NCBI GenBank assembly: GCA_029266635.1
Contig: JAQSWM010000004.1
Location: forward strand, 124,001-188,000
DNA from: Sphingobacteriaceae bacterium
Lineage (GTDB): Bacteria; Bacteroidota; Bacteroidia; Sphingobacteriales; Sphingobacteriaceae
DNA length: 64,000 nucleotides
Reading direction: 5' to 3'
Shown here: one piece after another, positions 1 to 64,000 of the stretch
How the letters are laid out: each line of letters begins with the position of its first letter
Numbering within the stretch: the first letter of the stretch is position 1
Position numbers and translations under genes: made by a program
The notes under the pieces: generated by a model
Database searches by the model: none
What the model saw: the letters and a program-made list of their open reading frames with translations, nothing else
Told to the model about the DNA's origin: nothing

Positions 1-384
1 CAACGCTTTCGCGAGGCTGGTGCGAGCTGCCTGTGTAGTGCGGACGTTAGCTTTTGTAGCGATGTTCATGCCGATATATCCGGCGAAAGCCGAAGTGAAC
101 GCACCGATCAAAAAGGAGAGTGCAATTACCGGGCTTGAGGTATCAACCATGGTGCCCGACCATGCCAAAAGTATAGCTGCAATGATGGCGAAGTAAGAAA
201 GCACCTTCCATTCTGCTTTCAGGAAAGCCATAGCGCCATCGGCAATATAACCGGCAAGAGTGCGCATGTTTTCGTCGCCCGCATCCTGTTTGGTCACCCA
301 CGCTGATTTAGCCAGCATAGACAATATCCCGATGAGGCCAAAAACCGGTATCAGATAAATTAAATTGTTTTGTAAAAACTCCAT
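1..384 (-). CDS. hppA: Membrane-bound proton/sodium-translocating pyrophosphatase, N-terminal part
   Basis: This is a partial gene: its first 128 codons are present and it runs off the left edge. The frame stays open from an ATG at 384 down to position 1. The protein starts with a transmembrane helix (about residues 5-20), then a short loop with KQDAGDENMRTLAGYIADGA, two more hydrophobic segments, and the run NVRTTQAARTSLAKAL. That order and the wording of the loops are typical of K+-dependent membrane pyrophosphatases, which couple pyrophosphate hydrolysis to H+ or Na+ pumping. The catalytic loops lie beyond the window, so the ion specificity cannot be judged. A good Bacteroidota promoter lies just upstream. 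Confidence 0.85.
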   Translation of the reverse strand, partial: MEFLQNNLIYLIPVFGLIGILSMLAKSAWVTKQDAGDENMRTLAGYIADGAMAFLKAEWKVLSYFAIIAAILLAWSGTMVDTSSPVIALSFLIGAFTSAFAGYIGMNIATKANVRTTQAARTSLAKAL

Positions 385-424
385 ATATGTTTAAAAAATT
401 TTACTTGGTTAATATGCAATTCGG

Positions 425-455
425 CAAAAATAGCAGGGGAATTCTATTATTCAAA
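425..455 (-). promoter_or_regulatory. Candidate Bacteroidota promoter for hppA
   Basis: On the minus strand a -33 TTTG (452-455) and a -7 TATTTTTG (425-432, matching TAnnTTTG) are separated by 19 nt, which is the spacing of Bacteroidota sigma-ABfr promoters. Transcription would start near 418, leaving a leader of about 33 nt before the ATG at 384. Confidence 0.6.
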
Positions 456-537
456 TTTAATTGGCTGTTTGACGGATATATTTTGCCCTGGCCTTTAAAG
501 CAATTATTTAAGTTTTTTGTTTGCTTTGACCGGCTTG

Positions 538-570
538 TTTGCGGATGCGGAACTTTTAATGATATATTCG
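538..570 (+). promoter_or_regulatory. Candidate promoter for the amino acid permease
   Basis: TTTG at 538-541 and TATATTCG at 563-570 (7 of 8 bases of TAnnTTTG) are 21 nt apart. The expected start near 575 would leave a leader of about 15 nt before the ATG at 590. Confidence 0.4.
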
Positions 571-589
571 TTCACCTTAACTTAATTAC

Positions 590-2023
590 ATGGATCAACA
601 TACGGATTCTGCCGCGGGCATGAAGCGGGAACTTGGCTTGTTAGACGGAACTTTGCTTGTAGCAGGCAGTATGATCGGCTCGGGCATTTTTATTGTCAGC
701 GCAGATATTACCCGGAATGTGGGTTCGGCAGGATGGCTGATAGCCGTGTGGCTGATAACTGGCTTTATGACCCTGGTTGCCGCTGTAAGCTATGGTGAGT
801 TGAGCGGGATGTTTCCGAAAGCGGGCGGACAGTATGTTTATTTGAAAGAAGCATACAATCCGCTGGTTGGATTCCTGTATGGCTGGAGCTTTTTTGCGGT
901 TATCCAAACTGGTACCATTGCGGCTGTGGGGGTAGCTTTTTCCAAGTTTCTTGCCTATCTGATTCCGCAGGTCAGCGAAACTCTTGTCCTCTTCACCGTT
1001 GGCCCGGTCAAAATCTCTCCGGCGCAGCTTGTCTCAATTGTGTTGATCATCTTTCTCACTTACATAAATACCAAGGGCGTAAAGGGCGGGAAGATCATCC
1101 AAACCTCTTTCACCCTGACTAAGTTGGTAAGTCTGTTCGGACTGATCATCTTTGGATTTATCATGATGAAGCCTGATGTGTGGACTGCAAACTGGAGTGA
1201 TGCATGGAACCTTCAAAATCTAAAAACGGACGGATCTTTTACCTCACTTACAACTGTGGCAGCTTTGGGCGCCATCGCCGCGTCCATGGTAGGTTCAATA
1301 TTCAGCAGCGATGCATGGAACAACGTGACGTTTGTAGCAGGCGAAATCACAAACCCAAAACGTAATATCGGGCTAAGCCTGTTCTTTGGGACACTGATAG
1401 TTACTATTATATATGTCCTGGCGAATGTGATGTACACCGCGGTGCTGCCATTGCACGAGATTGCAACTGCGGAGAAGGACAGGGTAGCGGTGGCTGCTTC
1501 TCAGCCGATATTCGGCAATATCGGGACAGTGGTTATAGCCCTGATGATTATGGTTTCTACCTTCGGATGTAACAACGGTTTGATTTTGGCAGGAGCGAGG
1601 GTTTACTACACCATGGCTAAAGATGGTCTGTTCTTCAGAAAAACAGCATCGCTAAACAAGCATGCCGTACCCGAATTCGCTCTGTGGATTCAGTGCATAG
1701 TAGCTTCTATACTTTGTTTGAGTGGTAAATACGGGGATTTGCTGGATATGATTTCCTTCGTCGTCGTGATATTCTACGTGCTGACCATCTTTGGGATATA
1801 TAGGCTTCGTGCAAAGAGGCCCGATGCAGAACGCCCATACAAAGCATTTGGGTACCCGGTGCTTCCGGCAATTTACATCATAATGGGACTTGCATTTTGT
1901 ACGCTCCTGATCATTTACAAACCGGAATTCACATGGCCCGGGCTCATCATAGTGCTAATTGGCCTGCCGATTTACTATCTCTGGAAAAATCTGGGCGGCA
2001 GGACTGAGGTTGAATCCGATTAA
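590..2023 (+). CDS. APC-family amino acid permease
   Basis: A 477-residue integral membrane transporter of the amino acid-polyamine-organocation superfamily, closest to the LAT/YfnA-like amino acid exchangers. The N-terminal GSMIGSGIFIVSADI is the unwound first helix that binds the substrate backbone in this family. It is followed by about eleven more hydrophobic segments and the family signature FVAGEITNPKRNIG near residue 250. The length is usual for the family. The start is the ATG at 590. The substrate cannot be told from the sequence. A small YjbR-family gene begins 2-8 nt after the stop, so the two are probably co-transcribed. Confidence 0.88.
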   Translation: MDQHTDSAAGMKRELGLLDGTLLVAGSMIGSGIFIVSADITRNVGSAGWLIAVWLITGFMTLVAAVSYGELSGMFPKAGGQYVYLKEAYNPLVGFLYGWSFFAVIQTGTIAAVGVAFSKFLAYLIPQVSETLVLFTVGPVKISPAQLVSIVLIIFLTYINTKGVKGGKIIQTSFTLTKLVSLFGLIIFGFIMMKPDVWTANWSDAWNLQNLKTDGSFTSLTTVAALGAIAASMVGSIFSSDAWNNVTFVAGEITNPKRNIGLSLFFGTLIVTIIYVLANVMYTAVLPLHEIATAEKDRVAVAASQPIFGNIGTVVIALMIMVSTFGCNNGLILAGARVYYTMAKDGLFFRKTASLNKHAVPEFALWIQCIVASILCLSGKYGDLLDMISFVVVIFYVLTIFGIYRLRAKRPDAERPYKAFGYPVLPAIYIIMGLAFCTLLIIYKPEFTWPGLIIVLIGLPIYYLWKNLGGRTEVESD

Positions 2024-2031
2024 ACTTGCGG

Positions 2032-2364
2032 ATGGTTACACCCGACGAAGCAGCATCCTTTGCTTTAGCATTGCCCGAAGTGACGGATCAGCCACATTTC
2101 GACAAACGCTCATTCCGCGTAGGTCAGAAGATATTCGCTACTCTCCAGCCTGAGAACGGCCGGTTTGTACTCAAGCTATCTTCCGTAGGCCAATCTGTAT
2201 TTTGCGATTTTCCTGATGGTGCGTTTTGTGCTGTTCCCGGTGCCTGGGGAAAACAAGGCTGGACTCTTGTGAACCTGGAGAAAGTTAGAGAAGATATGTT
2301 TAAGGATGCGTTGCGCCTGGCGTGGAAAGGTGTAGCACCGACGAGGCTAGTTGCACAGCTCTGA
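2032..2364 (+). CDS. MmcQ/YjbR family protein
   Basis: A small cytoplasmic protein of about 110 residues with the MmcQ/YjbR (CyaY-like fold) pattern: an N-terminal PDEAASFALALPEVTDQPHFDKRSFRV, a central KLSSVGQ, and a C-terminal segment ending in a helix. Family members are described as DNA-binding-like or of unknown function, so no role is claimed. I prefer the ATG at 2032 (MVTPDEAA); a TTG six bases upstream is possible. It follows the permease almost without a gap. Confidence 0.75.
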   Translation: MVTPDEAASFALALPEVTDQPHFDKRSFRVGQKIFATLQPENGRFVLKLSSVGQSVFCDFPDGAFCAVPGAWGKQGWTLVNLEKVREDMFKDALRLAWKGVAPTRLVAQL

Positions 2365-2430
2365 GGAATTACGTTCCAACTTTTACACTCCATTAACCCA
2401 CCATCCCTCTCACATTCCTACATTTGTTCT

Positions 2431-2928
2431 ATGGCAGAAGACTTAAGCATCACCCGTGGCAGTAAAGAAGAGCAGTACCAAAGCCTGCTTCCGCAGATAC
2501 AGGCATTGATAGAAGGGGAAAGTGATTTATACGCCAACCTCGGCAATATCAGCGCTGCGCTTAAGGAGCAGTTTGGCTTCTTCTGGGTCGGCTTCTACCT
2601 TGTAAAGAACAATGAACTTGTGCTCGGGCCTTTCCAGGGACCGGTTGCTTGTACACGCATTGCAAAGGGAAGAGGGGTTTGTGGCACAAGCTGGCAGCAG
2701 GAGAAGCCCTTGATCGTTCCGGATGTGGATGCTTTCCCGGGGCACATTGCCTGCAGCTCTTTGTCGAAGTCGGAAATTGTAGTGCCAATATTCAGGAACT
2801 CACAAGTTATTGGCGTTATGGATGTTGACAGTGCTGATCTCGACCAGTTCGACACTACAGACCAGAAGTATTTAGAACAGTTGATGAGCATTTTGGCGCA
2901 AACCATCCCTGCCGATTTCGGTTTCTAA
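2431..2928 (+). CDS. msrC: Free methionine-(R)-sulfoxide reductase (GAF domain)
   Basis: A 165-residue single GAF-domain enzyme that reduces free methionine-R-sulfoxide. The three cysteines of the fRMsr family are present: C74 in PVACTRI, C84 in GRGVCGTSW and C108 in GHIACSS. The last two form the catalytic/resolving pair. The substrate-pocket run MDVDSADLDQFD follows. Length and order match the E. coli YebR family. The ATG at 2431 is the only sensible start. The DNA glycosylase gene begins 3 nt after the stop, so the pair forms a small damage-repair operon (oxidised methionine, alkylated DNA). Confidence 0.92.
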   Translation: MAEDLSITRGSKEEQYQSLLPQIQALIEGESDLYANLGNISAALKEQFGFFWVGFYLVKNNELVLGPFQGPVACTRIAKGRGVCGTSWQQEKPLIVPDVDAFPGHIACSSLSKSEIVVPIFRNSQVIGVMDVDSADLDQFDTTDQKYLEQLMSILAQTIPADFGF

Positions 2929-2931
2929 TCC

Positions 2932-3552
2932 ATGCAAAACACTTCCGGCAAAAAGTTGTCACTTGAATTCTTCCGGAACGGAGATGTTGTGGACATTGCC
3001 CGAAACCTCTTAGGCAAAACGCTCTACTGCTTTGTGGACGGGCAGCTCTGCGGAGGCACTATCATCGAAACCGAAGCTTACAGAGGTCCCGAGGACCGCG
3101 GCTCGCATGCCTACGGCGGCAAACGCACGCCCCGCAACGAAACCATGTACGGGGCAGGCGGGCTTGTGTACATGTACATCTGCTATGGCATTCATGATAT
3201 GCTGAACATTGTTACGGGCGAGGAGGGAACTTCGCACGCCTTACTGATCCGGGCTATTGAGCCTACGGTGGGAATTGATGTGATGCGCATTCGTCGCGGG
3301 ATATTTGATCAGGACACCCGCCTCTGCCAGGGACCGGGCGCTCTGGCCAAAGCAATGGGCTTAACGAAACTGCACAACAGCATCCTGATAACCGGAGAGC
3401 AGATCTGGATTGAGGATAGCGGAATCAGCTATACTGATGAACAGATTGTTGCCGGTCCGCGTGTGGGCATGAACTTTGACGGGCCTTATAAAACTATTCC
3501 CTGGAGGTTTTATGTGAAGGGGAATAAGTTTGTGAGCAAGCCGCATGTATGA
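2932..3552 (+). CDS. DNA-3-methyladenine glycosylase (AAG/MPG type)
   Basis: A 206-residue monofunctional glycosylase of the mammalian AAG type (PF02245), which flips out and excises alkylated purines such as 3-methyladenine and hypoxanthine. Visible family features are GGTIIETEAYRGPEDRGSHAYGG (the active-site glutamate that activates water is in this segment), the RNETMYGAGGLVYMYICYG block with the intercalating tyrosine, and LCQGPGALAKAMGL. The length is normal for the bacterial family. The start ATG follows the previous stop by 3 nt, suggesting translational coupling with msrC. Confidence 0.93.
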   Translation: MQNTSGKKLSLEFFRNGDVVDIARNLLGKTLYCFVDGQLCGGTIIETEAYRGPEDRGSHAYGGKRTPRNETMYGAGGLVYMYICYGIHDMLNIVTGEEGTSHALLIRAIEPTVGIDVMRIRRGIFDQDTRLCQGPGALAKAMGLTKLHNSILITGEQIWIEDSGISYTDEQIVAGPRVGMNFDGPYKTIPWRFYVKGNKFVSKPHV

Positions 3553-3679
3553 GTATTCCCGCAGATCACGCGGATTAGCGCAGAACTAAGCGCTTTAAAA
3601 GGAACCTGCGAACATCAGCGAAATCGGTGGGAGAAAAACACCCTTCGAGAACCTCAGGGTGACGTAGTGCATAGACAAA
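3553..3679. repeat. Intergenic repeat remnants (GCAGAT-type and GAGAACCTCAGGGTGAC-type)
   Basis: Between convergent genes there are two pieces of repeat seen in many Bacteroidota genomes: a degenerate element of the form GCAGATcACGCgGATT ... GCGAAATC (about 3565-3630), and cttcgagaacctcagggtga (about 3644-3663), a relative of the GTCATCCTGAG repeats at 30.7-31.2 kb. No gene is visible here. Confidence 0.5.
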
Positions 3680-4363
3680 CTACCGACCCACCGCCAGCTC
3701 CCTCAATCTCTCCATATAACTTTCTCCCACGGGAATTGCTTTTCCTGCAATATGCACCTGGTGCCGTTCAATTCTTTCGATGTGTGCCAAGGCTGCCACG
3801 TACGAGCGGTGAATACGCAGGAACTTATCAGCAGGAAGCAGGTTTTCCACTTCGCTGAAGGTCATCCGCGAAAGCAGCGCCTTATCTTTCATCACAAAGT
3901 TCACGTAATTGCCCGCCGCCTCCAGGTATAAAATGTCGTCGAAATTCACCTTCACCTGTTCGTAGCCGGTTTTCAGGAAGATGTACGGGATGTGCTGGTT
4001 CTTGTTTCGTGCCTCATACAACTCTTGCGCTTTGTTGCAGGCTTTCACGAATCGCGGTAGTGAAAAAGGTTTCAGAAGGTAATCCACGGCATCCAGGTCG
4101 AAGCTGGTAACAGCATGTTCCGTGTAAGCAGTTGTAAACACCACCAGCGGCTTCATATGCAGGCTGTGCAGAAAATCAATCCCTGAAATATCAGGCATCT
4201 TGATATCCAGGAACATCAGGTCCACTGGTTCTTTTTTGAGATATTCCATCGCCTTAAAGGCATCTGTAAACACACCTTTCAGTTCTATAAACGGAACTTT
4301 AGAAGCATGCGAACGGATAACTTCAAGGGCGAGTGGCTCATCATCAAGGGCAATGGCAGTCAT
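3680..4363 (-). CDS. LytTR-family response regulator
   Basis: A 227-residue two-component regulator. Residues 1-115 are a receiver domain with the acidic pocket at D7/D8, phospho-acceptor D53 in MFLDIKMPDISG, and the conserved lysine in DYLLKPF. Residues about 130-225 form a LytTR DNA-binding domain (YIFLKTGYEQVKVNFDDILYLEAAGNYV ... FLRIHRSYVAAL ... IPVGESY). It is encoded 15 nt downstream of the LytS-like kinase on the same strand, so the two are partners. The targets are unknown; adjacent genes give no clear hint. Confidence 0.93.
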   Translation of the reverse strand: MTAIALDDEPLALEVIRSHASKVPFIELKGVFTDAFKAMEYLKKEPVDLMFLDIKMPDISGIDFLHSLHMKPLVVFTTAYTEHAVTSFDLDAVDYLLKPFSLPRFVKACNKAQELYEARNKNQHIPYIFLKTGYEQVKVNFDDILYLEAAGNYVNFVMKDKALLSRMTFSEVENLLPADKFLRIHRSYVAALAHIERIERHQVHIAGKAIPVGESYMERLRELAVGR

Positions 4364-4378
4364 GCGTTAAAGTTATGC

Positions 4379-5914
4379 TTAAAACTCAACGGTAAGGTGA
4401 ATGAAAAATTCTTTTGCCGTTTCGCGGATGATAAGCTTGTGCCTTTTAGGATAGAGCAGAGCCAGGCGTTGTTTTACATTCTCCAGCCCGATTCCTGAGT
4501 GATCTTTCTCAGGATCTTCGCTGGTGCGGGGATGGATGCTGTTGTAAACATCGAAATACAGTTCTTTCTCGTTGGTAAGCAGAGATATCTTTATCCACGA
4601 AGGTTCAGAAAGGCTGATGCCGTGCTTGAAGGCATTCTCTACAAATGGGATAAGCAGCATAGGCGCAATCTTTTTATTGTCCAGGATATCTTCAATGCTA
4701 GTTTCTACCCGGATAGTGGGAGTGGATTGCGTGCGGAGTTCCTGCAACTCAATGTAATTGCGGAGGTATTCAACTTCCCTGGCCAGAAGAATGCTCTCCT
4801 GATGATTTTCGTGGATCATAAAGCGCATCATATCGCCCAGCTTTTGGATGCCGTTGGCGGTGCGCTCGCTTTTTTCCTGCAAAGCAGTCCCGTAAAGCGT
4901 GTTTAGGGAATTGAAGAGAAAGTGGGGGTTAATTTGCGACTGGAGGAACTGGAGGTCAGCGGTGGAGCGGCCTAAAGCTGTTTTAAGTTGGTAAAGCTCG
5001 GCATTTACGGAGAGCCTTCTGTTGTACACCACCCATGCAAACGGAGCTACGATAAGGACCTGAAATGCTGCATTAAAGAGCGTGAGCGGAAAGCCAAAAT
5101 CATCATCAAACACTTGAAGAGCCCCCGCACTAAGCGTAATGGCCAGGATAGCCACGCTGCTTAAAAGCACAAGCCCCAGCGCCTTCAGCATATAAGCTTT
5201 TAATCTTTTTGGCCTTTGGCCGATTGCCGGGATCAACTCTGTGATTGAAAACCAGTAAAATGCTATTGAATAAAGAGCAATAACTCCCCAGCATCCTATT
5301 ACTTCGCTCGGTGCATTTGAACCCATCAACATCAGCATGATGATCATCCACACCACGAGCGCAACGGCGCACTCCCGGCTTGTGCTCTGATGGCGGGACG
5401 GAATTTTATTACTATTTAACAGGATGTAAGACGCAGCGTATTTTATAACTGAGTAGAAGGCAAACATCATCATCAGCCAGAAAGCGTAAATGAAGTTTTC
5501 TTTGAAAATGGCATTGTAGAAATGCTCGAGATCGGGATGTCTAGAAATGAGCCAGGCACGCAACCAGGTATCGGTTACGGAGAAAATCAGCGCAATAACC
5601 ACAAACAAAGCAACCGTTATGGCGATGTTGAGGAACAGCCGTTCTTTTCGCATGAACGCCGGCACCACATACATGGTAAGCAGCAGAAAGCTTCCGTAAA
5701 GCACAGTGTAGCGTATGGCTGTCGGGATGAAATAGTTGGAATAGTAGGAGTAAAGGACGTGGTGTTCGTTGAAGTCCCACATGTTTGAGGGTGGAAAGCG
5801 TTCGGGGCTTATGGATCTGGATACCAGGAAAAATATCGCAAACACATACAGGACGGTGGCAAACCAGAATTCGGTACGTTTAAGATCAAAGGGCTTCTTT
5901 AGTAAATCTTCCAT
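4379..5914 (-). CDS. LytS/YehU-type sensor histidine kinase
   Basis: A 511-residue membrane kinase. The N-terminal half carries about eight hydrophobic segments (around residues 15-32, 64-84, 95-112, 142-166, 184-198, 205-225, 242-265, 280-297). A short coiled linker and a His_kinase domain (PF06580) follow, with the phospho-acceptor H331 in QSQINPHFLFNSLNTL, then an HATPase_c domain with IPFVENAFKHGI (N box) and SGIGLENVKQRL (G box). This is the Bacteroidota 'no periplasmic sensor' layout, so it may sense membrane state. It lies upstream of and is co-transcribed with the LytTR regulator at 3680-4363. Confidence 0.93.
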   Translation of the reverse strand: MEDLLKKPFDLKRTEFWFATVLYVFAIFFLVSRSISPERFPPSNMWDFNEHHVLYSYYSNYFIPTAIRYTVLYGSFLLLTMYVVPAFMRKERLFLNIAITVALFVVIALIFSVTDTWLRAWLISRHPDLEHFYNAIFKENFIYAFWLMMMFAFYSVIKYAASYILLNSNKIPSRHQSTSRECAVALVVWMIIMLMLMGSNAPSEVIGCWGVIALYSIAFYWFSITELIPAIGQRPKRLKAYMLKALGLVLLSSVAILAITLSAGALQVFDDDFGFPLTLFNAAFQVLIVAPFAWVVYNRRLSVNAELYQLKTALGRSTADLQFLQSQINPHFLFNSLNTLYGTALQEKSERTANGIQKLGDMMRFMIHENHQESILLAREVEYLRNYIELQELRTQSTPTIRVETSIEDILDNKKIAPMLLIPFVENAFKHGISLSEPSWIKISLLTNEKELYFDVYNSIHPRTSEDPEKDHSGIGLENVKQRLALLYPKRHKLIIRETAKEFFIHLTVEF

Positions 5915-6087
5915 TTTAAGAATTTATGCTGCAAGAGTAGCTTGAAACAATGGTCCGGGTAAAAAAAAGTGATGAACAGCGTAAAAAATGTGACGGAAAC
6001 TCGCCTAAACCATATGCCGCTCTCTATATAACATTGATCAGACAAACAATTAATGGCGATGCGGGTTGAATTTATAAAACCATCATT

Positions 6088-6630
6088 ATGAAAACGACCT
6101 CAAGTAATAAAATCTCCGGCATGACCGGCAAAATGAAAGATTCAGAATTCCACAAATTTTTTGTGGACGAATTGAAAGATATCTATTGGGCAGAAAAGCA
6201 CCTGGTGAAAGCACTTCCGAAAATGAAAAAGGCTGCAACCAGTCCCGATCTTGCCGCGGCTTTTGAAAAGCACACCCAGGAAACGGAAATTCATATCAGT
6301 ACGCTTGAGCAGGTATTTGAGCTATTGGAAGAAAAAGCAGTAGCTAAAAAATGCGATGCCATGGAAGGATTGCTGGAAGAAGCAAAAGGCATTATGGAAG
6401 ATACAGATTCTGGTACAATGATACGCGATGCCGGATTGATCCTTGCCGCTCAGAAGGTAGAGCATTATGAAATTGCCACATACGGAACGTTAAGAACCTT
6501 CGCACAAAATATGGGGCACACGCAAGTGGTTGAGTTGTTACAGCAAACCCTCGACAACGAAAAAGAAACCGACGTTGCTCTAACAGTTGTTGCAGAAAAC
6601 TGCATCAATGAATCGGCTGCTGCAGAATAA
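6088..6630 (+). CDS. DUF892 (YciE/YciF-like) ferritin-like protein
   Basis: A 180-residue soluble protein of the YciF family (PF05974), a ferritin-like four-helix bundle. Metal-ligand type residues are visible in the family pattern: E28/E38-rich FFVDELKDIYWAEKHLVKALPKM, then EKHTQETEIHISTLEQVFELL, AQKVEHYEIATYGTL and LQQTLDNEKETD. Members are stress-induced in enterobacteria; the precise function is unknown. It stands alone between a divergent kinase gene and a downstream terminator, so it is probably monocistronic. Confidence 0.85.
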   Translation: MKTTSSNKISGMTGKMKDSEFHKFFVDELKDIYWAEKHLVKALPKMKKAATSPDLAAAFEKHTQETEIHISTLEQVFELLEEKAVAKKCDAMEGLLEEAKGIMEDTDSGTMIRDAGLILAAQKVEHYEIATYGTLRTFAQNMGHTQVVELLQQTLDNEKETDVALTVVAENCINESAAAE

Positions 6631-6655
6631 GCCCGAGCATTCGTTTCAAATATTT

Positions 6656-6690
6656 AAAGCCCTGTAATTCCAACAGGGCTTTATTGTTTG
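6656..6690 (+). terminator. Rho-independent terminator after the DUF892 gene
   Basis: A perfect 10-bp stem (aaagccctgt 6656-6665 paired with acagggcttt 6673-6682) with a 7-nt loop is followed by a T-rich stretch. Confidence 0.8.
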
Positions 6691-6726
6691 TTTAACATTG
6701 GTATATTCGTTCATTCCAATCGGTAA

Positions 6727-8205
6727 ATGAACAGAATCAGCTTCCTTTTTGCCTGCCTGCTTTGTGCTTCGATACTCGGAAAAGCACAGGACAAGCGCCC
6801 CAACATCATTTTTATCATCGCCGACGACCTTGGCAGGGACGATGTTGGAGCTTATGGGCATCCCAAAATAAAAACTCCGAATATAGACAAGCTGGCAAAA
6901 GAAGGCATGCGTTTCGACAATGCTTTCCTGACAACCAGCTCCTGCAGCCCTAGCCGGGCAAGTATTATCACGGGAACATATCCTCATCAAACCGATGCGG
7001 AGCAACTGCACTGGCCAGTTCCCGCCAGCAAGATCACCTTTGTAGAAAAGTTAAAAGCAGCAGGCTACTGGACTGCTCAGGCTGGCAAGTGGCATTTGGG
7101 CGACAGCCTGATCAATCGTTTCGATTACCTGGCGGTTGAATCCACTGATGGTTTTGTGTATAAAGCCGATCAAAAACCTGCTGCAAAAGATGACGGCAGT
7201 GGAGCCATGAACTTTCTAAGTACGCTGAAAAAGCATCCGAAAAGTATACCTTTTTTTCTGTGGCTTGCTACAGTAGACCCACACCGACCTTACAAAAAAG
7301 GTGCTATCAAAGTGCCGCATTCGCCTGATGATGTGGTAATCCCTCCGTATCTGCCCGACAGCAAAGAGGTGAGGGGCGACTTCGTAGATTATTACGACGA
7401 GGTGAGCCGGATGGACGGCTACGTGGGCGAGGTGCTGAACGAGCTTTCGGCCGAAGGGTTGGATAAAAACACCATCATTATTTTCACCAGCGATAATGGA
7501 AGGCCTTTCCCACGGGAGAAGACGACCTTGTACGATGGCGGCATCCGCACTCCTTTTATTGTGCGCTGGCCGGGCAAGGTGAAGCCGGGCTCTTCCACCA
7601 ACTCCCTGATCAGCGCTGTTGATATTGCCCCAACAATCTTATCCGCCGCAGGCTTAAAAACTGGCTCGAACTTCGTGGGAAAGAATATCAGTTCGCTATT
7701 CAGCAATCCTACTGCACAAATCAGAGATTTTATTTATGCCGAAGACCACTGGCACGACTTTGAGGATTTCGGCAGGGCAGTGCGCAACGGCAGGTATAAG
7801 TACATCCGGAACTTTTATCCTGATCTTCCCGAAACGACCTCGGCAGACATCCTCCGCGACCCGACGTACCAGTACATGCTGAAACAAAAAGCTGATGGAA
7901 CGCTCGATACAAGGTTTATGTCGTATTTCTACTCGCCCAAACCTCCCGAGCAATTATTTGATTGCGAAAAAGACCCATATGAGCTGCACAACCTGATTTC
8001 AGAACCGGCGTATGCACAAGTTGTCGTGATGATGCGCAATAAGTTAGATGAGTTCTGGAAAGCTACCGGTGATAAACTGCCTGAAAGAAGGACCTTAGAT
8101 GAATTCGACCGTAACACCGGGCTGCCGCTTCCCAACCGGATGCGCCCCCGTCCGGGAAAAGCAGTGATGAGTGCAAAGGATTTTCAGCCAAATAAAAAGA
8201 ATTAG
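6727..8205 (+). CDS. Secreted sulfatase, heparan N-sulfatase-like
   Basis: A 492-residue type I sulfatase with a signal peptide (residues 1-20, ending LGKA/Q). Metal-binding D33-D34 sit in FIIADDLGRDDVGAYG. The formylglycine site is C73 in SSCSPSRAS, matching C-x-P-S-R, so it needs an anaerobic- or FGE-type maturase. KWHLGD and FTSDNG supply further active-site residues. The C-terminal PPEQLFDCEKDPYELHNL is common to sulfoglucosamine sulfohydrolase relatives, which suggests action on N-sulfated glucosamine, but the substrate is an inference. The lactonase gene starts 5 nt after the stop. GH89 alpha-N-acetylglucosaminidase nearby (13.5-15.6 kb) fits a glycosaminoglycan-degrading set. Confidence 0.87.
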   Translation: MNRISFLFACLLCASILGKAQDKRPNIIFIIADDLGRDDVGAYGHPKIKTPNIDKLAKEGMRFDNAFLTTSSCSPSRASIITGTYPHQTDAEQLHWPVPASKITFVEKLKAAGYWTAQAGKWHLGDSLINRFDYLAVESTDGFVYKADQKPAAKDDGSGAMNFLSTLKKHPKSIPFFLWLATVDPHRPYKKGAIKVPHSPDDVVIPPYLPDSKEVRGDFVDYYDEVSRMDGYVGEVLNELSAEGLDKNTIIIFTSDNGRPFPREKTTLYDGGIRTPFIVRWPGKVKPGSSTNSLISAVDIAPTILSAAGLKTGSNFVGKNISSLFSNPTAQIRDFIYAEDHWHDFEDFGRAVRNGRYKYIRNFYPDLPETTSADILRDPTYQYMLKQKADGTLDTRFMSYFYSPKPPEQLFDCEKDPYELHNLISEPAYAQVVVMMRNKLDEFWKATGDKLPERRTLDEFDRNTGLPLPNRMRPRPGKAVMSAKDFQPNKKN

Positions 8206-8210
8206 CCATT

Positions 8211-9209
8211 ATGGAATTCCGTACATCCAAATTATTTATTGCTTTTCTGCTGTCCGCAGGCGGAATAAGTGCACAGGTTAAACCCCAGCCGGCGGTAGTT
8301 GAACGGTACAGCCCAAAGCTCGATGCCATTATCTCAAAGGATGCAACTATGGAAACCATTATGGATGGGTTCGACTGGTGCGAGGGACCACTTTGGGTGG
8401 AGAAGGCGCAGATGTTTGTGGTTTCGGATGTGCCTCAGAATACGGTTTATAAATGGACCGCAGCGAAAGGGAAAGAAGTTTTTCTCAAACCTTCAGGCTA
8501 TACGCAAAATATTCCAAGAGGAGGTGAGATGGGCTCGAATGGCTTGGGCTTAACGAACGACGGGCGATTGTTGCTTTGTCAGGATGGCGACCGGAAGATT
8601 GCAATTATGAACGCATCCTTCACCTCACCGAAACCTTTGTTCATCACGATAGCGGACAATTACCAAGGCAAAAAGTTCAACAGTCCGAATGATATCGTTG
8701 TGGCGAAGAATGGCGATATCTATTTTACAGATCCGCCATATGGCTTAGAAAAGAACATGGCAGATCCGCTGAAAGAAATGCCTTACCAGGGAGTTTTTAA
8801 GGTGTCGAAACATAAAAAAGTAAGCTTATTGCTGGATAGCATCACGCGTCCGAATGGAATCGGGCTGTTCCCCGGCAATAAACAACTGCTCATCGCAAAC
8901 TCAGACAAAAACAAGCCTTACTGGTATATTTATGATGTAGATCAGGATGGCCTGAAGAACGGCAGGATATTCTTTAACGCTGCGCCTTACCTCAAGACAG
9001 GAAAGGGCATGCCGGATGGGTTGAAAATTGACAGTAAAGGGAATGTGTATGCATCAGGTCCGGGCGGGATTTGGATATTCAGCAAAACGGCAGAATTATT
9101 GGGGAAAATTAAGGTGAGCCCCGTTGCTTCAAATTGCTCATTGAGCGGAGATGAAAGAACGCTTTTTATTACTGCGGATGATCATGTGGTGAAGGTTAGG
9201 TTGAGATAG
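8211..9209 (+). CDS. SMP-30/gluconolactonase family secreted lactonase
   Basis: A 332-residue six-bladed propeller lactonase of the SMP-30/gluconolaconase/LRE type with a signal peptide (about 1-21). The metal site is suggested by E in CEGPLWVEK, N in FNSPNDIVV, and D in GMPDGLKIDSKGNVY. These enzymes open aldonolactones to aldonic acids. As it lies between a sulfatase and the galactonate (dgo) genes, a role as galactono- or related aldonolactonase feeding DgoD is a reasonable inference. It is co-transcribed with the sulfatase (5-nt gap). Confidence 0.85.
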   Translation: MEFRTSKLFIAFLLSAGGISAQVKPQPAVVERYSPKLDAIISKDATMETIMDGFDWCEGPLWVEKAQMFVVSDVPQNTVYKWTAAKGKEVFLKPSGYTQNIPRGGEMGSNGLGLTNDGRLLLCQDGDRKIAIMNASFTSPKPLFITIADNYQGKKFNSPNDIVVAKNGDIYFTDPPYGLEKNMADPLKEMPYQGVFKVSKHKKVSLLLDSITRPNGIGLFPGNKQLLIANSDKNKPYWYIYDVDQDGLKNGRIFFNAAPYLKTGKGMPDGLKIDSKGNVYASGPGGIWIFSKTAELLGKIKVSPVASNCSLSGDERTLFITADDHVVKVRLR

Positions 9210-9461
9210 TTTGCCAGAAACCCTAAACGACAAGACTATGAAAACAGTAAAAAAATTCACAACGTTTTAAGAAATGAAGTCTTCCGAAAGAAAGTCGATA
9301 GATGGGGCAAAGAGTTTGAAAAAGCATGAGGAGTTTGAAAGAGTTTTCAAGCGAATGAAATCCGGTAGTCAAACTATAACAGAAAGAAAAGATTAAAGGC
9401 GACATTTAAAAAAATAAGGTAAAAATAAGCTCATCTTTCTCTTGCTTAAAATTTCTATTCG

Positions 9462-10085
9462 ATGAACACCCTATCCCAAATAAAAGAACACAAACTAATA
9501 GCCATCATCCGCGGAGCAAATCCTGATGATGTAATTAAAATTGCGGAAGCACTTTACGCCGGCGGCATACGCTTGCTGGAGATCACCATGAACTCCAAGT
9601 CTGCACTTGAGGTGATTGAGAAAACAGCCAAAGCAATGGCAGGCAGAATGGTCTTGGGCGCAGGCACAGTCCTCGATGCCAAAACAGCGAAAAAAGCTGT
9701 GGAGGCGGGCGCTCAATTTATTTTATCGCCTACAGTCAGCAAGAAAACAATAAAGGCCAGCAAAGAACTCGGCGTGGTGAGCATACCCGGCGCTTACACT
9801 CCCACGGAAATATTCAAAGCCTATTCCTATGGCGCTGACATTATCAAAGTTTTTCCCGCCAGCGCAGGGCCATCGTATATCAAAGATGTCGTGGGACCGC
9901 TTTCGCACATCCCTATGCTTCCCACGGGAGGCGTAAACCTGGAGAATATCCAAGAGTTCAAGAAACTTGGTGTGGTCGGCTATGGAATAGGGAGTTCTCT
10001 GGTTGATACAAAAAAAGAAATCACTGAGCAATATCTGGCGGAACTCACTGAAAAAGCACGCCAATACGTAGAAGCAATCAGATAA
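9462..10085 (+). CDS. dgoA: KDPG/KDPGal aldolase (2-dehydro-3-deoxy-6-phosphogalactonate aldolase)
   Basis: A 207-residue class I aldolase of the KDPG/KHG family. The Schiff-base lysine is K129 in ADIIKVFPAS, and the general acid/base glutamate is E40 in RLLEITMNS. It splits 2-keto-3-deoxy-6-phospho sugar acids into pyruvate and glyceraldehyde-3-phosphate. Family sequence alone cannot separate Eda from DgoA. The operon (dgoD one base after the stop, then transporter and dgoK) points to the galactonate pathway, hence the symbol. It is the first gene of the operon; the 252-nt gap upstream probably holds the promoter. Confidence 0.88.
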   Translation: MNTLSQIKEHKLIAIIRGANPDDVIKIAEALYAGGIRLLEITMNSKSALEVIEKTAKAMAGRMVLGAGTVLDAKTAKKAVEAGAQFILSPTVSKKTIKASKELGVVSIPGAYTPTEIFKAYSYGADIIKVFPASAGPSYIKDVVGPLSHIPMLPTGGVNLENIQEFKKLGVVGYGIGSSLVDTKKEITEQYLAELTEKARQYVEAIR

Positions 10086-10086
10086 T

Positions 10087-11235
10087 ATGAACATAAGAAG
10101 CTATGAACTTTTCCAGGTCCCGCCCAGATGGCTGTTTCTGAAAATTGAAACGGATGAGGGCATTGTGGGTTGGGGCGAACCGGTGATTGAAGGCAGGGCA
10201 GCAACGGTGAAAACTGCCGTTGAAGAGCTGATGGAAAATCTTATCGGCAAGGACCCGATGAATATTGAAGATCATTGGAATGTGATGTACCGGTGCGGCT
10301 TCTATCGCGGCGGGCCGATTTTAATGAGTGCGATTGCGGGGATCGATCAGGCTTTATGGGATATCAAAGGCAAGTTTTACAATGCACCCATACACCAGTT
10401 GATGGGAGGCAAATGCCGGGATAGTATCCGGGTTTATTCATGGATTGGGGGCGACAGGCCCGCGGAAGTTGGCGAGGCAGCTCTGAGCATGGTGAGAAAA
10501 GGATTTACCGCCTTGAAAATGAATGCCACAGAGGAATTGCAATTTGTTGATTCATACAAGAAGATTGGCGAAGCTGTTGCCCGCATTGCCGCCGTGCGGG
10601 AAGCTGTGGGAAAAGATGTTGGTATCGGCATAGATTTTCATGGCCGTGTTCATCGCCCGATGGCAAAAACCCTCGCTAAAGAGCTGGAGCCTTTCAATCC
10701 GATGTTTATCGAAGAGCCTGTCCTGCCGGAAAATAATGAAGCACTTCGTGAAATCGCAAATGCAGTGTCTATTCCCATCGCTACAGGCGAACGCATGTTT
10801 TCCAGGTGGCAGTTTAAAACAATATTGCAGGATGGCTACGTGGACATTATCCAGCCCGACCTTTCCCACGCAGGTGGTATTACCGAGTGCAAAAAAATAA
10901 TCTCCATGGCAGAGGCATTTGATGTGGCTGCGGCTCCGCATTGCCCGCTTGGGCCAATTGCGCTGGCTGCTTGTTTACAGGTAGATGCTACATGTTACAA
11001 TGCGTTTATCCAGGAACAAAGCCTTGGGATACACTATAATCAGGGCAGCGATTTGCTGGATTATCTGATGGATCAAACTGTATTTGCCTATAAAGATGGA
11101 TATGCAACCATTCCCGATGGACCGGGGCTTGGCATAGAGGTGAATGAAGAGAAAGTACGTGAGGCAGCGAAAGTAGGACATAACTGGCATAGCCCGGTGT
11201 GGAGGCATGCAGACGGAAGCGTAGCCGAATGGTAA
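10087..11235 (+). CDS. dgoD: D-galactonate dehydratase
   Basis: A 382-residue enolase-superfamily enzyme that converts D-galactonate to 2-dehydro-3-deoxy-D-galactonate. It follows the E. coli DgoD pattern almost throughout: PPRWLFLKIETDEGIVGWGEPVIEGR at the start, RGGPILMSAIAGIDQALWDIKGK, the metal-binding D/E residues in GIDFHGRV, FIEEPV and GERMFSR, the catalytic H in AAPHCPLGPIALAACLQ, and the C-terminal WRHADGSVAEW. The stop codon overlaps the next start (ATGGTAA), so the transporter is translationally coupled. Confidence 0.96.
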   Translation: MNIRSYELFQVPPRWLFLKIETDEGIVGWGEPVIEGRAATVKTAVEELMENLIGKDPMNIEDHWNVMYRCGFYRGGPILMSAIAGIDQALWDIKGKFYNAPIHQLMGGKCRDSIRVYSWIGGDRPAEVGEAALSMVRKGFTALKMNATEELQFVDSYKKIGEAVARIAAVREAVGKDVGIGIDFHGRVHRPMAKTLAKELEPFNPMFIEEPVLPENNEALREIANAVSIPIATGERMFSRWQFKTILQDGYVDIIQPDLSHAGGITECKKIISMAEAFDVAAAPHCPLGPIALAACLQVDATCYNAFIQEQSLGIHYNQGSDLLDYLMDQTVFAYKDGYATIPDGPGLGIEVNEEKVREAAKVGHNWHSPVWRHADGSVAEW

Positions 11236-12533
11236 GATCAGCAAGCGGCAAGCCTTCTAAAATCCGCTATCGGGTTCTTGCCTTCATTTTCATCAATGTG
11301 GTAATTAACTACATGGATCGCAGCAATATTTCTGTTGCAGCTAAGGCTATTCGCGATGATTTGAAGTTTTCGTCAGTAGAGCTTGGGCTGATCTTTTCAG
11401 CTTTTGGCTGGATGTATGCGGCATTGCAAATTCCTGGAGGCGTGCTGGTGGATAGGTTTGGGCCGAGGATTGTGTACGCGGTCAGCCTTATAAGCTGGTC
11501 GGTTGCTACATTATTGCAGGGTTTTGCTCGCGGATTTGCTGTTTTGTTCACCTTACGGCTGGCAACCGGAGCTTTTGAAGCACCGGCATTTCCAACAAAT
11601 AATAGAGTTGTGACCAGTTGGTTTCCTGACCATGAGCGGGCTTCTGCTATCGGCACGTACACGTCGGGACAATTTATCGGGTTGGCATTTCTAACGCCTG
11701 TGCTGGCAACTATTCAGTACTACGCGGGTTGGCAGGGGTTGTTTATCGTGACCGGACTGATCGGGATTGTGTGGGGGATTGTGTGGCATCGGTTCTACCG
11801 CGATCCGGCAAAGCATCCGAAAGTCAATCAGGCGGAACTTGATTTGATAGAGCAGGGCGGGGGCTTAACTGATAGCGGACAAGCGGGAGCAGCAAATGTA
11901 CAATCCCAGTTTAAGTGGAGAAACTTAAAGGAGGTGTTTTCGCATCGTAAATTATGGGGGATTTATCTGGGACAATTCGCAGTAAATTCGACGTTGTGGT
12001 TTTTTCTAACGTGGTTTCCCACCTATTTGGTTGAATATCGCGGGCTGAACTTTTTGAAATCAGGATTTTTGGCATCAGTGCCATTCCTGGCGGCTTTTGC
12101 GGGAGTGTTGTCGTCTGGTTTTATCTCAGATTATCTGATCAGGAAGGGCTTTTCTGTGGGAGTATCGCGTAAAGCGCCAATTATTACAGGATTGATATTG
12201 TCGATTTCTATTATTGGTGCAAACTATGTTGAAAGCACCAGCCTCATCATTTTTTTTATGGCACTGGCGTTCTTCGGAAATGGTTTTGCATCCATAACAT
12301 GGGTGTTTGTTTCCACGCTTGCGCCGAAAAATCTGGTTGGGTTAACAGGCGGGGTGTTCAATTTCATCGGTGGGTTGGCGTCAATCGTTGTTCCGATTGT
12401 GATAGGCGTTCTGGCGCAAAAAGGCAACTTTGAACCTGCTTTGTTGTTTATTGGCTTGTTGGGATTGCTGGGTGCAATGTCGTACATTTTTCTGGTTGGG
12501 AAGGTTGAACGAATAAAGATTGATCATGGCTAA
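11229..12533 (+). CDS. MFS transporter, DgoT-like (anion:cation symporter family)
   Basis: A 12-helix major facilitator of the ACS family, about 434 residues. NYMDRSNISVAAKAIRDDL in and after helix 1 is the family hallmark, and GWMYAALQIPGGVLVDRFGPR is the helix 2-3 loop motif. The operon context indicates uptake of galactonate or a related hexonate. An open frame reaches back to 11199, but I choose the ATG at 11229 because it overlaps the dgoD stop by 7 nt. The C-terminus overlaps dgoK by 8 nt. Confidence 0.87.
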   Translation: MVRSASGKPSKIRYRVLAFIFINVVINYMDRSNISVAAKAIRDDLKFSSVELGLIFSAFGWMYAALQIPGGVLVDRFGPRIVYAVSLISWSVATLLQGFARGFAVLFTLRLATGAFEAPAFPTNNRVVTSWFPDHERASAIGTYTSGQFIGLAFLTPVLATIQYYAGWQGLFIVTGLIGIVWGIVWHRFYRDPAKHPKVNQAELDLIEQGGGLTDSGQAGAANVQSQFKWRNLKEVFSHRKLWGIYLGQFAVNSTLWFFLTWFPTYLVEYRGLNFLKSGFLASVPFLAAFAGVLSSGFISDYLIRKGFSVGVSRKAPIITGLILSISIIGANYVESTSLIIFFMALAFFGNGFASITWVFVSTLAPKNLVGLTGGVFNFIGGLASIVVPIVIGVLAQKGNFEPALLFIGLLGLLGAMSYIFLVGKVERIKIDHG

Positions 12534-13464
12534 TTTTCTAAGTTGCGACTGGGGCACATCATCATTCAGATTAAGGATTGTGGATTTAGATTCACTTTTG
12601 GTACTTGCTGAGATAAGCAATTCTGAAGGGTGTGCAAGGACTAACGAGGGCTGGCTAAAAACTGGCGGAGATGAAAAAGGGCGGCTGGAATACTACTCCA
12701 AAATTCTTTACGGGCATATTCAGGAACTACAACAAAAGTCAGGGATGTCAACAACTCATTTGCCGTTGGTCATTTCCGGGATGGCATCATCTACTATCGG
12801 GATGGTGAACTTGCCCTATAAAGAAGTTCCCGTTCTGGCGGATGGCTCTGATTTGAGGGTTGAGATTGTGGAAGAAACCGCCTCCGCACCACATAAAACC
12901 TTCATAATTTCGGGCGTTCGCACAGGCGATGATGTTATGCGGGGAGAAGAAACCAAGCTGGTTGGTTGCCTGGGCAGTAATTCTGATAAAGAAATCCTGG
13001 TACTTCCCGGAACCCATCCCAAACACGTGTTTGTGGATCAAAATCGCGTTACCGGCTTCAAAACGTTCATGACGGGGGAGTTCTTTGAACTGCTTTCTAC
13101 GAAAAGCATTTTGGCTTTGTCAGTGAAAAAAAGCTCGGAGCCAAATGTCAACAGCTTTGCTGATGGAGTAAAAGAAGGCAAATCGGGCAATTTGCTGCAC
13201 AGCAGTTTCCTGGTAAGGACCAACGCGTTATTTGAGAAATACAGTCAGGAACAAAACTTCGATTTCCTGAGCGGGCTGTTGATTGGCTCGGAGCTGAAGG
13301 ATGTGATGAATGTGAACTGCCCTATAACGTTGTTGGGAGCGGGGAAACTAGCGAAGCTTTATGAACAAGCGTTTGAAGTACTTCAAATTCCCCTCGCCCG
13401 CCAGGTAAATGCGGATGAAGCTCTTTTGAAGGGACAGCAGAAAGTGCTAAGAAATCTGTTGTAA
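12526..13464 (+). CDS. dgoK: 2-dehydro-3-deoxygalactonokinase
   Basis: A 312-residue sugar-acid kinase of the ASKHA fold that phosphorylates 2-dehydro-3-deoxy-D-galactonate for the aldolase. Recognisable family blocks are FLSCDWGTSSFRLR at the N-terminus (phosphate-1 loop), VISGMASSTIGM, ISGVRTGDDVMRGEETKLVG, VLPGTHPKHVFV and GFKTFMTGEFFELL. The ATG at 12526 is preferred over a TTG two codons upstream. It closes the dgoA-dgoD-transporter-dgoK operon and converges with the GH89 gene with no gap. Confidence 0.93.
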   Translation: MANFLSCDWGTSSFRLRIVDLDSLLVLAEISNSEGCARTNEGWLKTGGDEKGRLEYYSKILYGHIQELQQKSGMSTTHLPLVISGMASSTIGMVNLPYKEVPVLADGSDLRVEIVEETASAPHKTFIISGVRTGDDVMRGEETKLVGCLGSNSDKEILVLPGTHPKHVFVDQNRVTGFKTFMTGEFFELLSTKSILALSVKKSSEPNVNSFADGVKEGKSGNLLHSSFLVRTNALFEKYSQEQNFDFLSGLLIGSELKDVMNVNCPITLLGAGKLAKLYEQAFEVLQIPLARQVNADEALLKGQQKVLRNLL

Positions 13465-15609
13465 TTATCTATACTTCGCCACCAACTCCTTCGCTTTCAC
13501 TACCGGATCCGCAAACGGCGGAACCTTGCTAACCCCCGGCTTCCTTATCCAGGCTTCTTCCCAAGCCGCCAAGTCAGCTTTATTCCCTGAAAGGTATTTT
13601 GTGATCCTCGGCAGATAATAATCGCGGATCAGCCCGCTCCAAATCCTCGCAGCATAATCACCATTTACGCCACCCCAGGTTGTGATAAGCCTTTTCGCGT
13701 TAGCCTCGTAGTAGTTCTTTTCTGCTGTCGTGGTTCCGTGCGAACGTGCAAAATCCACCCAGGGCTCTAATCGGTCTACCGGCTGCGATTCGAGCAAACG
13801 ATCTGCTGCCAGCAGGATTTCGCTGACTTTCGCCAGGGCAGCCTTCTTCAGGTGCTGATTGCCGATCGAATCCCCATGCAAGGCCTGCAAATAATATTCA
13901 TCGGCTTTCATGCCCAGATAAAACATAGATAGCTCAATGGCATCATTTCTATACAATTGCGAGTGTTTTAACTCCTCTGAACAATCAAGGAAGTTTTCTA
14001 CGGCATGATTGAAAAGAGGCCCGTAATTGATTCCACCTTTTCGCCTCTTGTCGGGAGTAACAGTCTGCCAGATAAAACGCGGGTAGGAGCTAAAGCTTGA
14101 ATATGCCGATTGCTGAAGTTGTTGCCATGCTGTTGCCATCTTAGCGGGATATGCGCTATATCTCGCTTTGCAATAATCCGGAATCCAGGTTTTCAGGTCA
14201 ATAACTTTGTCCGACCAGCCCATATCCGCCAGCAGCTCATAGATCACCTCATTGTTTTCAATTCCTTCCGGCGCAGAGCCGAAGCCTATCAAATTCTTGC
14301 TATAAGGAGAGTGTAAAGCCTCAATCGCACCTGAGCCATACATCTCCAAATCTCCCACGTAAGGGGTCTTTCCGCCGAAGTTTGGCACATAACTAAAAAT
14401 CCACTTCTTGCCATAAAAGCCTTCATGCTTTTTCCAGGTCTGCTCAATCTTCCAGACATAATGTGGAAATTCGTTTGCAAGATCGATGATCACCATTTTG
14501 TCATCGGGAACATTCTTTAAAAGAGCTTTCAGAGATTCTTTATCCCAAAAATCATGTTGCCATCCGAAGGTCCAGCCTTGTGTAACCCAAATTGCATCGG
14601 GATTACCGGCTTTGATTGATTTGTAAACAGACTCGCCATATTGAGAGAGCAAATCATACCGGGCTTTCAAGTCGTCTTTCGGAACCGGGACATCCATTTC
14701 ATTGAAGCTGTCTGATAAATAATATCGGGCTTTCCCAAACTCCTTCTCCCATTCCTCCACAAACAGCTTTCCGATCTGTTCGAAATAAGGTGAGTTTGGC
14801 GCCAGCACAAAAGCATTATATTCGGCGGGAAAGCCGCCCCATGTCAATCTTTTTACTTCCAGTTCAGGATGTTTCTTTTGGAAGCCTTCAGGCACAAATC
14901 CCGCAAATGCCGGCTCAATTGGCTCGAAGCCGAGGTTGCGCATACGGTCGAGAATTTGGTGCTGAAGTTTCAGTTGATCTGTGTGCCAGGAAGCAGGGAT
15001 CGGGCCATCCCACTTGTTTATGTTCCCCATCCGGTGCCAGGGCAGGTGTGCCGGACCGGTAAAAAATTCACTGATTTCGTTGTCGCTTAAGCCAAGCTTC
15101 TTCCAGGCTCTCGCGGCTATAGCCTCACTGGCAACGGTGGCGAGCGGCATGTTGATTCCATGCAGCGCCATCCAGTCGAGCTCTTTTTCCCAGCGCTTCC
15201 AATCCCAGTAAGGAGTGGTGTAACCGAAGGTTACTACATTCAGAAAATACCGATATTGATAAGGCGAGCTCACTTTCCCTGAAGAATAGTCCGGCCATTT
15301 AGTCGGAATGTTCAGGTTTTTTCCACTCCAGGTAATCATGCTGTGGCAGGCGTTTTGGAGATATTTGTTAAAGCCGTAGCAAACGGCAACGGGACTGCTG
15401 CCACTAATGGAAAGCACTCCGCCTTTGGCTGTTACCAAGTAAGAGTCATTCCCTGTTTCGCCGGGAATGTAATCGATCTGAATGCCGTCAGCCTTGCTTC
15501 CGATAAGCCTTCTTATCACATCTCTAGCCGGGGAAACATTAACTTGTTGAGCACTCAAATGAAAGCCGGAAAGGCATAGCAGGAATATAGCGGCGGCTAT
15601 TTTACGCAT
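13465..15609 (-). CDS. Alpha-N-acetylglucosaminidase (GH89)
   Basis: A 714-residue secreted glycosidase related to human NAGLU, with a signal peptide (about 1-20). It has an N-terminal small domain (to about residue 105), the catalytic barrel with DWMALHGINMPLA, GPAHLPWHRMGNI and QGWTFGW, and a C-terminal helical domain. The candidate catalytic pair is E304 (SDSFNEMD) and E448 (GSAPEGIENN). It removes terminal alpha-GlcNAc, for example from heparan sulfate chains or host glycans. The DUF1080 gene lies 21 nt upstream on the same strand, and the sulfatase and lactonase sit nearby on the other strand. Confidence 0.95.
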   Translation of the reverse strand: MRKIAAAIFLLCLSGFHLSAQQVNVSPARDVIRRLIGSKADGIQIDYIPGETGNDSYLVTAKGGVLSISGSSPVAVCYGFNKYLQNACHSMITWSGKNLNIPTKWPDYSSGKVSSPYQYRYFLNVVTFGYTTPYWDWKRWEKELDWMALHGINMPLATVASEAIAARAWKKLGLSDNEISEFFTGPAHLPWHRMGNINKWDGPIPASWHTDQLKLQHQILDRMRNLGFEPIEPAFAGFVPEGFQKKHPELEVKRLTWGGFPAEYNAFVLAPNSPYFEQIGKLFVEEWEKEFGKARYYLSDSFNEMDVPVPKDDLKARYDLLSQYGESVYKSIKAGNPDAIWVTQGWTFGWQHDFWDKESLKALLKNVPDDKMVIIDLANEFPHYVWKIEQTWKKHEGFYGKKWIFSYVPNFGGKTPYVGDLEMYGSGAIEALHSPYSKNLIGFGSAPEGIENNEVIYELLADMGWSDKVIDLKTWIPDYCKARYSAYPAKMATAWQQLQQSAYSSFSSYPRFIWQTVTPDKRRKGGINYGPLFNHAVENFLDCSEELKHSQLYRNDAIELSMFYLGMKADEYYLQALHGDSIGNQHLKKAALAKVSEILLAADRLLESQPVDRLEPWVDFARSHGTTTAEKNYYEANAKRLITTWGGVNGDYAARIWSGLIRDYYLPRITKYLSGNKADLAAWEEAWIRKPGVSKVPPFADPVVKAKELVAKYR

Positions 15610-15630
15610 GGTTATTCTGAAATTGGTAGA

Positions 15631-16446
15631 TTACTTCTTGTTCTTACTGTACTGGCGCGAGAGGTCCAGCAGTTCAACTTTCCTGAAGTCTACTGGCTGG
15701 CCTTCGCTCTGCAAAGCTATAAAACCGCTGCTTAATAGTTTGCCGTCAGGTTTCATGGCAGGATCAAAGCCGGTTACCACACCACCGCCAATTTGAGGCT
15801 TGCTGTAGCGCATCACGGTATCTCCATTCACAATGTGAGTGATAAGGGAATCACCCAAAACGATTAGCTCGGCACGGACCCACTCGTTGGGCTGGTAAGT
15901 TTTAGAGCTTGAACTGATGCAATGCCTTTCATCCAGCTTGCCGTCGTAAACTATCTTGGTTCCCGGCGAGCACATGTTGCAGGTGGGGCGGGGTTTGCCA
16001 TCGCCGAGAGAGGCGAGAAACTGCATTTCAATTGAAATAGGCCAGTCCTGATCTTTAAGCATGGTACGTGGATCCTGCGAATGGAACATCACACCACTGT
16101 TCTCATGCGTGTGTTTGGGTGCGGTGGACTGCCATTCGCCGGTGAGCCGATATTCAACCACAAGATGATAATAGGAAAACGGCGTTTTATAGTACAAATG
16201 GCCAAACTGATCGTTGAAATCGCCATAGCCGTCGTATTTTACACGAATCATACCGTCCTCCACACGAAAGGTATTGGCAAAATTATCGCCAACTTCATGA
16301 TGATTAATCTTAACGTACCAGTCTTTGATGTCTTTCCCGTTAAACAAAGAAATCCATTTGCCTTTCGCTTCTGTAGGCTGTGAAACTTTGCAGCTATTCA
16401 GCAGCAAAGCCGCAGTAAGAATATACAAGACCAGCTTGCTTTTCAT
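15631..16446 (-). CDS. DUF1080 (3-keto-disaccharide hydrolase-type) lipoprotein
   Basis: A 271-residue lipoprotein: the N-terminus MKSKLVLYILTAALLLNSCK ends in a lipobox with C at position 19. The rest is a concanavalin-like DUF1080 domain (PF06439) with GKWISLFNGKDIKDWYVK, HENSGVMFHSQDP and SIEMQFLASLGDG. Some members hydrolyse 3-keto-glycosides; others are uncharacterised. It is encoded upstream of and with the GH89 gene, so a part in saccharide breakdown at the outer membrane is likely. The cysteine-rich stretch PTCNMCSPGTK is conserved-looking. Confidence 0.83.
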   Translation of the reverse strand: MKSKLVLYILTAALLLNSCKVSQPTEAKGKWISLFNGKDIKDWYVKINHHEVGDNFANTFRVEDGMIRVKYDGYGDFNDQFGHLYYKTPFSYYHLVVEYRLTGEWQSTAPKHTHENSGVMFHSQDPRTMLKDQDWPISIEMQFLASLGDGKPRPTCNMCSPGTKIVYDGKLDERHCISSSSKTYQPNEWVRAELIVLGDSLITHIVNGDTVMRYSKPQIGGGVVTGFDPAMKPDGKLLSSGFIALQSEGQPVDFRKVELLDLSRQYSKNKK

Positions 16447-16473
16447 GTTAATGGAGAAAATTGGTTTGTGAAT

Positions 16474-16500
16474 AAAAAAGACCGGCTAAGCGCCAGCCTT
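16474..16500 (-). terminator. Terminator after the thioredoxin/TPR gene
   Basis: Read on the minus strand, aaggctggc (16500-16492) pairs with gccggtctt (16486-16478) around a 5-nt loop, with two G-U pairs, and is followed by a run of T. It separates the thioredoxin gene from the DUF1080/GH89 pair. Confidence 0.7.
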
Positions 16501-16504
16501 TTAA

Positions 16505-17725
16505 TTACCAGGTTTGTTCGCCTTTTTTCATCTTATCCAGCGTAGCTTGCAACTCAGCCGGATCTTTGGACAGCTTTACAGCCTCCTCCTGAACTTTGAT
16601 AGCTTCTTCTTTCTTTCCGGATTTGTATAGAAGGTTTGCGTAAGTATCCATAAGCGATGGGTCTTTAATGCTCTCCAGTGAAAGCTTTGACCAGCTTAAA
16701 GCTGCCTGAACACAGGCCATATCGTCGCACTTTTGAAAGATTTCCCAGGCGTAGCTGTTAAGGGCACCGCTGCCAACCTTCACGCCAACTTTATTCACGT
16801 ATTCTGATACAGTCTGGCTAAACTTCGGCCAGTTTTCATTCTTTCTGTAGTAGTTGGCTTTCGCAGGATAGAGAATGTCGTCTTTAATGTCTGCATAATT
16901 CTCATTTAACTTAGTTTCGACTTTTGCCCAGTCAACATCTGCTTTAGAATTCATGAAGGGGCCTAAAAGTTCTCTGCTTACAATGCCTTTGACGATTGCA
17001 GCACTTGCACCTTTGTATAAAACAGCATCTGCTTTTTCGGCATTGTTGCGGAAGATCGCAAAACCGGGATCGCTTATTCTGGTAGTAGAACTAGCAAGGA
17101 GCTTAATGTTTTCGCTTGTTAAAAGATCTTTTTGTGTTGCAAGGTATTGGCTGATTACTATCGGAGCGAAATCTCTGTCGTAAGCAGCTTGGGCAGCCTT
17201 CGAAAGAGAAAGTAAAAATTCCGGTTCTCTCTTACCGCTTTCATAGGCTTTTTTTAAAGTGTAATACTGCTTGTCAGCCTGTAGCGCATCTTTCGCTTTT
17301 GCGATGAAAGTGGCAGCATCAGACGAGCCCACCGCCCTGTGCACCAATTGCCCGTCGGGACTAAAGAAGAGATATGTTGGGAAAACATTTACCTTATAAT
17401 CTTTCATAATGGCGTGCGCATCGGCATACCATTTCTTTACTTCTTCATTGTCTTTTTTGGTAGTATCAAGCTGAACTTTAACATTGATGTAGTTGGCATT
17501 GAAGAATTCGCCCACGTTTTGCAAGGGGAATATTTCTGCTGCCATCATTCTGCAGGGACCACACCATGTGGTAAAAGCATCCATGAAAATGTATTTATTT
17601 TCAGCCTTTGCCTTGGCTTTGATTTGAGCCCAGGTGGTGCCATGCTCGAATTTCATGCCTTTTTCTTCCTGCGCTGCAGCCACCGTCGCAGAGCATACAA
17701 ATAGGATTAGTAACAGCTTTTTCAT
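16505..17725 (-). CDS. Periplasmic thioredoxin-fold protein with C-terminal helical repeats
   Basis: A 406-residue exported protein (signal peptide to about residue 18, VAAAQ). Residues 24-150 are a thioredoxin domain with the active-site C55-G-P-C58 and the cis-proline segment VNVFPTYLFF. Residues about 170-400 are alpha-helical and end in a TPR-like pair (SLMDTYANLLYKSGKKEEAIKVQEEAV). Related Bacteroidota proteins are annotated as thioredoxin family or DUF255-like. A disulfide reductase role in the periplasm is probable, the substrate unknown. Confidence 0.83.
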   Translation of the reverse strand: MKKLLLILFVCSATVAAAQEEKGMKFEHGTTWAQIKAKAKAENKYIFMDAFTTWCGPCRMMAAEIFPLQNVGEFFNANYINVKVQLDTTKKDNEEVKKWYADAHAIMKDYKVNVFPTYLFFSPDGQLVHRAVGSSDAATFIAKAKDALQADKQYYTLKKAYESGKREPEFLLSLSKAAQAAYDRDFAPIVISQYLATQKDLLTSENIKLLASSTTRISDPGFAIFRNNAEKADAVLYKGASAAIVKGIVSRELLGPFMNSKADVDWAKVETKLNENYADIKDDILYPAKANYYRKNENWPKFSQTVSEYVNKVGVKVGSGALNSYAWEIFQKCDDMACVQAALSWSKLSLESIKDPSLMDTYANLLYKSGKKEEAIKVQEEAVKLSKDPAELQATLDKMKKGEQTW

Positions 17726-17853
17726 ACAATTAAATTTTCACTAATATACAAATTGATCCGGGCAAGTACTAACAGAATGGCGGCGTTTCGCTGAATTCAC
17801 GTCACTGAGCAATTTTTGTATCTTTATCACTTTACATTTTAAACGTATACACA

Positions 17854-19077
17854 TTGACTTTTAGTGATTTTAACTTTGATGAACAGCTTCAGGAAGGTTT
17901 AAACAGCATGGGCTTTAAAAAGCCGACACCAATCCAGCAGCAATCCATTCCACTTATACTCCAGAACAAAGACCTTATAGCCTGCGCTCAGACAGGAACC
18001 GGCAAAACAGCTTCTTATTTGCTCCCGATCATGCATCACATTGCTGTGGGCGAAAAAAGCCATGTAAGCACGCTTATACTTGCGCCCACGCGAGAGCTTG
18101 CTCAACAGATTGATCAGCAGGTGGAGGGGCTTGCCTACTTCACCGGCATTAGTTCAATCGCCGTATATGGCGGTGGCGATGGGATGATCTACGAACAGCA
18201 GCGCAGGGCTCTGATAGAAGGAACCGACATTATCATTGCCACGCCGGGCAGGCTAATTGCACATTTGATCTCCGGCATTGTAAAGCTTGATCACCTAAAA
18301 CACCTGGTTTTAGATGAAGCAGACCGTATGCTCGACATGGGCTTCAACGAAGACATCATGCGCATTGTAGGATATCTCCCTAAGAACAGGCAGACCCTTC
18401 TTTTCTCTGCTACCATGCCGCCCAAGATCCGCACGCTGGCTGCAAAGCTGCTCAATAATCCCGAGCAGGTAAATATTGCCATTTCTCAGCCCGCCGCGGG
18501 TATTTTGCAACAGGCATATTTAACCTACGATCCGCAGAAAATTCCATTGCTCGAAGGCATCCTCAGAGAAAGCCAATACCCGAGCATACTCGTGTTTGCA
18601 TCTACAAAAGATAAGGTTAAAGAACTTGGCCGCTCGCTATCCAAGCTCGGCATCAAAGTAAAACCATTCCATTCCGACCTTGAGCAGGATGAGCGGGAGG
18701 ATATTTTACGTGCTTTCAAAAGCCGCCAGTTGCCTGTGATAGTGGGAACCGATGTGCTTTCGCGAGGCATCGATGTGGAGGGGATTAGCCTGGTGGTTAA
18801 CTTCGACGTTCCGCCAGATCCTGAAGATTATATCCACCGCATTGGCCGCACCGCACGTGCTGAAACTACCGGGACCGCCATCACATTCATCAATGAAAAG
18901 GACCAGCGCAAGTTTGCGTCAATAGAAGCGCTTATCGGAAGAGAAATACCTAAATTGCCTTTGCCGGAAGCTTTGGGAGACGGTCCCGAATATCAGCCGC
19001 AGCTTAAACGCGACAGTGGCTTTAAGCGGAAACCTAAAGGCAACTGGAAAAAACACAAGAACGCCGGAAATACATAG
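17854..19077 (+). CDS. DEAD-box RNA helicase, RhlE-like
   Basis: A 407-residue ATP-dependent RNA helicase. All the family motifs are present: Q motif GFKKPTPIQQQSIP, I AQTGTGKT, Ia PTREL, II DEAD, III SAT, and VI HRIGRTAR. The C-terminal tail is short and basic (KRKPKGNWKKHKN). The start appears to be TTG at 17854 (MTFSDFNFDEQL): the first in-frame ATG would cut into the Q motif. It is involved in RNA remodelling, often cold-related in this phylum. It is a stand-alone gene ending 21 nt before the aldose epimerase. Confidence 0.93.
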   Translation: MTFSDFNFDEQLQEGLNSMGFKKPTPIQQQSIPLILQNKDLIACAQTGTGKTASYLLPIMHHIAVGEKSHVSTLILAPTRELAQQIDQQVEGLAYFTGISSIAVYGGGDGMIYEQQRRALIEGTDIIIATPGRLIAHLISGIVKLDHLKHLVLDEADRMLDMGFNEDIMRIVGYLPKNRQTLLFSATMPPKIRTLAAKLLNNPEQVNIAISQPAAGILQQAYLTYDPQKIPLLEGILRESQYPSILVFASTKDKVKELGRSLSKLGIKVKPFHSDLEQDEREDILRAFKSRQLPVIVGTDVLSRGIDVEGISLVVNFDVPPDPEDYIHRIGRTARAETTGTAITFINEKDQRKFASIEALIGREIPKLPLPEALGDGPEYQPQLKRDSGFKRKPKGNWKKHKNAGNT

Positions 19078-19098
19078 AGTTATACTAATACATCTGCC

Positions 19099-19971
19099 AT
19101 GGTAACATTAGAAAACAACTTTTTGAGGGTAAGCATCAAATCGCTGGGGGCAGAGCTTGCCTCGATTTACGGCAAGCAGGATAGTATTGAATACTTGTGG
19201 CAGGCTAATCCTGACGTGTGGCCACGACATGCACCAAACCTCTTTCCGGTTGTTGGCACTTGCCTGAAGAACGAACTTCTTGTCGACGGCAAGGCGTATT
19301 CGATCGGGAGGCATGGCTTTGCACGTGATATGGTTTTCCGCAGAGTGGAATCGACACCGGTGCATGCTAAGTTTTCGCTGCATTACAACGAAGAAACTTT
19401 AAAAAGCTTTCCGTACAAATTTGAGTTTCAGATTTTGTACGACCTGATGGATAATAAGCTTCGCGTAAGCTATAAGGTAATAAACCTGGATGCAGGAACT
19501 ATTTATTTTTCTTTGGGAGCACATCCCGCTTTCAATGTGCCGTTTTCAGGCGGCGAAAACTACGAAGATTATATTCTTGAGTTTGAAAAACCGGAGCAAT
19601 TATCAACACACGAGTTAGATGAAGGCGGATTTTTCTCAGGCTCCGCCCGTCCCATAAACCTCAACGGCAGTACACTTCCGGTTAGCAGGAAGTTGTTTGA
19701 GAAAGACGCTTTGGTTTTCAAGAATCTCGCTTCACGCAAGGTTTGTTTGAAGAATAAGAACGGCGACAAAAGCATCTGCGTAAGCTTTCCGCATTTTAAT
19801 TACCTGGGAATCTGGGCAAAGCCCGGAGCTGATTTTTTGTGCATTGAGCCGTGGCTGGGCTGCGCCGATACATCAGGCAAAGCTGTTGATATTCGGCAGA
19901 AGGATGGCATTCAACAAGCAGAGCACGGACACGTTTTTGAGACAGATTACTGTATCGAGATAGGAGCATAA
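19099..19971 (+). CDS. Aldose 1-epimerase family protein (LacX-like)
   Basis: A 290-residue galactose-mutarotase-fold protein. The N-terminal LENNFLRVSIKSLGAELASIYGKQ, the histidine in GRHGFARD, the second histidine in SLGAHPAFNVPF, and the C-terminal IEPWLGCADT follow the LacX branch of the family. It interconverts alpha and beta anomers of a sugar. It is followed after 21 nt by a GH1 glucosidase, whose beta-sugar product could be its substrate. Confidence 0.88.
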   Translation: MVTLENNFLRVSIKSLGAELASIYGKQDSIEYLWQANPDVWPRHAPNLFPVVGTCLKNELLVDGKAYSIGRHGFARDMVFRRVESTPVHAKFSLHYNEETLKSFPYKFEFQILYDLMDNKLRVSYKVINLDAGTIYFSLGAHPAFNVPFSGGENYEDYILEFEKPEQLSTHELDEGGFFSGSARPINLNGSTLPVSRKLFEKDALVFKNLASRKVCLKNKNGDKSICVSFPHFNYLGIWAKPGADFLCIEPWLGCADTSGKAVDIRQKDGIQQAEHGHVFETDYCIEIGA

Positions 19972-19992
19972 ATAACTGGGTTGAGTTGATCA

Positions 19993-21333
19993 ATGAACAT
20001 CTCAAAAGAGCAATTCGGCGAAAGCTTTAAATGGGGCATATCCACTGCCGCTGCACAAACAGAGGGCGCTTTCGATGAAGATGGCAAAGGTTTATCCATT
20101 TGGGATGTGTTTTCGTCTAAGAAGGGGAAGATTTACAAGAACCAGCATCCGCAAATTGCCTGTGATTTCTATCACCGCTACGACGAAGACATCGCTCTGA
20201 TCAAAGAGCTTAACATTCCTAATTTCCGTTTTTCTATTTCCTGGTCTCGGATACTTCCTGAGGGAACCGGTGCAGTCAACAAGGCTGGAATAGACTTTTA
20301 CAACAGAGTTATCGACAAATGCGTTGAACTTGGGATTGAGCCATGGGTAACGCTTTATCACTGGGACCTGCCTCAGGCACTTGAGGAGAAAGGCGGCTGG
20401 AGGAACCGGGAGATCGTACATTGGTTTGGGAATTATGCAGAGATGTGCGCCCGGCACTTTGGCGACAGGGTGAAGCATTGGATCGTGATGAATGAGCCCA
20501 CCGCTTTTACAGGTGCCGGCTATTTCCTTGGCATACATGCGCCCGGCAAACGTGGGATTGGAAACTACATCCCCACCGTACACCATGCTGTTCTATGCAT
20601 GGGTGAGGGAGGGAGGCGGCTCAGGGCCTTAGTGCCCGATGCTGAGATTGGCACTACTTTTTCCTGCTCTTCTGTAGAACCAATTGATACCAAACCTCGT
20701 AATGTTGACGCAGCCAAACGGCTCGACGTGCTGCTGAACAGGATATTTATTGAGCCGCTGCTCGGAATGGGATATCCTACAGGAGATTATCGGGCATTGA
20801 GAAGAATCGAAAAGTACATCCTTCCGGGAGATGAGCAGAAGATGGTCTTCGATTTTGATTTCATTGGGCTTCAGAACTATACCCGCGAGATCGTGAAATA
20901 TTCTTTTTTCATGCCGTATCTGAAAGCGCTTCCCGTAAAAGCTGAAAAAAGAAAGGTGCCAATAACAGATATGAAGTGGGAGGTTTATCCCGAAGGCATG
21001 TATGAGGTTATTAAACGATTTAGTGTATATCCACATATCAGGAAAATCTACATAACAGAAAATGGGGCAGCTTTTCCTGATGCTGTTACCGATGGCGCAG
21101 TACACGATCCCTTGCGAGTAGATTTCCTTCAACGTTACCTGGAACAAGTGCTCAAAGCCCGGCAGGAGGGATGCAGGGTGGAGGGCTACTTTGTGTGGAC
21201 GCTAACAGATAATTTTGAATGGGCAGAGGGTTATCGCCCGAGGTTTGGGCTGGTGTACGTGGATTTTGAAACGCAGAATAGAATTGTGAAGTCGTCTGGG
21301 AAGTGGTATGGGGAGTTTTTGAAAGCTAAGTAA
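19993..21333 (+). CDS. bglA: GH1 beta-glucosidase
   Basis: A 446-residue cytoplasmic TIM-barrel glycosidase of family GH1. The acid/base is E168 in VMNEPTAF and the nucleophile is E356 in YITENGAAF. Other substrate-contact blocks are WGISTAAAQTEGA, NFRFSISWSRILP, YHWDLPQAL and VWTLTDNFEWAEGY. It has no signal peptide, so it acts on imported beta-glucosides or galactosides. It is in line with the LacX-like epimerase, probably as an operon. Confidence 0.95.
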   Translation: MNISKEQFGESFKWGISTAAAQTEGAFDEDGKGLSIWDVFSSKKGKIYKNQHPQIACDFYHRYDEDIALIKELNIPNFRFSISWSRILPEGTGAVNKAGIDFYNRVIDKCVELGIEPWVTLYHWDLPQALEEKGGWRNREIVHWFGNYAEMCARHFGDRVKHWIVMNEPTAFTGAGYFLGIHAPGKRGIGNYIPTVHHAVLCMGEGGRRLRALVPDAEIGTTFSCSSVEPIDTKPRNVDAAKRLDVLLNRIFIEPLLGMGYPTGDYRALRRIEKYILPGDEQKMVFDFDFIGLQNYTREIVKYSFFMPYLKALPVKAEKRKVPITDMKWEVYPEGMYEVIKRFSVYPHIRKIYITENGAAFPDAVTDGAVHDPLRVDFLQRYLEQVLKARQEGCRVEGYFVWTLTDNFEWAEGYRPRFGLVYVDFETQNRIVKSSGKWYGEFLKAK

Positions 21334-21375
21334 AAGCCGAAAAAAACATCTTCTGCTGACGTGCGTTTAAAAGTC

Positions 21376-21600
21376 ATGAGTTCAGCATTTGTAAGAGAAG
21401 GCGATTGGCAGCGGCTAAGCGATGTTACCCCAACATTGCACGCTCTTCTAGTGTACCTCACAAGAGATAACGGGGTCCGCATTCATGAGAAACGCACCTA
21501 CTATAGCCCTGAGCACGACAAGGAAGTGTACGAATTAACAGATGGGCTGACCTATGCCAAAGACGATGAAGGCAGATGGATGGTGATGCTTGATTTGTAG
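21376..21600 (+). CDS. Small hypothetical protein
   Basis: A 74-residue soluble protein. I start it at the ATG at 21376 (MSSAFVREGDWQRLSDV); a GTG at 21361 is also in frame. The sequence has a well-balanced composition, an N-terminal helix (TPTLHALLVYLTRDN) and a beta-rich end (RTYYSPEHDKEVYELTDGLTYAKDDEGRWMV), which looks like a real folded protein. I do not recognise a domain. It lies between bglA and an alpha/beta hydrolase on the same strand. Confidence 0.6.
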   Translation: MSSAFVREGDWQRLSDVTPTLHALLVYLTRDNGVRIHEKRTYYSPEHDKEVYELTDGLTYAKDDEGRWMVMLDL

Positions 21601-21658
21601 CGTGACATTAGCGCCGTAATAGCTATATTGGCTTGACTACACATAAGGTCGTTTAACC

Positions 21659-22543
21659 GTGCTACGTTCATCAATTCTGCTATTTCTCGTTTCAATCTTC
21701 GGACTTATTTTCTCTTTTGCGCAAGAAACCCCCAACAACAATATGGCAAGCCCCACTACCAATGACTTAGCTTTCACAAGCGGCTACTCTGATGTAAACG
21801 GATTGAAAATGTATTATGAGATCTATGGAGATGGCAAGCCGCTCGTCCTGATCCATGGTGGAGGTTCAACAATTCAGTCAAATTGGGGAAAGGTAATTCC
21901 ATTATTCGCCAGGACGAGGAAAGTAATAGCCATGGAGCTGCAGGCGCACGGGCGCACAAACGACAGAGGGAAGGAGAGCACCTTTGAGCAAGACGCAGAT
22001 GACGTAGCCACGCTCCTGAAGAATCTGAACATCGCTAAAGCGGATATTTTAGGCTTCAGCAACGGCGGAACAACAGCGTTGCAGATTGCAATCCGGCATC
22101 CCCAGCTTGTCAACAAACTCATCTTAGCCTCCGCACTTACCAAACGCAACGGGGTTCCGGGCTGGTTCTGGGAATTTATGCAAAATGCCAGTCTCGAGAA
22201 CATGCCCGCCCAGTTAAAGGAAGCCTATTTAAGAGTGTCACCAAGTCAGGAGGGTTTGCACATCATGCATGATCGCGATGCGAAGAGGATGGTTAACTTC
22301 AAAGATATTCCGGATGAAAGCATTGCCTCAATAAAAGCTCCCACCTTAATCATTAATGGCGACAAGGACGTGATCACTGTTGAACATGCTCTCGAAATTC
22401 ACAGGCAAATTCCCAACTCAGAACTTGCAATCATTCCTGGCGGACATGGAGAGTATATTGGGGAAATCACAACTATCAACCCGAGCTTTAAAGAAAGTGA
22501 GCTTGTTGTGCCGCTGATCGAAAAGTTCCTGGATAAGAAGTAG
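21659..22543 (+). CDS. Secreted alpha/beta hydrolase
   Basis: A 294-residue alpha/beta hydrolase. A GTG start at 21659 gives a clear signal peptide (MLRSSILLFLVSIFGLIFSFAQ). The HGGG oxyanion-type segment is at about 66-69, the nucleophile S134 is in GFSNGG, the acid is the D in INGDKDVIT, and the final histidine is in PGGHGEYIG. Substrate unknown. An inner ATG (MASPTTND) would remove the signal peptide, so I prefer the GTG. Confidence 0.83.
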   Translation: MLRSSILLFLVSIFGLIFSFAQETPNNNMASPTTNDLAFTSGYSDVNGLKMYYEIYGDGKPLVLIHGGGSTIQSNWGKVIPLFARTRKVIAMELQAHGRTNDRGKESTFEQDADDVATLLKNLNIAKADILGFSNGGTTALQIAIRHPQLVNKLILASALTKRNGVPGWFWEFMQNASLENMPAQLKEAYLRVSPSQEGLHIMHDRDAKRMVNFKDIPDESIASIKAPTLIINGDKDVITVEHALEIHRQIPNSELAIIPGGHGEYIGEITTINPSFKESELVVPLIEKFLDKK

Positions 22544-22551
22544 CGGTAGGC

Positions 22552-22893
22552 TTAAGAGTTGTCAGGCAACTCAGAAATATCTTTTAGTAAATAGGGCAAG
22601 TCGTTTTGTATTATGTCCCAAACAATAAGATTATCTATTCCAAAATATTCGTGGATGATAAAATTGCGGAAGTCTTTAATGACCCGCCATTCAATGTCCG
22701 CATGTTGCGATTTGAATTCAGCAGGAATTCTGGAAGCAGCTTCACTAATTATTTAAAAATTTCGCTCAACTGCATCTTTGGTCTTCGCATCAGCTTCATA
22801 GTCTTAGAAGCGCATCCCTAAAGTATAATCAAGTATCCTCACGATCGACGACTTAATGTCTCCTAACAACAAGTCTATGCTTCGTTCAGACAT
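22552..22893 (-). pseudogene. HepT-like RNase toxin with two in-frame stop codons
   Basis: Reading from an ATG at 22893 gives 114 codons in one unbroken frame that match the HepT (DUF86) family, but codon 30 (22804-22806) and codon 47 (22753-22755) are both TAA. Both stand where family members carry a glutamate-like residue (GMRF-stop-DYEAD and ERNF-stop-IISEAASRIP). The catalytic R-x4-H-x-Y motif is intact (DFRNFIIHEYFG). No frameshift is needed. The toxin is therefore most likely dead. It overlaps the start of mntA by 8 nt. Confidence 0.8.
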
Positions 22894-23179
22894 GGATTAG
22901 ATTTCTTTCTACAAAGGGTAGATATTGCGGCTTTATTCCACGGCGTGAAACAACATCAACTTTGTGTCTAAATAGATCTTCCAATTCATGAGCAAGCCTG
23001 ATAAACTCAAATCCACCTATGTGATTGTTAAAATCAACTAATATGTCGATATCGCTGTTCTCGTTGTTATCTCCACGGGCAAAAGAGCCGAATAGAGCCA
23101 ATTCGGAAATGGGATATTTCTTTTGCAGAATAGCTTTTTGCTGTTTCAGCAGTCCAAGAATAGATTCTTTGGTGTACAT
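22886..23179 (-). CDS. mntA: MntA-like minimal nucleotidyltransferase (type VII antitoxin)
   Basis: A 97-residue MNT-fold protein. The nucleotidyltransferase motif G31-S-F-A-R-G with D43 and D45 (NSDIDILVDF) is intact. In HepT/MntA pairs this protein AMPylates the toxin near its active site and so silences it. The gene lies upstream of and overlaps the hepT pseudogene by 8 nt, the usual order. Here it is probably an orphan antitoxin, because the toxin carries two nonsense codons. Confidence 0.88.
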   Translation of the reverse strand: MYTKESILGLLKQQKAILQKKYPISELALFGSFARGDNNENSDIDILVDFNNHIGGFEFIRLAHELEDLFRHKVDVVSRRGIKPQYLPFVERNLIHV

Positions 23180-23246
23180 AGCAGGTTTACAAAAACGAGC
23201 AATCCTTCTGTCTTAAGCAATTTGGTTTAGTATATGCGAAGATCTT

Positions 23247-24485
23247 CTATCCAAAAAACAAATACGTAAGCAGGATTGCCGCCACCACACCTGCCAAATC
23301 AGCGATTAAACCAGCCGGAATAGCATAGCGGCTTCTTTTTACACCCACAGAGCCAAAGTAGAGGGCAACAATGTAGAAAGTGGTATCTGCCGATCCGTTG
23401 AACACACATCCCAGCCGTCCCACAAAAGAATCCGGGCCGAAAGTCTTCATGGTTTCAATCATCATTGCTTTTGAACCTGAACCACTCAATGGTTTCATAA
23501 TAGCCACAGGAAGCCCGTCTATAAAACGCGTATCCATATTGAAGTGGCTAAACGACCATCTGATGCCATCCACGATATAGCCCAAAGCACCGCAGTTCCT
23601 GAACACCGCAATAGCTGCTAACATCGCCACCAGGTATGGAATTATTTGCACCGACGTTTTAAAGCCACCCACAGCACCCTCAATAAATGCTTCGAAAACA
23701 TTTAACTTCTTCCACAATGCGCCTGCAATGAAAACGACAGGGATTGCAAACAGCAGCACATTACTAAACACCTTGGAAAACGCACTGATCTCGTCGCGGC
23801 TCATGTAATTGGTAAAGTACCAAATCATCAAACCAATCAAAGAGCTTAGGCCCAGAACCCAGGCAATTATTACTTTATCGAAAATGTTGATTTTCTGCCA
23901 GATTGCACATGTTAGCATCCCGACAAGGGTTGCCACGTAGGTTGCAATGATGATGGGCAGGAAAACGTCGGTTGGATCGTGAGCTCCAAGGATTGCCCGT
24001 TGGGCGATGATAGTAACCGGCAATAACTGCAGCCCGGAGGTATGAAGCACCAGGAACATGATCTGGGCATTGGAAGCAGTGTCTTTATTCGGATTCAACT
24101 CCTGAAGGCTGCCCATTGCTTTTAGCCCCAGCGGAGTGGCGGCATTATCAAGCCCAAGCAGGTTGGCAGAAAAGTTCATCATCATCTGTCCGGTTGCCGG
24201 ATGATTTTTAGGCACCTCAGGGAAAAGGCGGTTGAAGAAAGGGCCAACAATACGCGAAAGGAAGTTGATAGCGCCGGCTTTCTCGCCAATATTCATGATC
24301 CCCAACCAGAAAGCCATCGCCCCAACTAAGGGCAGCGCAATGTCCATCACAGAAGACTTGCTCGAATCAAACAGGCTCTCTACCAGCTTCTGAAATATTT
24401 CGGTATCGCCGAAGAAGATCAGCTTGATAAGAGCTATCACAAACGCGATGAGGAAGAAAGCGATCCAGATATAATTAAGTGCCAT
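23247..24485 (-). CDS. Fused SpmA-SpmB nucleoside-recognition (GATE) membrane protein
   Basis: A 412-residue integral membrane protein that joins two parts found as separate spore maturation proteins A and B in Firmicutes. The first half has MALPLVGAMAFWLGIMNIGEKAG-like GATE sequence and NFSANLLGLDNAATPLGLKAM. The second half carries PYLVAMLAAIAVFRNCGALGYI and SGSGSKAMMIETMKTFGPDSFVGRLGCVFNGSADTTFY. This fusion is usual in Bacteroidota, which do not sporulate. A transport role is assumed; the substrate is not known. Confidence 0.88.
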   Translation of the reverse strand: MALNYIWIAFFLIAFVIALIKLIFFGDTEIFQKLVESLFDSSKSSVMDIALPLVGAMAFWLGIMNIGEKAGAINFLSRIVGPFFNRLFPEVPKNHPATGQMMMNFSANLLGLDNAATPLGLKAMGSLQELNPNKDTASNAQIMFLVLHTSGLQLLPVTIIAQRAILGAHDPTDVFLPIIIATYVATLVGMLTCAIWQKINIFDKVIIAWVLGLSSLIGLMIWYFTNYMSRDEISAFSKVFSNVLLFAIPVVFIAGALWKKLNVFEAFIEGAVGGFKTSVQIIPYLVAMLAAIAVFRNCGALGYIVDGIRWSFSHFNMDTRFIDGLPVAIMKPLSGSGSKAMMIETMKTFGPDSFVGRLGCVFNGSADTTFYIVALYFGSVGVKRSRYAIPAGLIADLAGVVAAILLTYLFFG

Positions 24486-24562
24486 AGTTTGTATTGAGCA
24501 GTTAAAGTATCACGATATTACGGAATAATTTAATTGCAACAATACAGGCGACAGAAGAAGCG

Positions 24563-25093
24563 CTATTTTGTTTTATCAAGAGCCTGATAAAACTCCGAAA
24601 CCGCTTCCCAATCCGCATCTTGTTCAAAGACGAAGCTTTTAACGCGTGGAGATGTCTTTTGGATTGCAGCTAATTTCTCGCTGATTTGTTTCTGATCTTT
24701 TGTAGCGATGTAAAAGATCAAATCGCGATAGCCGCTCATTGTGGTTTTTCCCACGTAACAGGTTGCAAGAGGAGCAAGGGCAACAAGGATTTGGTCTTCA
24801 AGTGCATTGAAGGCAACAGATTCTTTTGACGTGGGATAGCCCTTTGCATCCTTGTCGGCCGTGTTAACTGTAACGAACAGCGAGAGCGGAAACTCCTTTT
24901 TTGTCGGGAAGTTTTTGAAAGTTGTGTCGATCAGGGCAATGCTCGGCTTTTCATCCACCATAAACTCCAGCACCCTGTACTTGCTTTTCGCTACAGTGTC
25001 CCGGACTTCAGCTCTGGATTTTATTTTGCCCGTTTCTCCGCCACGGCACGATGCCAAACAGCAGAAAAGAAAAAGAGTACTTAAAAGTCTCAT
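24563..25093 (-). CDS. DUF695-like lipoprotein
   Basis: A 176-residue lipoprotein: LFLFCCLASCRGG gives a lipobox with cysteine at about residue 16. The mature part matches the DUF695 pattern (two-stranded ferredoxin-like): IALIDTTFKNFPTKKEFPLSLFVTVNTADKDAKGYPTSKE, then ALEDQILVAL ... GYRDLIFYIATKD. Function unknown. It sits between the SpmAB and arginine decarboxylase genes on the same strand, with gaps of about 50-80 nt. Confidence 0.6.
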   Translation of the reverse strand: MRLLSTLFLFCCLASCRGGETGKIKSRAEVRDTVAKSKYRVLEFMVDEKPSIALIDTTFKNFPTKKEFPLSLFVTVNTADKDAKGYPTSKESVAFNALEDQILVALAPLATCYVGKTTMSGYRDLIFYIATKDQKQISEKLAAIQKTSPRVKSFVFEQDADWEAVSEFYQALDKTK

Positions 25094-25142
25094 CAGGTTA
25101 AAGCAACGCCTACACTCTAAATTCTTAATTCTAAACTCTTAG

Positions 25143-26537
25143 TTAAGTGGTGTAACCCAAAATCTTCAGCACCTGCTTACTGTTCTGCTCTTCCCCAAAA
25201 ACTTCAAAGTTGAAAGTTTCATCGCGGTTTCTGCGAATAATCACATGCTTTGGAGAGGGAAGGAGGCAATGATGAATTCCGCCGTAGCCGCTCAGCACTT
25301 CCTGGTAAGCGCCCGTGTTGAAAAAGCCCAGGTACTGGATCTTCCTGGTTTTCGGCATGAATACGCTGTTCATGTGCGCTTCCTGATTGTAATAATCCTG
25401 CCCGTCGCAGGTTATCCCGCCAAGGTTTACACGTTCGTATTCAGAATCCCAGTTGTTTATCGGCAGAAGGATGTATTTCTGATTCAGTGCCCAAACATCA
25501 GGCAGATTGGTGATGAAAGAGCCATCCAGCATCAGCCAGCGCTCGCGGTCATTCTGCTGCTTGCGGCCCAACACTTTGTATAAAATGCCCGAAGCTTCAG
25601 CCACAGTGTACTTTCCGAACTCAGTGATAATATCCGGTTCGTGAACTTCGTGTTCAGCACAAATTTCTTTGATACGCTTAACAATTTCGTTTACCATGTA
25701 CTCGTAATCGAAATCAAAAACCAGCGAATCTTTGAAAGGCATCCCACCACCAATATCAAGCGTATCAAGATCAGGATTGATCTTTTTGAACTTGCAGTAA
25801 AGGGTGACGTACTTCTCAAGTTCGTTCCAGTAGTACGGCGTATCAGAAATACCGGAGTTGATGAAAAAGTGGAGCAGCTTTACCTTGAAGTTCGGGTTAT
25901 GGGAGATTTTATTGTTGTAGAAGTCAATCACATCCTCCATACGTATGCCGAGGCGGGAAGTATAGAATTGTGAGTCGGGTTGTTCCTCCGCTGCTATCCG
26001 GATGCCCAGATTAGTAGGAGTAGCCGCTTCTACTTCATCGTCGTAGATGTTAAACTCTTCCTTGTTATCAAGTACCGGGATGATGTTATTAAACCCGTCG
26101 TGCAACATATCTACGATGTATTGCTTGTACTGGTAGGTCTTGAATCCGTTGCAGATAACGGTGATATCCTTTTTCAGGACGCCCTTTTTTTCAAGCGCAT
26201 CAATCATCGGCATATCAAAGGCCGAGGACGTTTCCAGGTGAATATTATTCTTTAAAGCCTCTTCAACGATGTGGCGGAAGTGAGAGCTTTTTGTGCAATA
26301 GCAATATTTATAACTCCCTCTGTAGTCGTTATTTACAATAGCTTTTTTAAACAGGAGCTTAGCCTGTTGTATTTTTTTGCTGATGATAGGAAGGTAAGTA
26401 AACCTAAGCGGCGTACCGTAAGTTTCTATCATCTCCATCAGATTCAGATCATGAAAATAAAGTTCATCATCTATTATCTCGAAACCGTCCTGCGGGAAAC
26501 CAACGCTCAGGTCTAAAAATTCCTGGTAACTCTGCAT
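25143..26537 (-). CDS. speA: Arginine decarboxylase (short, Bacteroidota type)
   Basis: A 464-residue PLP-dependent decarboxylase of the alanine-racemase-like fold (fold III). The PLP lysine is K83 in YCYCTKSSHF. The glycine-rich phosphate loop is DIGGGMPFKDSLVFDF, and the C-terminal barrel contains the substrate-side WALNQKYILLPINN and CDGQDYYNQE. It is shorter than the about 630-residue enterobacterial SpeA because the helical insert is missing. Homologues in this phylum are annotated as arginine decarboxylase (agmatine for polyamines), but substrate choice is inferred by family only. Confidence 0.82.
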   Translation of the reverse strand: MQSYQEFLDLSVGFPQDGFEIIDDELYFHDLNLMEMIETYGTPLRFTYLPIISKKIQQAKLLFKKAIVNNDYRGSYKYCYCTKSSHFRHIVEEALKNNIHLETSSAFDMPMIDALEKKGVLKKDITVICNGFKTYQYKQYIVDMLHDGFNNIIPVLDNKEEFNIYDDEVEAATPTNLGIRIAAEEQPDSQFYTSRLGIRMEDVIDFYNNKISHNPNFKVKLLHFFINSGISDTPYYWNELEKYVTLYCKFKKINPDLDTLDIGGGMPFKDSLVFDFDYEYMVNEIVKRIKEICAEHEVHEPDIITEFGKYTVAEASGILYKVLGRKQQNDRERWLMLDGSFITNLPDVWALNQKYILLPINNWDSEYERVNLGGITCDGQDYYNQEAHMNSVFMPKTRKIQYLGFFNTGAYQEVLSGYGGIHHCLLPSPKHVIIRRNRDETFNFEVFGEEQNSKQVLKILGYTT

Positions 26538-26632
26538 CTATTTAATTTGTTCGCAAAAATGTGATTTTTTTCTGAATGATTTATGCACCATAACGTGCGG
26601 TAAGATCCTGCTGTTCACAAGTTGCACTTTAT

Positions 26633-26640
26633 TACATTTG
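26633..26640 (+). promoter_or_regulatory. Candidate -7 element just before prmC
   Basis: TACATTTG is a perfect TAnnTTTG match and ends only 4 nt before the prmC ATG, so a transcript from it would be nearly or fully leaderless. No good -33 TTTG lies 19-21 nt upstream. Confidence 0.3.
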
Positions 26641-26644
26641 CCGG

Positions 26645-27523
26645 ATGATTTTCACTGAGGCAGAGGAAAGATTTGTGGCTGATTTGTCGGCTCTGTACGA
26701 CAAGAACGAAGCGAAGGAAATATTCTCGATAGTGACCGAACACCTTTGCGGGATAAAGAAATCGGAGTGGAGGAGCAAGAAGGATGGCCACCTTTCGCCG
26801 ATGGAAGATACATCCATTTTGCAGGTCTTAGACGAGCTGAGTACCGGCAAGCCTTTGCAATACGTGCTGGGCGAGACCATGTTTTACGGCGCAAGGATCA
26901 AAGTCAATCCAGATGTTCTTATTCCCCGGCCAGAAACGGAGGAATTGGTGGCTTGGGTAATTAGCGAAGTGATAAATAACAGCCAGGAGCCTTTATCCAT
27001 CTTAGACATCGGCACCGGCAGCGGCTGCATCCCGATTGCATTAAAGATGAACCTCCCAGCTGCCGATGTACATGCAATTGACATCTCTCATCATGCATTG
27101 GAAACAGCAATGCGGAACGCCGTCCTGAACAAGGCTCAAATTAATTTTGTGCATGGCGATATTCTTGATGCAGCATTCAAGCTCTCTCATAAATTTGATG
27201 TCATCGTCAGCAACCCGCCTTACATCAAGGCTTCCGAAAAAAATGAGATGCACCGCAATGTCCTTGATCACGAGCCGCATCTGGCGCTGTTTGTTGAAGA
27301 TGATAATGCCCTGATCTTTTATGAACGTATCGCGGAGTTTGCCCAATCGCACCTGAAGCCCTTTGGGAAGCTGTTTTTCGAAATAAACGAAGCTCTTGCT
27401 GAAGATGTGGCAACAATGCTGAAAGAGAAATCCTTTAAAGAAATTGAAGTAAGGAAAGACATGCAGGGGAAGGACAGGATGGTTAAAGCCGTTCTGCTTA
27501 ACTCCTCGGATGATACTGTATAA
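26645..27523 (+). CDS. prmC: Release factor glutamine N5-methyltransferase
   Basis: A 292-residue SAM-dependent methyltransferase (HemK family) that methylates the GGQ glutamine of peptide chain release factors RF1 and RF2. An N-terminal helical bundle (1-85) recognises the release factor. The Rossmann domain has motif I ILDIGTGSGCIPIAL and the catalytic NPPY (VIVSNPPYIK). The substrate loop PRPETEELV is also present. The 3' end overlaps the convergent xerD gene by 26 nt, so the two transcripts are antisense at their ends. Confidence 0.93.
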   Translation: MIFTEAEERFVADLSALYDKNEAKEIFSIVTEHLCGIKKSEWRSKKDGHLSPMEDTSILQVLDELSTGKPLQYVLGETMFYGARIKVNPDVLIPRPETEELVAWVISEVINNSQEPLSILDIGTGSGCIPIALKMNLPAADVHAIDISHHALETAMRNAVLNKAQINFVHGDILDAAFKLSHKFDVIVSNPPYIKASEKNEMHRNVLDHEPHLALFVEDDNALIFYERIAEFAQSHLKPFGKLFFEINEALAEDVATMLKEKSFKEIEVRKDMQGKDRMVKAVLLNSSDDTV

Positions 27524-28394
27524 TCGTACTCCTCAGGAAGTCTCTGTCAAGGTGCGTGTAAATTTCCGTAGTGGTAATGCTTTCATGCCCCAGCATCTCC
27601 TGAACAGCCCTCAGATCAGCGCCGCCCTCAATTAAGTGTGTAGCGAATGAATGCCTGAACGTATGCGGACTGATCGTCTTTCTTAATCCGGCTTTGAGCG
27701 CCAGGTCCTTAATGATCATAAAAACCATCACCCGCGAAAGGGGAGTCCCACGCCGATTCAGGAACACAAAATCTTCTTTTCCGCTTTTCACCGGGATGTG
27801 CACCCGCACTTCCTCCAGGTAAATCTTAAGAAACTTGATCGCCTCGCTGCCAATTGGCACCAGCCTCTCCTTGTTCCCTTTTCCGGTTACCTTGATAAAC
27901 TCAATGTCCAGAAACAGATTCGAACGCAACAGTCCCACCAACTCCGAAACACGCAGCCCGCAACCATACAGCACTTCCAGCATGGCTTTGTTGCGCATGC
28001 CTTCAGGTTTGGAAAGATCAATAGCAGCAATCAGGTTGTTGATATCCACAATGCTAAGCGTGTCCGGCAGTTTTCGGGTGAGCCGGGGAGTTTCTAGCAG
28101 TGCGGAAGGATCGTTTTGTAAATTTTCTTCAAGTACCAGGAACTTGAAAAAGGCTTTCAATCCCGACAGCACGCGAGCCTGTGTAGATGCCAGCATGCCC
28201 AGGTCATTCGCCCAAACCAGGAACTGCTTCAGGTCTTCTGAAGTAATTTCAAGCGGGTTCTTGCCACTGCTTGCATCGCAGAACTGAACCAGCTTATCCA
28301 CATCATGCAAATAAGCCTCAACAGTATTTGCAGATAGCGAGCGCTCCAATCTGAGGTAAGTCTTAAATCCCGCTATAGCCGATGCCCAGTTCAT
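27498..28394 (-). CDS. xerD: Site-specific tyrosine recombinase XerD
   Basis: A 298-residue recombinase that resolves chromosome dimers at dif with XerC. The N-terminal SAM-like core-binding domain covers residues 1-85. The catalytic domain has R in YGCGLRVSEL, K in VTGKGNKERLVPIG, H-x-x-R in HTFRHSFATHL, H in LGHESITTTEIYTHL and the nucleophile Y in the same block. It resembles chromosomal XerD rather than a phage integrase, so I do not take it as a sign of a mobile element. It is convergent with prmC (26-nt overlap). Confidence 0.93.
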   Translation of the reverse strand: MNWASAIAGFKTYLRLERSLSANTVEAYLHDVDKLVQFCDASSGKNPLEITSEDLKQFLVWANDLGMLASTQARVLSGLKAFFKFLVLEENLQNDPSALLETPRLTRKLPDTLSIVDINNLIAAIDLSKPEGMRNKAMLEVLYGCGLRVSELVGLLRSNLFLDIEFIKVTGKGNKERLVPIGSEAIKFLKIYLEEVRVHIPVKSGKEDFVFLNRRGTPLSRVMVFMIIKDLALKAGLRKTISPHTFRHSFATHLIEGGADLRAVQEMLGHESITTTEIYTHLDRDFLRSTIIQYHPRS

Positions 28395-28419
28395 TCAGCA
28401 ATTTTAGTGTTTTATATAA

Positions 28420-28427
28420 TATATTTG
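28420..28427 (+). promoter_or_regulatory. Candidate -7 element upstream of aroQ
   Basis: TATATTTG matches TAnnTTTG perfectly, 66 nt before the aroQ start in the divergent xerD-aroQ gap. The -33 box is not clear. Confidence 0.3.
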
Positions 28428-28493
28428 GCTCAGAAACATCCATCAACACTTAGCAGGTCTAATATCTAAATTCTCACATCTCACATCTAATAA

Positions 28494-28907
28494 ATGCGCA
28501 TCCAGATCATCAACGGCCCAAACCTAAACCTCCTCGGAGTTCGAGAAAAATCCATTTACGGCGACAGTTCTTTTGATGCTTACCTGGAAGAGCTCCGCAG
28601 TCAGTACAGTATCCTGGAGATTGAATATTTTCAAAGCAACGTGGAAGGCGAGATCATCAATAAGCTGCATGAGGTAGGATTTAGCTACGATGGTATCATT
28701 CTGAACGGCGGCGGCTACACGCACACATCCGTTGCCATTGCCGATGCTATTGCAGCTATAAACACGCCCGTAGTTGAAGTGCACATTTCAAACATCTATG
28801 CCCGCGAAGAATTCAGGCACATGTCCTTAACCGGCAAGAATTGCAAAGGCGTGCTGACGGGTTTCGGCCTGAAGGGATATAAGCTGGCGTTGGAAAGTTT
28901 TCTGTAA
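28494..28907 (+). CDS. aroQ: Type II 3-dehydroquinate dehydratase
   Basis: A 137-residue shikimate pathway enzyme that turns 3-dehydroquinate into 3-dehydroshikimate; type II forms are dodecamers. IINGPNLNLLG opens the protein. The catalytic tyrosine is in VREKSIYGDSSF, NVEGEIINKL is the QSNxEGxII-type motif, and the histidine is in EVHISNIYAREEFRH. The usual NPGAYTH reads NGGGYTH here, a variation common in this phylum as far as I recall. It is followed by mgtE after about 90 nt. Confidence 0.95.
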   Translation: MRIQIINGPNLNLLGVREKSIYGDSSFDAYLEELRSQYSILEIEYFQSNVEGEIINKLHEVGFSYDGIILNGGGYTHTSVAIADAIAAINTPVVEVHISNIYAREEFRHMSLTGKNCKGVLTGFGLKGYKLALESFL

Positions 28908-28998
28908 ACGTATTTTCATAACATCGGCTCCAGGGCTGTCGTTATTGTCTCATTAGTTACTAGGTGATTCCCGCCTCATTTTCCTATTTTAGCCAACA

Positions 28999-30348
28999 AT
29001 GCAATCCTTCGAGCTTGATAAAACCGACATTCAGCGCATTAAACAAGCGCTTGATGGAGATGAGGAAGATTTAAAATCCTTATTATCAGAATATCACGCC
29101 TCAGAAATTGCAATCCTGTTCGAAAGCCTTCCCCTTGAGGCCCGCGAACGCATTATCGATATCCTGCCCACAGAAGTTGCTTCCGAAGTAATTTCCGAGA
29201 TGGATGCAGAGATTGAGCCGGGAAAACTGCTCGAAAACCTGCATCCTGAAAAGCGCTCCGAAATTATGGAGGAGCTCGACTATGACGATGCCACCGACAT
29301 CATCAGCCAGCTTCCCGAAGAACGCCAGAACGCCATCCTCGAAGAGCTTGATGAAGAAGACGCCACCCAGATCCGCAACCTCTTAACCTACGAGGAAGAT
29401 ACTGCGGGCGGTTTGATGAACACCCAGATCATCAGCGTAAACCAAAATTTCACAAAAAAGGAAGCGCTTGATGAAGTGATCCGGCAGTCTGAAGAGATTG
29501 AGGAGTTCTATACCATCATGGTGACCGACGACGAAAATCACCTGATGGGGATTGTGTCGCTGAAAGACATCATCAAAGCCAAATACACGGTCCGCATCAG
29601 CGAACTGGTCAATTCCGACTATGTTTTCGTAAAAGCAGAAACCGACCAGGAAGAAGTTGCCAAGCTCATTTCCCAATACAACCTCACCAGCATCCCGGTT
29701 GTGGATGATGAAATGCACCTGCTCGGCCGCATCACCTTCGACGACGTGATCGACGTACTGGAAGAAGAAAACACCGAAGACATTCTGAAGATTTCCGGGG
29801 TATCCGAAGACGAAGAGCTCTCCGGTAACTGGGTGGAAGCGGTAAAGAGCCGTCTGCCCTGGCTGGTGCTCAACCTCGGCACCGCATTCCTGGCTTCGTC
29901 GGTCATCAGGCACTTCAGCAAAACAACCGATGCCATTCCCGTGCTCACGGCCTACATGACCATCATTGCGGGGATGGGAGGGAACGCCGCCACACAGTCG
30001 CTGGCCGTAACGGTGCGCCGTATCTCACTGAACGATCTTACCGATAATCAGGCATACCGCACTGTGCTCAAGGAGTTTACCGTAGGTTTGGCCAATGGTG
30101 CCGCAAACGGTTTTATTGTGTTCCTTTTCGCCCTGCTTTACGATGCAAACCTCATGCTCGGGGTAGTGATCTTCACAGCCATGATCGGCAACCTTATCAT
30201 TGCAGGTATTGCAGGCTCAGCAATTCCCCTGGTTTTGAAGCGGGTAGGCATAGACCCCGCCATCGCGTCATCCATCATCATCACCACCTTTACAGACGTG
30301 TTCGGGTTCTTCATCCTCCTGGGATTGGCGAGCAAGCTGATGTTGTAA
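28999..30348 (+). CDS. mgtE: Magnesium transporter MgtE
   Basis: A 449-residue Mg2+ channel. Residues 1-130 are the acidic superhelical N domain (repeated LPEERQNAILEELDEED-type units). Residues 130-255 are two CBS domains (ITVDD-like, IPVVDDEMHLLGRITFDDVIDVLEEE). Residues about 280-449 hold five transmembrane helices with the pore segment GMGGNAATQSLAVTVRRI. The cytosolic domains close the pore when Mg2+ is high. The gene borders the repeat-rich accessory region that begins right after its stop. Confidence 0.95.
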   Translation: MQSFELDKTDIQRIKQALDGDEEDLKSLLSEYHASEIAILFESLPLEARERIIDILPTEVASEVISEMDAEIEPGKLLENLHPEKRSEIMEELDYDDATDIISQLPEERQNAILEELDEEDATQIRNLLTYEEDTAGGLMNTQIISVNQNFTKKEALDEVIRQSEEIEEFYTIMVTDDENHLMGIVSLKDIIKAKYTVRISELVNSDYVFVKAETDQEEVAKLISQYNLTSIPVVDDEMHLLGRITFDDVIDVLEEENTEDILKISGVSEDEELSGNWVEAVKSRLPWLVLNLGTAFLASSVIRHFSKTTDAIPVLTAYMTIIAGMGGNAATQSLAVTVRRISLNDLTDNQAYRTVLKEFTVGLANGAANGFIVFLFALLYDANLMLGVVIFTAMIGNLIIAGIAGSAIPLVLKRVGIDPAIASSIIITTFTDVFGFFILLGLASKLML

Positions 30349-30671
30349 AGGTTTTGAAAAGCAAAGCCTGTGCATCTTGGGCCAGGATAGCCCCGCTTTA
30401 CTCTCCAACCGCCGGTGGAAGCGGTTTCCGTTTCAATCGGGTTTAGTTAAGAGAGGTTCTCTTAGAGCACAATTCCCAGCGGTTGATACGCTCTGCCATC
30501 GTTTCTTGCCGTCACCTCGACAGAAGGAGAGGCCTCTACTGAGTACCCAATGCCTTGTTCTCTGAGGCTTCTGGTTAATGTTTCTCGCGGGCTTATTTAT
30601 GCAGCTTCTAGACGGTGCTTCGACTCCCCGCCAGTAGTTGGGCAGGCTGCTCAGCATGACAGGGTGCTTAG

Positions 30672-30884
30672 GGGTAGTGCTGGAAGGGAGAGAGAGTGCC
30701 ACGGCCGTGCTTTGTTTAAGCTCCATGTCATCCCGAACCGCTTTTGGGCGGGAGGGAACCTGGTGATGGTAAAGACTAAGGTCCTTCGTCGTGCCTCCTC
30801 AGGATGACAGGGTGCTTAGCGGCAGTGCTCTAACGCGGAGATTTCTCCTCGTGCCTCGTTCGAAACGACGCTGAAGAAGAGAGG
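30672..30884. repeat. 213-bp direct repeat, copy 1
   Basis: It is nearly identical to the copy at 31061-31273 (5 differences in 213 positions by eye, no gaps; offset 389 bp). Inside lie opposed modules: one of the GTCATCCTGAG...GAAGGACCT type (about 30727-30810) and one of the CGTTTCGAACGAG...GAGAAATCT type (about 30835-30872), both read on the minus strand. These are building blocks of dispersed intergenic repeats in Bacteroidota. No coding potential. Confidence 0.88.
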
Positions 30885-31060
30885 CTTGTGTAGGTAAGCT
30901 ACATTGTTAAATGAATATTCATTCTCAGTAATACTCAACTGTCCTTAGTCTTGTGCCGTGCCCAGGAGAGGCAGACTAAGGATTTCAGAAATAAAACGGA
31001 GTTTAGAAACTCCGCACATTAGCAAATCTGTAGAGCCCTGCGGAACTCAACGGACAGAAA

Positions 31061-31273
31061 GGGTAGTGCTGGAAGGGAGAGAGAGTGCCACGGCCGTGCT
31101 TTGTTTAAGCTCCATGTCATCCCGAACTGCTTTTGGGCGGGAGGGAACCTGGTGATGGTACGGACTAAGGTCCTTCGTCGTGCCTCCTCAGGATGACAGG
31201 GTGCTTAGCGGTAGTGCTCTAACGCGGAGATTTCTCCTCGTGCCTCGTTCGAAATGACGCTGAAGAAGAGAGG
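31061..31273. repeat. 213-bp direct repeat, copy 2
   Basis: Second copy of the element at 30672-30884, same orientation. The 176-bp spacer between the copies is unrelated to them and contains a perfect palindrome aatgaatattcatt (30910-30923) and a small hairpin (cggagtttagaaactccg, about 31008-31025). The rest of the 30349-31340 gap contains more fragments of the same repeat types and no gene that I can support. Confidence 0.88.
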
Positions 31274-31342
31274 GCTCGTAAATAAATACAGCACAAGCGG
31301 ACGCTTCCGATAGAGGGAAATTAAGTATCGATAGCAAACAAC

Positions 31343-31382
31343 AAAAAAACGGCCATCAACTCCCTTATTGTTAACGGCCGTT
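31343..31382 (-). terminator. Terminator after the 206-residue hypothetical gene
   Basis: On the minus strand a 7-bp perfect stem (aacggcc / ggccgtt) with a 21-nt loop is followed by seven T. It lies 18 nt after the stop of the gene at 31400-32020. Confidence 0.7.
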
Positions 31383-31399
31383 CCATATACAGCACACGG

Positions 31400-32020
31400 T
31401 TACTGCACCACCCTGCTCATAACCGGCGTATAAGCCTCCTGGCCTTTGCGCCCTATGGCCGCTGTGCGCCCATAAATGCGGATGCCGCTGCGCAGCCCGG
31501 TAAACACATGCTCGCGAGATGAAGAAACCTTGCTCACCCAGCGGCTCGTTTCCGATGGCTGCTCCTCAGTGTACTCGTGCACGTACGATACCGCATTCGG
31601 CACCCGCCTAACCGAAAACCTCAGTTCCCCCAGGTTCACCCCATCGGTAATGCTGAATTCTGAAGGCGCAGCCAGTGGCGGAACATTCTCGCCGTCGCTG
31701 CCCAGCTCAAAGCCGCTGCTCACCAGTTTCACCTTGTCGCCCGGTGCCAGCGATTCCAGGTTCTGTGCCAGTTGCTTCATTGCCGCCAGCAATTCAATAC
31801 GTGCCTGGTTCTTAATGGCAATGGCATTCCGCTCGCCACTGTACGAATTTGCCAGCGCTGTGCTGTAGTTGGTTCGCAAAAGCCCGAACTCCCCGAGCGC
31901 CGGGGTAGTTACCGGAAAAGCCGGGTTACCTGTAAGCCCTGTTACTACCGTGGCTGCACGCAGGTCCAGGTTGGCATCTGTGAGTTTCGAATAGTCCCTC
32001 ACTAAAATAGTTTGTCTCAT
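31400..32020 (-). CDS. Hypothetical protein with a C-terminal fibronectin III-like part
   Basis: A 206-residue protein without signal peptide. Residues 1-100 are mostly helical (DLRAATVVTGLTGNPAFP ... ARIELLAAMKQLAQNLESLA). Residues about 110-206 look like a fibronectin type III or similar beta-sandwich (APSEFSITDGVNLGELRFSVRRVPNAVSYVHEYTEE ... YGRTAAIGRKGQEAYTPVMSRVV). Proteins of this layout are frequent and uncharacterised in Bacteroidota. A good terminator follows it. The tandem arrays at 32.1-32.5 kb are directly upstream of its start. Confidence 0.7.
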   Translation of the reverse strand: MRQTILVRDYSKLTDANLDLRAATVVTGLTGNPAFPVTTPALGEFGLLRTNYSTALANSYSGERNAIAIKNQARIELLAAMKQLAQNLESLAPGDKVKLVSSGFELGSDGENVPPLAAPSEFSITDGVNLGELRFSVRRVPNAVSYVHEYTEEQPSETSRWVSKVSSSREHVFTGLRSGIRIYGRTAAIGRKGQEAYTPVMSRVVQ

Positions 32021-32110
32021 AATTATAGAGATTTAAGTGTCGCCCGCGGGTCCTTCCCGAAAGCATAGATGGAAGGTAGAGCTAACAAATAGCATCCTCC
32101 AAATGGCCTC

Positions 32111-32250
32111 GGGTACAAAACGGTACAGAACGGTACAAAGCGGTACAAAAAGGTACAAATAGTTATAAATAGTTACAAAACGGTACGGAACGGTACAAAG
32201 CGGTACAATGTGGTACAGAACGGTACAAAGCGGTACAGAATGGTACGGTT
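32111..32250. repeat. 10-bp tandem array (14 units of CGGTACAAAR)
   Basis: Fourteen consecutive 10-bp units, consensus CGGTACAAAG, run without gaps; units 6 and 7 are the most diverged (agttataaat, agttacaaaa). Each unit has the GTAC palindrome plus a short A-run, so the period is close to one DNA helical turn. Read on the minus strand it gives a meaningless VPLCTVLYRF-type peptide repeat. Confidence 0.9.
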
Positions 32251-32309
32251 TTAACTTGATAATGCCCGGAAGCGGTAAAGAATGAGCTGAAACTCTGAAT
32301 ACAAGCCCA

Positions 32310-32540
32310 ATTTCTAAGTACGAAACGCCGGTTTCGTAATTCACAATTGCGATTTCTAAGTACGAAACGCCGGTTTCGTAATTCACAATTGCGATTTCGT
32401 AATTCGAAATGAGGATTTCTAAACTCGAAATTGCAATTTCTAAACTCGAAATTGCGATTTCGTAATTCACAATTGGCATTTCGTAATTCGAAATGAGGAT
32501 TTCGTAATTCGAAATTGCGATTTCTAAACTCGAAATTGGA
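32310..32540. repeat. 21-bp tandem array (11 units)
   Basis: Eleven gap-free 21-bp units of two kinds, ATTTCTAAacTCGAAATTGCG and ATTTCGTAATTCgaAATTGCG. Where units meet, CGAAATTGCGATTTCG forms an inverted repeat, so the array can form a chain of small hairpins. The minus strand stays open through the array as a seven-residue repeat (EIAISSL / EIAIVNY). I treat this as repeat DNA rather than a gene. Confidence 0.9.
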
Positions 32541-32710
32541 GTTTATGCTGGAACAATTGAGGCAGGGGATAAGGCTTTGCCCTCAGGTAGAATAGTCCTG
32601 AAGCTGTGATGTCTGCAAACCAGCTGCTTACTTCATGCGGCAGAAGTTTCGTGCGACAGAAAGGCAGCATTTAAAAACAAGAAAATAGAGGGCCTTAACA
32701 GGAGCGGGGC
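32541..32710. other. Gap with nothing recognised
   Basis: About 170 bp between the 21-bp array and the 79-residue gene. I see no gene, hairpin or repeat here. Confidence 0.5.
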
Positions 32711-32950
32711 TTATGAGCCGGAAGCGTCTTTCTCGCGGGCCTTCTCCTTTATAAAGCCAATAGATGGCCTCGGTGTATCAGGCGGGAGGTTCTCATATTG
32801 GTTTAACTGCTGTACGGTGACATGCTGGTAGGGCGCAAGCCCGTAAAAGCTTTTGATTTCCCGCAGGCGCTTATAGCACCAGTTCCTTGATCTGTTGTAG
32901 AGTACCATCATATCCACAACATCTGCAAAATAATTGTTTTCTCTGTGCAT
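32711..32950 (-). CDS. Small hypothetical protein, helix-turn-helix-like
   Basis: A 79-residue soluble protein starting at the ATG at 32950. The segment DMMVLYNRSRNWCYKRLREIKSFYG looks like a short helix-turn-helix or recognition helix, followed by HVTVQQLNQYENLPPDTPRPS and a charged tail (KEKAREKDASGS). The composition looks coding. I do not recognise a named family. It stands alone between repeat-rich stretches and could be a small regulator, but that is a guess. Confidence 0.5.
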   Translation of the reverse strand: MHRENNYFADVVDMMVLYNRSRNWCYKRLREIKSFYGLAPYQHVTVQQLNQYENLPPDTPRPSIGFIKEKAREKDASGS

Positions 32951-33560
32951 GGCATTAGGTCTAATTGGTTAGGAAACAGAAAGTTAGAAAGGTATTTTCT
33001 TTTTTGCAAATTTTTTTTGTCAAGAATGTTGCACTGAGGTTCTTGTTTGTGGTGCGTAAAGAACAGCGGCACTTGCTGAAAATTCAAGAACACAGGCCCT
33101 CCTTCACGCCGTCTTCGTGATCCGCCGGTTGGCGGACCGCTACTGGCGGGAAGCCCGGGAGGACAGAGTGCCGGTGGCGGCGTGACGATCTCCGGATGAG
33201 TTGACAGGGACATAGTTTTCAATTGATCTGGCCTCGGAAGGCGCCCTTTCTGAGTGTTTAATTGTTTTGAAAAGCAGGCTCCGGTGTGTCCGGCCATCGA
33301 ATAGCTGACCCCTGTCCTGAGCCGCTTTTTTAGCGAGACGAAGGGCGCTTCTGCTGTATCTTTTGCTGTCCCTTCGCTCAGGTGCCGGCGAAGGCAAAAG
33401 AATGCCACGACAATGGGGTTTAGGGAAGGTGGGGCGGTGCGGGTAGGTGACACAAGCGATTTTAAGGCTAAGAGTTGAGCGATCGAATCGCGGTTCTCGT
33501 GCATGCTCGTTGCATACGAGGACGGTGAGAGACTGTTTATAAACATAACCCAAACTTGAA
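32951..33560. other. Repeat-derived stretch with spurious open frames
   Basis: Two long frames overlap on the minus strand here, but both are rich in Arg, Pro and Ser, differ in frame, and one runs into the 79-residue gene. I read the stretch as a dispersed intergenic repeat: it contains ccgccggttggcgg (about 33122-33135), and GACGATCTCC near 33185 recalls the end of GTCATTGCGAGG...GGCAATCTC elements, also seen at 41.5 kb. No real gene is supported. Confidence 0.5.
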
Positions 33561-33787
33561 ATATTTCTTTCTGGGCAATACTGACAGAAATTATGTTAGT
33601 TAAATGACATAACGGCTTATTCTAAACTGACATTTAAGCAGAGGTTAAAATATGTGGAAAAGTTAAGAAAGTTATTTAACCGTTGAAAAAATACCCAAAC
33701 GTAACATTTTTGTACCAAATCTTAAACCGGTATGGATATTGCTAAAAAACTTGGCATTATTAATGAGCTCGGAGTGTCGGTTTTAAA

Positions 33788-33826
33788 TTAAAAAAGCCTA
33801 AGAGGAGGACGAGTCCAATTAGGCCT
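33788..33826 (-). other. Orphan terminator-like hairpin overlapping a 27-codon frame
   Basis: On the minus strand gcctaa / ttaggc (33824-33819 with 33801-33796) encloses a smaller gga/tcc hairpin and is followed by six T, like an intrinsic terminator. No recognised minus-strand gene lies upstream. A short frame (ATG at 33871, 27 codons, ending RPPLRLF) ends inside it, as leader-peptide attenuators do. Confidence 0.3.
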
Positions 33827-34010
33827 ATTAATTTCAAAAGCAACAGAATGATCTGAAGCGTTAGAGTTCATGTTAAAAACTGCGCAAATCTATAAATTGT
33901 TTTTACAATACAATTTTAAATAGCAGAAGCCTCTCCGGCATATCTAACTTCCTTTCCTGACGTTGTCGTGTCCCTTCCGAACATGCTCTCACTCGGATTA
34001 GTTAACCCTA

Positions 34011-34023
34011 GCTCACAGTGAGC
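34011..34023. promoter_or_regulatory. Perfect palindrome upstream of the TIR operon
   Basis: gctcac-a-gtgagc is a 13-bp perfect inverted repeat 32 nt before the first operon start. It may be an operator, but this is only a position-based guess. Confidence 0.3.
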
Positions 34024-34054
34024 GAGGCATGGTATTATTTAAACATTAAAAACA

Positions 34055-34231
34055 ATGGCTACTAACGGAGAGCCCGGCGATAACCGCCGACACAGAGCAG
34101 TAAAAGACCGCTCCCAAACGTTCAACCCGCTTACAGAACAATGGGTAAAAAGAGATGCTGATTCAGGCAAGTTTATGGATGTGAAACAAGACGGGACACC
34201 ATTCAAGGGTGTTAGAAAGGAGGGGAAATAA
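34055..34231 (+). CDS. Small basic protein heading the TIR operon
   Basis: A 58-residue protein (ATG at 34055) with MATNGEPGDNRRH at the start and FMDVKQDGTPFKGVRKEGK at the end, low in hydrophobic residues and basic. Its stop overlaps the next ATG (TAATG), so it is translationally coupled to the TIR gene, and its end contains the next gene's strong ribosome binding site. I recall similar 55-60 residue proteins beside TIR genes in other bacteria but cannot verify this. Function unknown; a partner or guard peptide of the system is possible. Confidence 0.7.
   Translation: MATNGEPGDNRRHRAVKDRSQTFNPLTEQWVKRDADSGKFMDVKQDGTPFKGVRKEGK
34217..34223 (+). promoter_or_regulatory. Strong Shine-Dalgarno site before the TIR gene
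   Basis: AAGGAGG lies 7 nt before the ATG at 34231, which is unusual in a Bacteroidota genome where most starts here lack such a site. It fixes the start and hints at foreign origin. Confidence 0.6.
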
Positions 34232-34809
34232 TGGCAATTTATACAAAGTCATATCTAGATAATTTATATGCTCAGCGCTCTGGGTCTATTAATGAATCTA
34301 TACGTACTAAAACCTTCTCAGCGTCACCGCGTAATGAAACTTTTGACATTTTTCTATCGCATAGCTATTTGGACCGGCAGACCGTTGGAGGGTTATATCT
34401 CGAATTAACGAACAAGGGCTATAAGGTGTATGTGGACTGGATTACTGATCCTCAATTAGATAGAAATCACGTAACTAAGGCAACTGCCGAACTCATCCGG
34501 TCGCGTATGAAAAGCTCAAAAACTTTGTTATTAGCAATATCTGAAAATGCGGCGTTATCTAAATGGATGCCTTGGGAACTTGGTTATGTGGATGGGAATA
34601 CCAGTAAATGCGCAATTATCCCAGTTTCAGTAAATAATATCCATAGCTACACATTCAATAGGACAGAATACCTTTTGTTATATCCTTTTGTTAAAAGAGA
34701 CTCTGGTCAAAGCATCTACGTAGCCGAAGACAATTATACGTATGTTCCCTTCTCCACTTGGTTGAGGGAAAACTCCTCACCTTATTCACACATTAATCCT
34801 ATTCTATGA
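34231..34809 (+). CDS. TIR-domain protein (first of three)
   Basis: A 192-residue cytoplasmic protein. An N-terminal leader of about 35 residues (YLDNLYAQRSGSINESIRTK) precedes a TIR domain: strand A FDIFLSHSYLD (38-48), YKVYVDWITDPQLDRNHVT, TLLLAISENAALSKWMPWELGYVDG. E116 in the WELG segment sits where the catalytic glutamate of NAD-cleaving TIR domains is found. It has no membrane segment. Its stop overlaps a short caspase-like frame (ATGA). It belongs to an AT-rich operon with two more TIR-like proteins, a TPR sensor and a SLATT protein, and probably hydrolyses or cyclises NAD+. Confidence 0.85.
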   Translation: MAIYTKSYLDNLYAQRSGSINESIRTKTFSASPRNETFDIFLSHSYLDRQTVGGLYLELTNKGYKVYVDWITDPQLDRNHVTKATAELIRSRMKSSKTLLLAISENAALSKWMPWELGYVDGNTSKCAIIPVSVNNIHSYTFNRTEYLLLYPFVKRDSGQSIYVAEDNYTYVPFSTWLRENSSPYSHINPIL

Positions 34810-34934
34810 GAAAAGCACTTAGTATGGCAATTAATGATTATGCACCTGGCGCTTCCATTGGTTATGTAAATGATGCCACTAACATCGGGGATAGGCTAAA
34901 GGAACGAGGTTACATACCGCACCAAACTTATTAG
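34806..34934 (+). pseudogene. Truncated caspase-like (C14) N-terminus
   Basis: A 42-codon frame starts at ATGA overlapping the TIR stop. KALSMAINDYAPGASIGYVNDATNIGDRLKERGY follows the pattern of the first strand and helix of bacterial caspase-like peptidases (KALxxGINxYxxxxLxGCVNDAxxxxxxLxxxGY). The His/Cys catalytic parts are missing because the frame stops at 34934. It may be the remnant of a fourth effector, or a genuine tiny protein. The next gene begins 7 nt later. Confidence 0.4.
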
Positions 34935-34941
34935 ACACGAA

Positions 34942-36174
34942 ATGAAAAAGAAAATCTGTTTTGTAATTATGGGTTTTGGCAAGAAGTCTGATCCTTCAAC
35001 CGGAAGAACACTTGATTTAGATAAGACCTACGATAATATAATAGCACCTGCCGTGCGAGATGCGGGGCTAGAGTGTGTTAGAGGAGATGAAATTCAGGAT
35101 TCTGGCTTAATTGACAAAAGCATGTATGCGTTGCTAATGTATGCTGACCTAGTGATTGCAGACATCTCGACTTATAATCCTAATGCGATATACGAACTTG
35201 GCATTAGGCATGCGGTGAGACCATATTCAACAATAATCATTAAAGAAAAGCAAGGAAAAATACCATTTGATATTGACCATAGTCGTATTTTCCACTATGA
35301 TCACATGGGCGATGATATCGGTGCTACTGAAGCTGACAGATGTAGAAGTGAGCTGCGATTATTGATTGCCAATATAATCGAAAGTTCAAACACCGATAGC
35401 CCCCTGTACGAGTTCATTCGCGACTTAATTCCGCCTTCATTGCCGGAAGAAGAGTATATAGCATTGATTGAGAAACTAGCAAGAGAAGAAAAGGCCATTT
35501 TTGCTATGAGACAGAACGCTTTACAGTTTATGGATCAGAAAAACTTTGTGGAGGCAGAAAGAAGTTGGCGCAAGTTATCGGAAATTGTTGAGAACGAGCC
35601 ATATTTTGTTCAACAGCAGGCCCTCTGCAAATATAAAAGCGCCGAACCTTCCGCGGGCCTGGCCTTGCAAGACGCCCTAGTTATTATAAACAAACTTGAT
35701 CCAGATGGGGATACCACCGATCCAGAAACCCTTGGGATTACAGGGGCGATTTATAAAAATTTATATAGACTTAATGGAGACTTAGAGTACTTGAACAGGG
35801 CTATAAAATACTACCAGAAATGCTATATAGTACGGAACGATTACTATACCGGGGAGAACTATGCACATTGTCTTGAATTAAAGGCTCAGGCTGTATCTAG
35901 AAAGGACGAGAAAACTTATCTAAAATTTGAAGCAGGACGAACACGTGAGAACATTACAAGTCACGTCTTGCAGCTATTAGAAAGTTCTGAACAAAGAGCA
36001 GATCAAAAATGGATGTATGCGACATTATCTAACTGCTTTTTGGCTTTGAATGACCCAGAAAAAGCAGAGGAGTTTGAGAACCAGTTTAAAGACTCGAAGC
36101 CTACAAAATGGGAACTAGAGACCTTCGAAACATCAAAACAAGAAATTATAAACAGTTATGGCAAGAAATTATAA
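34942..36174 (+). CDS. Deoxyribohydrolase-like / TPR sensor protein (TPR-S, MAP3K TRAF-binding-like)
   Basis: A 410-residue protein with two parts. Residues 1-125 are a Rossmann-like nucleoside deoxyribosyltransferase-type domain: ICFVIMGFGKKSDPSTGRTLDLDKTYDNII at the front, then DLVIADISTYNPNAIYELGIRHA with the D and E85 residues of that family. Residues about 165-400 are TPR-like helices (FVEAERSWRKLSEIVENEP, LEYLNRAIKYYQKCYIV, DPEKAEEFENQFKD). Published comparative genomics predicts that this TPR scaffold, shared with animal ASK kinases, binds NAD-derived messengers. Flanking TIR genes suit that reading. The end overlaps the next TIR gene by 17 nt. Confidence 0.82.
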   Translation: MKKKICFVIMGFGKKSDPSTGRTLDLDKTYDNIIAPAVRDAGLECVRGDEIQDSGLIDKSMYALLMYADLVIADISTYNPNAIYELGIRHAVRPYSTIIIKEKQGKIPFDIDHSRIFHYDHMGDDIGATEADRCRSELRLLIANIIESSNTDSPLYEFIRDLIPPSLPEEEYIALIEKLAREEKAIFAMRQNALQFMDQKNFVEAERSWRKLSEIVENEPYFVQQQALCKYKSAEPSAGLALQDALVIINKLDPDGDTTDPETLGITGAIYKNLYRLNGDLEYLNRAIKYYQKCYIVRNDYYTGENYAHCLELKAQAVSRKDEKTYLKFEAGRTRENITSHVLQLLESSEQRADQKWMYATLSNCFLALNDPEKAEEFENQFKDSKPTKWELETFETSKQEIINSYGKKL

Positions 36175-36583
36175 AATATTTGTTAGCCATTCTTGGGCCT
36201 ACAACCAGGATTTACGGAACCTGCAAAATCTTTTAGAAAACCGCGGTTACTTTAAGGTTGAATTTCAGGAATCAACACCCAATAATCCGATTGATTCCGA
36301 GAACAGTGCCTATATAAAAAGAAGGTTAAAAGAGAAAATAGACGCTTCTGACATTGTTCTGGGGATTGCAGGCATCTATGCCAGCTATAGTGATTGGATA
36401 GCCTGGGAATTAGCCACTGCACAGATTTTAAGTGTTCCGGTTATAGGGGTGATTCCCCGAGGGCAAGAAAGAATCTCCTCAGTGGTAAACAAGTATTCTT
36501 TAATCAATGTACGGTGGAACACGGAAAGCATAGTAGATGCAATCCGTGCGTACGCTAAAGGTTCAAAAGCATGGTATCAATAA
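36158..36583 (+). CDS. TIR-like protein, ThsB/DUF1863 type (second)
   Basis: A 141-residue single-domain protein. NYKIFVSHSW (residues 4-13) is the first strand and loop, FKVEFQESTPNNPIDSENSAYIKRRLKEKI the following helix region, and SDIVLGIAGIYASYSDWIAWELATA the region with the likely catalytic glutamate E84. It matches the TIR-like DUF1863 (PF08937) family, which includes ThsB, the signal-making protein of Thoeris. The ATG at 36158 lies within the end of the TPR gene (17-nt overlap), so translation is coupled. Confidence 0.85.
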   Translation: MARNYKIFVSHSWAYNQDLRNLQNLLENRGYFKVEFQESTPNNPIDSENSAYIKRRLKEKIDASDIVLGIAGIYASYSDWIAWELATAQILSVPVIGVIPRGQERISSVVNKYSLINVRWNTESIVDAIRAYAKGSKAWYQ

Positions 36584-36605
36584 GAACTATCAAACTAAAA
36601 AAATT

Positions 36606-37190
36606 ATGGCGAGAAAATGTTTCATCTCTTTTAAAACTGAGGATTTAGCTTTTAAGAAAGCTATTCAGTCCCATGACGAACTTGATATTGTAGACAAATC
36701 TTTGGATGAGCCGATAGAATCTGACAATGAAGAATACATAATGCGCAAAATTCGTGAAGATTATTTGTCCGATAGTACTGTTACTATTCACTTGATTGGG
36801 AAGTACAGCGCTGAAAGCTTAGGCAAGGAGGAACAACGTTACATTAAACGTGAGTTACAGGCTTCATTATATCATGGAGTCGGAAATACCCAGAATGGAA
36901 TACTTGGTGTTGTCTTACCTCAAATGACAGATAAGATATATCAAGGGAGTATTACGTGTACGAATTGCGGCTCTGTTCATACCTTGATTGCAATTAACGA
37001 TTATACTGTAGTTAAGGAGTTTAGTTATAACTATTACATTCCAAACGCGAAATGTGCCTGGTCTGAAAGTGATCGATTTTGTGTATTGGTGAAATGGGAT
37101 GACTTTATTAAAGACCCGAATAGCTATATTGAAATGGCCTTTCAAAAAAGATGTGAGCCAATCGCGGAAAAGACCAAAGTTAGACCCTAG
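36606..37190 (+). CDS. TIR-like protein, ThsB/DUF1863 type (third)
   Basis: A 194-residue protein. ARKCFISFKTEDLAFKKAI is the ThsB-like start, IHLIGKYSAESLGKEEQRYIKRELQASLYHG holds the candidate catalytic E83 in the RYIKREL segment, as RWVRYEI does in ThsB proteins. The C-terminal half has an added CTNCGSVH knuckle (C118, C121) that may bind a metal. I start at the ATG at 36606; the frame is open to 36537 but that would overlap the previous gene. Two different ThsB-like proteins in one operon suggest separate triggers. Confidence 0.85.
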   Translation: MARKCFISFKTEDLAFKKAIQSHDELDIVDKSLDEPIESDNEEYIMRKIREDYLSDSTVTIHLIGKYSAESLGKEEQRYIKRELQASLYHGVGNTQNGILGVVLPQMTDKIYQGSITCTNCGSVHTLIAINDYTVVKEFSYNYYIPNAKCAWSESDRFCVLVKWDDFIKDPNSYIEMAFQKRCEPIAEKTKVRP

Positions 37191-37198
37191 ACCAAGTT

Positions 37199-38080
37199 AT
37201 GAATATTGAAGAAAAAGATTTCCCCGGCTTATATCAAGCTGCTGATAAGGCATCCTTGGCAGCCCAAAAAAAATATTTTCAGAGCATCGGAGGCTACCTG
37301 GTCCTTTTAATATTAGCGGTCTTGTTCGCATATTTTTCTACAGGTAGAATCGAAGAAATAATAAAAATAATCAGTACTGTATTTTTCCTTTTAACCTTAT
37401 CAATCACTATTTGGTTGAAAATGTCGCGGCCAAACGATATTTGGTATAATGGAAGGGCGGTGGCTGAGTCCGTAAAAACCCGGGCTTGGAGATGGATGAT
37501 GGGGACGGACCCGTATGCAGAATCGGAAAACGCAGATATGATCAGAAAAAGATTTGTTGGAGATTTAAAACAAATATTAACTCAAAATAAAAGCCTGGTA
37601 CAAAAATTAGGAAAGTCTGCAAGTTTAGTAGATCCAATTACATCAAAAATGGTACAGGTCCGTAATATGGATTTAGATGGCAGATTTACATTCTATAAGG
37701 AAAACAGAATAATTGACCAGGCTAAATGGTATTCTAAGAAAGCCAAGTTAAACGAATATTACGCAACCCGATGGTTTTGGGTTTCGATAAGTCTACAAGT
37801 ATTAGCCATCCTGTCACTCTTATACAATATTAAAGAACCGCAAATAAATCTGCCTATAGAGGTCTATGCAGTTGCAGCCTCTTCTGTATTGTCTTGGATT
37901 CAATCAAAACAGTATAATGAGCTATCATCTTCTTATACATTAACTGCACACGAAATAATTCTGTTGAAAGGAGAGGTGGAAGAAATAAAAACCGAAAGTG
38001 ATTTTTCGGAATATGTTATTAATTGTGAAAATGCGTTTTCTCGGGAACATACACAATGGGCAGCCAAAAAGAGCGATTAA
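37199..38080 (+). CDS. Double SLATT-domain (DUF4231) membrane protein, predicted effector
   Basis: A 293-residue protein with two 2-TM modules: helices at about 29-47 and 53-74, and 192-210 and 216-235. After the first pair comes IWYNGRAVAESVKTRAWRWMMG, and the C-terminus has TLTAHEIILLKGEVEEI ... CENAFSREHTQWAAKK, both hallmark SLATT segments. SLATT proteins are predicted to be pore-forming effectors activated by nucleotide signals in CBASS-like systems. It is the last gene of the TIR operon, 8 nt after the third TIR-like gene. No SMODS cyclase is present, so activation must come from elsewhere in the operon. Confidence 0.87.
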   Translation: MNIEEKDFPGLYQAADKASLAAQKKYFQSIGGYLVLLILAVLFAYFSTGRIEEIIKIISTVFFLLTLSITIWLKMSRPNDIWYNGRAVAESVKTRAWRWMMGTDPYAESENADMIRKRFVGDLKQILTQNKSLVQKLGKSASLVDPITSKMVQVRNMDLDGRFTFYKENRIIDQAKWYSKKAKLNEYYATRWFWVSISLQVLAILSLLYNIKEPQINLPIEVYAVAASSVLSWIQSKQYNELSSSYTLTAHEIILLKGEVEEIKTESDFSEYVINCENAFSREHTQWAAKKSD

Positions 38081-38086
38081 AGTATA

Positions 38087-38239
38087 CTATTCCTCCGCCA
38101 CCATCCTCAACTCCGGATCCTTAATCTCATAAGATTTAACTTTTTGTTCAAACGCCTCCCTTAAAACACTTTGCAACAAAGCTTGTGCGTATTGGCGGCT
38201 TCGTTGTACCTGGGCTTCTAACTGGCTTTGCTGCGCCTT
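38087..38239 (-). pseudogene. C-terminal remnant of a type I restriction specificity subunit (HsdS)
   Basis: The last 50 codons of an HsdS-like gene remain: SQLEAQVQRSRQYAQALLQSVLREAF is the C-terminal conserved helix and KSYEIKDPELRMVAEE the tail usual in Bacteroidota HsdS proteins. The similarity stops at a perfect palindrome (38238-38261) next to the RAYT gene, so the upstream part was lost or replaced there. It points to a former type I restriction locus at this site. Confidence 0.6.
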
Positions 38240-38261
38240 TGTTGGTGTTGTCACCAACAAA
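38238..38261. repeat. REP-like palindrome, downstream of the RAYT gene
   Basis: TTTGTTGGTG-TTGT-CACCAACAAA, a perfect 10-bp inverted repeat. It lies 3 nt after the end of the RAYT gene. Confidence 0.85.
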
Positions 38262-38264
38262 CCG

Positions 38265-38789
38265 CTACCCGTTATAATGCGTGAGCAAATTAAATTCGTC
38301 AAAACCATCCCAATAAAAGCGGGCTGAGGAGTACCTGTATTCTTCGGGCAGCTTCGCCAAATTCCATTTATCCTGCAAGGGGTTATTATGGATATATTCC
38401 AGTTTTTGCATGAATATTTCATCGCTCCACAGGTCGATACTTAAAGAGTTTCGTTTCCAGAACTGATATTTCCTGTCGGCGGCATTTACAAGAAAGCCGT
38501 GGAGTAAGGTATTTCCTGTATCCATTAGCTTGAACTTGATTTGCTGAGAAGTGAATTTAAGGAATCGCATTTGCACGGTTTCTTTTTTAAACCCGTCCTG
38601 GATTTGCCAGATGATGTGGATGTGATTCGGCATAATCACATAGCTGTAAATAACAATGCTTCCTTCGTTTTTTAAAAACCGGAGGCTTTTGATGATAATG
38701 GCTTTGTGTTCATCTTCTTTTAACAAATGCTTCCAATCAAAAATGGTGGCGGTGAAAAACTGAGGATGATAGCAGTAGTTAATTGGCAC
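38265..38789 (-). mobile_element. RAYT (REP-associated tyrosine transposase, Y1/IS200-like)
   Basis: A 174-residue Y1 transposase-family protein (PF01797). The HUH motif is in IMPNHIHIIWQ, and the catalytic tyrosine is in LEYIHNNPLQDKW, the signature of RAYT proteins. The gene is bracketed by GTTGGTG/CACCAAC palindromes on both sides (38238-38261 and 38814-38872), the classical REP/RAYT layout, and similar palindromes occur at 41625-41648. It probably mobilises or maintains these small repeats. It appears complete. Confidence 0.88.
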
Positions 38790-38810
38790 ATGTGAAGATA
38801 CGAGTTAAGA

Positions 38811-38880
38811 TGTCTTGTTGGTGATAACACCAACAAGGGCGAGGATGTCTTGTTGGTGACAACACCAACAAGGGCGAGGA
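38811..38880. repeat. Tandem pair of REP-like palindromes (2 x 35 bp)
   Basis: Two head-to-tail 35-bp units, each carrying CTTGTTGGTG-N4-CACCAACAAG (38814-38837 and 38849-38872) followed by ggcgagga; they differ only in the loop (ataa, acaa). They lie just upstream of the RAYT gene. Confidence 0.9.
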
Positions 38881-38943
38881 TAAAAGCGGATTTTAAATCC
38901 GCATCTGTTTGCGGGATGCGCAAGAGCTAACATCCCGAACTGC
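38881..38943. repeat. MITE-like palindromic element, copy 1
   Basis: taaaagcggattttaaatccgc followed by tttgcgggatgcgcaagagc and catcccgaac: two nested hairpins. The same arrangement is at 39321-39414 and 40342-40451. This copy lacks the left terminal repeat and abuts the REP pair. Confidence 0.75.
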
Positions 38944-39021
38944 AAAAGAAAGCCAAGCCTAAGCCAAGGTAAATTTATCTACATTCTTTTATAAAGCTAA
39001 AATATTTAGCAAATTAGCCGC

Positions 39022-39285
39022 ATGGCTAAGCGGTATAGATTCAGGAAGGTTTACTTCGTTTGCAGGGATAATAGCATCTTTTCAGATACACGGTTTGTTA
39101 ATTGTTTCAGGAGCGAAGCCCACGCCAGAGAACAGGCAATAGTTCAGCAACGGAATGCCTTAGAAAATTCCCAAATGCTATGGGAGAAGGATAAAGCCAT
39201 TCCCAAATTCAAAGCTCATGGCTTTTACCTGGTGCATGAAAGCCTGATTGATGAATTATTGAAAGGTTTTACGGAGGAAAAGTAA
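39022..39285 (+). CDS. Hypothetical protein between repeats
   Basis: An 87-residue basic soluble protein (ATG at 39022), MAKRYRFRKVYFVCRDNSIFSDTRFVNCF at the start and a helical second half (EAHAREQAIVQQRNALENSQMLWEKDK, LIDELLKGFTEEK). No membrane segment or known domain. The composition looks coding. It lies between copies 1 and 2 of the MITE-like element and might be a gene carried along with these repeats. Confidence 0.5.
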   Translation: MAKRYRFRKVYFVCRDNSIFSDTRFVNCFRSEAHAREQAIVQQRNALENSQMLWEKDKAIPKFKAHGFYLVHESLIDELLKGFTEEK

Positions 39286-39320
39286 GTTGTGGTGGCGGGC
39301 AGGTATATTATTGCCCTTTC

Positions 39321-39414
39321 CTGTTCGACATCTTTTAGCAGGGTGAAGATAAAAGCGGCTTTGAAATCCGCATCATCTGTTTGCGGGATGCGCAGGAGCT
39401 AAGATGCTGAACAG
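39321..39414. repeat. MITE-like palindromic element, copy 2
   Basis: A 94-bp element bounded by ctgttcgacatctt and its inverted copy aagatgctgaacag (13 of 14 pairs), with internal hairpins gcggctttgaaatccgc and tttgcgggatgc. Confidence 0.75.
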
Positions 39415-39483
39415 CCGACATAATACTTGCTCATGTCTGTGCGATGGATTAAATTTGAGTTATAGACCAAATATTTGATTGCT

Positions 39484-40305
39484 ATGTGCTACTACAACGG
39501 CCAAAGGGTAACCAGATCCGAATTGATCAAATTGAAGGCTCTTGAGAAGGAGCTAAGTGCTTATGGCTTCCTTGACCAGGGCGTAATTAGCGGCTTCTCT
39601 GACACTCCGGTGGCGGTATTGAAGCCCAATGATACAAAGACAGATTTTAACATCGAACAGATGGAGTGGGGTTTCATTCCTCCTTATTTGCGCAACAGGG
39701 AAGCGGTAAACCGCTTTCGGAATGGTTATAAGGACGAAAATGGCAAGTGGAACATAGGCTATACTACTCAAAACGCAAAGGCAGAAAACCTTTTTATAAG
39801 TGAACGAGGCAAACGCTCCATGTTTGCTGATGCTGCCCGCGAGCGGCGTTGCCTGGTGTTATCTACCGGCTTCTTTGAATGGCGGCATGTATATGGAACG
39901 AATAAGCGTACAGGACAGCCCCTGAAAACTCCAGCCAAGTATCCGTATTACATTCATGTGAGGGAGCATGAATATTTCTTCTTCGCCGGCATCTGGCAGC
40001 CCTGGACAGACCAGGAAACTGGAGAGCATGTTAACACCGTTTCGGTTGTTACTACAGAGGCTAATGAGCTGATGAAGATTGTGCATAATTCGAAGGAACG
40101 CATGCCGACCATCCTGAATGAAGACTTAGCCTGGGAATGGATGATGGAGGATTTAACAGACGAACGCATCCTTGAAATTGGGGCCAGACAATATCCGGCA
40201 CAGGAAATGGAAGCTTGTACCATTACCAGGCAGTTTCAGACTTTGCTTGATCCTACGGAGCCACATTCGTATGAGGAGCTTCCGGCATTGGAGCTTAGCT
40301 TGTAA
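39484..40305 (+). CDS. SOS response-associated peptidase (SRAP, YedK/HMCES family)
   Basis: A 273-residue SRAP domain protein (PF02586) that crosslinks to abasic sites in single-stranded DNA through its N-terminal cysteine. I start at the ATG at 39484 so that C2 (MCYYNG) becomes the reactive residue after Met removal; a TTG at 39475 would bury it. The other active-site pieces are present: N in TTQNAKAENL, E in GFFEWR, and H in VHNSKERMP. It is bracketed by MITE-like copies and lies at the right of the defence region, so it may be host or accessory. Confidence 0.93.
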   Translation: MCYYNGQRVTRSELIKLKALEKELSAYGFLDQGVISGFSDTPVAVLKPNDTKTDFNIEQMEWGFIPPYLRNREAVNRFRNGYKDENGKWNIGYTTQNAKAENLFISERGKRSMFADAARERRCLVLSTGFFEWRHVYGTNKRTGQPLKTPAKYPYYIHVREHEYFFFAGIWQPWTDQETGEHVNTVSVVTTEANELMKIVHNSKERMPTILNEDLAWEWMMEDLTDERILEIGARQYPAQEMEACTITRQFQTLLDPTEPHSYEELPALELSL

Positions 40306-40341
40306 GTAGCTACAAAACAGGACTGAAATCCTCCCCCCAAT

Positions 40342-40451
40342 ATGCTGTTCGACATCTTCCGCAGTGTGATGTCGGACTTATAGATAAAAGCGGATTAGAA
40401 TCCGCATGATCTGTTTGCGGGATGCCTAAGAGCTAACATCCCGAACAGCAT
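40342..40451. repeat. MITE-like palindromic element, copy 3
   Basis: A 110-bp element with perfect 10-bp terminal inverted repeats ATGCTGTTCG / CGAACAGCAT (40342-40351, 40442-40451) and internal hairpins gcggattagaatccgc and tttgcgggatgc. Confidence 0.8.
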
Positions 40452-40512
40452 GATTCTATTTTAACTATGTTTGAAACTTGGAGTTTTTAACAAACGCAGA
40501 GCAAATAATCTG

Positions 40513-41439
40513 ATGAAAAAAATAGGAATTATTGGCTTGGGAAATATAGCTGAAAAAGCTTACCTGCCAGTTATAAGCCGCATATCCGGTTTCGAATTCC
40601 ACTTATGTACAAGAAACGAAGAACGCTTAAAAGAGATAAGCGCTTCTTATCGCTTTAGCAAAGTCCACAGTGACCTAGATTCATTAATTAAAGAAAAAAT
40701 TAATGGGGCATTCGTACACACCGCTTCAGAATCGCATTTCGATATCATTAAAAAACTGCTCGAAGCGGGCATTCATGTTTTTACAGACAAGCCTATCGCC
40801 ACAGAATATGAGCAGTCTCAGCAATTGGTAGAGCTTGCTGAATCACGCAATTTGCTTTTGATGGTAGGCTTTAACCGGCGTTTTGCCCCGGCTTATCAAT
40901 ATCTTAAGGAAACTCCGGAACCTATGCTAATCATCATGCAAAAGAACCGTGTTTTTTCGCCTGATGAAATACGGCGTTTTATACTTGATGATTTTATCCA
41001 TGTAGTTGACACGCTTCGGTATCTCTTTACTGTGCCCCTTGATAATTTGCTTATAAACGGGATAAAAAAGGAGGGGAAGCTGCATCAGGTGGTTATACAG
41101 TTTGTTTCTAAAACGGGTGCGGTGGCTATCGGGATTATGAACAGAGGCGGAAATGTAACAGAGGAGAAAGTTGAACTAATGAGCACGTCTGTGAAAGCAG
41201 TTGCGCTTAATTTATCGCAGTTGCATATTGAAAATCCTAATATTACTGGAACAGTGAGGGCGGACGACTGGGAGCCGACGCTTCATAAACGAGGTTTTGA
41301 ACAAATGGTCAGCTTTTTTTTAGAAGCTGTCGCCGAGAATAACATCCAGGCTTCCAATTCCAGAGATGCCTTGTTAACTCATCAGATCTGCGAGTGGATA
41401 ATAGAAAAACTTGAACAGCAACCGGAAGAAGTTGAATAA
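40513..41439 (+). CDS. Gfo/Idh/MocA-family oxidoreductase
   Basis: A 308-residue NAD(P)-dependent oxidoreductase. The N-terminal Rossmann domain has KKIGIIGLGNIAEKAYLPVISR (nucleotide binding) and VFTDKPIATEYEQSQQLVELAE, where DKPIA is the EKP-type motif with the catalytic lysine. The C-terminal domain begins after MVGFNRRFAPAYQYL. The start is the ATG at 40513; a TTG at 40471 extends the frame but lies inside the repeat region. Substrate unknown, probably a sugar or polyol. Confidence 0.88.
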   Translation: MKKIGIIGLGNIAEKAYLPVISRISGFEFHLCTRNEERLKEISASYRFSKVHSDLDSLIKEKINGAFVHTASESHFDIIKKLLEAGIHVFTDKPIATEYEQSQQLVELAESRNLLLMVGFNRRFAPAYQYLKETPEPMLIIMQKNRVFSPDEIRRFILDDFIHVVDTLRYLFTVPLDNLLINGIKKEGKLHQVVIQFVSKTGAVAIGIMNRGGNVTEEKVELMSTSVKAVALNLSQLHIENPNITGTVRADDWEPTLHKRGFEQMVSFFLEAVAENNIQASNSRDALLTHQICEWIIEKLEQQPEEVE

Positions 41440-41489
41440 AACGTAGAGTTGCTACAGCCGACTATCAGATCAGGCACACACGGTCCCAA

Positions 41490-41600
41490 GTTCTTTCCGT
41501 CTTCGCGAGGAGTTGGCCCGTGCAGGTGGCTGGTGCACGACGTGGCGATCTCCAGGTATAAGCAGGGAGCTGTTACCCTCAGTTGGTGTCTCCGCTAACC
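41490..41600. repeat. Diverged GTCTTCGCGAGG-type intergenic repeat
   Basis: cgtcttcgcgaggagttggc ... gacgtggcgatctcc recalls the dispersed GTCATTGCGAGGAG...GGCAATCTC repeats and the sequence at 33.1-33.2 kb. A half-site agttggtgtctcc of the REP-like palindrome ends it. Confidence 0.45.
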
Positions 41601-41624
41601 TAAACGCGGTTACTATGATTGAGA

Positions 41625-41648
41625 GTTGTTGGTGGAGACACCAACAAC
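41625..41648. repeat. REP-like palindrome
   Basis: GTTGTTGGTG-GAGA-CACCAACAAC, a perfect 10-bp inverted repeat of the type flanking the RAYT gene 3 kb away. Confidence 0.85.
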
Positions 41649-41671
41649 GGTGGGAGAAGCAATACATCACT

Positions 41672-43102
41672 TCATCTATTTAGTAGCCACGTTTCTGCTG
41701 CTTTGAGAGCTGCATCTTCTCCCGCCAGGGGTTTTACCAACACGTCTGGTGTGATTTTGGTAAGATACCTGTTGCCGTTTCGATCTGCAACGTATGATGT
41801 TGCTAATAACAACATGGAGCCATCCGACAAGGGAATACTCGTGTTTGCAGTTATATAGCCAGCGCTTTGCTCTCCAAACAAGCGGGTATTGGGACGGCCA
41901 ACAAATGCAACTGTAGTCATTTCTCCGCTACTGCCAGTGCGTGGCCCAATCAAAACCGCTACTTTCGAAGAGGGATCCTTAAGCGTGTAGGGATGGCTTA
42001 CTTTGATGTGGTTTGTCTTCCATTCATGTCTGGTTTCTTCCCCATTGCTGATACCAATGAAGTACCCTATTGGACCGGGAGATGTTAAGGGTTCGAGCCC
42101 CTTCAACATAGGCCACATATTCCCGCCTGTATCATTCCTTAAATCAACTACCCAGTTGTGAATATCCGCACTTCCATCGATTTCCCGAATCAGTCGCTGA
42201 ATCTTCGTTGCAAATGTCAGTATTGCAGTATCGCTGGTTGAACCAAAACCCGGAACAGAAATGTACCCAACCCCGCTTTCCAGCAGCCTGCCCAATGGTT
42301 GCTCGGGATTAGTGTTTTTTGTAGCATATTCTCGAGCCACAGCCTTAGGCTGAATGAAAGAATGATTATCGCCAGCCATTCGCAGTTTGCTGATAACATA
42401 TTGTGTAATAACACTCGCTTCATCAACAGTTTTCATCCCAACTGCCATATGATCAATATTATTTTCTATCAGTGGCCAGTTTAGCGAGTCAGTGTAGATG
42501 GACCTCGTTTTAACTATTTTGCTAAAATCGTGAATAAACTTAAGCACATCCTTACTGGCGGGCTCATTTATAATTGAAAGCGAATCAAGCTTGAAATCGC
42601 CAAACCATGCAGTTCCCTGTCCTTGCAGATATGCACCTAACAATAAGTAATGCGCTTCTGAATCAACATTAAAAATCATGTTGTATTTCTTCCAGCTACC
42701 CTCGTTCGTTACAACTGTATTAGGCATGACGGTACTTGCGAAACCTATTTTCTTGCGGTTCTTGTCCCAAACCTGACACCACATTTGGGGTTCTCCCTGA
42801 AGTGCCTCAGATTTAATAAATGCGGACGCCTTAATCCTGGTGAAATGCTTAACGTCAATAGGGATGATCTGTGAAAAAGATTGGAAGTTCTTGTCATTAA
42901 CAGTCCCTGTGATCTTGATAGATGGCGAACCGCTGTGGCTTACGGCGGTGTCCCTGGCAATTGTAAAGTTTGGAAGTTGTTTGAAAATCCATCGCTTTTC
43001 AGATACTTCCGGGAGTGTTCCGTACTCCTTATCTGATTGAACCTGGCAATTTGCCGTATTAAGCGACAAACAAAATGAGCTAAGCAGTAGGATATACTTC
43101 AT
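41672..43102 (-). CDS. S41-family (C-terminal processing type) peptidase, secreted
   Basis: A 476-residue exported protein. I start at the ATG at 43102, which gives the signal peptide MKYILLLSSFCLSLNTANCQ; the frame extends 17 codons upstream without one. Residues 30-180 form a carbohydrate-binding-like beta-sandwich, and the C-terminal half is an S41 (PF03572) domain with LRNDTGGNMWPMLKG and the serine in GPRTGSSGEMTTVAF. A clear PDZ domain is not visible. Substrate unknown. Confidence 0.83.
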   Translation of the reverse strand: MKYILLLSSFCLSLNTANCQVQSDKEYGTLPEVSEKRWIFKQLPNFTIARDTAVSHSGSPSIKITGTVNDKNFQSFSQIIPIDVKHFTRIKASAFIKSEALQGEPQMWCQVWDKNRKKIGFASTVMPNTVVTNEGSWKKYNMIFNVDSEAHYLLLGAYLQGQGTAWFGDFKLDSLSIINEPASKDVLKFIHDFSKIVKTRSIYTDSLNWPLIENNIDHMAVGMKTVDEASVITQYVISKLRMAGDNHSFIQPKAVAREYATKNTNPEQPLGRLLESGVGYISVPGFGSTSDTAILTFATKIQRLIREIDGSADIHNWVVDLRNDTGGNMWPMLKGLEPLTSPGPIGYFIGISNGEETRHEWKTNHIKVSHPYTLKDPSSKVAVLIGPRTGSSGEMTTVAFVGRPNTRLFGEQSAGYITANTSIPLSDGSMLLLATSYVADRNGNRYLTKITPDVLVKPLAGEDAALKAAETWLLNR

Positions 43103-43277
43103 TCGACAAGTTTTTAATAAATATAGTATTTTGATATATAAAATATGTGGCATGTAATTTGGTTACCGCCTTTTCACTTGAGCGGCAAAACTGCAGTTCC
43201 GTTCATTCGCAAACAGCACAATACCAACCCATGTTCATATGTTGAAACTATCTCACCCACGCACCTTCATTTTTTTC

Positions 43278-43285
43278 TAAATTTG
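43278..43285 (+). promoter_or_regulatory. Candidate -7 element for bioB
   Basis: TAAATTTG is a perfect match to TAnnTTTG, 31 nt before the bioB ATG. The -33 box is not obvious. Confidence 0.4.
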
Positions 43286-43316
43286 CCCGCATCACATCAT
43301 TGCATCAGCCTTTCGC

Positions 43317-44318
43317 ATGACCGAGATCAGAAACAACTGGACCAAAGAAGAAATTTCCGAGATATATCACAGCCCGCTTTTAGACCTTATCTATCGTGCA
43401 GCTACTGTTCACCGGGAGAATAAGGATTATTCGGAAGTTCAGATCAGCAGTTTGCTTTCTATCAAGACCGGTGGTTGTCCGGAGGATTGTGCGTATTGCC
43501 CGCAGGCCGCCCGCTACCATACAGACTTGGAAGTGCAAGCCCTCATGTCTGTTGATCAGGTTACCGAAGCTGCTCAAAAAGCTAAGGATGCCGGCGCTTC
43601 CCGCCTTTGCATGGGCGCTGCCTGGCGTGAAGTTCGTGATAACCGGGATTTCGACCGTGTGATTGATATGGTGAAGTCGGTGAACGCCCTTGATATGGAA
43701 GTTTGCTGTACGTTAGGAATGTTAACCGAGTCGCAGGCACAGCGCCTTGCCGACGCGGGCCTTTACGCATACAACCATAACCTGGATACATCCGAAGACG
43801 ATTATAAGCGCATCATCACCACCCGCACCTATGATGATCGTTTGAAGACGATAGAAAATGCCCGCAAAGCCAAGCTTACGGTTTGCAGCGGTGGCATTAT
43901 CGGGCTGGGGGAGACGGTGGAAGATCGCATCTCCATGCTGCGCACCTTATCGAACATGCCGAAGCATCCGGAATCCGTTCCGATCAATGCCCTGGTCCCT
44001 GTGAAAGGCACACCATTGGCAGATCAGCCGCGGGTTCCTATCTGGGATATGATTCGGATGATTGCAACCGCACGCATCATCATGCCTAAAACCGTTGTCC
44101 GCCTATCTGCCGGGCGCACAGAGATGAGCCTAACCGATCAGGCTTTCTGCTTTATGGCTGGTGCTAACTCCATTTTCGCAGGAGATAAACTGCTCACCAC
44201 TCCAAATCCCGCATTCAACGAAGACATGCAAATGTTTGAGCTGCTCGGCTTAAAACCACGCGAAGCATTTAAGAACGGCCGTCCAACTCAGCTTACAGAG
44301 GAGGCAGCAGCTCTTTAG
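43317..44318 (+). CDS. bioB: Biotin synthase
   Basis: A 333-residue radical SAM enzyme that inserts sulfur into dethiobiotin. The radical cluster cysteines are C54, C58 and C61 ([12 protein letters not shown]). Other family blocks are [49 protein letters not shown], and [38 protein letters not shown] with the auxiliary-cluster arginine. Length is normal. No other biotin genes are in the window. The next gene starts within or 5 nt after the stop, so the two are probably co-transcribed. Confidence 0.97.
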
Positions 44319-44323
44319 TGCGT

Positions 44324-45628
44324 ATGAGGTTTTTAAGATATCTGATTTTCTTCTTCGTTGCCCTGTTCTTTTCGGTAAGCGCATCTGCCCAGAGCAGTGC
44401 CGACCTGAAACGCAAAAAAGCATCGCTCACTAAAGAAATCGACCAGCTCAATAAAAGCCTGAAGGTAACTGCGGGAAGCAAAAAGCTTTCGCAAAAACAG
44501 ATCAATGCGCTGAATGCTCAAATCCGGTTAAGGGAAGAAAAAATCAACACCATCAACGATGAGGTGAAGCTCCTTGACGATCAGATTGAGAACAATACGC
44601 ATACAGTTTCTGCCTTACAAAGCCAGCTTTCCAAGCTCAAAAAGGAATACGCTAAAATGGTGTTGTTCGCTTTTCGTAACCGAAGCGCATATAACAAGCT
44701 GATGTTTGTGTTTGCATCTGCAGATTTCAACCAGGCTTATATGCGCCTTAAATACCTCAGCCAGGTTGGCAATTACAGGATGCGCCAGGCGAAGATGATT
44801 GAGGAAACGCAACAGAACCTTCATGCCAGGATCAACGAACTGGATCATAACAAAAAGGAAAAAAGCAGCCTTTTGCAGGATGAGGAGCAGGAAAAGCAAA
44901 CTTTAGGAAAGCAGAAGGACAAGCAGTCGCAGGTATTAAGCAAGCTCAGCAAGCAAGAGCAGCAACTTCAGCAGAAACTTGCCACCAAGAGAAGAGATGC
45001 AGCCCGTTTAGATCTTGCAATAAAGAACGCCATCAATGCTGAGATCGCCGCAGCACGCAAGAGGGCAGCGGCAGCAGCGGCGGCAAAAGCTAAAGCCGAT
45101 GCAGCAAAGGCAGCAGCAGCTAAGAAAGCAAATCCGAAAGCGCCTGTAGCAAAGCCTGCTGCGCCGAAGCCTGCCACCAGCAACTCAGGCGTTTTAACCG
45201 CTACGCCTGAATCAGCGAAACTGTCTGCTGATTTTGCAAGCAACAAAGGAAAGCTGCCATGGCCTGTTGCCAACGGAACAATTGCCGAAGGTTTTGGAAG
45301 AAATAAATACGGCGTGAATGTAATAGTGGATAATAATGGCATCAACATCAAAACATCTTCGGGAGCATCGGTGCGGGCGGTGTTTGATGGAGTTGTGAGC
45401 ACCGTGAAGGATCTCGGCGGGAATTATTTTGTGATCATCCGCCATGGCGATTACTTTACAGTTTACTCAAACTTGCGGTCGGTGAGCGTATCGGCGGGGC
45501 AGAAGGTGAGCACGCGTGCCACTCTCGGCACAGTCTTAACGGATCCGTTCACCAATAACCCGGAAGTACACTTTGAAATCCACAAAGGCGTCCTCACGCT
45601 GAACCCATCGCTTTGGATAGCTAAGTAA
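44324..45628 (+). CDS. EnvC-like murein hydrolase activator (degenerate LytM/M23)
   Basis: A 434-residue exported protein: signal peptide (1-21, SASAQS), long coiled coils (about 25-255), an Ala/Lys-rich linker (AAAKAKADAAKAAAAKKANPK), then a LytM domain (about 300-434). The zinc ligands are largely lost: the first His/Asp region reads VIVDNNGINIKTS, and the usual HLHFEV reads EVHFEI. So, as in EnvC, it is more likely an activator of an amidase than an enzyme. I choose the ATG at 44324; a GTG at 44318 overlaps the bioB stop. Confidence 0.87.
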   Translation: MRFLRYLIFFFVALFFSVSASAQSSADLKRKKASLTKEIDQLNKSLKVTAGSKKLSQKQINALNAQIRLREEKINTINDEVKLLDDQIENNTHTVSALQSQLSKLKKEYAKMVLFAFRNRSAYNKLMFVFASADFNQAYMRLKYLSQVGNYRMRQAKMIEETQQNLHARINELDHNKKEKSSLLQDEEQEKQTLGKQKDKQSQVLSKLSKQEQQLQQKLATKRRDAARLDLAIKNAINAEIAAARKRAAAAAAAKAKADAAKAAAAKKANPKAPVAKPAAPKPATSNSGVLTATPESAKLSADFASNKGKLPWPVANGTIAEGFGRNKYGVNVIVDNNGINIKTSSGASVRAVFDGVVSTVKDLGGNYFVIIRHGDYFTVYSNLRSVSVSAGQKVSTRATLGTVLTDPFTNNPEVHFEIHKGVLTLNPSLWIAK

Positions 45629-45634
45629 GCTAGC

Positions 45635-46099
45635 TTAGGTGCAGGGATTATTCCCATCGCCATAAATGTTCGGCTTGGTAATTTCCATCAGCCTTTCGGG
45701 GTACTTTGGCTGATCAAATCCGAACTGCTTGTACAAACCGTGGGCATCAAGCGTTGCGAGTGTGAAGCGCCTCAGCTTGTTCACCCATGATAACTCCATT
45801 ATTGCTGCCATCATAGCTTTCGACAAGCCTTTTCCACGATGGGCTTCCAAAACATACACATCAGCCAGATAGCCGAAGGTGGAATAATCTGTTATGATCC
45901 TGCAAAAGCCAACCTGACCGCCATCCAGATAAATCCCCACACAGAACGAGTTCTCAATAGCCTTCGTTACCACTTCTTTTGGGATGTTCTTACTCCAATA
46001 AGCCTCTACAGAAAGGAAATGGTGGATTTTATCGAGTTGTAGTAAGCATTTGTCTGACGATATGGTATAATCCTGAAAAGTGGTTTCAATACCGTCCAT
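45635..46099 (-). CDS. GNAT-family N-acetyltransferase
   Basis: A 154-residue acetyltransferase. LADVYVLEAHRGKGLSKAMMAAIMELSW is the acetyl-CoA pyrophosphate-binding motif (HRGKGLS), followed by ATLDAHGLYKQFGF. The acceptor is unknown. The ATG at 46099 overlaps the PhzF stop (TAATG), so I prefer it to an upstream alternative inside phzF. It is co-transcribed with the PhzF gene. Confidence 0.88.
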   Translation of the reverse strand: MDGIETTFQDYTISSDKCLLQLDKIHHFLSVEAYWSKNIPKEVVTKAIENSFCVGIYLDGGQVGFCRIITDYSTFGYLADVYVLEAHRGKGLSKAMMAAIMELSWVNKLRRFTLATLDAHGLYKQFGFDQPKYPERLMEITKPNIYGDGNNPCT

Positions 46100-46884
46100 T
46101 ACACAAATAGCTTCCCTTTTAGAACTGTAACGGCTTGTCCGCAAAGCATTACTCGGTCGCCATTCAGCCTAAGCTTTACTTCGCCTCCGCGGGATGAAGC
46201 CTGGTACGCGAACATTTCAGACTTTCCTAACTTTTCAGACCAGTAGGGAAGGAGGGCGCAGTGCGATGAACCAGTGACAGGATCTTCGTTGATGCCGTGC
46301 TTGGGCACGAAAGTGCGGGAGATAAAGTCGTAGGCTGAACCAACGTAACCTTTGCTGGTGAGCACGATAGTTTCATAATTCTTCAGGATGGAAAAGTCGG
46401 GCTTTGCATTCCTGACTTCAACTTCAAGCTCCAGTTCTACAATATACCTGTCTGAAAAATAAACGTTTATGGGTTTTACACCAAGTGCGTCTATGGCTTC
46501 TTCAGGGAGCTCTGCGGGCTTGCTGAACAGCGCTGGAAAATCCATTTCAATCCAGTCGCCATTCTTTACAGTAGTAAGCAATCCGCTTTTGGTATGGAAC
46601 CTTGCAGTTTCATCTTCCTTTAAGATGCCGAGTTCGTACAGGATGTGCGCAGAGCCAAGAGTGCCATGGCCGCAAAGCATGATTTCTACGGTAGGGGTGA
46701 ACCATCGTAGGTTAAAACCATCTTCTGATTTATATACGAAAGCCGTTTCCGCGATGTTGTTTTCCATCGCAATTTGCTGCATCAGTTCTTCCGGGAGTTC
46801 TTTTTCGAGGATGCAAATTCCTGCCTGGTTTCCTTCAAAGGGTTTACTGGCAAAGGCATCAGCCTGGTAAAAATCAATTTCCAT
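46099..46884 (-). CDS. PhzF-family isomerase
   Basis: A 261-residue two-domain protein of the PhzF/diaminopimelate-epimerase fold. MEIDFYQADAFASKPFEGNQAGICIL, NIAETAFVYKSEDGFNLRWFTPTVEIMLCGHGTLGSAHIL and the C-terminal GINEDPVTGSSHCALLPYW are the three family blocks; the catalytic glutamate lies in NNIAETAF. Family members isomerise small acids; the substrate here is unknown. The start is the ATG at 46884. Confidence 0.9.
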   Translation of the reverse strand: MEIDFYQADAFASKPFEGNQAGICILEKELPEELMQQIAMENNIAETAFVYKSEDGFNLRWFTPTVEIMLCGHGTLGSAHILYELGILKEDETARFHTKSGLLTTVKNGDWIEMDFPALFSKPAELPEEAIDALGVKPINVYFSDRYIVELELEVEVRNAKPDFSILKNYETIVLTSKGYVGSAYDFISRTFVPKHGINEDPVTGSSHCALLPYWSEKLGKSEMFAYQASSRGGEVKLRLNGDRVMLCGQAVTVLKGKLFV

Positions 46885-46901
46885 AATGGACAAAGGTAAG
46901 G

Positions 46902-47723
46902 CTAAGCGAAGTCAAAAATCAACTGCGTTTGTGCCGGTCGGATTGGCAATACATCTGAAATGCCGATCTGGTACACTTCAGTTTCCTCATATCGGGATGC
47001 TACCACGATCTTGACGCCTTGTGCATGTTTGTTGAACAAACTACTCACAATCTCCGGAGAGTTGTTGTCTTTAGATAGGTGCGCCAAAATGAGATGGCTC
47101 ATGAACTTTGGGCGATGTTTCTTGAAAACTTCCAAAGCCTGAGCATTGGACAAGTGACCAAAGCCTCCGCGGATGCGCCTTTTCAGATGGTAAGGGTAAT
47201 TGCCATGATCCAGGAGTTGCTCATCGTAGTTTGCTTCCAGGAAAGCTGCGTGGCATTGCTTAAAATGTGAGATCAGGTTTGAGCAAGAGTTGCCGATATC
47301 GGTGAAGACACCGACATTCTGATTATCGCATGAAATCACGAAGCTGTGCGGGTCGCAGGCATCGTGGTATTTTGGAAAAGCAGTGATTGATAGTTCTCCG
47401 ATTTGGACCGGTTGATAAGCTGAAAACGAACAAATGAGGCTTTGATCAATCTCAACGCGACAGTTTTTCAGCGTTGCAGAAGTGATAAAAACGGGAAGCT
47501 TATATTTTTTGGCGATGGCTTCAATTCCACGGATGTGATCGGAATGCTCATGCGAAACAAAGATGGCTTTTACCTTGAGCATGGATAAGCCGAGCCTAAG
47601 CATCCGCTTCTCTGTTTCCCTGCACGAAATGCCGGCATCGATCAGAACTGCTTCATGTTGATTTCCAACATAATAGCAATTGCCGTTGCTTCCGGAATTT
47701 ATAGAGGCGAAGGAGAGTGGCAT
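46902..47723 (-). CDS. MBL-fold metallo-hydrolase, YycJ/WalJ-like
   Basis: A 273-residue metallo-beta-lactamase-fold enzyme. SINSGSNGNCYYVGNQHEAVLIDAGIS opens it, VSHEHSDHIRGI is the HxHxDH metal motif, and YHDACDPHSF, FTDIG and LEANYDEQLLDHGNYPYHLKRRIRG follow as in the YycJ exonuclease-like family. It is likely a nuclease acting on single-stranded DNA ends, by family only. It lies 17 nt upstream of the PhzF gene on the same strand. Confidence 0.9.
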   Translation of the reverse strand: MPLSFASINSGSNGNCYYVGNQHEAVLIDAGISCRETEKRMLRLGLSMLKVKAIFVSHEHSDHIRGIEAIAKKYKLPVFITSATLKNCRVEIDQSLICSFSAYQPVQIGELSITAFPKYHDACDPHSFVISCDNQNVGVFTDIGNSCSNLISHFKQCHAAFLEANYDEQLLDHGNYPYHLKRRIRGGFGHLSNAQALEVFKKHRPKFMSHLILAHLSKDNNSPEIVSSLFNKHAQGVKIVVASRYEETEVYQIGISDVLPIRPAQTQLIFDFA

Positions 47724-47819
47724 TCGGATAAAAATACCTCATAAACATGGAAGTTCTATCCGCGTAAGCTGAATTATTTTCAACAAACAGGAAGTTCGAA
47801 ATTACTGTGCCGAACGGAA

Positions 47820-48386
47820 CTAAACTCTTAGGCAGCCACGAAATCCGCGGGCTGCATAATATGATTCAGCGCCATTGTGATAGGTGAATACTGTATCATA
47901 CCGACGGTCGCAGAATATGGCACCGCCAAGCTTTCGGATGTCAGGAGGCGTTTGAACCCAACTGGAAGTTTTCAGATCGAATTTACCGAGGTTTTGCAGT
48001 TGGCGGTATTGTTCTTCGGACAGAATCTGGATCCCGATCTCTGAAGCCATTTCAATAGCGCTGTTCTTTGGTTTGTTTTCTTTCCTGGATTCCAGTGCTT
48101 CGCGGTCATAGCAAAGGCTTCTGCGACCGGCCGGGCTTTCTGCAGAACAGTCGAAGAAAACGTATTCGTCCGTGATTTCGTCAAAGGCTACCACGTCGGG
48201 CTCGCCGCCGGTATTTTCCATTTCATTCAATGACCACAGTTTTTCTTTAGCAGTCGAGGTTTCTAGTTTTGCTTCTACATCGGACCATTGCACAGTTGCG
48301 TGACGATGCATATTCTTTTCGAACCGTGTTTTCAGAGTATTTAGAAGTAAGCTGCGATCTTGCCTTGATAATTCTTTGCTAGCCAT
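47820..48386 (-). CDS. DUF4256 family protein
   Basis: A 188-residue cytoplasmic protein matching the DUF4256 pattern (PF14066): LLNTLKTRFEKNMHRH, GGEPDVVAFDEITDEYVFFDCSAESPAGRRSLCYDREAL, MASEIGIQILSEEQYRQLQNLGKFDLKTSSWVQTPPDIRKLGGAIFCDRRYDTVFTYHNGAESYY. Function unknown. I start at the ATG at 48386 (MASKELSRQD) because the upstream 28 codons encode an unrelated hydrophobic stretch. It is divergent from ku. Confidence 0.85.
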   Translation of the reverse strand: MASKELSRQDRSLLLNTLKTRFEKNMHRHATVQWSDVEAKLETSTAKEKLWSLNEMENTGGEPDVVAFDEITDEYVFFDCSAESPAGRRSLCYDREALESRKENKPKNSAIEMASEIGIQILSEEQYRQLQNLGKFDLKTSSWVQTPPDIRKLGGAIFCDRRYDTVFTYHNGAESYYAARGFRGCLRV

Positions 48387-48591
48387 TGTTGATTTGTTTA
48401 CACTAAGATAGCAGTCACAGATTAGGTTTGTTATAAAGATTGCTGGAATAATCAATAGAAACAAAAACATTGTAAAGACTTATAATTAACATTATGTTAA
48501 GTAATGGCCATAACGATATTAGCATTCAGATCAGGAATGGCTACAAAAACTTTCCCCTACTCACAATGTTATAAACTTAAAAAAGAATCAA

Positions 48592-49356
48592 ATGCGCTCC
48601 ATCTGGAAAGGCTCTATAGGTTTTGGATTGGTAAATATCCCAATCAAACTGTACTCCGCAGTTCAAAACAGTTCGCTGGGATTGGATATGCTTGACGGAC
48701 GTGATCATGAACGTATTCGGTTTCAGCGGATAAATGAGAAAACACGTAAGGAAGTTCCGTATGATCAGATTGTAAAAGGATATCCGATAAACGACAATTA
48801 CGTGATCCTTGAAGATGCTGATTTTGAAGCTGCAAGTCCGGAGAAAACCAAGATGATTGAACTGGAGAACTTCGTCAATATTTCTGAAGTAAATCCGATG
48901 TATTATGAGACTTCATACTATGCGGAGCCCGAGCCACAAGGCCGAAAAGCCTACGCACTTCTGTTCGCGGCGTTAACAAAGGTCAAAAAAGCCGGCTTAG
49001 CGAGGTTTGTATTGAGAAGTACTGAAAATCTCTGCATCATTCATCCTGTAGATAAAGTGTTGGTAGTAACCAAGATCAGATTTGCTGAAGAAATCCGTTC
49101 GGCTGAGGAAATCCTTACTCCCGACAAGGAAGTCAGTAAAAAGGAATTAGATCTTGGGCTGAGCCTTATAGACCAGTACACATCCAAATTTAACATCGAG
49201 AAATACAAGGACGAATATCATAGTGAGCTGCTTAAAATTATCCAGGCAAAAGCAAAAGGCAAGCGCCCAACCATCAAAAAGCTTAAACCTCAAAAAGCTG
49301 GCGGTGATGAATTGTACGATCAATTATTGGGGAGCCTGAACAGAAAGGGCGCTTAA
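48592..49356 (+). CDS. ku: Bacterial Ku protein (non-homologous end joining)
   Basis: A 254-residue DNA-end-binding homodimer subunit. MRSIWKGSIGFGLVNIPIKLYSAV is the canonical start, followed by RINEKTRKEVPYDQIVKGY, LENFVNISEVNPMYYETSYYAEP and a C-terminal basic tail (AKAKGKRPTIKKLKPQK). It threads onto broken ends and recruits LigD, encoded 13 nt downstream. The pair gives template-free double-strand break repair. Confidence 0.95.
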   Translation: MRSIWKGSIGFGLVNIPIKLYSAVQNSSLGLDMLDGRDHERIRFQRINEKTRKEVPYDQIVKGYPINDNYVILEDADFEAASPEKTKMIELENFVNISEVNPMYYETSYYAEPEPQGRKAYALLFAALTKVKKAGLARFVLRSTENLCIIHPVDKVLVVTKIRFAEEIRSAEEILTPDKEVSKKELDLGLSLIDQYTSKFNIEKYKDEYHSELLKIIQAKAKGKRPTIKKLKPQKAGGDELYDQLLGSLNRKGA

Positions 49357-49369
49357 CAATCCTACTATT

Positions 49370-49948
49370 ATGAGCCTTGAAAAATATATAGAGAAACGCA
49401 ACTTCGATGAAACCACCGAACCAAAGTCGGGAAAGAGCAAGGATAAGAAAGGGTTAAAATTTGTTGTTCAACGGCATCATGCCTCCCACCTGCATTATGA
49501 TTTCAGGCTGGAAATGGAGGGTGTTTTAAAAAGCTGGGCCGTGCCTAAAGGTCCTTCCCTCAATCCCAAGGATAAGCGGCTGGCTATGATGGTGGAAGAT
49601 CATCCCTATGATTACCGGACATTTGAAGGTGTAATCCCCGCAGGAAACTATGGAGCCGGAAGTGTAACCATATTTGACGAGGGCACTTATGAAGCTTTGG
49701 TAGAAAATATCGGCGAAAAGGAATTAAAAAAGGGGCTTTACAGCGGAAACCTGAAATTCAGAATGCATGGTAAAATCCTCAAAGGCGAGTTTGCACTTGT
49801 TAAACTCAAAGACGCTGAAGATAACTCCTGGTTGCTCATTAAACATCGGGATGAATTTGCGGTTGATAAACCGTTCAACAGTGAAGATCTCGTTTCTGAA
49901 AGCATCAAGAAAAAGGGTGTGAACGAAAAAAAAAAGCAAAAAAGTTAA
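49370..49948 (+). pseudogene. ligD: LigD N-terminal phosphoesterase part (upstream piece of a frameshifted ligD)
   Basis: A 192-residue frame that is the 3'-phosphoesterase domain of LigD: LKFVVQRHHASHLHYDFRLEMEGVLKSWAVPKGPS and GVIPAGNYGAGSVTIFDEG carry the catalytic histidines and metal-binding residues. It ends at 49948, right after a run of ten A (49925-49934). One added A would join it to the ligase frame downstream, through KKLSSPLPLPEPDEPSAPP. The intact family protein has one chain in this order (phosphoesterase, ligase, polymerase). Either a mutation, a sequencing error, or slippage is involved. Confidence 0.8.
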
Positions 49949-50016
49949 GCTCTCCTCTCCCGCTTCCTGAACCTGATGAGCCATCAGCGCCGCCTGTTCC
50001 TGAAGACATCAAACCC

Positions 50017-51882
50017 ATGCTCGCCAAGCTCTCATCGAATGTATTTGATGATGAAGATTGGATTTACGAAAAGAAATTAGACGGCTATCGGGCAATTGCC
50101 TACACCGGAAAAACCGTGAGGCTCCTCTCCCGCAACGGCATTGATTTTAAAGACAAATACAAAGCTGTATCTAAGTCGTTAGAAGACATTGATGTAGAGG
50201 CTGTGCTCGACGGCGAGATTGTGGCAGAAACCGCTGACGGGAGAAACATCTTTCAGGAATTACAAAACTACCGCGAATACAACAAGCACACCAGCCTTAA
50301 ATATTACGTGTTCGATTTGCTCGCCTTGAACGGTCATGATCTACGTGGAATGGAGCTTATCAAACGGAAAACTCTTTTGAAGGCGCTGCTTGAAAAGACA
50401 AACAATTCCACTCTGATTTATAGTGAACATGTGGTTGGGAATGGCTCGAAACTGTTCGCGGAAGCGGAGAAGAATGGCTGGGAAGGCATAATCGCCAAAA
50501 AGGCATCTAGTACATACGACAGTGGGCGCCGTTCTGACAACTGGCAAAAGTTTAAGCTGCAGAATGCGCAGGAAGCGGTGATCATTGGCTATTCAAAACC
50601 AGCAGGAAGCCGGAAGTACTTCGGTTCGCTTGTTTTGGGAATGTATGATGAAGGGAAATTGGTGTACATCGGGAACTGCGGAACGGGCTTCAATGAGGAG
50701 ACTTTGAAGGATGTGTACAATAAGATGGAGAAGCTCAAGGCTGAGAAGAAGCCTGTTTCAGAGAAGATTCCGCAAGAGCGTACCATAACCTGGGTGAAGC
50801 CGAAGCTGGTTTGCGAAGTCACCTTTTCAGAATGGACCGGAGACCGGCACTTGCGCCATCCCGTGTTTAAAGGTTTACGCATCGACAAAGAAACAAAGGA
50901 GGTTAAAGAGGAAAGCCCCTCTCCTGCCGAAAAACCTGCAAAAATTAGCAGCATGAAAAACACAGAAGCGAAAGAGAACGAAGTCGAAGAGAAGTTCGGT
51001 AAGAAAGCGGTCAAGCTCACAAACCTAAATAAGCTTTACTGGAAAGATGAAGGCATCAGCAAGGGACAGCTACTGGATTATTACCGTGATGTTGCTAACT
51101 ACATCCTCCCACACTTAAAGGATCGCCCTTTATCGCTGAACAGGCATCCCAACGGAATAAACGGCCCGAACTTTTTCCAGAAAGACCTGGATACTGATCA
51201 GATACCATCGTGGATCAAGTATGCACCATTGCATTCCGAAAGCAATAACAAGGACATAGATTACCTCGTGTGCAATGATCTGCCAACTCTATTGTGGATG
51301 GTGAACCTGGGATGCATAGAGATAAACCCCTGGCTCAGCACCTACAAAAAGCCTGACAACCCAATTTTCGCTGTGATGGATTTAGATCCGAATGATGTAG
51401 ATGATTTTGGAGAGGTTGTGCGGGTGGCACATACAGTCAGAGGGATTTTAGAGCAGATGGGGATTGAGCCGTGGATAAAAACTTCCGGGTCGCGGGGTTT
51501 GCACATTTTTATCCATGTTGGTGGGAAGTATGATTATGAAGTAGTGAAAAACTTCATTCACTATGTCGGGCAAATGGTGCTGGCTCAACATCCCGATACC
51601 ACCAGCCTGGAGCGCAGCCCATCCAAACGGAAAAAGAAGATCTACCTCGACTTTTTGCAGAATCGCCGAGGGCAAACTATCGCGGCAGCCTACTCTGCCC
51701 GCCCAAAAGTAAAAGCATCTGTATCAACGCCGCTGAAGTGGGATGAAGTGACAGAAGACTTAAATACCAAGGATTACACGATCTTCAACACACTGGATCG
51801 TATCAAAGCCAAGGGTGACATATGGAAAGATATCACCAAAACGAAAACAGACCTGAAGAAGGCTTTGGAAATGCTGAAATAA
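50017..51882 (+). CDS. ligD: LigD ligase and polymerase domains (downstream piece)
   Basis: A 621-codon frame carrying the ATP-dependent ligase (adenylated lysine in YEKKLDGYRAIAY, SRNGIDFKDKY, DGEIVAE, EGIIAKKASSTYDSGRRSDNWQKFK; oligonucleotide-binding part to about residue 310) and the primase-polymerase domain (about 330-621: LNRHPNGINGPNFFQKD, MDLDPNDVDDF with metal-binding aspartates, TSGSRGLHIFIHV). It works with Ku in end joining. It could start at the ATG at 50017 or be read through from the phosphoesterase piece upstream (same protein family order). Confidence 0.9.
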   Translation: MLAKLSSNVFDDEDWIYEKKLDGYRAIAYTGKTVRLLSRNGIDFKDKYKAVSKSLEDIDVEAVLDGEIVAETADGRNIFQELQNYREYNKHTSLKYYVFDLLALNGHDLRGMELIKRKTLLKALLEKTNNSTLIYSEHVVGNGSKLFAEAEKNGWEGIIAKKASSTYDSGRRSDNWQKFKLQNAQEAVIIGYSKPAGSRKYFGSLVLGMYDEGKLVYIGNCGTGFNEETLKDVYNKMEKLKAEKKPVSEKIPQERTITWVKPKLVCEVTFSEWTGDRHLRHPVFKGLRIDKETKEVKEESPSPAEKPAKISSMKNTEAKENEVEEKFGKKAVKLTNLNKLYWKDEGISKGQLLDYYRDVANYILPHLKDRPLSLNRHPNGINGPNFFQKDLDTDQIPSWIKYAPLHSESNNKDIDYLVCNDLPTLLWMVNLGCIEINPWLSTYKKPDNPIFAVMDLDPNDVDDFGEVVRVAHTVRGILEQMGIEPWIKTSGSRGLHIFIHVGGKYDYEVVKNFIHYVGQMVLAQHPDTTSLERSPSKRKKKIYLDFLQNRRGQTIAAAYSARPKVKASVSTPLKWDEVTEDLNTKDYTIFNTLDRIKAKGDIWKDITKTKTDLKKALEMLK

Positions 51883-51919
51883 AAAAAGCCCCGCTCATGA
51901 TGTGAGCAGGGCTTTTTTT
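51881..51919. terminator. Bidirectional terminator between ligD and the TPR gene
   Basis: agccccgctca and tgagcagggct form a stem of about 11 bp with one G-U pair and a 5-nt loop, with runs of A before and T after, so it can terminate both converging genes. Confidence 0.85.
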
Positions 51920-51929
51920 GATCTTGTTC

Positions 51930-53162
51930 TTAAAGAGCGTTGATCGTCTTGTTTAATTCGTCAACTTTCGCTTGGTTGTTTTTATACAGGTAATAGGTTT
52001 TCAAGTTCTCTAAAGCAATACGTGATTTGGGGCTCAACTCTGCCGCTTTTTGAAGGTAAGGTAGAGCTCTTTCAAACTCAGCCGTTGCCTGTTTCCTCAT
52101 TGCCGCGTACTCTGCGGGTTTGTTTTGCGGAATTTTGTTAGCTGCGTTATTAATGTCGATGCCTTTATTCAAAATAGTTGCTCCAAGCCCGATATAGGCT
52201 TCAGCATATTTATCATCCAGTTCAATCGCTTTTTTGTAAGCAGCTTCAGCTTTAGCCTTATCTTTTATTGTCCCGTAAGAGAATCCCAGATAATATGGGT
52301 AAAGCTTATTGTTCGGATTTGCTTTGGCCATCTCTTCAATCCGGGCGATTACTTCCTTTTCCTTGCCGCTCATAAGGCTTAGCTCAATCTCCTGGGTTGC
52401 AAGCGCTTCATCGGAAGCAAACTTCTTAGCTCCTTCAGAGGCCGCCGCTATCGCCTTAACAGTATCGCCCTGCATGGCATACAATCTCGAAAGATCCAAA
52501 TAGATTGATCTATTCGCTGAGTAGTTGGTTTTGGTCAAGGCCTCATAGCTTGAAATGGCACCTTTGTAGTCCTTTGCATTTATCGCAGATAAACCTGCAT
52601 AATACGTGATCGTTGTATCATTCGGACGATACTTCAGAGCGTTATTAAAGGCTTTGTATGCTGACGCGTAGTCCTTCGCCTGGTAATCTCTTACACCTTT
52701 GTTTAGCGTGTATGCAGAAATCCTTTCAGGAAACAAGGCTAGGTTAGCTTTTGCGGCTTCAATATTCTTTTTCTGTTTGCCTTTTGCATCCAACTCAGCA
52801 CTTTTTTGGATCGCCTCATTAGCTGCAGTATACAAAGGAGTTGCTTTTGCTTCAACGCTATCGTTCAGCGCCAGTCCGGAGTATATTAATGCTTTGTAAG
52901 CCCAGGTGTCAGCTTTTTTGGTGTTACTTTCATCTGCCATAGCTTTATCAATAGCTTTCTTAGCATTCTTCAAATAAGAAACACCGATGTCGCCACCTAC
53001 ATCTTTAAGTTGATCATACTTCTCGTACGCACCTTTTGCATCCTCAAACGGATCAGCAGACGGCTTATATTCCGGCGCCTTTGGTGCTTTGCTCTGCGCA
53101 AAAGCAGCCGTTCCGGTAAGCCCGAAAAACGCAAATGCTAAAATGAAAGATTTAATTTTCAT
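51930..53162 (-). CDS. Exported TPR protein
   Basis: A 410-residue protein with a signal peptide (1-22, GTAAFAQS). Residues 30-400 are a chain of about nine tetratricopeptide-like repeats, clearest at YQAKDYASAYKAFNNALKYRPNDTTITYYAGL, INAKDYKGAISSYEAL, and KAEAAYKKAIELDDKYAEAYIGLGA. It resembles the surface or periplasmic TPR scaffolds common in Bacteroidota; the partner is unknown. It stands alone after gyrA (126-nt gap). Confidence 0.88.
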   Translation of the reverse strand: MKIKSFILAFAFFGLTGTAAFAQSKAPKAPEYKPSADPFEDAKGAYEKYDQLKDVGGDIGVSYLKNAKKAIDKAMADESNTKKADTWAYKALIYSGLALNDSVEAKATPLYTAANEAIQKSAELDAKGKQKKNIEAAKANLALFPERISAYTLNKGVRDYQAKDYASAYKAFNNALKYRPNDTTITYYAGLSAINAKDYKGAISSYEALTKTNYSANRSIYLDLSRLYAMQGDTVKAIAAASEGAKKFASDEALATQEIELSLMSGKEKEVIARIEEMAKANPNNKLYPYYLGFSYGTIKDKAKAEAAYKKAIELDDKYAEAYIGLGATILNKGIDINNAANKIPQNKPAEYAAMRKQATAEFERALPYLQKAAELSPKSRIALENLKTYYLYKNNQAKVDELNKTINAL

Positions 53163-53288
53163 GTTTTATAATATTAATTTAACTGGTTAATTCCTACGCC
53201 TGTTACCGGCAGAGTTCAAATTTAATAAAGTATTCCTAACGGATAAACTCCAATATAATTATTCTAAAAGCAGTTAGTTCATTGTGAT

Positions 53289-55850
53289 TTAATCTTCAGC
53301 AGGAGTTTCAGGACTTGTTGCCTCGCCCTCTCCACTGCTGCTCTCCTCGCCTTCAGTTCCGCTGGTTTCTTCTGGCTCATCCTCGTGATCAACCTTCGCG
53401 ATAGAAGCAATTTCGTCATCGCCTTTGAAGGTAATCAGCCTCACACCCTGTGTCGCCCGGCCCATCACACGCAGATCGCCTACCCCTATCCTGATCACAA
53501 TTCCTGACTTGTTAATGATCATCAGATCATCCTTATCAGTAACGTTCTGAATAGAAACAAGTTCGCCGGTTTTGTCGGTTACGTTGATCGTCTTAACGCC
53601 TTTTCCACCACGGTTTGTAACGCGATAATCTTCAATATCAGTCCGCTTTCCGTATCCTTTTTCAGATACCACAAGCACCGTAGATTCAGAGCTGTTCACG
53701 CTGATCATACCCACCACTTCATCTTTCGGCCCAGCCAGTGTTACACCACGCACACCGGTAGCATTTCTACCCATCGGACGCACTGTTGATTCATTGAAGC
53801 GGATTGCACGTCCTGATTTCAGTGCCATTACGATCTCGCTGTTTCCATCTGTCAGAGTAGCCTCCAGCAATTGATCTCCATCGTTAATATTGATCGCATT
53901 GATACCGTTAGCACGAGGACGTGAATAAGCCTCAAGCGAGGTTTTCTTTATGGTACCTTTCTTGGTACACATGATGATGAAGTTATTATCAAGATATTCC
54001 TGATCTTTCAGGTTCACGATCTTGATAAACGCCTTGATCTTCTCCTCTTTCGGGATGTTGATGATGTTCTGAATAGCTCTTCCCTTGCTTGTGCGGGTGC
54101 CTTCTGGAATTTCAAATGCACGCAACCAGAAACAACGTCCAGCTTCAGTGAACAGCAACATATAGTTGTGTGCGGAGGCTGTGATAATGTGTTCGATAAA
54201 GTCGGAATCGCGGGACTGTGAGCCCATTGAGCCTTTTCCGCCTCTGCCCTGTCTGCGGTATTCTGTTAACGGAGTACGTTTTACATAACCTTCATGAGAA
54301 ATTGTTATCACGATTTCTTCATCGTCGATGAAATCTTCCATCCGCATATCTTCTGCGGAGTGGGTGATAAACGTTTTGCGCTCATCGCCATATTTATCGC
54401 GTACCTCAGAAAGCTCATCTTTGATGATCTGCATTCTCAAGCCTTCGTCACCGAGGATGGATTTCAAATAATCGATAGTTTTCATGAGTTCTGCGTACTC
54501 TTCTTTGATCTTATCACGCTCAAGTCCGGTTAAGCGGCGAAGCGTCATATCGAGGATAGCTCTTGCCTGGATATCCGACAAGCCGAATTTTTCCATTAAG
54601 CCTGTACGGGCATCTTCAGGAGTATCCGAACTGCGTATTAATTTGATAACCTCATCAAGATGATCTAAGGCGATCAATAAACCTTCCAGGATGTGTGCAC
54701 GCTTCTCAGCTTCAGCTAACTCAAACTTGGTACGGCGGATAATTACTTCGTGCCTGTGATCAACAAAATGTCTGATCATATCTTTCAGGTTCAGCAACAT
54801 TGGCCGGCCATGTACCAGGGCGATGTTATTTACACTGAAAGATGTTTGAAGCGCTGTGTATTTGTAAAGATTATTTAAAACGATAGAAGCATTCGCATCG
54901 CGTTTTATTTCGTAAACGATACGCATTCCTTCCCGGTCGGATTCGTCGCGGATTTCAGAAATACCTTCGATCTTCTTTTCGTTAACCAGTTCAGCCGTGC
55001 GTTCGATCATGTTCGCCTTGTTGATCTGGTAAGGTATTTCGGTTACGATGATCCGCTCACGGTCATGTCCGTAGGTTTCAATCTCAGCTTTGGCACGCAT
55101 CACAATCCGGCCACGACCGGTTTCAAACGCTTCCTGCACACCAGCATAGCCGTAAATAATACCTCCTGTTGGGAAATCGGGAGCTTTTACATACTGCATC
55201 AATCCTGCTATATCGATTTCGTTATTGTCGATGTATGCAACAATGCCATTAACTACCTCAGTAAGGTTGTGAGGAGGCATGTTGGTTGCCATACCAACGG
55301 CAATACCCGATGCTCCGTTAACAAGCAGGTTCGGGATTTTGGTAGGAAGAACTGTAGGTTCCTCAAGGGAATCGTCAAAGTTTAGCTGATAATCAATCGT
55401 TTCTTTATTGATATCGGCCAGCATCTCTTCAGCAATGCGTTTCAACCTTGCCTCAGTGTAACGCATCGCCGCAGGGCTGTCGCCATCTACCGAGCCAAAG
55501 TTTCCTTGACCGTCAACCAATGGATAACGGAGGCTCCAATCCTGGGCCATACGCACCATGGCATCGTATACAGAGGTATCGCCATGCGGGTGATATTTAC
55601 CTAGAACGTCTCCGACAATACGAGCCGACTTTTTGTACGGCTTGCCACTGGTTACGCCCAGATCGAGCATTCCGTAAAGTACCCGGCGGTGAACAGGCTT
55701 TAAGCCATCTCTCACATCGGGCAGTGCACGCGAAACAATTACCGACATTGAATAATCAATGTAGGCGGCTTTCATTTCTTCTTCTATGTTAATGGGTACA
55801 ATCCGATCGTGTTGAGGTATTAGATCTTCGTTTTCTGTGTCTTCAGCCAT
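53289..55850 (-). CDS. gyrA: DNA gyrase subunit A
   Basis: The 853-residue A subunit of gyrase, which cuts and rejoins DNA to add negative supercoils. The catalytic tyrosine is Y131 ([10 protein letters not shown]). The quinolone-determining region reads [17 protein letters not shown], so position 92 (E. coli Ser83) is Thr and Asp87 is kept. The C-terminal beta-pinwheel starts with the GyrA box RQGRGGKG near residue 540 and has six blades; an acidic tail ([21 protein letters not shown]) closes the protein. Stand-alone gene. Confidence 0.97.
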
Positions 55851-56036
55851 CTTTTTAAGAGGTGTTCTTGATTGTGATTTGGTGGTTTAGAAAATCAATA
55901 AGGACAGCCGCTTTTCAGCGACTTGCGAAGTTAGCAAATTAAGTAGCTTGAGGGGGTGGTGTGGAAAAGTTTTAAGGTGTGCATAACCGTCCAGAGATGG
56001 TTAAAGAAACCACCATAAAACTTAGTTTAACGCAAA

Positions 56037-56441
56037 TTAATCAATTTTTTCCCAGTATTCTTCAACGGTCATTCCGTTAGGCAACACTCCGCTTATTGTG
56101 AGTTTTTTTCCTTTGACCTTGAACAGGTAATTCACTGTTTTGCCAAGGGTTTGGGATGGCTGGTTGCTGTAAGTGCTGGTGACCTTGAAAGTGTCCGCCT
56201 TTATCTCGTAAGTGCCGGCGCCATACTTCACTGGTTCTCCTCCGTTTTCTATCAGGAAAGCTTCGTAGCTGTTATCTGTGTAGGTACGTTGCATCTTGAA
56301 ATCAGGCGTTGCCCTGGTTGATTTTCCGTTATAAACCCCTCCGCTGTACTCCCATTTTCCCTCAAGTTGCTTTGCAGATGAACAACCACTGTAAATCACC
56401 GCCACACCCAGGACGAGCATTAAGTATCTTGCGAAATTCAT
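56037..56441 (-). CDS. Lipocalin-like lipoprotein
   Basis: A 134-residue lipoprotein: MLVLGVAVIYSGCSS gives a lipobox with cysteine at about residue 20. The rest is a small beta-barrel pattern (LEGKWEYSGGVYNGKSTRATPDFKMQRTYTDNSYEAF ... GTYEIKADTFKVTSTYS ... KKLTISGVLPNGMTVEEYWEKI), as in the lipocalin-like proteins of this phylum. Ligand unknown. It begins 2 nt after the AMP nucleosidase stop, so they share an operon. Confidence 0.7.
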   Translation of the reverse strand: MNFARYLMLVLGVAVIYSGCSSAKQLEGKWEYSGGVYNGKSTRATPDFKMQRTYTDNSYEAFLIENGGEPVKYGAGTYEIKADTFKVTSTYSNQPSQTLGKTVNYLFKVKGKKLTISGVLPNGMTVEEYWEKID

Positions 56442-56443
56442 TC

Positions 56444-57307
56444 TTAAAACTTGAGGTGTTTTACTGTAAGCCCGTTGTTGATTAATTGTTTAAGAGAATC
56501 AATTCCAACTTTCAAGTGTGTCTCCACATAGTTTTCGGTTACTGCCGAATCGCTTTCGGCTGTTTTAACACCTTCCGGGATCATTGGTTGATCTGAGACC
56601 AATAACAAGGCGCCTGTGGGTATCTTATTTGCAAAGCCTGTCGTGAATATTGTTGCTGTCTCCATGTCAATAGCCATAGCACGTAGAGTTTTCAGATATT
56701 TCTTGAACTTTTTGTCGTGCTCCCACACCCTGCGGTTAGTGGTGTAAACAGTTCCTGTCCAGTAATCCTTAGATTTTTCGCGGATGGTTGTTGAAATGGC
56801 CTTCTGCAGTGCGAAAGATGGCAGTGCCGGAACTTCCTTTGGAAAATAGTCGTTTGAGGTTCCCTCTCCTCTTATAGCAGCAATCGGCAGGATTAGGTCC
56901 CCGATGCTGTTTTTCTTTTTCAGCCCCCCGCATTTGCCTAAAAACAATACAGCTTTTGGATTAATAGCACTCAGCAAATCCATGGTTGTAGCGGCAAGCG
57001 GGCTGCCCATCCCGAAATTGATAAGGGTTATGCCTTCGGCCGAGACGCTTTGCATAGGCTTATCTAGACCCATAATAGGTGCATTATCATGCCATTCGGA
57101 AAACAACTGCAGGTATTTCGAAAAGTTGGTAAGGAGGATAAAATTGGTGAACTCGCCGAGTGTACGGCCCGTGTAGCGGGGAAGCCAATTGTTTACTATG
57201 TCTTCTTTTGACTTTAATCCGCTTTTAACCGGCGAATTGACTTCTTTATGTTTCTTAGCTTTTGCGACAATCTCTGGGTCTTGTTTAACCTCTTTTTCTT
57301 CGTTCAT
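56444..57307 (-). CDS. amn: AMP nucleosidase (Bacteroidota type)
   Basis: A 287-residue enzyme that hydrolyses AMP to adenine and ribose-5-phosphate, of the nucleoside phosphorylase fold. LINFGMGSPLAATTMDLLSAI, AVLFLGKCGGLKKKNSIGDLILPIAAIRGEGTSNDYFP, and the nucleobase-binding MAIDMETATIFTTGF with the E and the acid in LLVSDQP mark the family. It is shorter than the about 480-residue E. coli Amn, because the N-terminal regulatory domain is missing; this is typical here. Confidence 0.9.
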   Translation of the reverse strand: MNEEKEVKQDPEIVAKAKKHKEVNSPVKSGLKSKEDIVNNWLPRYTGRTLGEFTNFILLTNFSKYLQLFSEWHDNAPIMGLDKPMQSVSAEGITLINFGMGSPLAATTMDLLSAINPKAVLFLGKCGGLKKKNSIGDLILPIAAIRGEGTSNDYFPKEVPALPSFALQKAISTTIREKSKDYWTGTVYTTNRRVWEHDKKFKKYLKTLRAMAIDMETATIFTTGFANKIPTGALLLVSDQPMIPEGVKTAESDSAVTENYVETHLKVGIDSLKQLINNGLTVKHLKF

Positions 57308-57320
57308 AATTTTTAAAGGT

Positions 57321-57350
57321 AAAAAAAAATCCCCCGGTTTAGCGGGGGAT
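57321..57350 (-). terminator. Terminator after clpX
   Basis: On the minus strand atccccc / gggggat (57350-57344 with 57335-57329) with an 8-nt loop is followed by about nine T. It closes the clpP-clpX transcript 4 nt after the clpX stop. Confidence 0.88.
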
Positions 57351-57353
57351 CCT

Positions 57354-58595
57354 TTATGCTACTTTCAGCTTCTTTATGTCTGATTTGGCGAATTTTTCCT
57401 CAGCGTAATCGAGTGTGATATAAAGTTCCTTGCTGTCGGGCTTGGCCGTGGGAATTTCAAACATCGCGTCTATCATAATAGCTTCGCAAATAGATCTGAG
57501 TCCCCGGGCACCAAGTTGAAATTCCAGTGCCTTATCGACAATGAACTCGTACACTTCTTTATCGAGCTCAAGATTGATGTGCTCGTATTCAAACAACTTT
57601 TTATATTGTTTCATCAAGGAGTTTTTAGGCTCAGTGAGGATGTTCAAAAGTGTTTCACGATCCAACGGATTCAGGTAAGTAATAACCGGCAAACGTCCGA
57701 TCAACTCTGGAATCAAGCCAAATGACCGTAAATCCTGTGGAGTGATGTATTTGTACAAGTTTTTAAGATCAATCTCAGCATCTCCGCTATTGACTTTGTA
57801 GCCTACTGTTTGCGTACGCAGGCGATTGGCGATTTTCTTCTGAATCCCGTCAAATGCTCCACCGCAAATAAACAAGATGTTGTTGGTGTTTACCGCAATC
57901 ATTTTCTGATCCGGGTGCTTACGCCCACCCTGAGGCGGAACGTTCACCATTGTTCCTTCCAGTATCTTGAGGAGAGCCTGTTGCACGCCTTCGCCGCTTA
58001 CATCGCGGGTGATGGATGGGTTATCGCTCTTGCGGGCAATTTTATCAACCTCGTCAATGTACACGATTCCACGCTCGGCAGCAGCCACATCATAATCTGC
58101 GGCCTGCAGCAAACGGGTAAGTATACTTTCCACATCCTCACCTACATAACCAGCCTCTGTTAAGACAGTTGCATCGCAGATGCTAAATGGAACATTCAGT
58201 ATTTTTGCGATTGTTTTAGCAAGGAGAGTTTTGCCTGTACCGGTCTCGCCCACCATGATGATGTTTGATTTTTCAATCTCAACTTCATCTTTATCAACCT
58301 TTTGGTTAAGGCGCTTGTAGTGGTTGTAAACGGCAACAGACAACACCTTTTTGGCGTCGTCCTGACCGATTACATACTGATCTAAATGCGACTTAATTTC
58401 GGTAGGCTTCAGCAAGGTAACATTTGCCTGAGCCGATTTCCCCTTACGCGTGACAAGCTCTTCAGATAAAATCTGATTTGCCTGGGCTACGCACTTATCA
58501 CAGATATGTGCATCGAGCCCCGCTATAAGCATCAATGTATCTTGTTTGCCTGAACCGCAAAAAGAACATTTAATATCTTTTGTGCTTTTACTCAT
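57354..58595 (-). CDS. clpX: ATP-dependent Clp protease ATPase subunit ClpX
   Basis: A 413-residue AAA+ unfoldase that feeds proteins to ClpP. The N-terminal zinc-binding domain has [10 protein letters not shown] ... HICDKCV (C4 type). The AAA+ core has Walker A GETGTGKT, Walker [11 protein letters not shown], the pore loop AGYVGEDVE, sensor 2 GARGLRS, and IGF-like docking at about residue 270. Its start codon overlaps the clpP stop (TAATG), so the two are translationally coupled. Confidence 0.97.
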
Positions 58596-59287
58596 TACTC
58601 ACTTTTATTACCGGCAAGAACCTCATCAATCATGCCGTAGTCTTTCGCCTCCTGAGCTACCATCCAGTAATCCCTGTCCGATGCTTTTTCCACCCACTCA
58701 TATGTCTGTCCCGAATGTGAGGAAATGATATCGTATAATTCTTTTTTAATTTTCAACATTTCACGCAGGTTGATCTCCATATCTGAAGCCACGCCCTGCG
58801 CCCCGCCTGATGGCTGGTGGATCATTACCCTTGAATGTGGCAATGCAGCACGTTTTCCTTTTGCTCCTGCACACAACAACACCGCTCCCATTGAAGCTGC
58901 CATCCCGGTGCAAATAGTTGCAACATCAGGCTGGATGTATTGCATGGTATCATAAATCCCCAATCCGGCGTAGACCGAACCGCCCGGAGAGTTTATGTAT
59001 ATCTGTATGTCGCGTTTTGAATCTGTAGATTGAAGGAACAAAAGCTGAGCCTGAATGATGTTTGCGTTTGAGTCGTAAACTGCATCACCCAAAAAGATAA
59101 TGCGGTCCATCATCAACCTTGAGAAAACATCCATTTGCGCTACGTTGAGCTGGCGTTCTTCAATGATATAAGGAGTCATGCCTGTTGGCGCTGCGTTAAC
59201 GCGGCCAATGAAGCTATCTACATGCTGGCTACCTATGCGATGGTGTTTTACAGCGTATTTACGGAATTCGTTTTTGTCGGCGTTCAT
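58595..59287 (-). CDS. clpP: ATP-dependent Clp protease proteolytic subunit ClpP
   Basis: A 230-residue serine peptidase that forms the double-heptamer chamber. The catalytic triad is the S in [14 protein letters not shown], the H in [13 protein letters not shown], and the D in the following handle region (ASDRDYWM). [22 protein letters not shown] and [21 protein letters not shown] are also typical. Upstream lies tig, 100 nt away, and downstream clpX overlaps by one base, the usual tig-clpP-clpX order. Confidence 0.97.
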
Positions 59288-59387
59288 GATCTTAAATTAT
59301 ACAGTTTAGTAAGTTGAAAGTTTAATATTAAATCAAATTAACAATCTGATTACAATAAGCTCTCAACAATTGGCGCCTAGAAAGCTG

Positions 59388-60734
59388 TTAAGCCAACTCC
59401 AAAAACTTATTGTATTCTATTTGCTGTTTGCTCAAAGTAACAACAGATTTCAGGTATTCAAAAACCTTTAATGCTTTTACTTCTTCGAATATTTTATTTG
59501 CGTTTTCCTTATTCTGCAAAAACTGGACTGTGTACTGACCTAGTTGCTCTTCTGTAGCAGCTTGTGGGCTGTACATCCGCAACTGTGCGTCGAGGCGAGC
59601 TTTTGCAGTTTGGAAAACATCTTCATATTTAATCTCGATGTTGTTTTCTTTGATGATCTTGTTCTCGATCAAAGTCCACTTCAGGTTTCTTGCAAAATCT
59701 TCATAACCTGATGTAAGTTCGTCTTCAGACAGGTTTTCGTTGGTTGCTCTCAACCATCTTTTCAAAAACTCATCAGGCAACTGGAAATCAATTTTATCCA
59801 GAACAAACTTCTGCAAATCTCCCTGAAGCTTCTGCTCCGAGTTTTGCACCATCATTGCCTCAAGCTCTTCTTTAACCTTCGCCCTGAACTCATCCTCGTT
59901 CTTTACTACTCCGGCGCCAAACAGCTTATCGTAAAACTCTTCGTTCAAATCGCCTTCTTCAAGCCTGTTGATATTTTTTACTGTAAGCCTGAATTTTGAA
60001 GCTAGCTCGGCAGCGTCTTCTTCGCTGATGTTCAAAACTTTTGAAAGCTGAAATGAATCGCCTCCAAAAGCCTGGCGAAGATCAATGTCTAAAACATCCC
60101 CTTTCTTTAAGCCCACCAGTGATTTTTTGATCTCCTCATCTTTAACAAGATCTAATCGCACTGATGATGTATTGCTGATTCCCCCTTCAAAAACAGAACC
60201 ATCAGGAGAAAGTTGCACCAATTCAGAATACAGCACGTCATCTTCTGACGATACGTCAGGGTTTGTCATTTTTCCGTAGCTCTTGCGGAGGTTTTTTATG
60301 CGGGAGTCAAGTGTTTCCTCGTCAACTTTGATGTCAAACTGCGGAAGTTCGTCCTTAGAAGAAAACTCAACATTAAACTCAGGCGCTAAGCCCAGTTCAT
60401 AGTCAAACTCAAATTCGTCATTGTAATCCCAGTTGAATTGCTTTTCAGAATCGATTTTAGGAAGCGGTTGACCAAGTACATCAATCTTATTCTCAGTAAG
60501 ATAATTGTTCAGCGTATCTGAAAGCATGTTGTTAACTTCATCAACAAGGATGCTTTTGCCGTACATCTTTTTGATGTGTGCTGGCGGCACCATGCCTGGG
60601 CGGAAGCCTGGGAGCTTGGCTTTTTTAGCCTGATCTTTAATGGCTTTTTCTACACGTGCCTGGTAATCTTCTGGTTTGATTGTGACTTTTAATACCGAAT
60701 TCAGGTTATCGATTTTCTCCTGGGTAATGTTCAT
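59388..60734 (-). CDS. tig: Trigger factor
   Basis: A 448-residue ribosome-associated chaperone. The N-terminal ribosome-binding part has the signature loop GFRPGMVPPAHIKKMYGKS. The middle holds a reduced FKBP-like domain (about 150-245) and the C-terminus the helical arms (LQGDLQKFVLDKIDFQLPDEFLKRWLRATN). It starts 30 nt after the tRNA-Leu terminator, so it shares an upstream region with the tRNA and leads the clpP-clpX genes. Confidence 0.93.
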   Translation of the reverse strand: MNITQEKIDNLNSVLKVTIKPEDYQARVEKAIKDQAKKAKLPGFRPGMVPPAHIKKMYGKSILVDEVNNMLSDTLNNYLTENKIDVLGQPLPKIDSEKQFNWDYNDEFEFDYELGLAPEFNVEFSSKDELPQFDIKVDEETLDSRIKNLRKSYGKMTNPDVSSEDDVLYSELVQLSPDGSVFEGGISNTSSVRLDLVKDEEIKKSLVGLKKGDVLDIDLRQAFGGDSFQLSKVLNISEEDAAELASKFRLTVKNINRLEEGDLNEEFYDKLFGAGVVKNEDEFRAKVKEELEAMMVQNSEQKLQGDLQKFVLDKIDFQLPDEFLKRWLRATNENLSEDELTSGYEDFARNLKWTLIENKIIKENNIEIKYEDVFQTAKARLDAQLRMYSPQAATEEQLGQYTVQFLQNKENANKIFEEVKALKVFEYLKSVVTLSKQQIEYNKFLELA

Positions 60735-60764
60735 CTGATGATATTTTTGTTCGTTTGCGATTTA

Positions 60765-60792
60765 CAAAAAACCCCCGACATGTGCCGGGGGT
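60765..60792 (-). terminator. Terminator after tRNA-Leu
   Basis: On the minus strand ccccCG-type stem (cccccg / cggggg, 60791-60786 with 60777-60772) is followed by six T. It lies between the tRNA and tig. Confidence 0.85.
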
Positions 60793-60799
60793 GTTCTTG

Positions 60800-60881
60800 T
60801 GCGGAAGAAGGGACTCGAACCCCCACGCCGTGAAGCGCCAGATCCTAAGTCTGGTGCGGCTACCAATTACGCCACTTCCGC
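60800..60881 (-). tRNA. tRNA-Leu (anticodon UAG)
   Basis: On the minus strand, GCGGAAG / CTTCCGC form the acceptor stem with discriminator A. The anticodon stem CCAGA-TCTGG encloses CTTAGGA with anticodon TAG, which reads CUA. A long variable arm (class II) is present and GGTTCGAGTCC gives the T arm. CCA is not encoded. Confidence 0.93.
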
Positions 60882-60940
60882 AGTTAGGATTATTTCAGGT
60901 CGGCAAAACTACAATTTTACATGCATTTTGCAAAATCTAA

Positions 60941-61744
60941 TTACGAATTAACGCTATCAGTTTGTTGCTTAAGCGAATACAAATATTCGGGAGCAAATTG
61001 AAGCCTGCTGCCGTACCAGCTAAACATCTCGCCATCTACTACAAAGACTGCTGCGCCTGGGCAAATGGGCCGGAATTCATCAATGTGTTTTTCTGAAAAC
61101 GGATACGGTTCTGACGAAAGAAATATAATATCGGGATGAGCTTCAGCTAGCTGTTCACTAGTTAATACGGGGTATCGTTCAATGTCGATAGCATTTTTCC
61201 AGCCACCAAGGTTCAGCATATCGTCGATGAATGTTCCCTTTCCCGCGAGCATGTACGGATCTTTCCAGATCAGATAGGCAACCCTTAACATTTTACCAGA
61301 TGATGTCGCCAGCGCTTCAAAGCCGGCGCCTATCTTTTCTCCGAGCCCAACTGCCTCACTGGTCCTCCCGCAAATCTCTCCCACCTGCCGAATCATCTGC
61401 AGGGCATCCTCGAGGTTATTAATATCGCTCATCCAGACAGGAAATTCCTGCATGAGCTGTTCTATTTGCCCACGCTCATTCTCTTCCTTGTTGCCGATAA
61501 TCAGGTCGGGCCGGAGCGTGCGGATAGCTTCAAGGTTCAGCATTTTAGTCCCGCCGATCTTTGGCTTTGATCTGAATCTGTTTTTCGGGTGGATACAGAA
61601 CTTTGTTATTCCAACCACTTCTTCATCAAGCCCGAGCGAAAACAGCAACTCTGTTTGGGATGGAACAAGTGAAATGATGCGCTTAGGCGGATATTGGACT
61701 TCGACCGGGCGGCTGAGTTGATCTGTAAAAGTTTTAAATTGCAT
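60941..61744 (-). CDS. BtuF-like periplasmic-binding-fold protein without signal peptide
   Basis: A 267-residue protein of the helical-backbone metal/cobalamin-binding family. PPKRIISLVPSQTELLFSLGLDEEVVGIT, LNLEAIRTLRPDLII, and LNLGGWKNAIDIERYPVLTSEQL fit, with an ABC-binding-type core. It has no signal peptide or lipobox and no transporter genes nearby, so it may act in the cytoplasm, for example as a B12- or metal-binding sensor. Its start overlaps the hybrid kinase stop by 11 nt. This coupling is the only clue to a partner. Confidence 0.82.
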   Translation of the reverse strand: MQFKTFTDQLSRPVEVQYPPKRIISLVPSQTELLFSLGLDEEVVGITKFCIHPKNRFRSKPKIGGTKMLNLEAIRTLRPDLIIGNKEENERGQIEQLMQEFPVWMSDINNLEDALQMIRQVGEICGRTSEAVGLGEKIGAGFEALATSSGKMLRVAYLIWKDPYMLAGKGTFIDDMLNLGGWKNAIDIERYPVLTSEQLAEAHPDIIFLSSEPYPFSEKHIDEFRPICPGAAVFVVDGEMFSWYGSRLQFAPEYLYSLKQQTDSVNS

Positions 61745-63350
61745 CGCTGGCCATAACTCCCTTTTTCACCAGCCGCTCAATTTTTTCGTATAAAACGATC
61801 GGATCAAACGGCTTGCTTAAAACATCATCCACTCCCGCTTCAAGAGCCGCGGTTTGCTCTTCTTCTAACACTGCTGCCGAAAGAGAGATGATAGGAATGT
61901 GAGTTTTGCTGCCGGCTTCAGCTTCCCGGATTTTACGGGTTGTTTCGTAACCTCCCATCACGGGCATGTGTGTGTCCATAATGATGAGGTCGTAAGAATG
62001 TGCTGCCATCTGTGGGAAAACCTTAGATCCATCGTCCACAGCGTCAACCTTGATGTCCCAGCCGCTTAACAGCTTTTTGATCATGAATTGATTCACGAGA
62101 TTATCTTCAGCGAGCAATATAGACACGTCCTGCATCTTCGGCAGATCGGAAGGCTTCACTTTAGCGATTTCCCGCGACGCGTTGCCTGCTACAACCTGGT
62201 ACCAGTTTATAAACGAAAACTCGCTGCCCTCTCCTTCTTTGCTGTCAACCGATAACCTGCCGCCTTTAAGCTCCGCCAACTTTTGCACAATGGATAATCC
62301 TAAACCCGTACCACCGTACTGCTTCGCCGTATTATCGTCAGCCTGCTCAAAAGATTCAAACACCCGAGATAATTTACTTTCGGGAATGCCGATGCCGGTG
62401 TCCTTCACCGTAAACTGTAGCTCAGCGGTATCGTCTTTCGCCTCATTTACTTTGAGTATCAGAGAAACGCTGCCTTTGTTAGTGAACTTAATCCCATTGC
62501 TGATGAGGTTCATCAGTATTTGGTTTAGCCTGAGCGAGTCTGCGATAATGAAGCGTGGCACGTCCGGTGCTATCTGCAAGTCGAGCGCTATGCCTTTTTC
62601 GTCTGCCCGGAACCTCAAAATATCAATTACTGACTGCGTGAGCCTAACGATGTCCACTTCGCTCCTAACGATTTTAAACTTGCCGGCTTCGATTTTAGAA
62701 ATGTCTAGAATGTCGTTGATTACACCTAAAAGCGACTGCGAAGAGATATCAAGCAAGTTAACCAAACCCTCCTGCCCTTCGGTAAGACCGGTTTCACGCA
62801 GCAGGTGCACAAGCCCGATGATGCCGTTTATCGGAGTTCGGATCTCATGGCTCATGTTTGCCAGAAAGTTCTCTTTGATCCGCTTTCCCTGCTCCGCCAG
62901 TTCCTTTGCGTTGATCAATTCTTTTTGGAATTTCTCAAGCTCAAGATTTTTGTTTTTTATGTCCTTTTGATTCCGCACCATCTGGATAAAGGACTCCACT
63001 TTGGCAGTAGTAATGAATGGATCAATGGGTTTGTATAAGTAATCAACAGCTCCTACATTAAATCCCTTGACGGCATATTTCGAATCAGTGGAAATTGCTG
63101 TGACAAATATTACCAGTATATCCCGCGTACGCGGATTGCTTTTTATAATCTCTACCAGCTCAAATCCATCCATCTCAGGCATTTGCACATCAACAAGGGC
63201 AATAGATATTTCCTGTTCCCAGCAAATCCGCAAAGCTTCGTTCGGAGAAGTGGTGGTGATCAGCCGGATGTCGTTGCGCTGAAGCAAAGCTTCCAACGCG
63301 ATAATGTTCTCTACTTTATCGTCTACAATTAAAATATTCAGTTTTTCCAT
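61734..63350 (-). CDS. Hybrid sensor histidine kinase with N- and C-terminal receivers
   Basis: A 538-residue soluble kinase. Residues 1-125 are a receiver (DDK near 8-10, phospho-acceptor in ALVDVQMPEMDG, K in YLYKPIDPF). A coiled linker is followed by HisKA with FLANMSHEIRTPINGIIGL, HATPase_c with NQILMNLISNGIKFT and DTGIGIPESKLSRVFESFEQ, and a C-terminal receiver with LIIMDTHMPVMGG. There are no membrane segments, so input comes from the first receiver. I start at the ATG at 63350. It lies 1 nt after CheB and is coupled to the BtuF-like gene. Confidence 0.92.
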   Translation of the reverse strand: MEKLNILIVDDKVENIIALEALLQRNDIRLITTTSPNEALRICWEQEISIALVDVQMPEMDGFELVEIIKSNPRTRDILVIFVTAISTDSKYAVKGFNVGAVDYLYKPIDPFITTAKVESFIQMVRNQKDIKNKNLELEKFQKELINAKELAEQGKRIKENFLANMSHEIRTPINGIIGLVHLLRETGLTEGQEGLVNLLDISSQSLLGVINDILDISKIEAGKFKIVRSEVDIVRLTQSVIDILRFRADEKGIALDLQIAPDVPRFIIADSLRLNQILMNLISNGIKFTNKGSVSLILKVNEAKDDTAELQFTVKDTGIGIPESKLSRVFESFEQADDNTAKQYGGTGLGLSIVQKLAELKGGRLSVDSKEGEGSEFSFINWYQVVAGNASREIAKVKPSDLPKMQDVSILLAEDNLVNQFMIKKLLSGWDIKVDAVDDGSKVFPQMAAHSYDLIIMDTHMPVMGGYETTRKIREAEAGSKTHIPIISLSAAVLEEEQTAALEAGVDDVLSKPFDPIVLYEKIERLVKKGVMASDAI

Positions 63351-63351
63351 G

Positions 63352-63969
63352 TTAATTAAGCGTTCGCTTGAGAGCTGTGATCTGAGAGACAAGTTCAAAA
63401 ATATCTGAATTATTAAGAACAAGCGGATTCTTGCATGTTCCTATCGCCGAAGATGGCATTACGTCAACTTCAGCGCTCGAAGGATCCTGCACAACAGCCA
63501 GCCCGCCGTTTGCTTCAATATATGCTAACCCGTTTGCTCCGTCCTGATTTGCTCCCGAAAGAAGAAGCCCGATGACTTTATCTTTGCAAACATCAGATAC
63601 GCTTTCGAATGTAACATCGATTGCAGGCCTGCAGAAAAACAAAGGTTCTGAACAGTCGAGTGTGAAAGTGCCGTTGGGTTCCAAAAGCAGGTGGTAATCT
63701 GTAGGTGCAAAATATACTACCGAAGTTTTCATCTGCTCATGCCCGTCTGCAAGTTTCACTGTAACCTTTGTTCTTTTCTGAAGCAATGCCTCCATTGATG
63801 ATTTGTGCTTTCGGCTTCGGTGGATAATTACCACCACCGCGAGTGGAAATTCAGCGGGCAATGAGAGCAATATATCAAACATTAAACTAAATCCGCCCGC
63901 AGAGCACCCGATAACCATCACTTCGGCGTTTTTTATTTTCTCTACTGTGTAGCTGTTGAGGCTAAGCAA
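63352..63969 (-). CDS. cheB: CheB-type methylesterase domain protein
   Basis: A 205-residue CheB catalytic domain without the usual receiver. The serine is in VMVIGCSAGGFSLMFDIL, the histidine in VVVIIHRSRKHKSS, and the aspartate in LLLSGANQDGANGLAYI. It likely removes methyl groups from chemoreceptor-type glutamates, here probably within a CheR-CheB-kinase signalling unit. The start is taken as the TTG at 63969, which overlaps the upstream stop; it is uncertain because the window ends 31 nt further on. Confidence 0.85.
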   Translation of the reverse strand: MLSLNSYTVEKIKNAEVMVIGCSAGGFSLMFDILLSLPAEFPLAVVVIIHRSRKHKSSMEALLQKRTKVTVKLADGHEQMKTSVVYFAPTDYHLLLEPNGTFTLDCSEPLFFCRPAIDVTFESVSDVCKDKVIGLLLSGANQDGANGLAYIEANGGLAVVQDPSSAEVDVMPSSAIGTCKNPLVLNNSDIFELVSQITALKRTLN

Positions 63970-64000
63970 TTTTCTGGTATATGTTTTCTGTTTTACTTAC
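63962..64000 (-). CDS. C-terminal end of a gene, probably CheR
   Basis: The minus strand is open from the right edge for 12 codons to a stop at 63962-63964 (ending KTENIYQKIA), overlapping the cheB start by 8 nt. That overlap and the cheB neighbour suggest cheR, but the piece is too short to prove it. Confidence 0.35.
   Translation of the reverse strand, partial: VSKTENIYQKIA

Follow-up and report, generated by a model that had tools for sequence, protein, structure and literature searches.

The window, which is the whole 64,000-nucleotide stretch of DNA that was analysed, carries an operon of TIR and SLATT genes on one strand and a RAYT gene, flanked by repeated extragenic palindromes (REPs), on the other, with the 3' end of an hsdS gene lying between them (Table 1). 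An earlier note on this DNA had described a palindrome beside the RAYT gene, and a palindrome of the form TTTGTTGGTG-TTGT-CACCAACAAA was indeed present at 38238-38261. The arrangement that the note had proposed, an hsdS gene truncated at a REP beside the RAYT gene and next to a TIR/SLATT defence operon, was also borne out. The open reading frame listed at 38087-38422 is not a gene, because the open frame runs through the palindrome and into the RAYT gene, which is read in another frame.

Table 1. Features of the locus, with coordinates in the window
Feature	Coordinates	Strand	Remarks
Five-gene TIR / TPR-S / TIR / TIR / SLATT operon	34231..38080	+	
hsdS remnant (last 48 codons and stop, type I restriction specificity subunit), by homology	38087..38233	-	71% amino acid identity to residues 472-519 of an intact HsdS (L010:4588-6147)
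3' REP of the RAYT unit	38234..38261	-	hairpin 38238-38261 and outer tag GGCG 38234-38237; abuts the hsdS remnant
RAYT gene, 174 aa, GTG start, open frame	38265..38789	-	motifs NHIH at 55, WQ at 61, YIHNNP at 132, SS at 154
Two tandem 35-base units, each with a 5'-side REP	38809..38878	+	inverted relative to the 3' REP

The minus strand from 38233 to 38087 translates to QQSQLEAQVQRSRQYAQALLQSVLREAFEQKVKSYEIKDPELRMVAEE, followed by a stop codon. When the contigs of an 84,980-species collection were scanned with the back-translated 57-codon frame, a search whose reach extends to close relatives only, a single locus was found, in Ginsengibacter hankyongi (NZ_VYQF01000001.1; L010). The match spanned query residues 10-57 with 71% identity (E 3e-18 among the candidates) and coincided with the exact C-terminus of a 519-aa open reading frame, down to the last codon; at the DNA level, 107 of 146 bases were identical. 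The Ginsengibacter protein contained two stretches of the Pfam family Methylase_S (PF01420, 7e-24), matched the S subunits 1yf2 and 7bst in the PDB, and its gene follows those for HsdM (N6_Mtase, HsdM_N) and HsdR (HSDR_N, EcoEI_R_C). The tail is thus HsdS as judged by homology. The HsdS identity given in the earlier note was therefore correct, while its length of 50 codons was not, since the homologous part comprises 48 codons and the stop.

The C-terminus of the Ginsengibacter HsdS, used in turn as the query, matched sequences in 32 of 395 genomes of the class, including the source genome, and the window tail ranked first. Thirty loci were fetched and 24 were re-aligned at E 0.01. In the 23 loci other than the window, the alignment began at query positions 4-12, at or before a PLPPLAEQ motif, with the exception of L071, where it began one residue inside the motif. 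In contrast, the alignment to the window tail opened only at position 31, which indicates that this copy is truncated. The remnant has lost its own start and probably its function, and a Pfam search found no match to the target-recognition domain (PF01420) in the tail. The only match to the tail in the source genome and 59 relatives was the tail itself; viral contigs gave no match and plasmids a single spurious one (E 9).

By the earlier note's own criterion, a profile search of these codons without HsdS similarity would count against it. Such searches with Pfam, NCBIfam and PADLOC were negative, and the identification came from the search of genome contigs instead. The only match was ApoO (E 0.075) in Pfam and pAgo (E 0.009) in PADLOC, NCBIfam returned none, and a search of PDB sequences gave Cas9 (E 5) alone. 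In the intact Ginsengibacter HsdS the best Methylase_S stretch stops at residue 482, whereas the tail corresponds to residues 472-519; the overlap is just 11 residues, which accounts for the miss in Pfam. The best NCBIfam match on the intact protein covered residues 26-194. The PADLOC HsdS models extend to residues 496-513 of the intact protein, yet did not match the tail alone, so that part of the negative result must be due to shortness, and a profile search is weak on so short a piece. A short remnant that profile libraries miss can nevertheless betray a restriction locus that has since been lost.

Beyond the tail, the window showed no similarity to HsdR, HsdM or HsdS with an E value below 0.5 in a search with two query proteins for HsdM and two for HsdR; one HsdM query was a fused HsdM-HsdS. 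By this measure of similarity, the tail has no adjacent hsdM and hsdR in the window. Two matches to PF01420 above the cut-off were found in the source genome, both in another gene (C7:73659-74726), and a genome search with the Ginsengibacter HsdM detected only a fused gene with 31% identity. The other type I locus found in the genome is this fused HsdM-HsdS with its own HsdR (C7:73.5-78.6 kb), and it is not the source of the window tail. The assembly is 95.8% complete, and the genome-wide hsd search was made with HsdM and PF01420.

The RAYT protein scored 72.8 bits (E 2.6e-20) with the NCBIfam model REP_Tyr_transpos (NF047646), under the curated cut-off of 80, and E 0.015 with Pfam Y1_Tnp, also under the cut-off; because the REP_Tyr_transpos score misses its cut-off, the protein was placed by its motifs and by the anatomy of the unit. 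The HUH and tyrosine motifs NH[LIV]H, WQ and YIH[QN]NP, as listed in the available text of PMC6006769, are all present. The 5'-side REP hairpins lie at 38815-38836 and 38850-38871, each followed by GGGCG, so that the gene is flanked by inverted REPs, of which a 27-base pair (38234-38260 and 38850-38876) is 96% complementary. RAYT matches were found at E 1e-10 in at least 117 of 251 genomes of the family. The 11 best matches elsewhere, among the matches listed, were 58-73% identical, ten of them in genus g14 of the family and one in g12. In these closest relatives (L015-L025, again among the matches listed), the hairpin was present on both sides of the gene in L015-L024, with one mismatch in the nearest upstream copy of L020 and a diverged nearest downstream copy in L022, while L025 had imperfect copies only. 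Pieces of a RAYT C-terminus were also seen past the REP, downstream of the RAYT gene, in L024 and L021, in L024 straight after the GGCG tag, a pattern that tandem duplications broken at the REP edge would give.

The REP strand folded into a 10-bp hairpin (-13.6 kcal/mol for a 37-base piece, z -4.8). The 9-base arms of this palindrome, with 1-6 loop bases between them, were counted four times in the window, whereas 100 shuffled sequences gave a mean of 0.00. The fourth hairpin, at 41626-41647, has the same stem with the loop GAGA and is without an NGGC tag. In the source genome the tagged REP occurred in three copies with at most two mismatches, all at the RAYT gene of the window. The hairpin alone, at the same tolerance, had ten sites, seven of them elsewhere: the one at 41626 in the window, three on contig C12, which surround another RAYT match, and three on C13.

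The bases that follow the hairpin were compared in two sets of REPs. Near the 11 closest RAYT genes (49 REP matches at 11 loci, which are not independent because some are tandem copies inside one locus) positions +2 to +4 were G in 42/49, G in 43/49 and C in 34/49. The second set was taken from 20 stretches with inverted REP pairs, ten from each of two genomes, one without a close RAYT (G094) and one with it (G208); it comprised 42 REPs, 41 of them with a readable outer flank. The hairpin in these 41 was followed by N-G-G-C, with G in 40, G in 40 and C in 41, frequencies that are biased upward because the pairs were chosen by the tag pattern with up to two mismatches. Position +5 was G in 28 of the 41 and conservation then dropped, save for a preference for A at +7 (34/41) and +8 (33/41); this later drop is unbiased. 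The corresponding sequence in the window is A-GGC-G-CAGCAAAGCC, in which the near-invariant part stops at +4 and the hsdS homology starts from +5 or +6; the bases at +7 and +8 are A and G, against an outer consensus that prefers A at both.

The GGCG between the hairpin and the coding remnant is consequently not a spacer. In the relatives it is the conserved outer edge of the REP (hairpin-NGGC), so that the hsdS homology begins at the edge of the element. The comparison places the last 48 codons of the hsdS gene directly against the outer edge of the 3' REP, with zero intervening bases. The earlier note had put the two within two bases of each other; the distance from the palindrome is four bases, and these belong to the REP tag.

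The junction is probably best explained as a gene fossil bordering a REPtron: the RAYT-REP unit would have been joined into hsdS at the REP edge, with loss of the remaining hsd operon. RAYT enzymes are HUH nucleases, and in the available parts of PMC8266576 and PMC6006769 those that have been studied are described as cutting single-stranded REP DNA beside the hairpin and transferring the strand in vitro; a tetranucleotide on the 5' side of the hairpin is believed to direct the cut. Read on the opposite strand, the tag becomes GCCN on the 5' side of the hairpin, where other REPs have GTAG. The RAYT, as an HUH single-strand endonuclease, would have linked the unit's 3' end to an hsdS gene by one of two routes, a) insertion into hsdS with a later deletion on the 5' side or b) a one-ended join that itself deleted the upstream part, and the remaining hsd operon would have been deleted. 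The joining is an inference, as the 5' half of hsdS is missing: none was found in the window across the RAYT unit, and a clean insertion was thus not seen. The account rests on one junction in one genome.

Its main rival, which we consider about half as probable, is an ordinary illegitimate deletion of the hsd operon, the endpoint of which was set by the REP hairpin through polymerase slippage or hairpin cleavage, with no part played by RAYT activity. The hairpin is stable, slippage there would yield a similar junction, and the REPs look prone to rearrangement, since tandem repeats and RAYT fragments adjoin the REP edges in some relatives (L024 and L021, for example). The position of the junction tells against such a deletion, since it lies at the conserved edge of the tag and not in the stem or loop, and the endpoint of a deletion need not respect the GGC tag.

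The operon on the other side of the remnant encodes three TIR proteins, one ThsB-like and two of the ThsB type, together with a TPR-S protein and a membrane protein with a double SLATT. It is likely to be an anti-phage system that is based on TIR and has a membrane effector. All five genes occur in the same order at another locus (L085 in genome G060), while the closest SLATT protein (L084 in G494, 61% identical) is accompanied by one TIR gene only. The last stop codon of the operon and that of the hsdS remnant are convergent and just 6 bases apart. This proximity would suit a different origin of the remnant, namely that an imported defence island brought in the operon together with the hsdS 3' end, convergent to it and cut off at or before import. 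The base composition bears on this in two ways: the operon, with 38.5% GC, is richer in AT than four flanking stretches (44.8-50.7% GC), as suits recent import, but the remnant, at 45.6%, is host-like, though it has only 147 bases. Moreover, no hsd match was found at L085 or at three other SLATT loci, in stretches that were short (7-16 kb). An arrival together is on these grounds unlikely. The GC content mildly suggests that the TIR operon was the later arrival, and the 147-base remnant is too short to carry that conclusion.

Other repeats were seen around the locus. A direct repeat of about 75 bases (38871-38943 and 39340-39415), made up of two blocks that are 88-89% identical with a small offset, holds the palindromes GCGGATTTTAAATCCGC and CGGGATG..CATCCCG and brackets an 87-aa open reading frame (39022-39285) that has no Pfam match. 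Downstream of an mgtE-like gene (28999-30348) there is a 213-base direct repeat (30672-30884 and 31061-31273, 98% identical), and the arrays at 32092-32266 and 32266-32536 consist of 10-base (GGTACAAAAC-like) and 21-base units. An open reading frame elsewhere in the source genome (L008, 424-1077, minus strand) looks repetitive too.

The earlier note had taken the site for a swapping point at which defence genes replace one another. Here the type I remnant does adjoin a TIR operon of five genes and a RAYT unit, but in one genome only. Homologs of the oxidoreductase at 40.5 kb (40471-41439) were found in 14 of 151 genomes, including the source, and loci were fetched from 10 of the other 13. The direct neighbours of this gene in the window were absent from all ten. 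Other window genes were matched at five of them: at L120 this was a gene from 6.1 kb, and at L122, L123, L126 and L127 it was a pair of genes (3.7-5.9 kb) with 27-35% identity. With no hsd genes found near the best 29 related RAYT genes either, a recurrent exchange of defence loci at this site appears improbable.

That last result concerns 29 RAYT places outside the window, the best related ones among the matches listed, where no hsdR, hsdM or hsdS was found at E 1e-4. Forty stretches were covered, with up to about 1.5 kb per side for all 29 places and, in addition, up to about 9 kb per side for the 11 closest, one of them shortened by a contig end. The same searches gave hsd matches at 29 of 29 control HsdS loci, which test the reach of the queries and are not a blind sample, because they had been found with the HsdS C-terminus query; the HsdM or HsdR queries reached only 16 of the 29. 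For these 29 RAYT places, an association of RAYTs with hsd loci was accordingly rejected. A functional partnership of this RAYT group with hsd loci, in hsdS shuffling for example, has a single adjacency, the one described here, in its favour and is extremely improbable. A literature search on RAYT with hsdS returned nothing on the subject, as judged by titles and the starts of abstracts.

Tagged REPs were not confined to the neighbourhood of RAYT genes. They were present in 12 of 12 genomes with a close RAYT and in 8 of 12 picked as being without one, and reached up to 45 copies per genome in G208, with 31 in G094 despite its having no close RAYT. The stretches L158-L177 from these two genomes contain REPIN-like pairs of inverted REPs, 50-67 bases from start to start, with the NGGC tags pointing outward and two distinct inner arms. 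Literature on REPIN with RAYT and Bacteroidetes exists, none was found on REPIN with Mucilaginibacter, and Bacteroidota REPs that lack GTAG and form REPIN-like pairs may be little described.

A broader proposal, which we put forward tentatively and hold to be doubtful, is that RAYT units of subclass 2.6 in the Bacteroidota are still mobile, or able to join DNA as a whole. A GCC-type guide at the foot of the hairpin would replace GTAG, the units would join or insert exactly at the NGGC edge, they would spread REPIN-like pairs in some genomes, and they could inactivate defence genes, the hsdS scar being one such event. Against this, tagged REPs do not strictly follow a close RAYT, as the eight genomes mentioned above demonstrate. 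RAYTs are usually regarded as resident genes of vertical descent, with a mobility that is difficult to observe. A junction at the last base of a REP offers a concrete site for asking if DNA is cut and joined by a subclass 2.6 RAYT. The event is single and undated, comes from one genome, and leaves the picture of defence-island turnover unchanged.

Compared with known systems, the remnant shares its 48 residues with the C-terminus of HsdS (PF01420; 1yf2, 7bst), from which it differs in having no target-recognition domain, no start and no hsdM or hsdR partner. The RAYT gene between two inverted REPs has the same anatomy as the REPtron of PMC2817692, although the REPs described in the available part of that paper have heads of the form GT(A/G)G and usually number more than 100 per genome, and those of the window show neither property. 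The closest counterpart is RAYT/TnpA-REP subclass 2.6 (group 5, Bacteroidetes), as presented in the accessible text of PMC6006769. Both have the motifs NH[LIV]H, WQ, YIH[QN]NP and SS, a similar length (174 aa here, 179 aa there) and hairpins on both sides of the gene, and both are without a GT[AG]G tag. The REPs of that subclass are termed atypical there and are said to have weaker secondary structure, whereas the window REP forms a clean 10-bp stem, and the hairpins described here differ from them in bearing an outer NGGC tag, one of which abuts a truncated hsdS.
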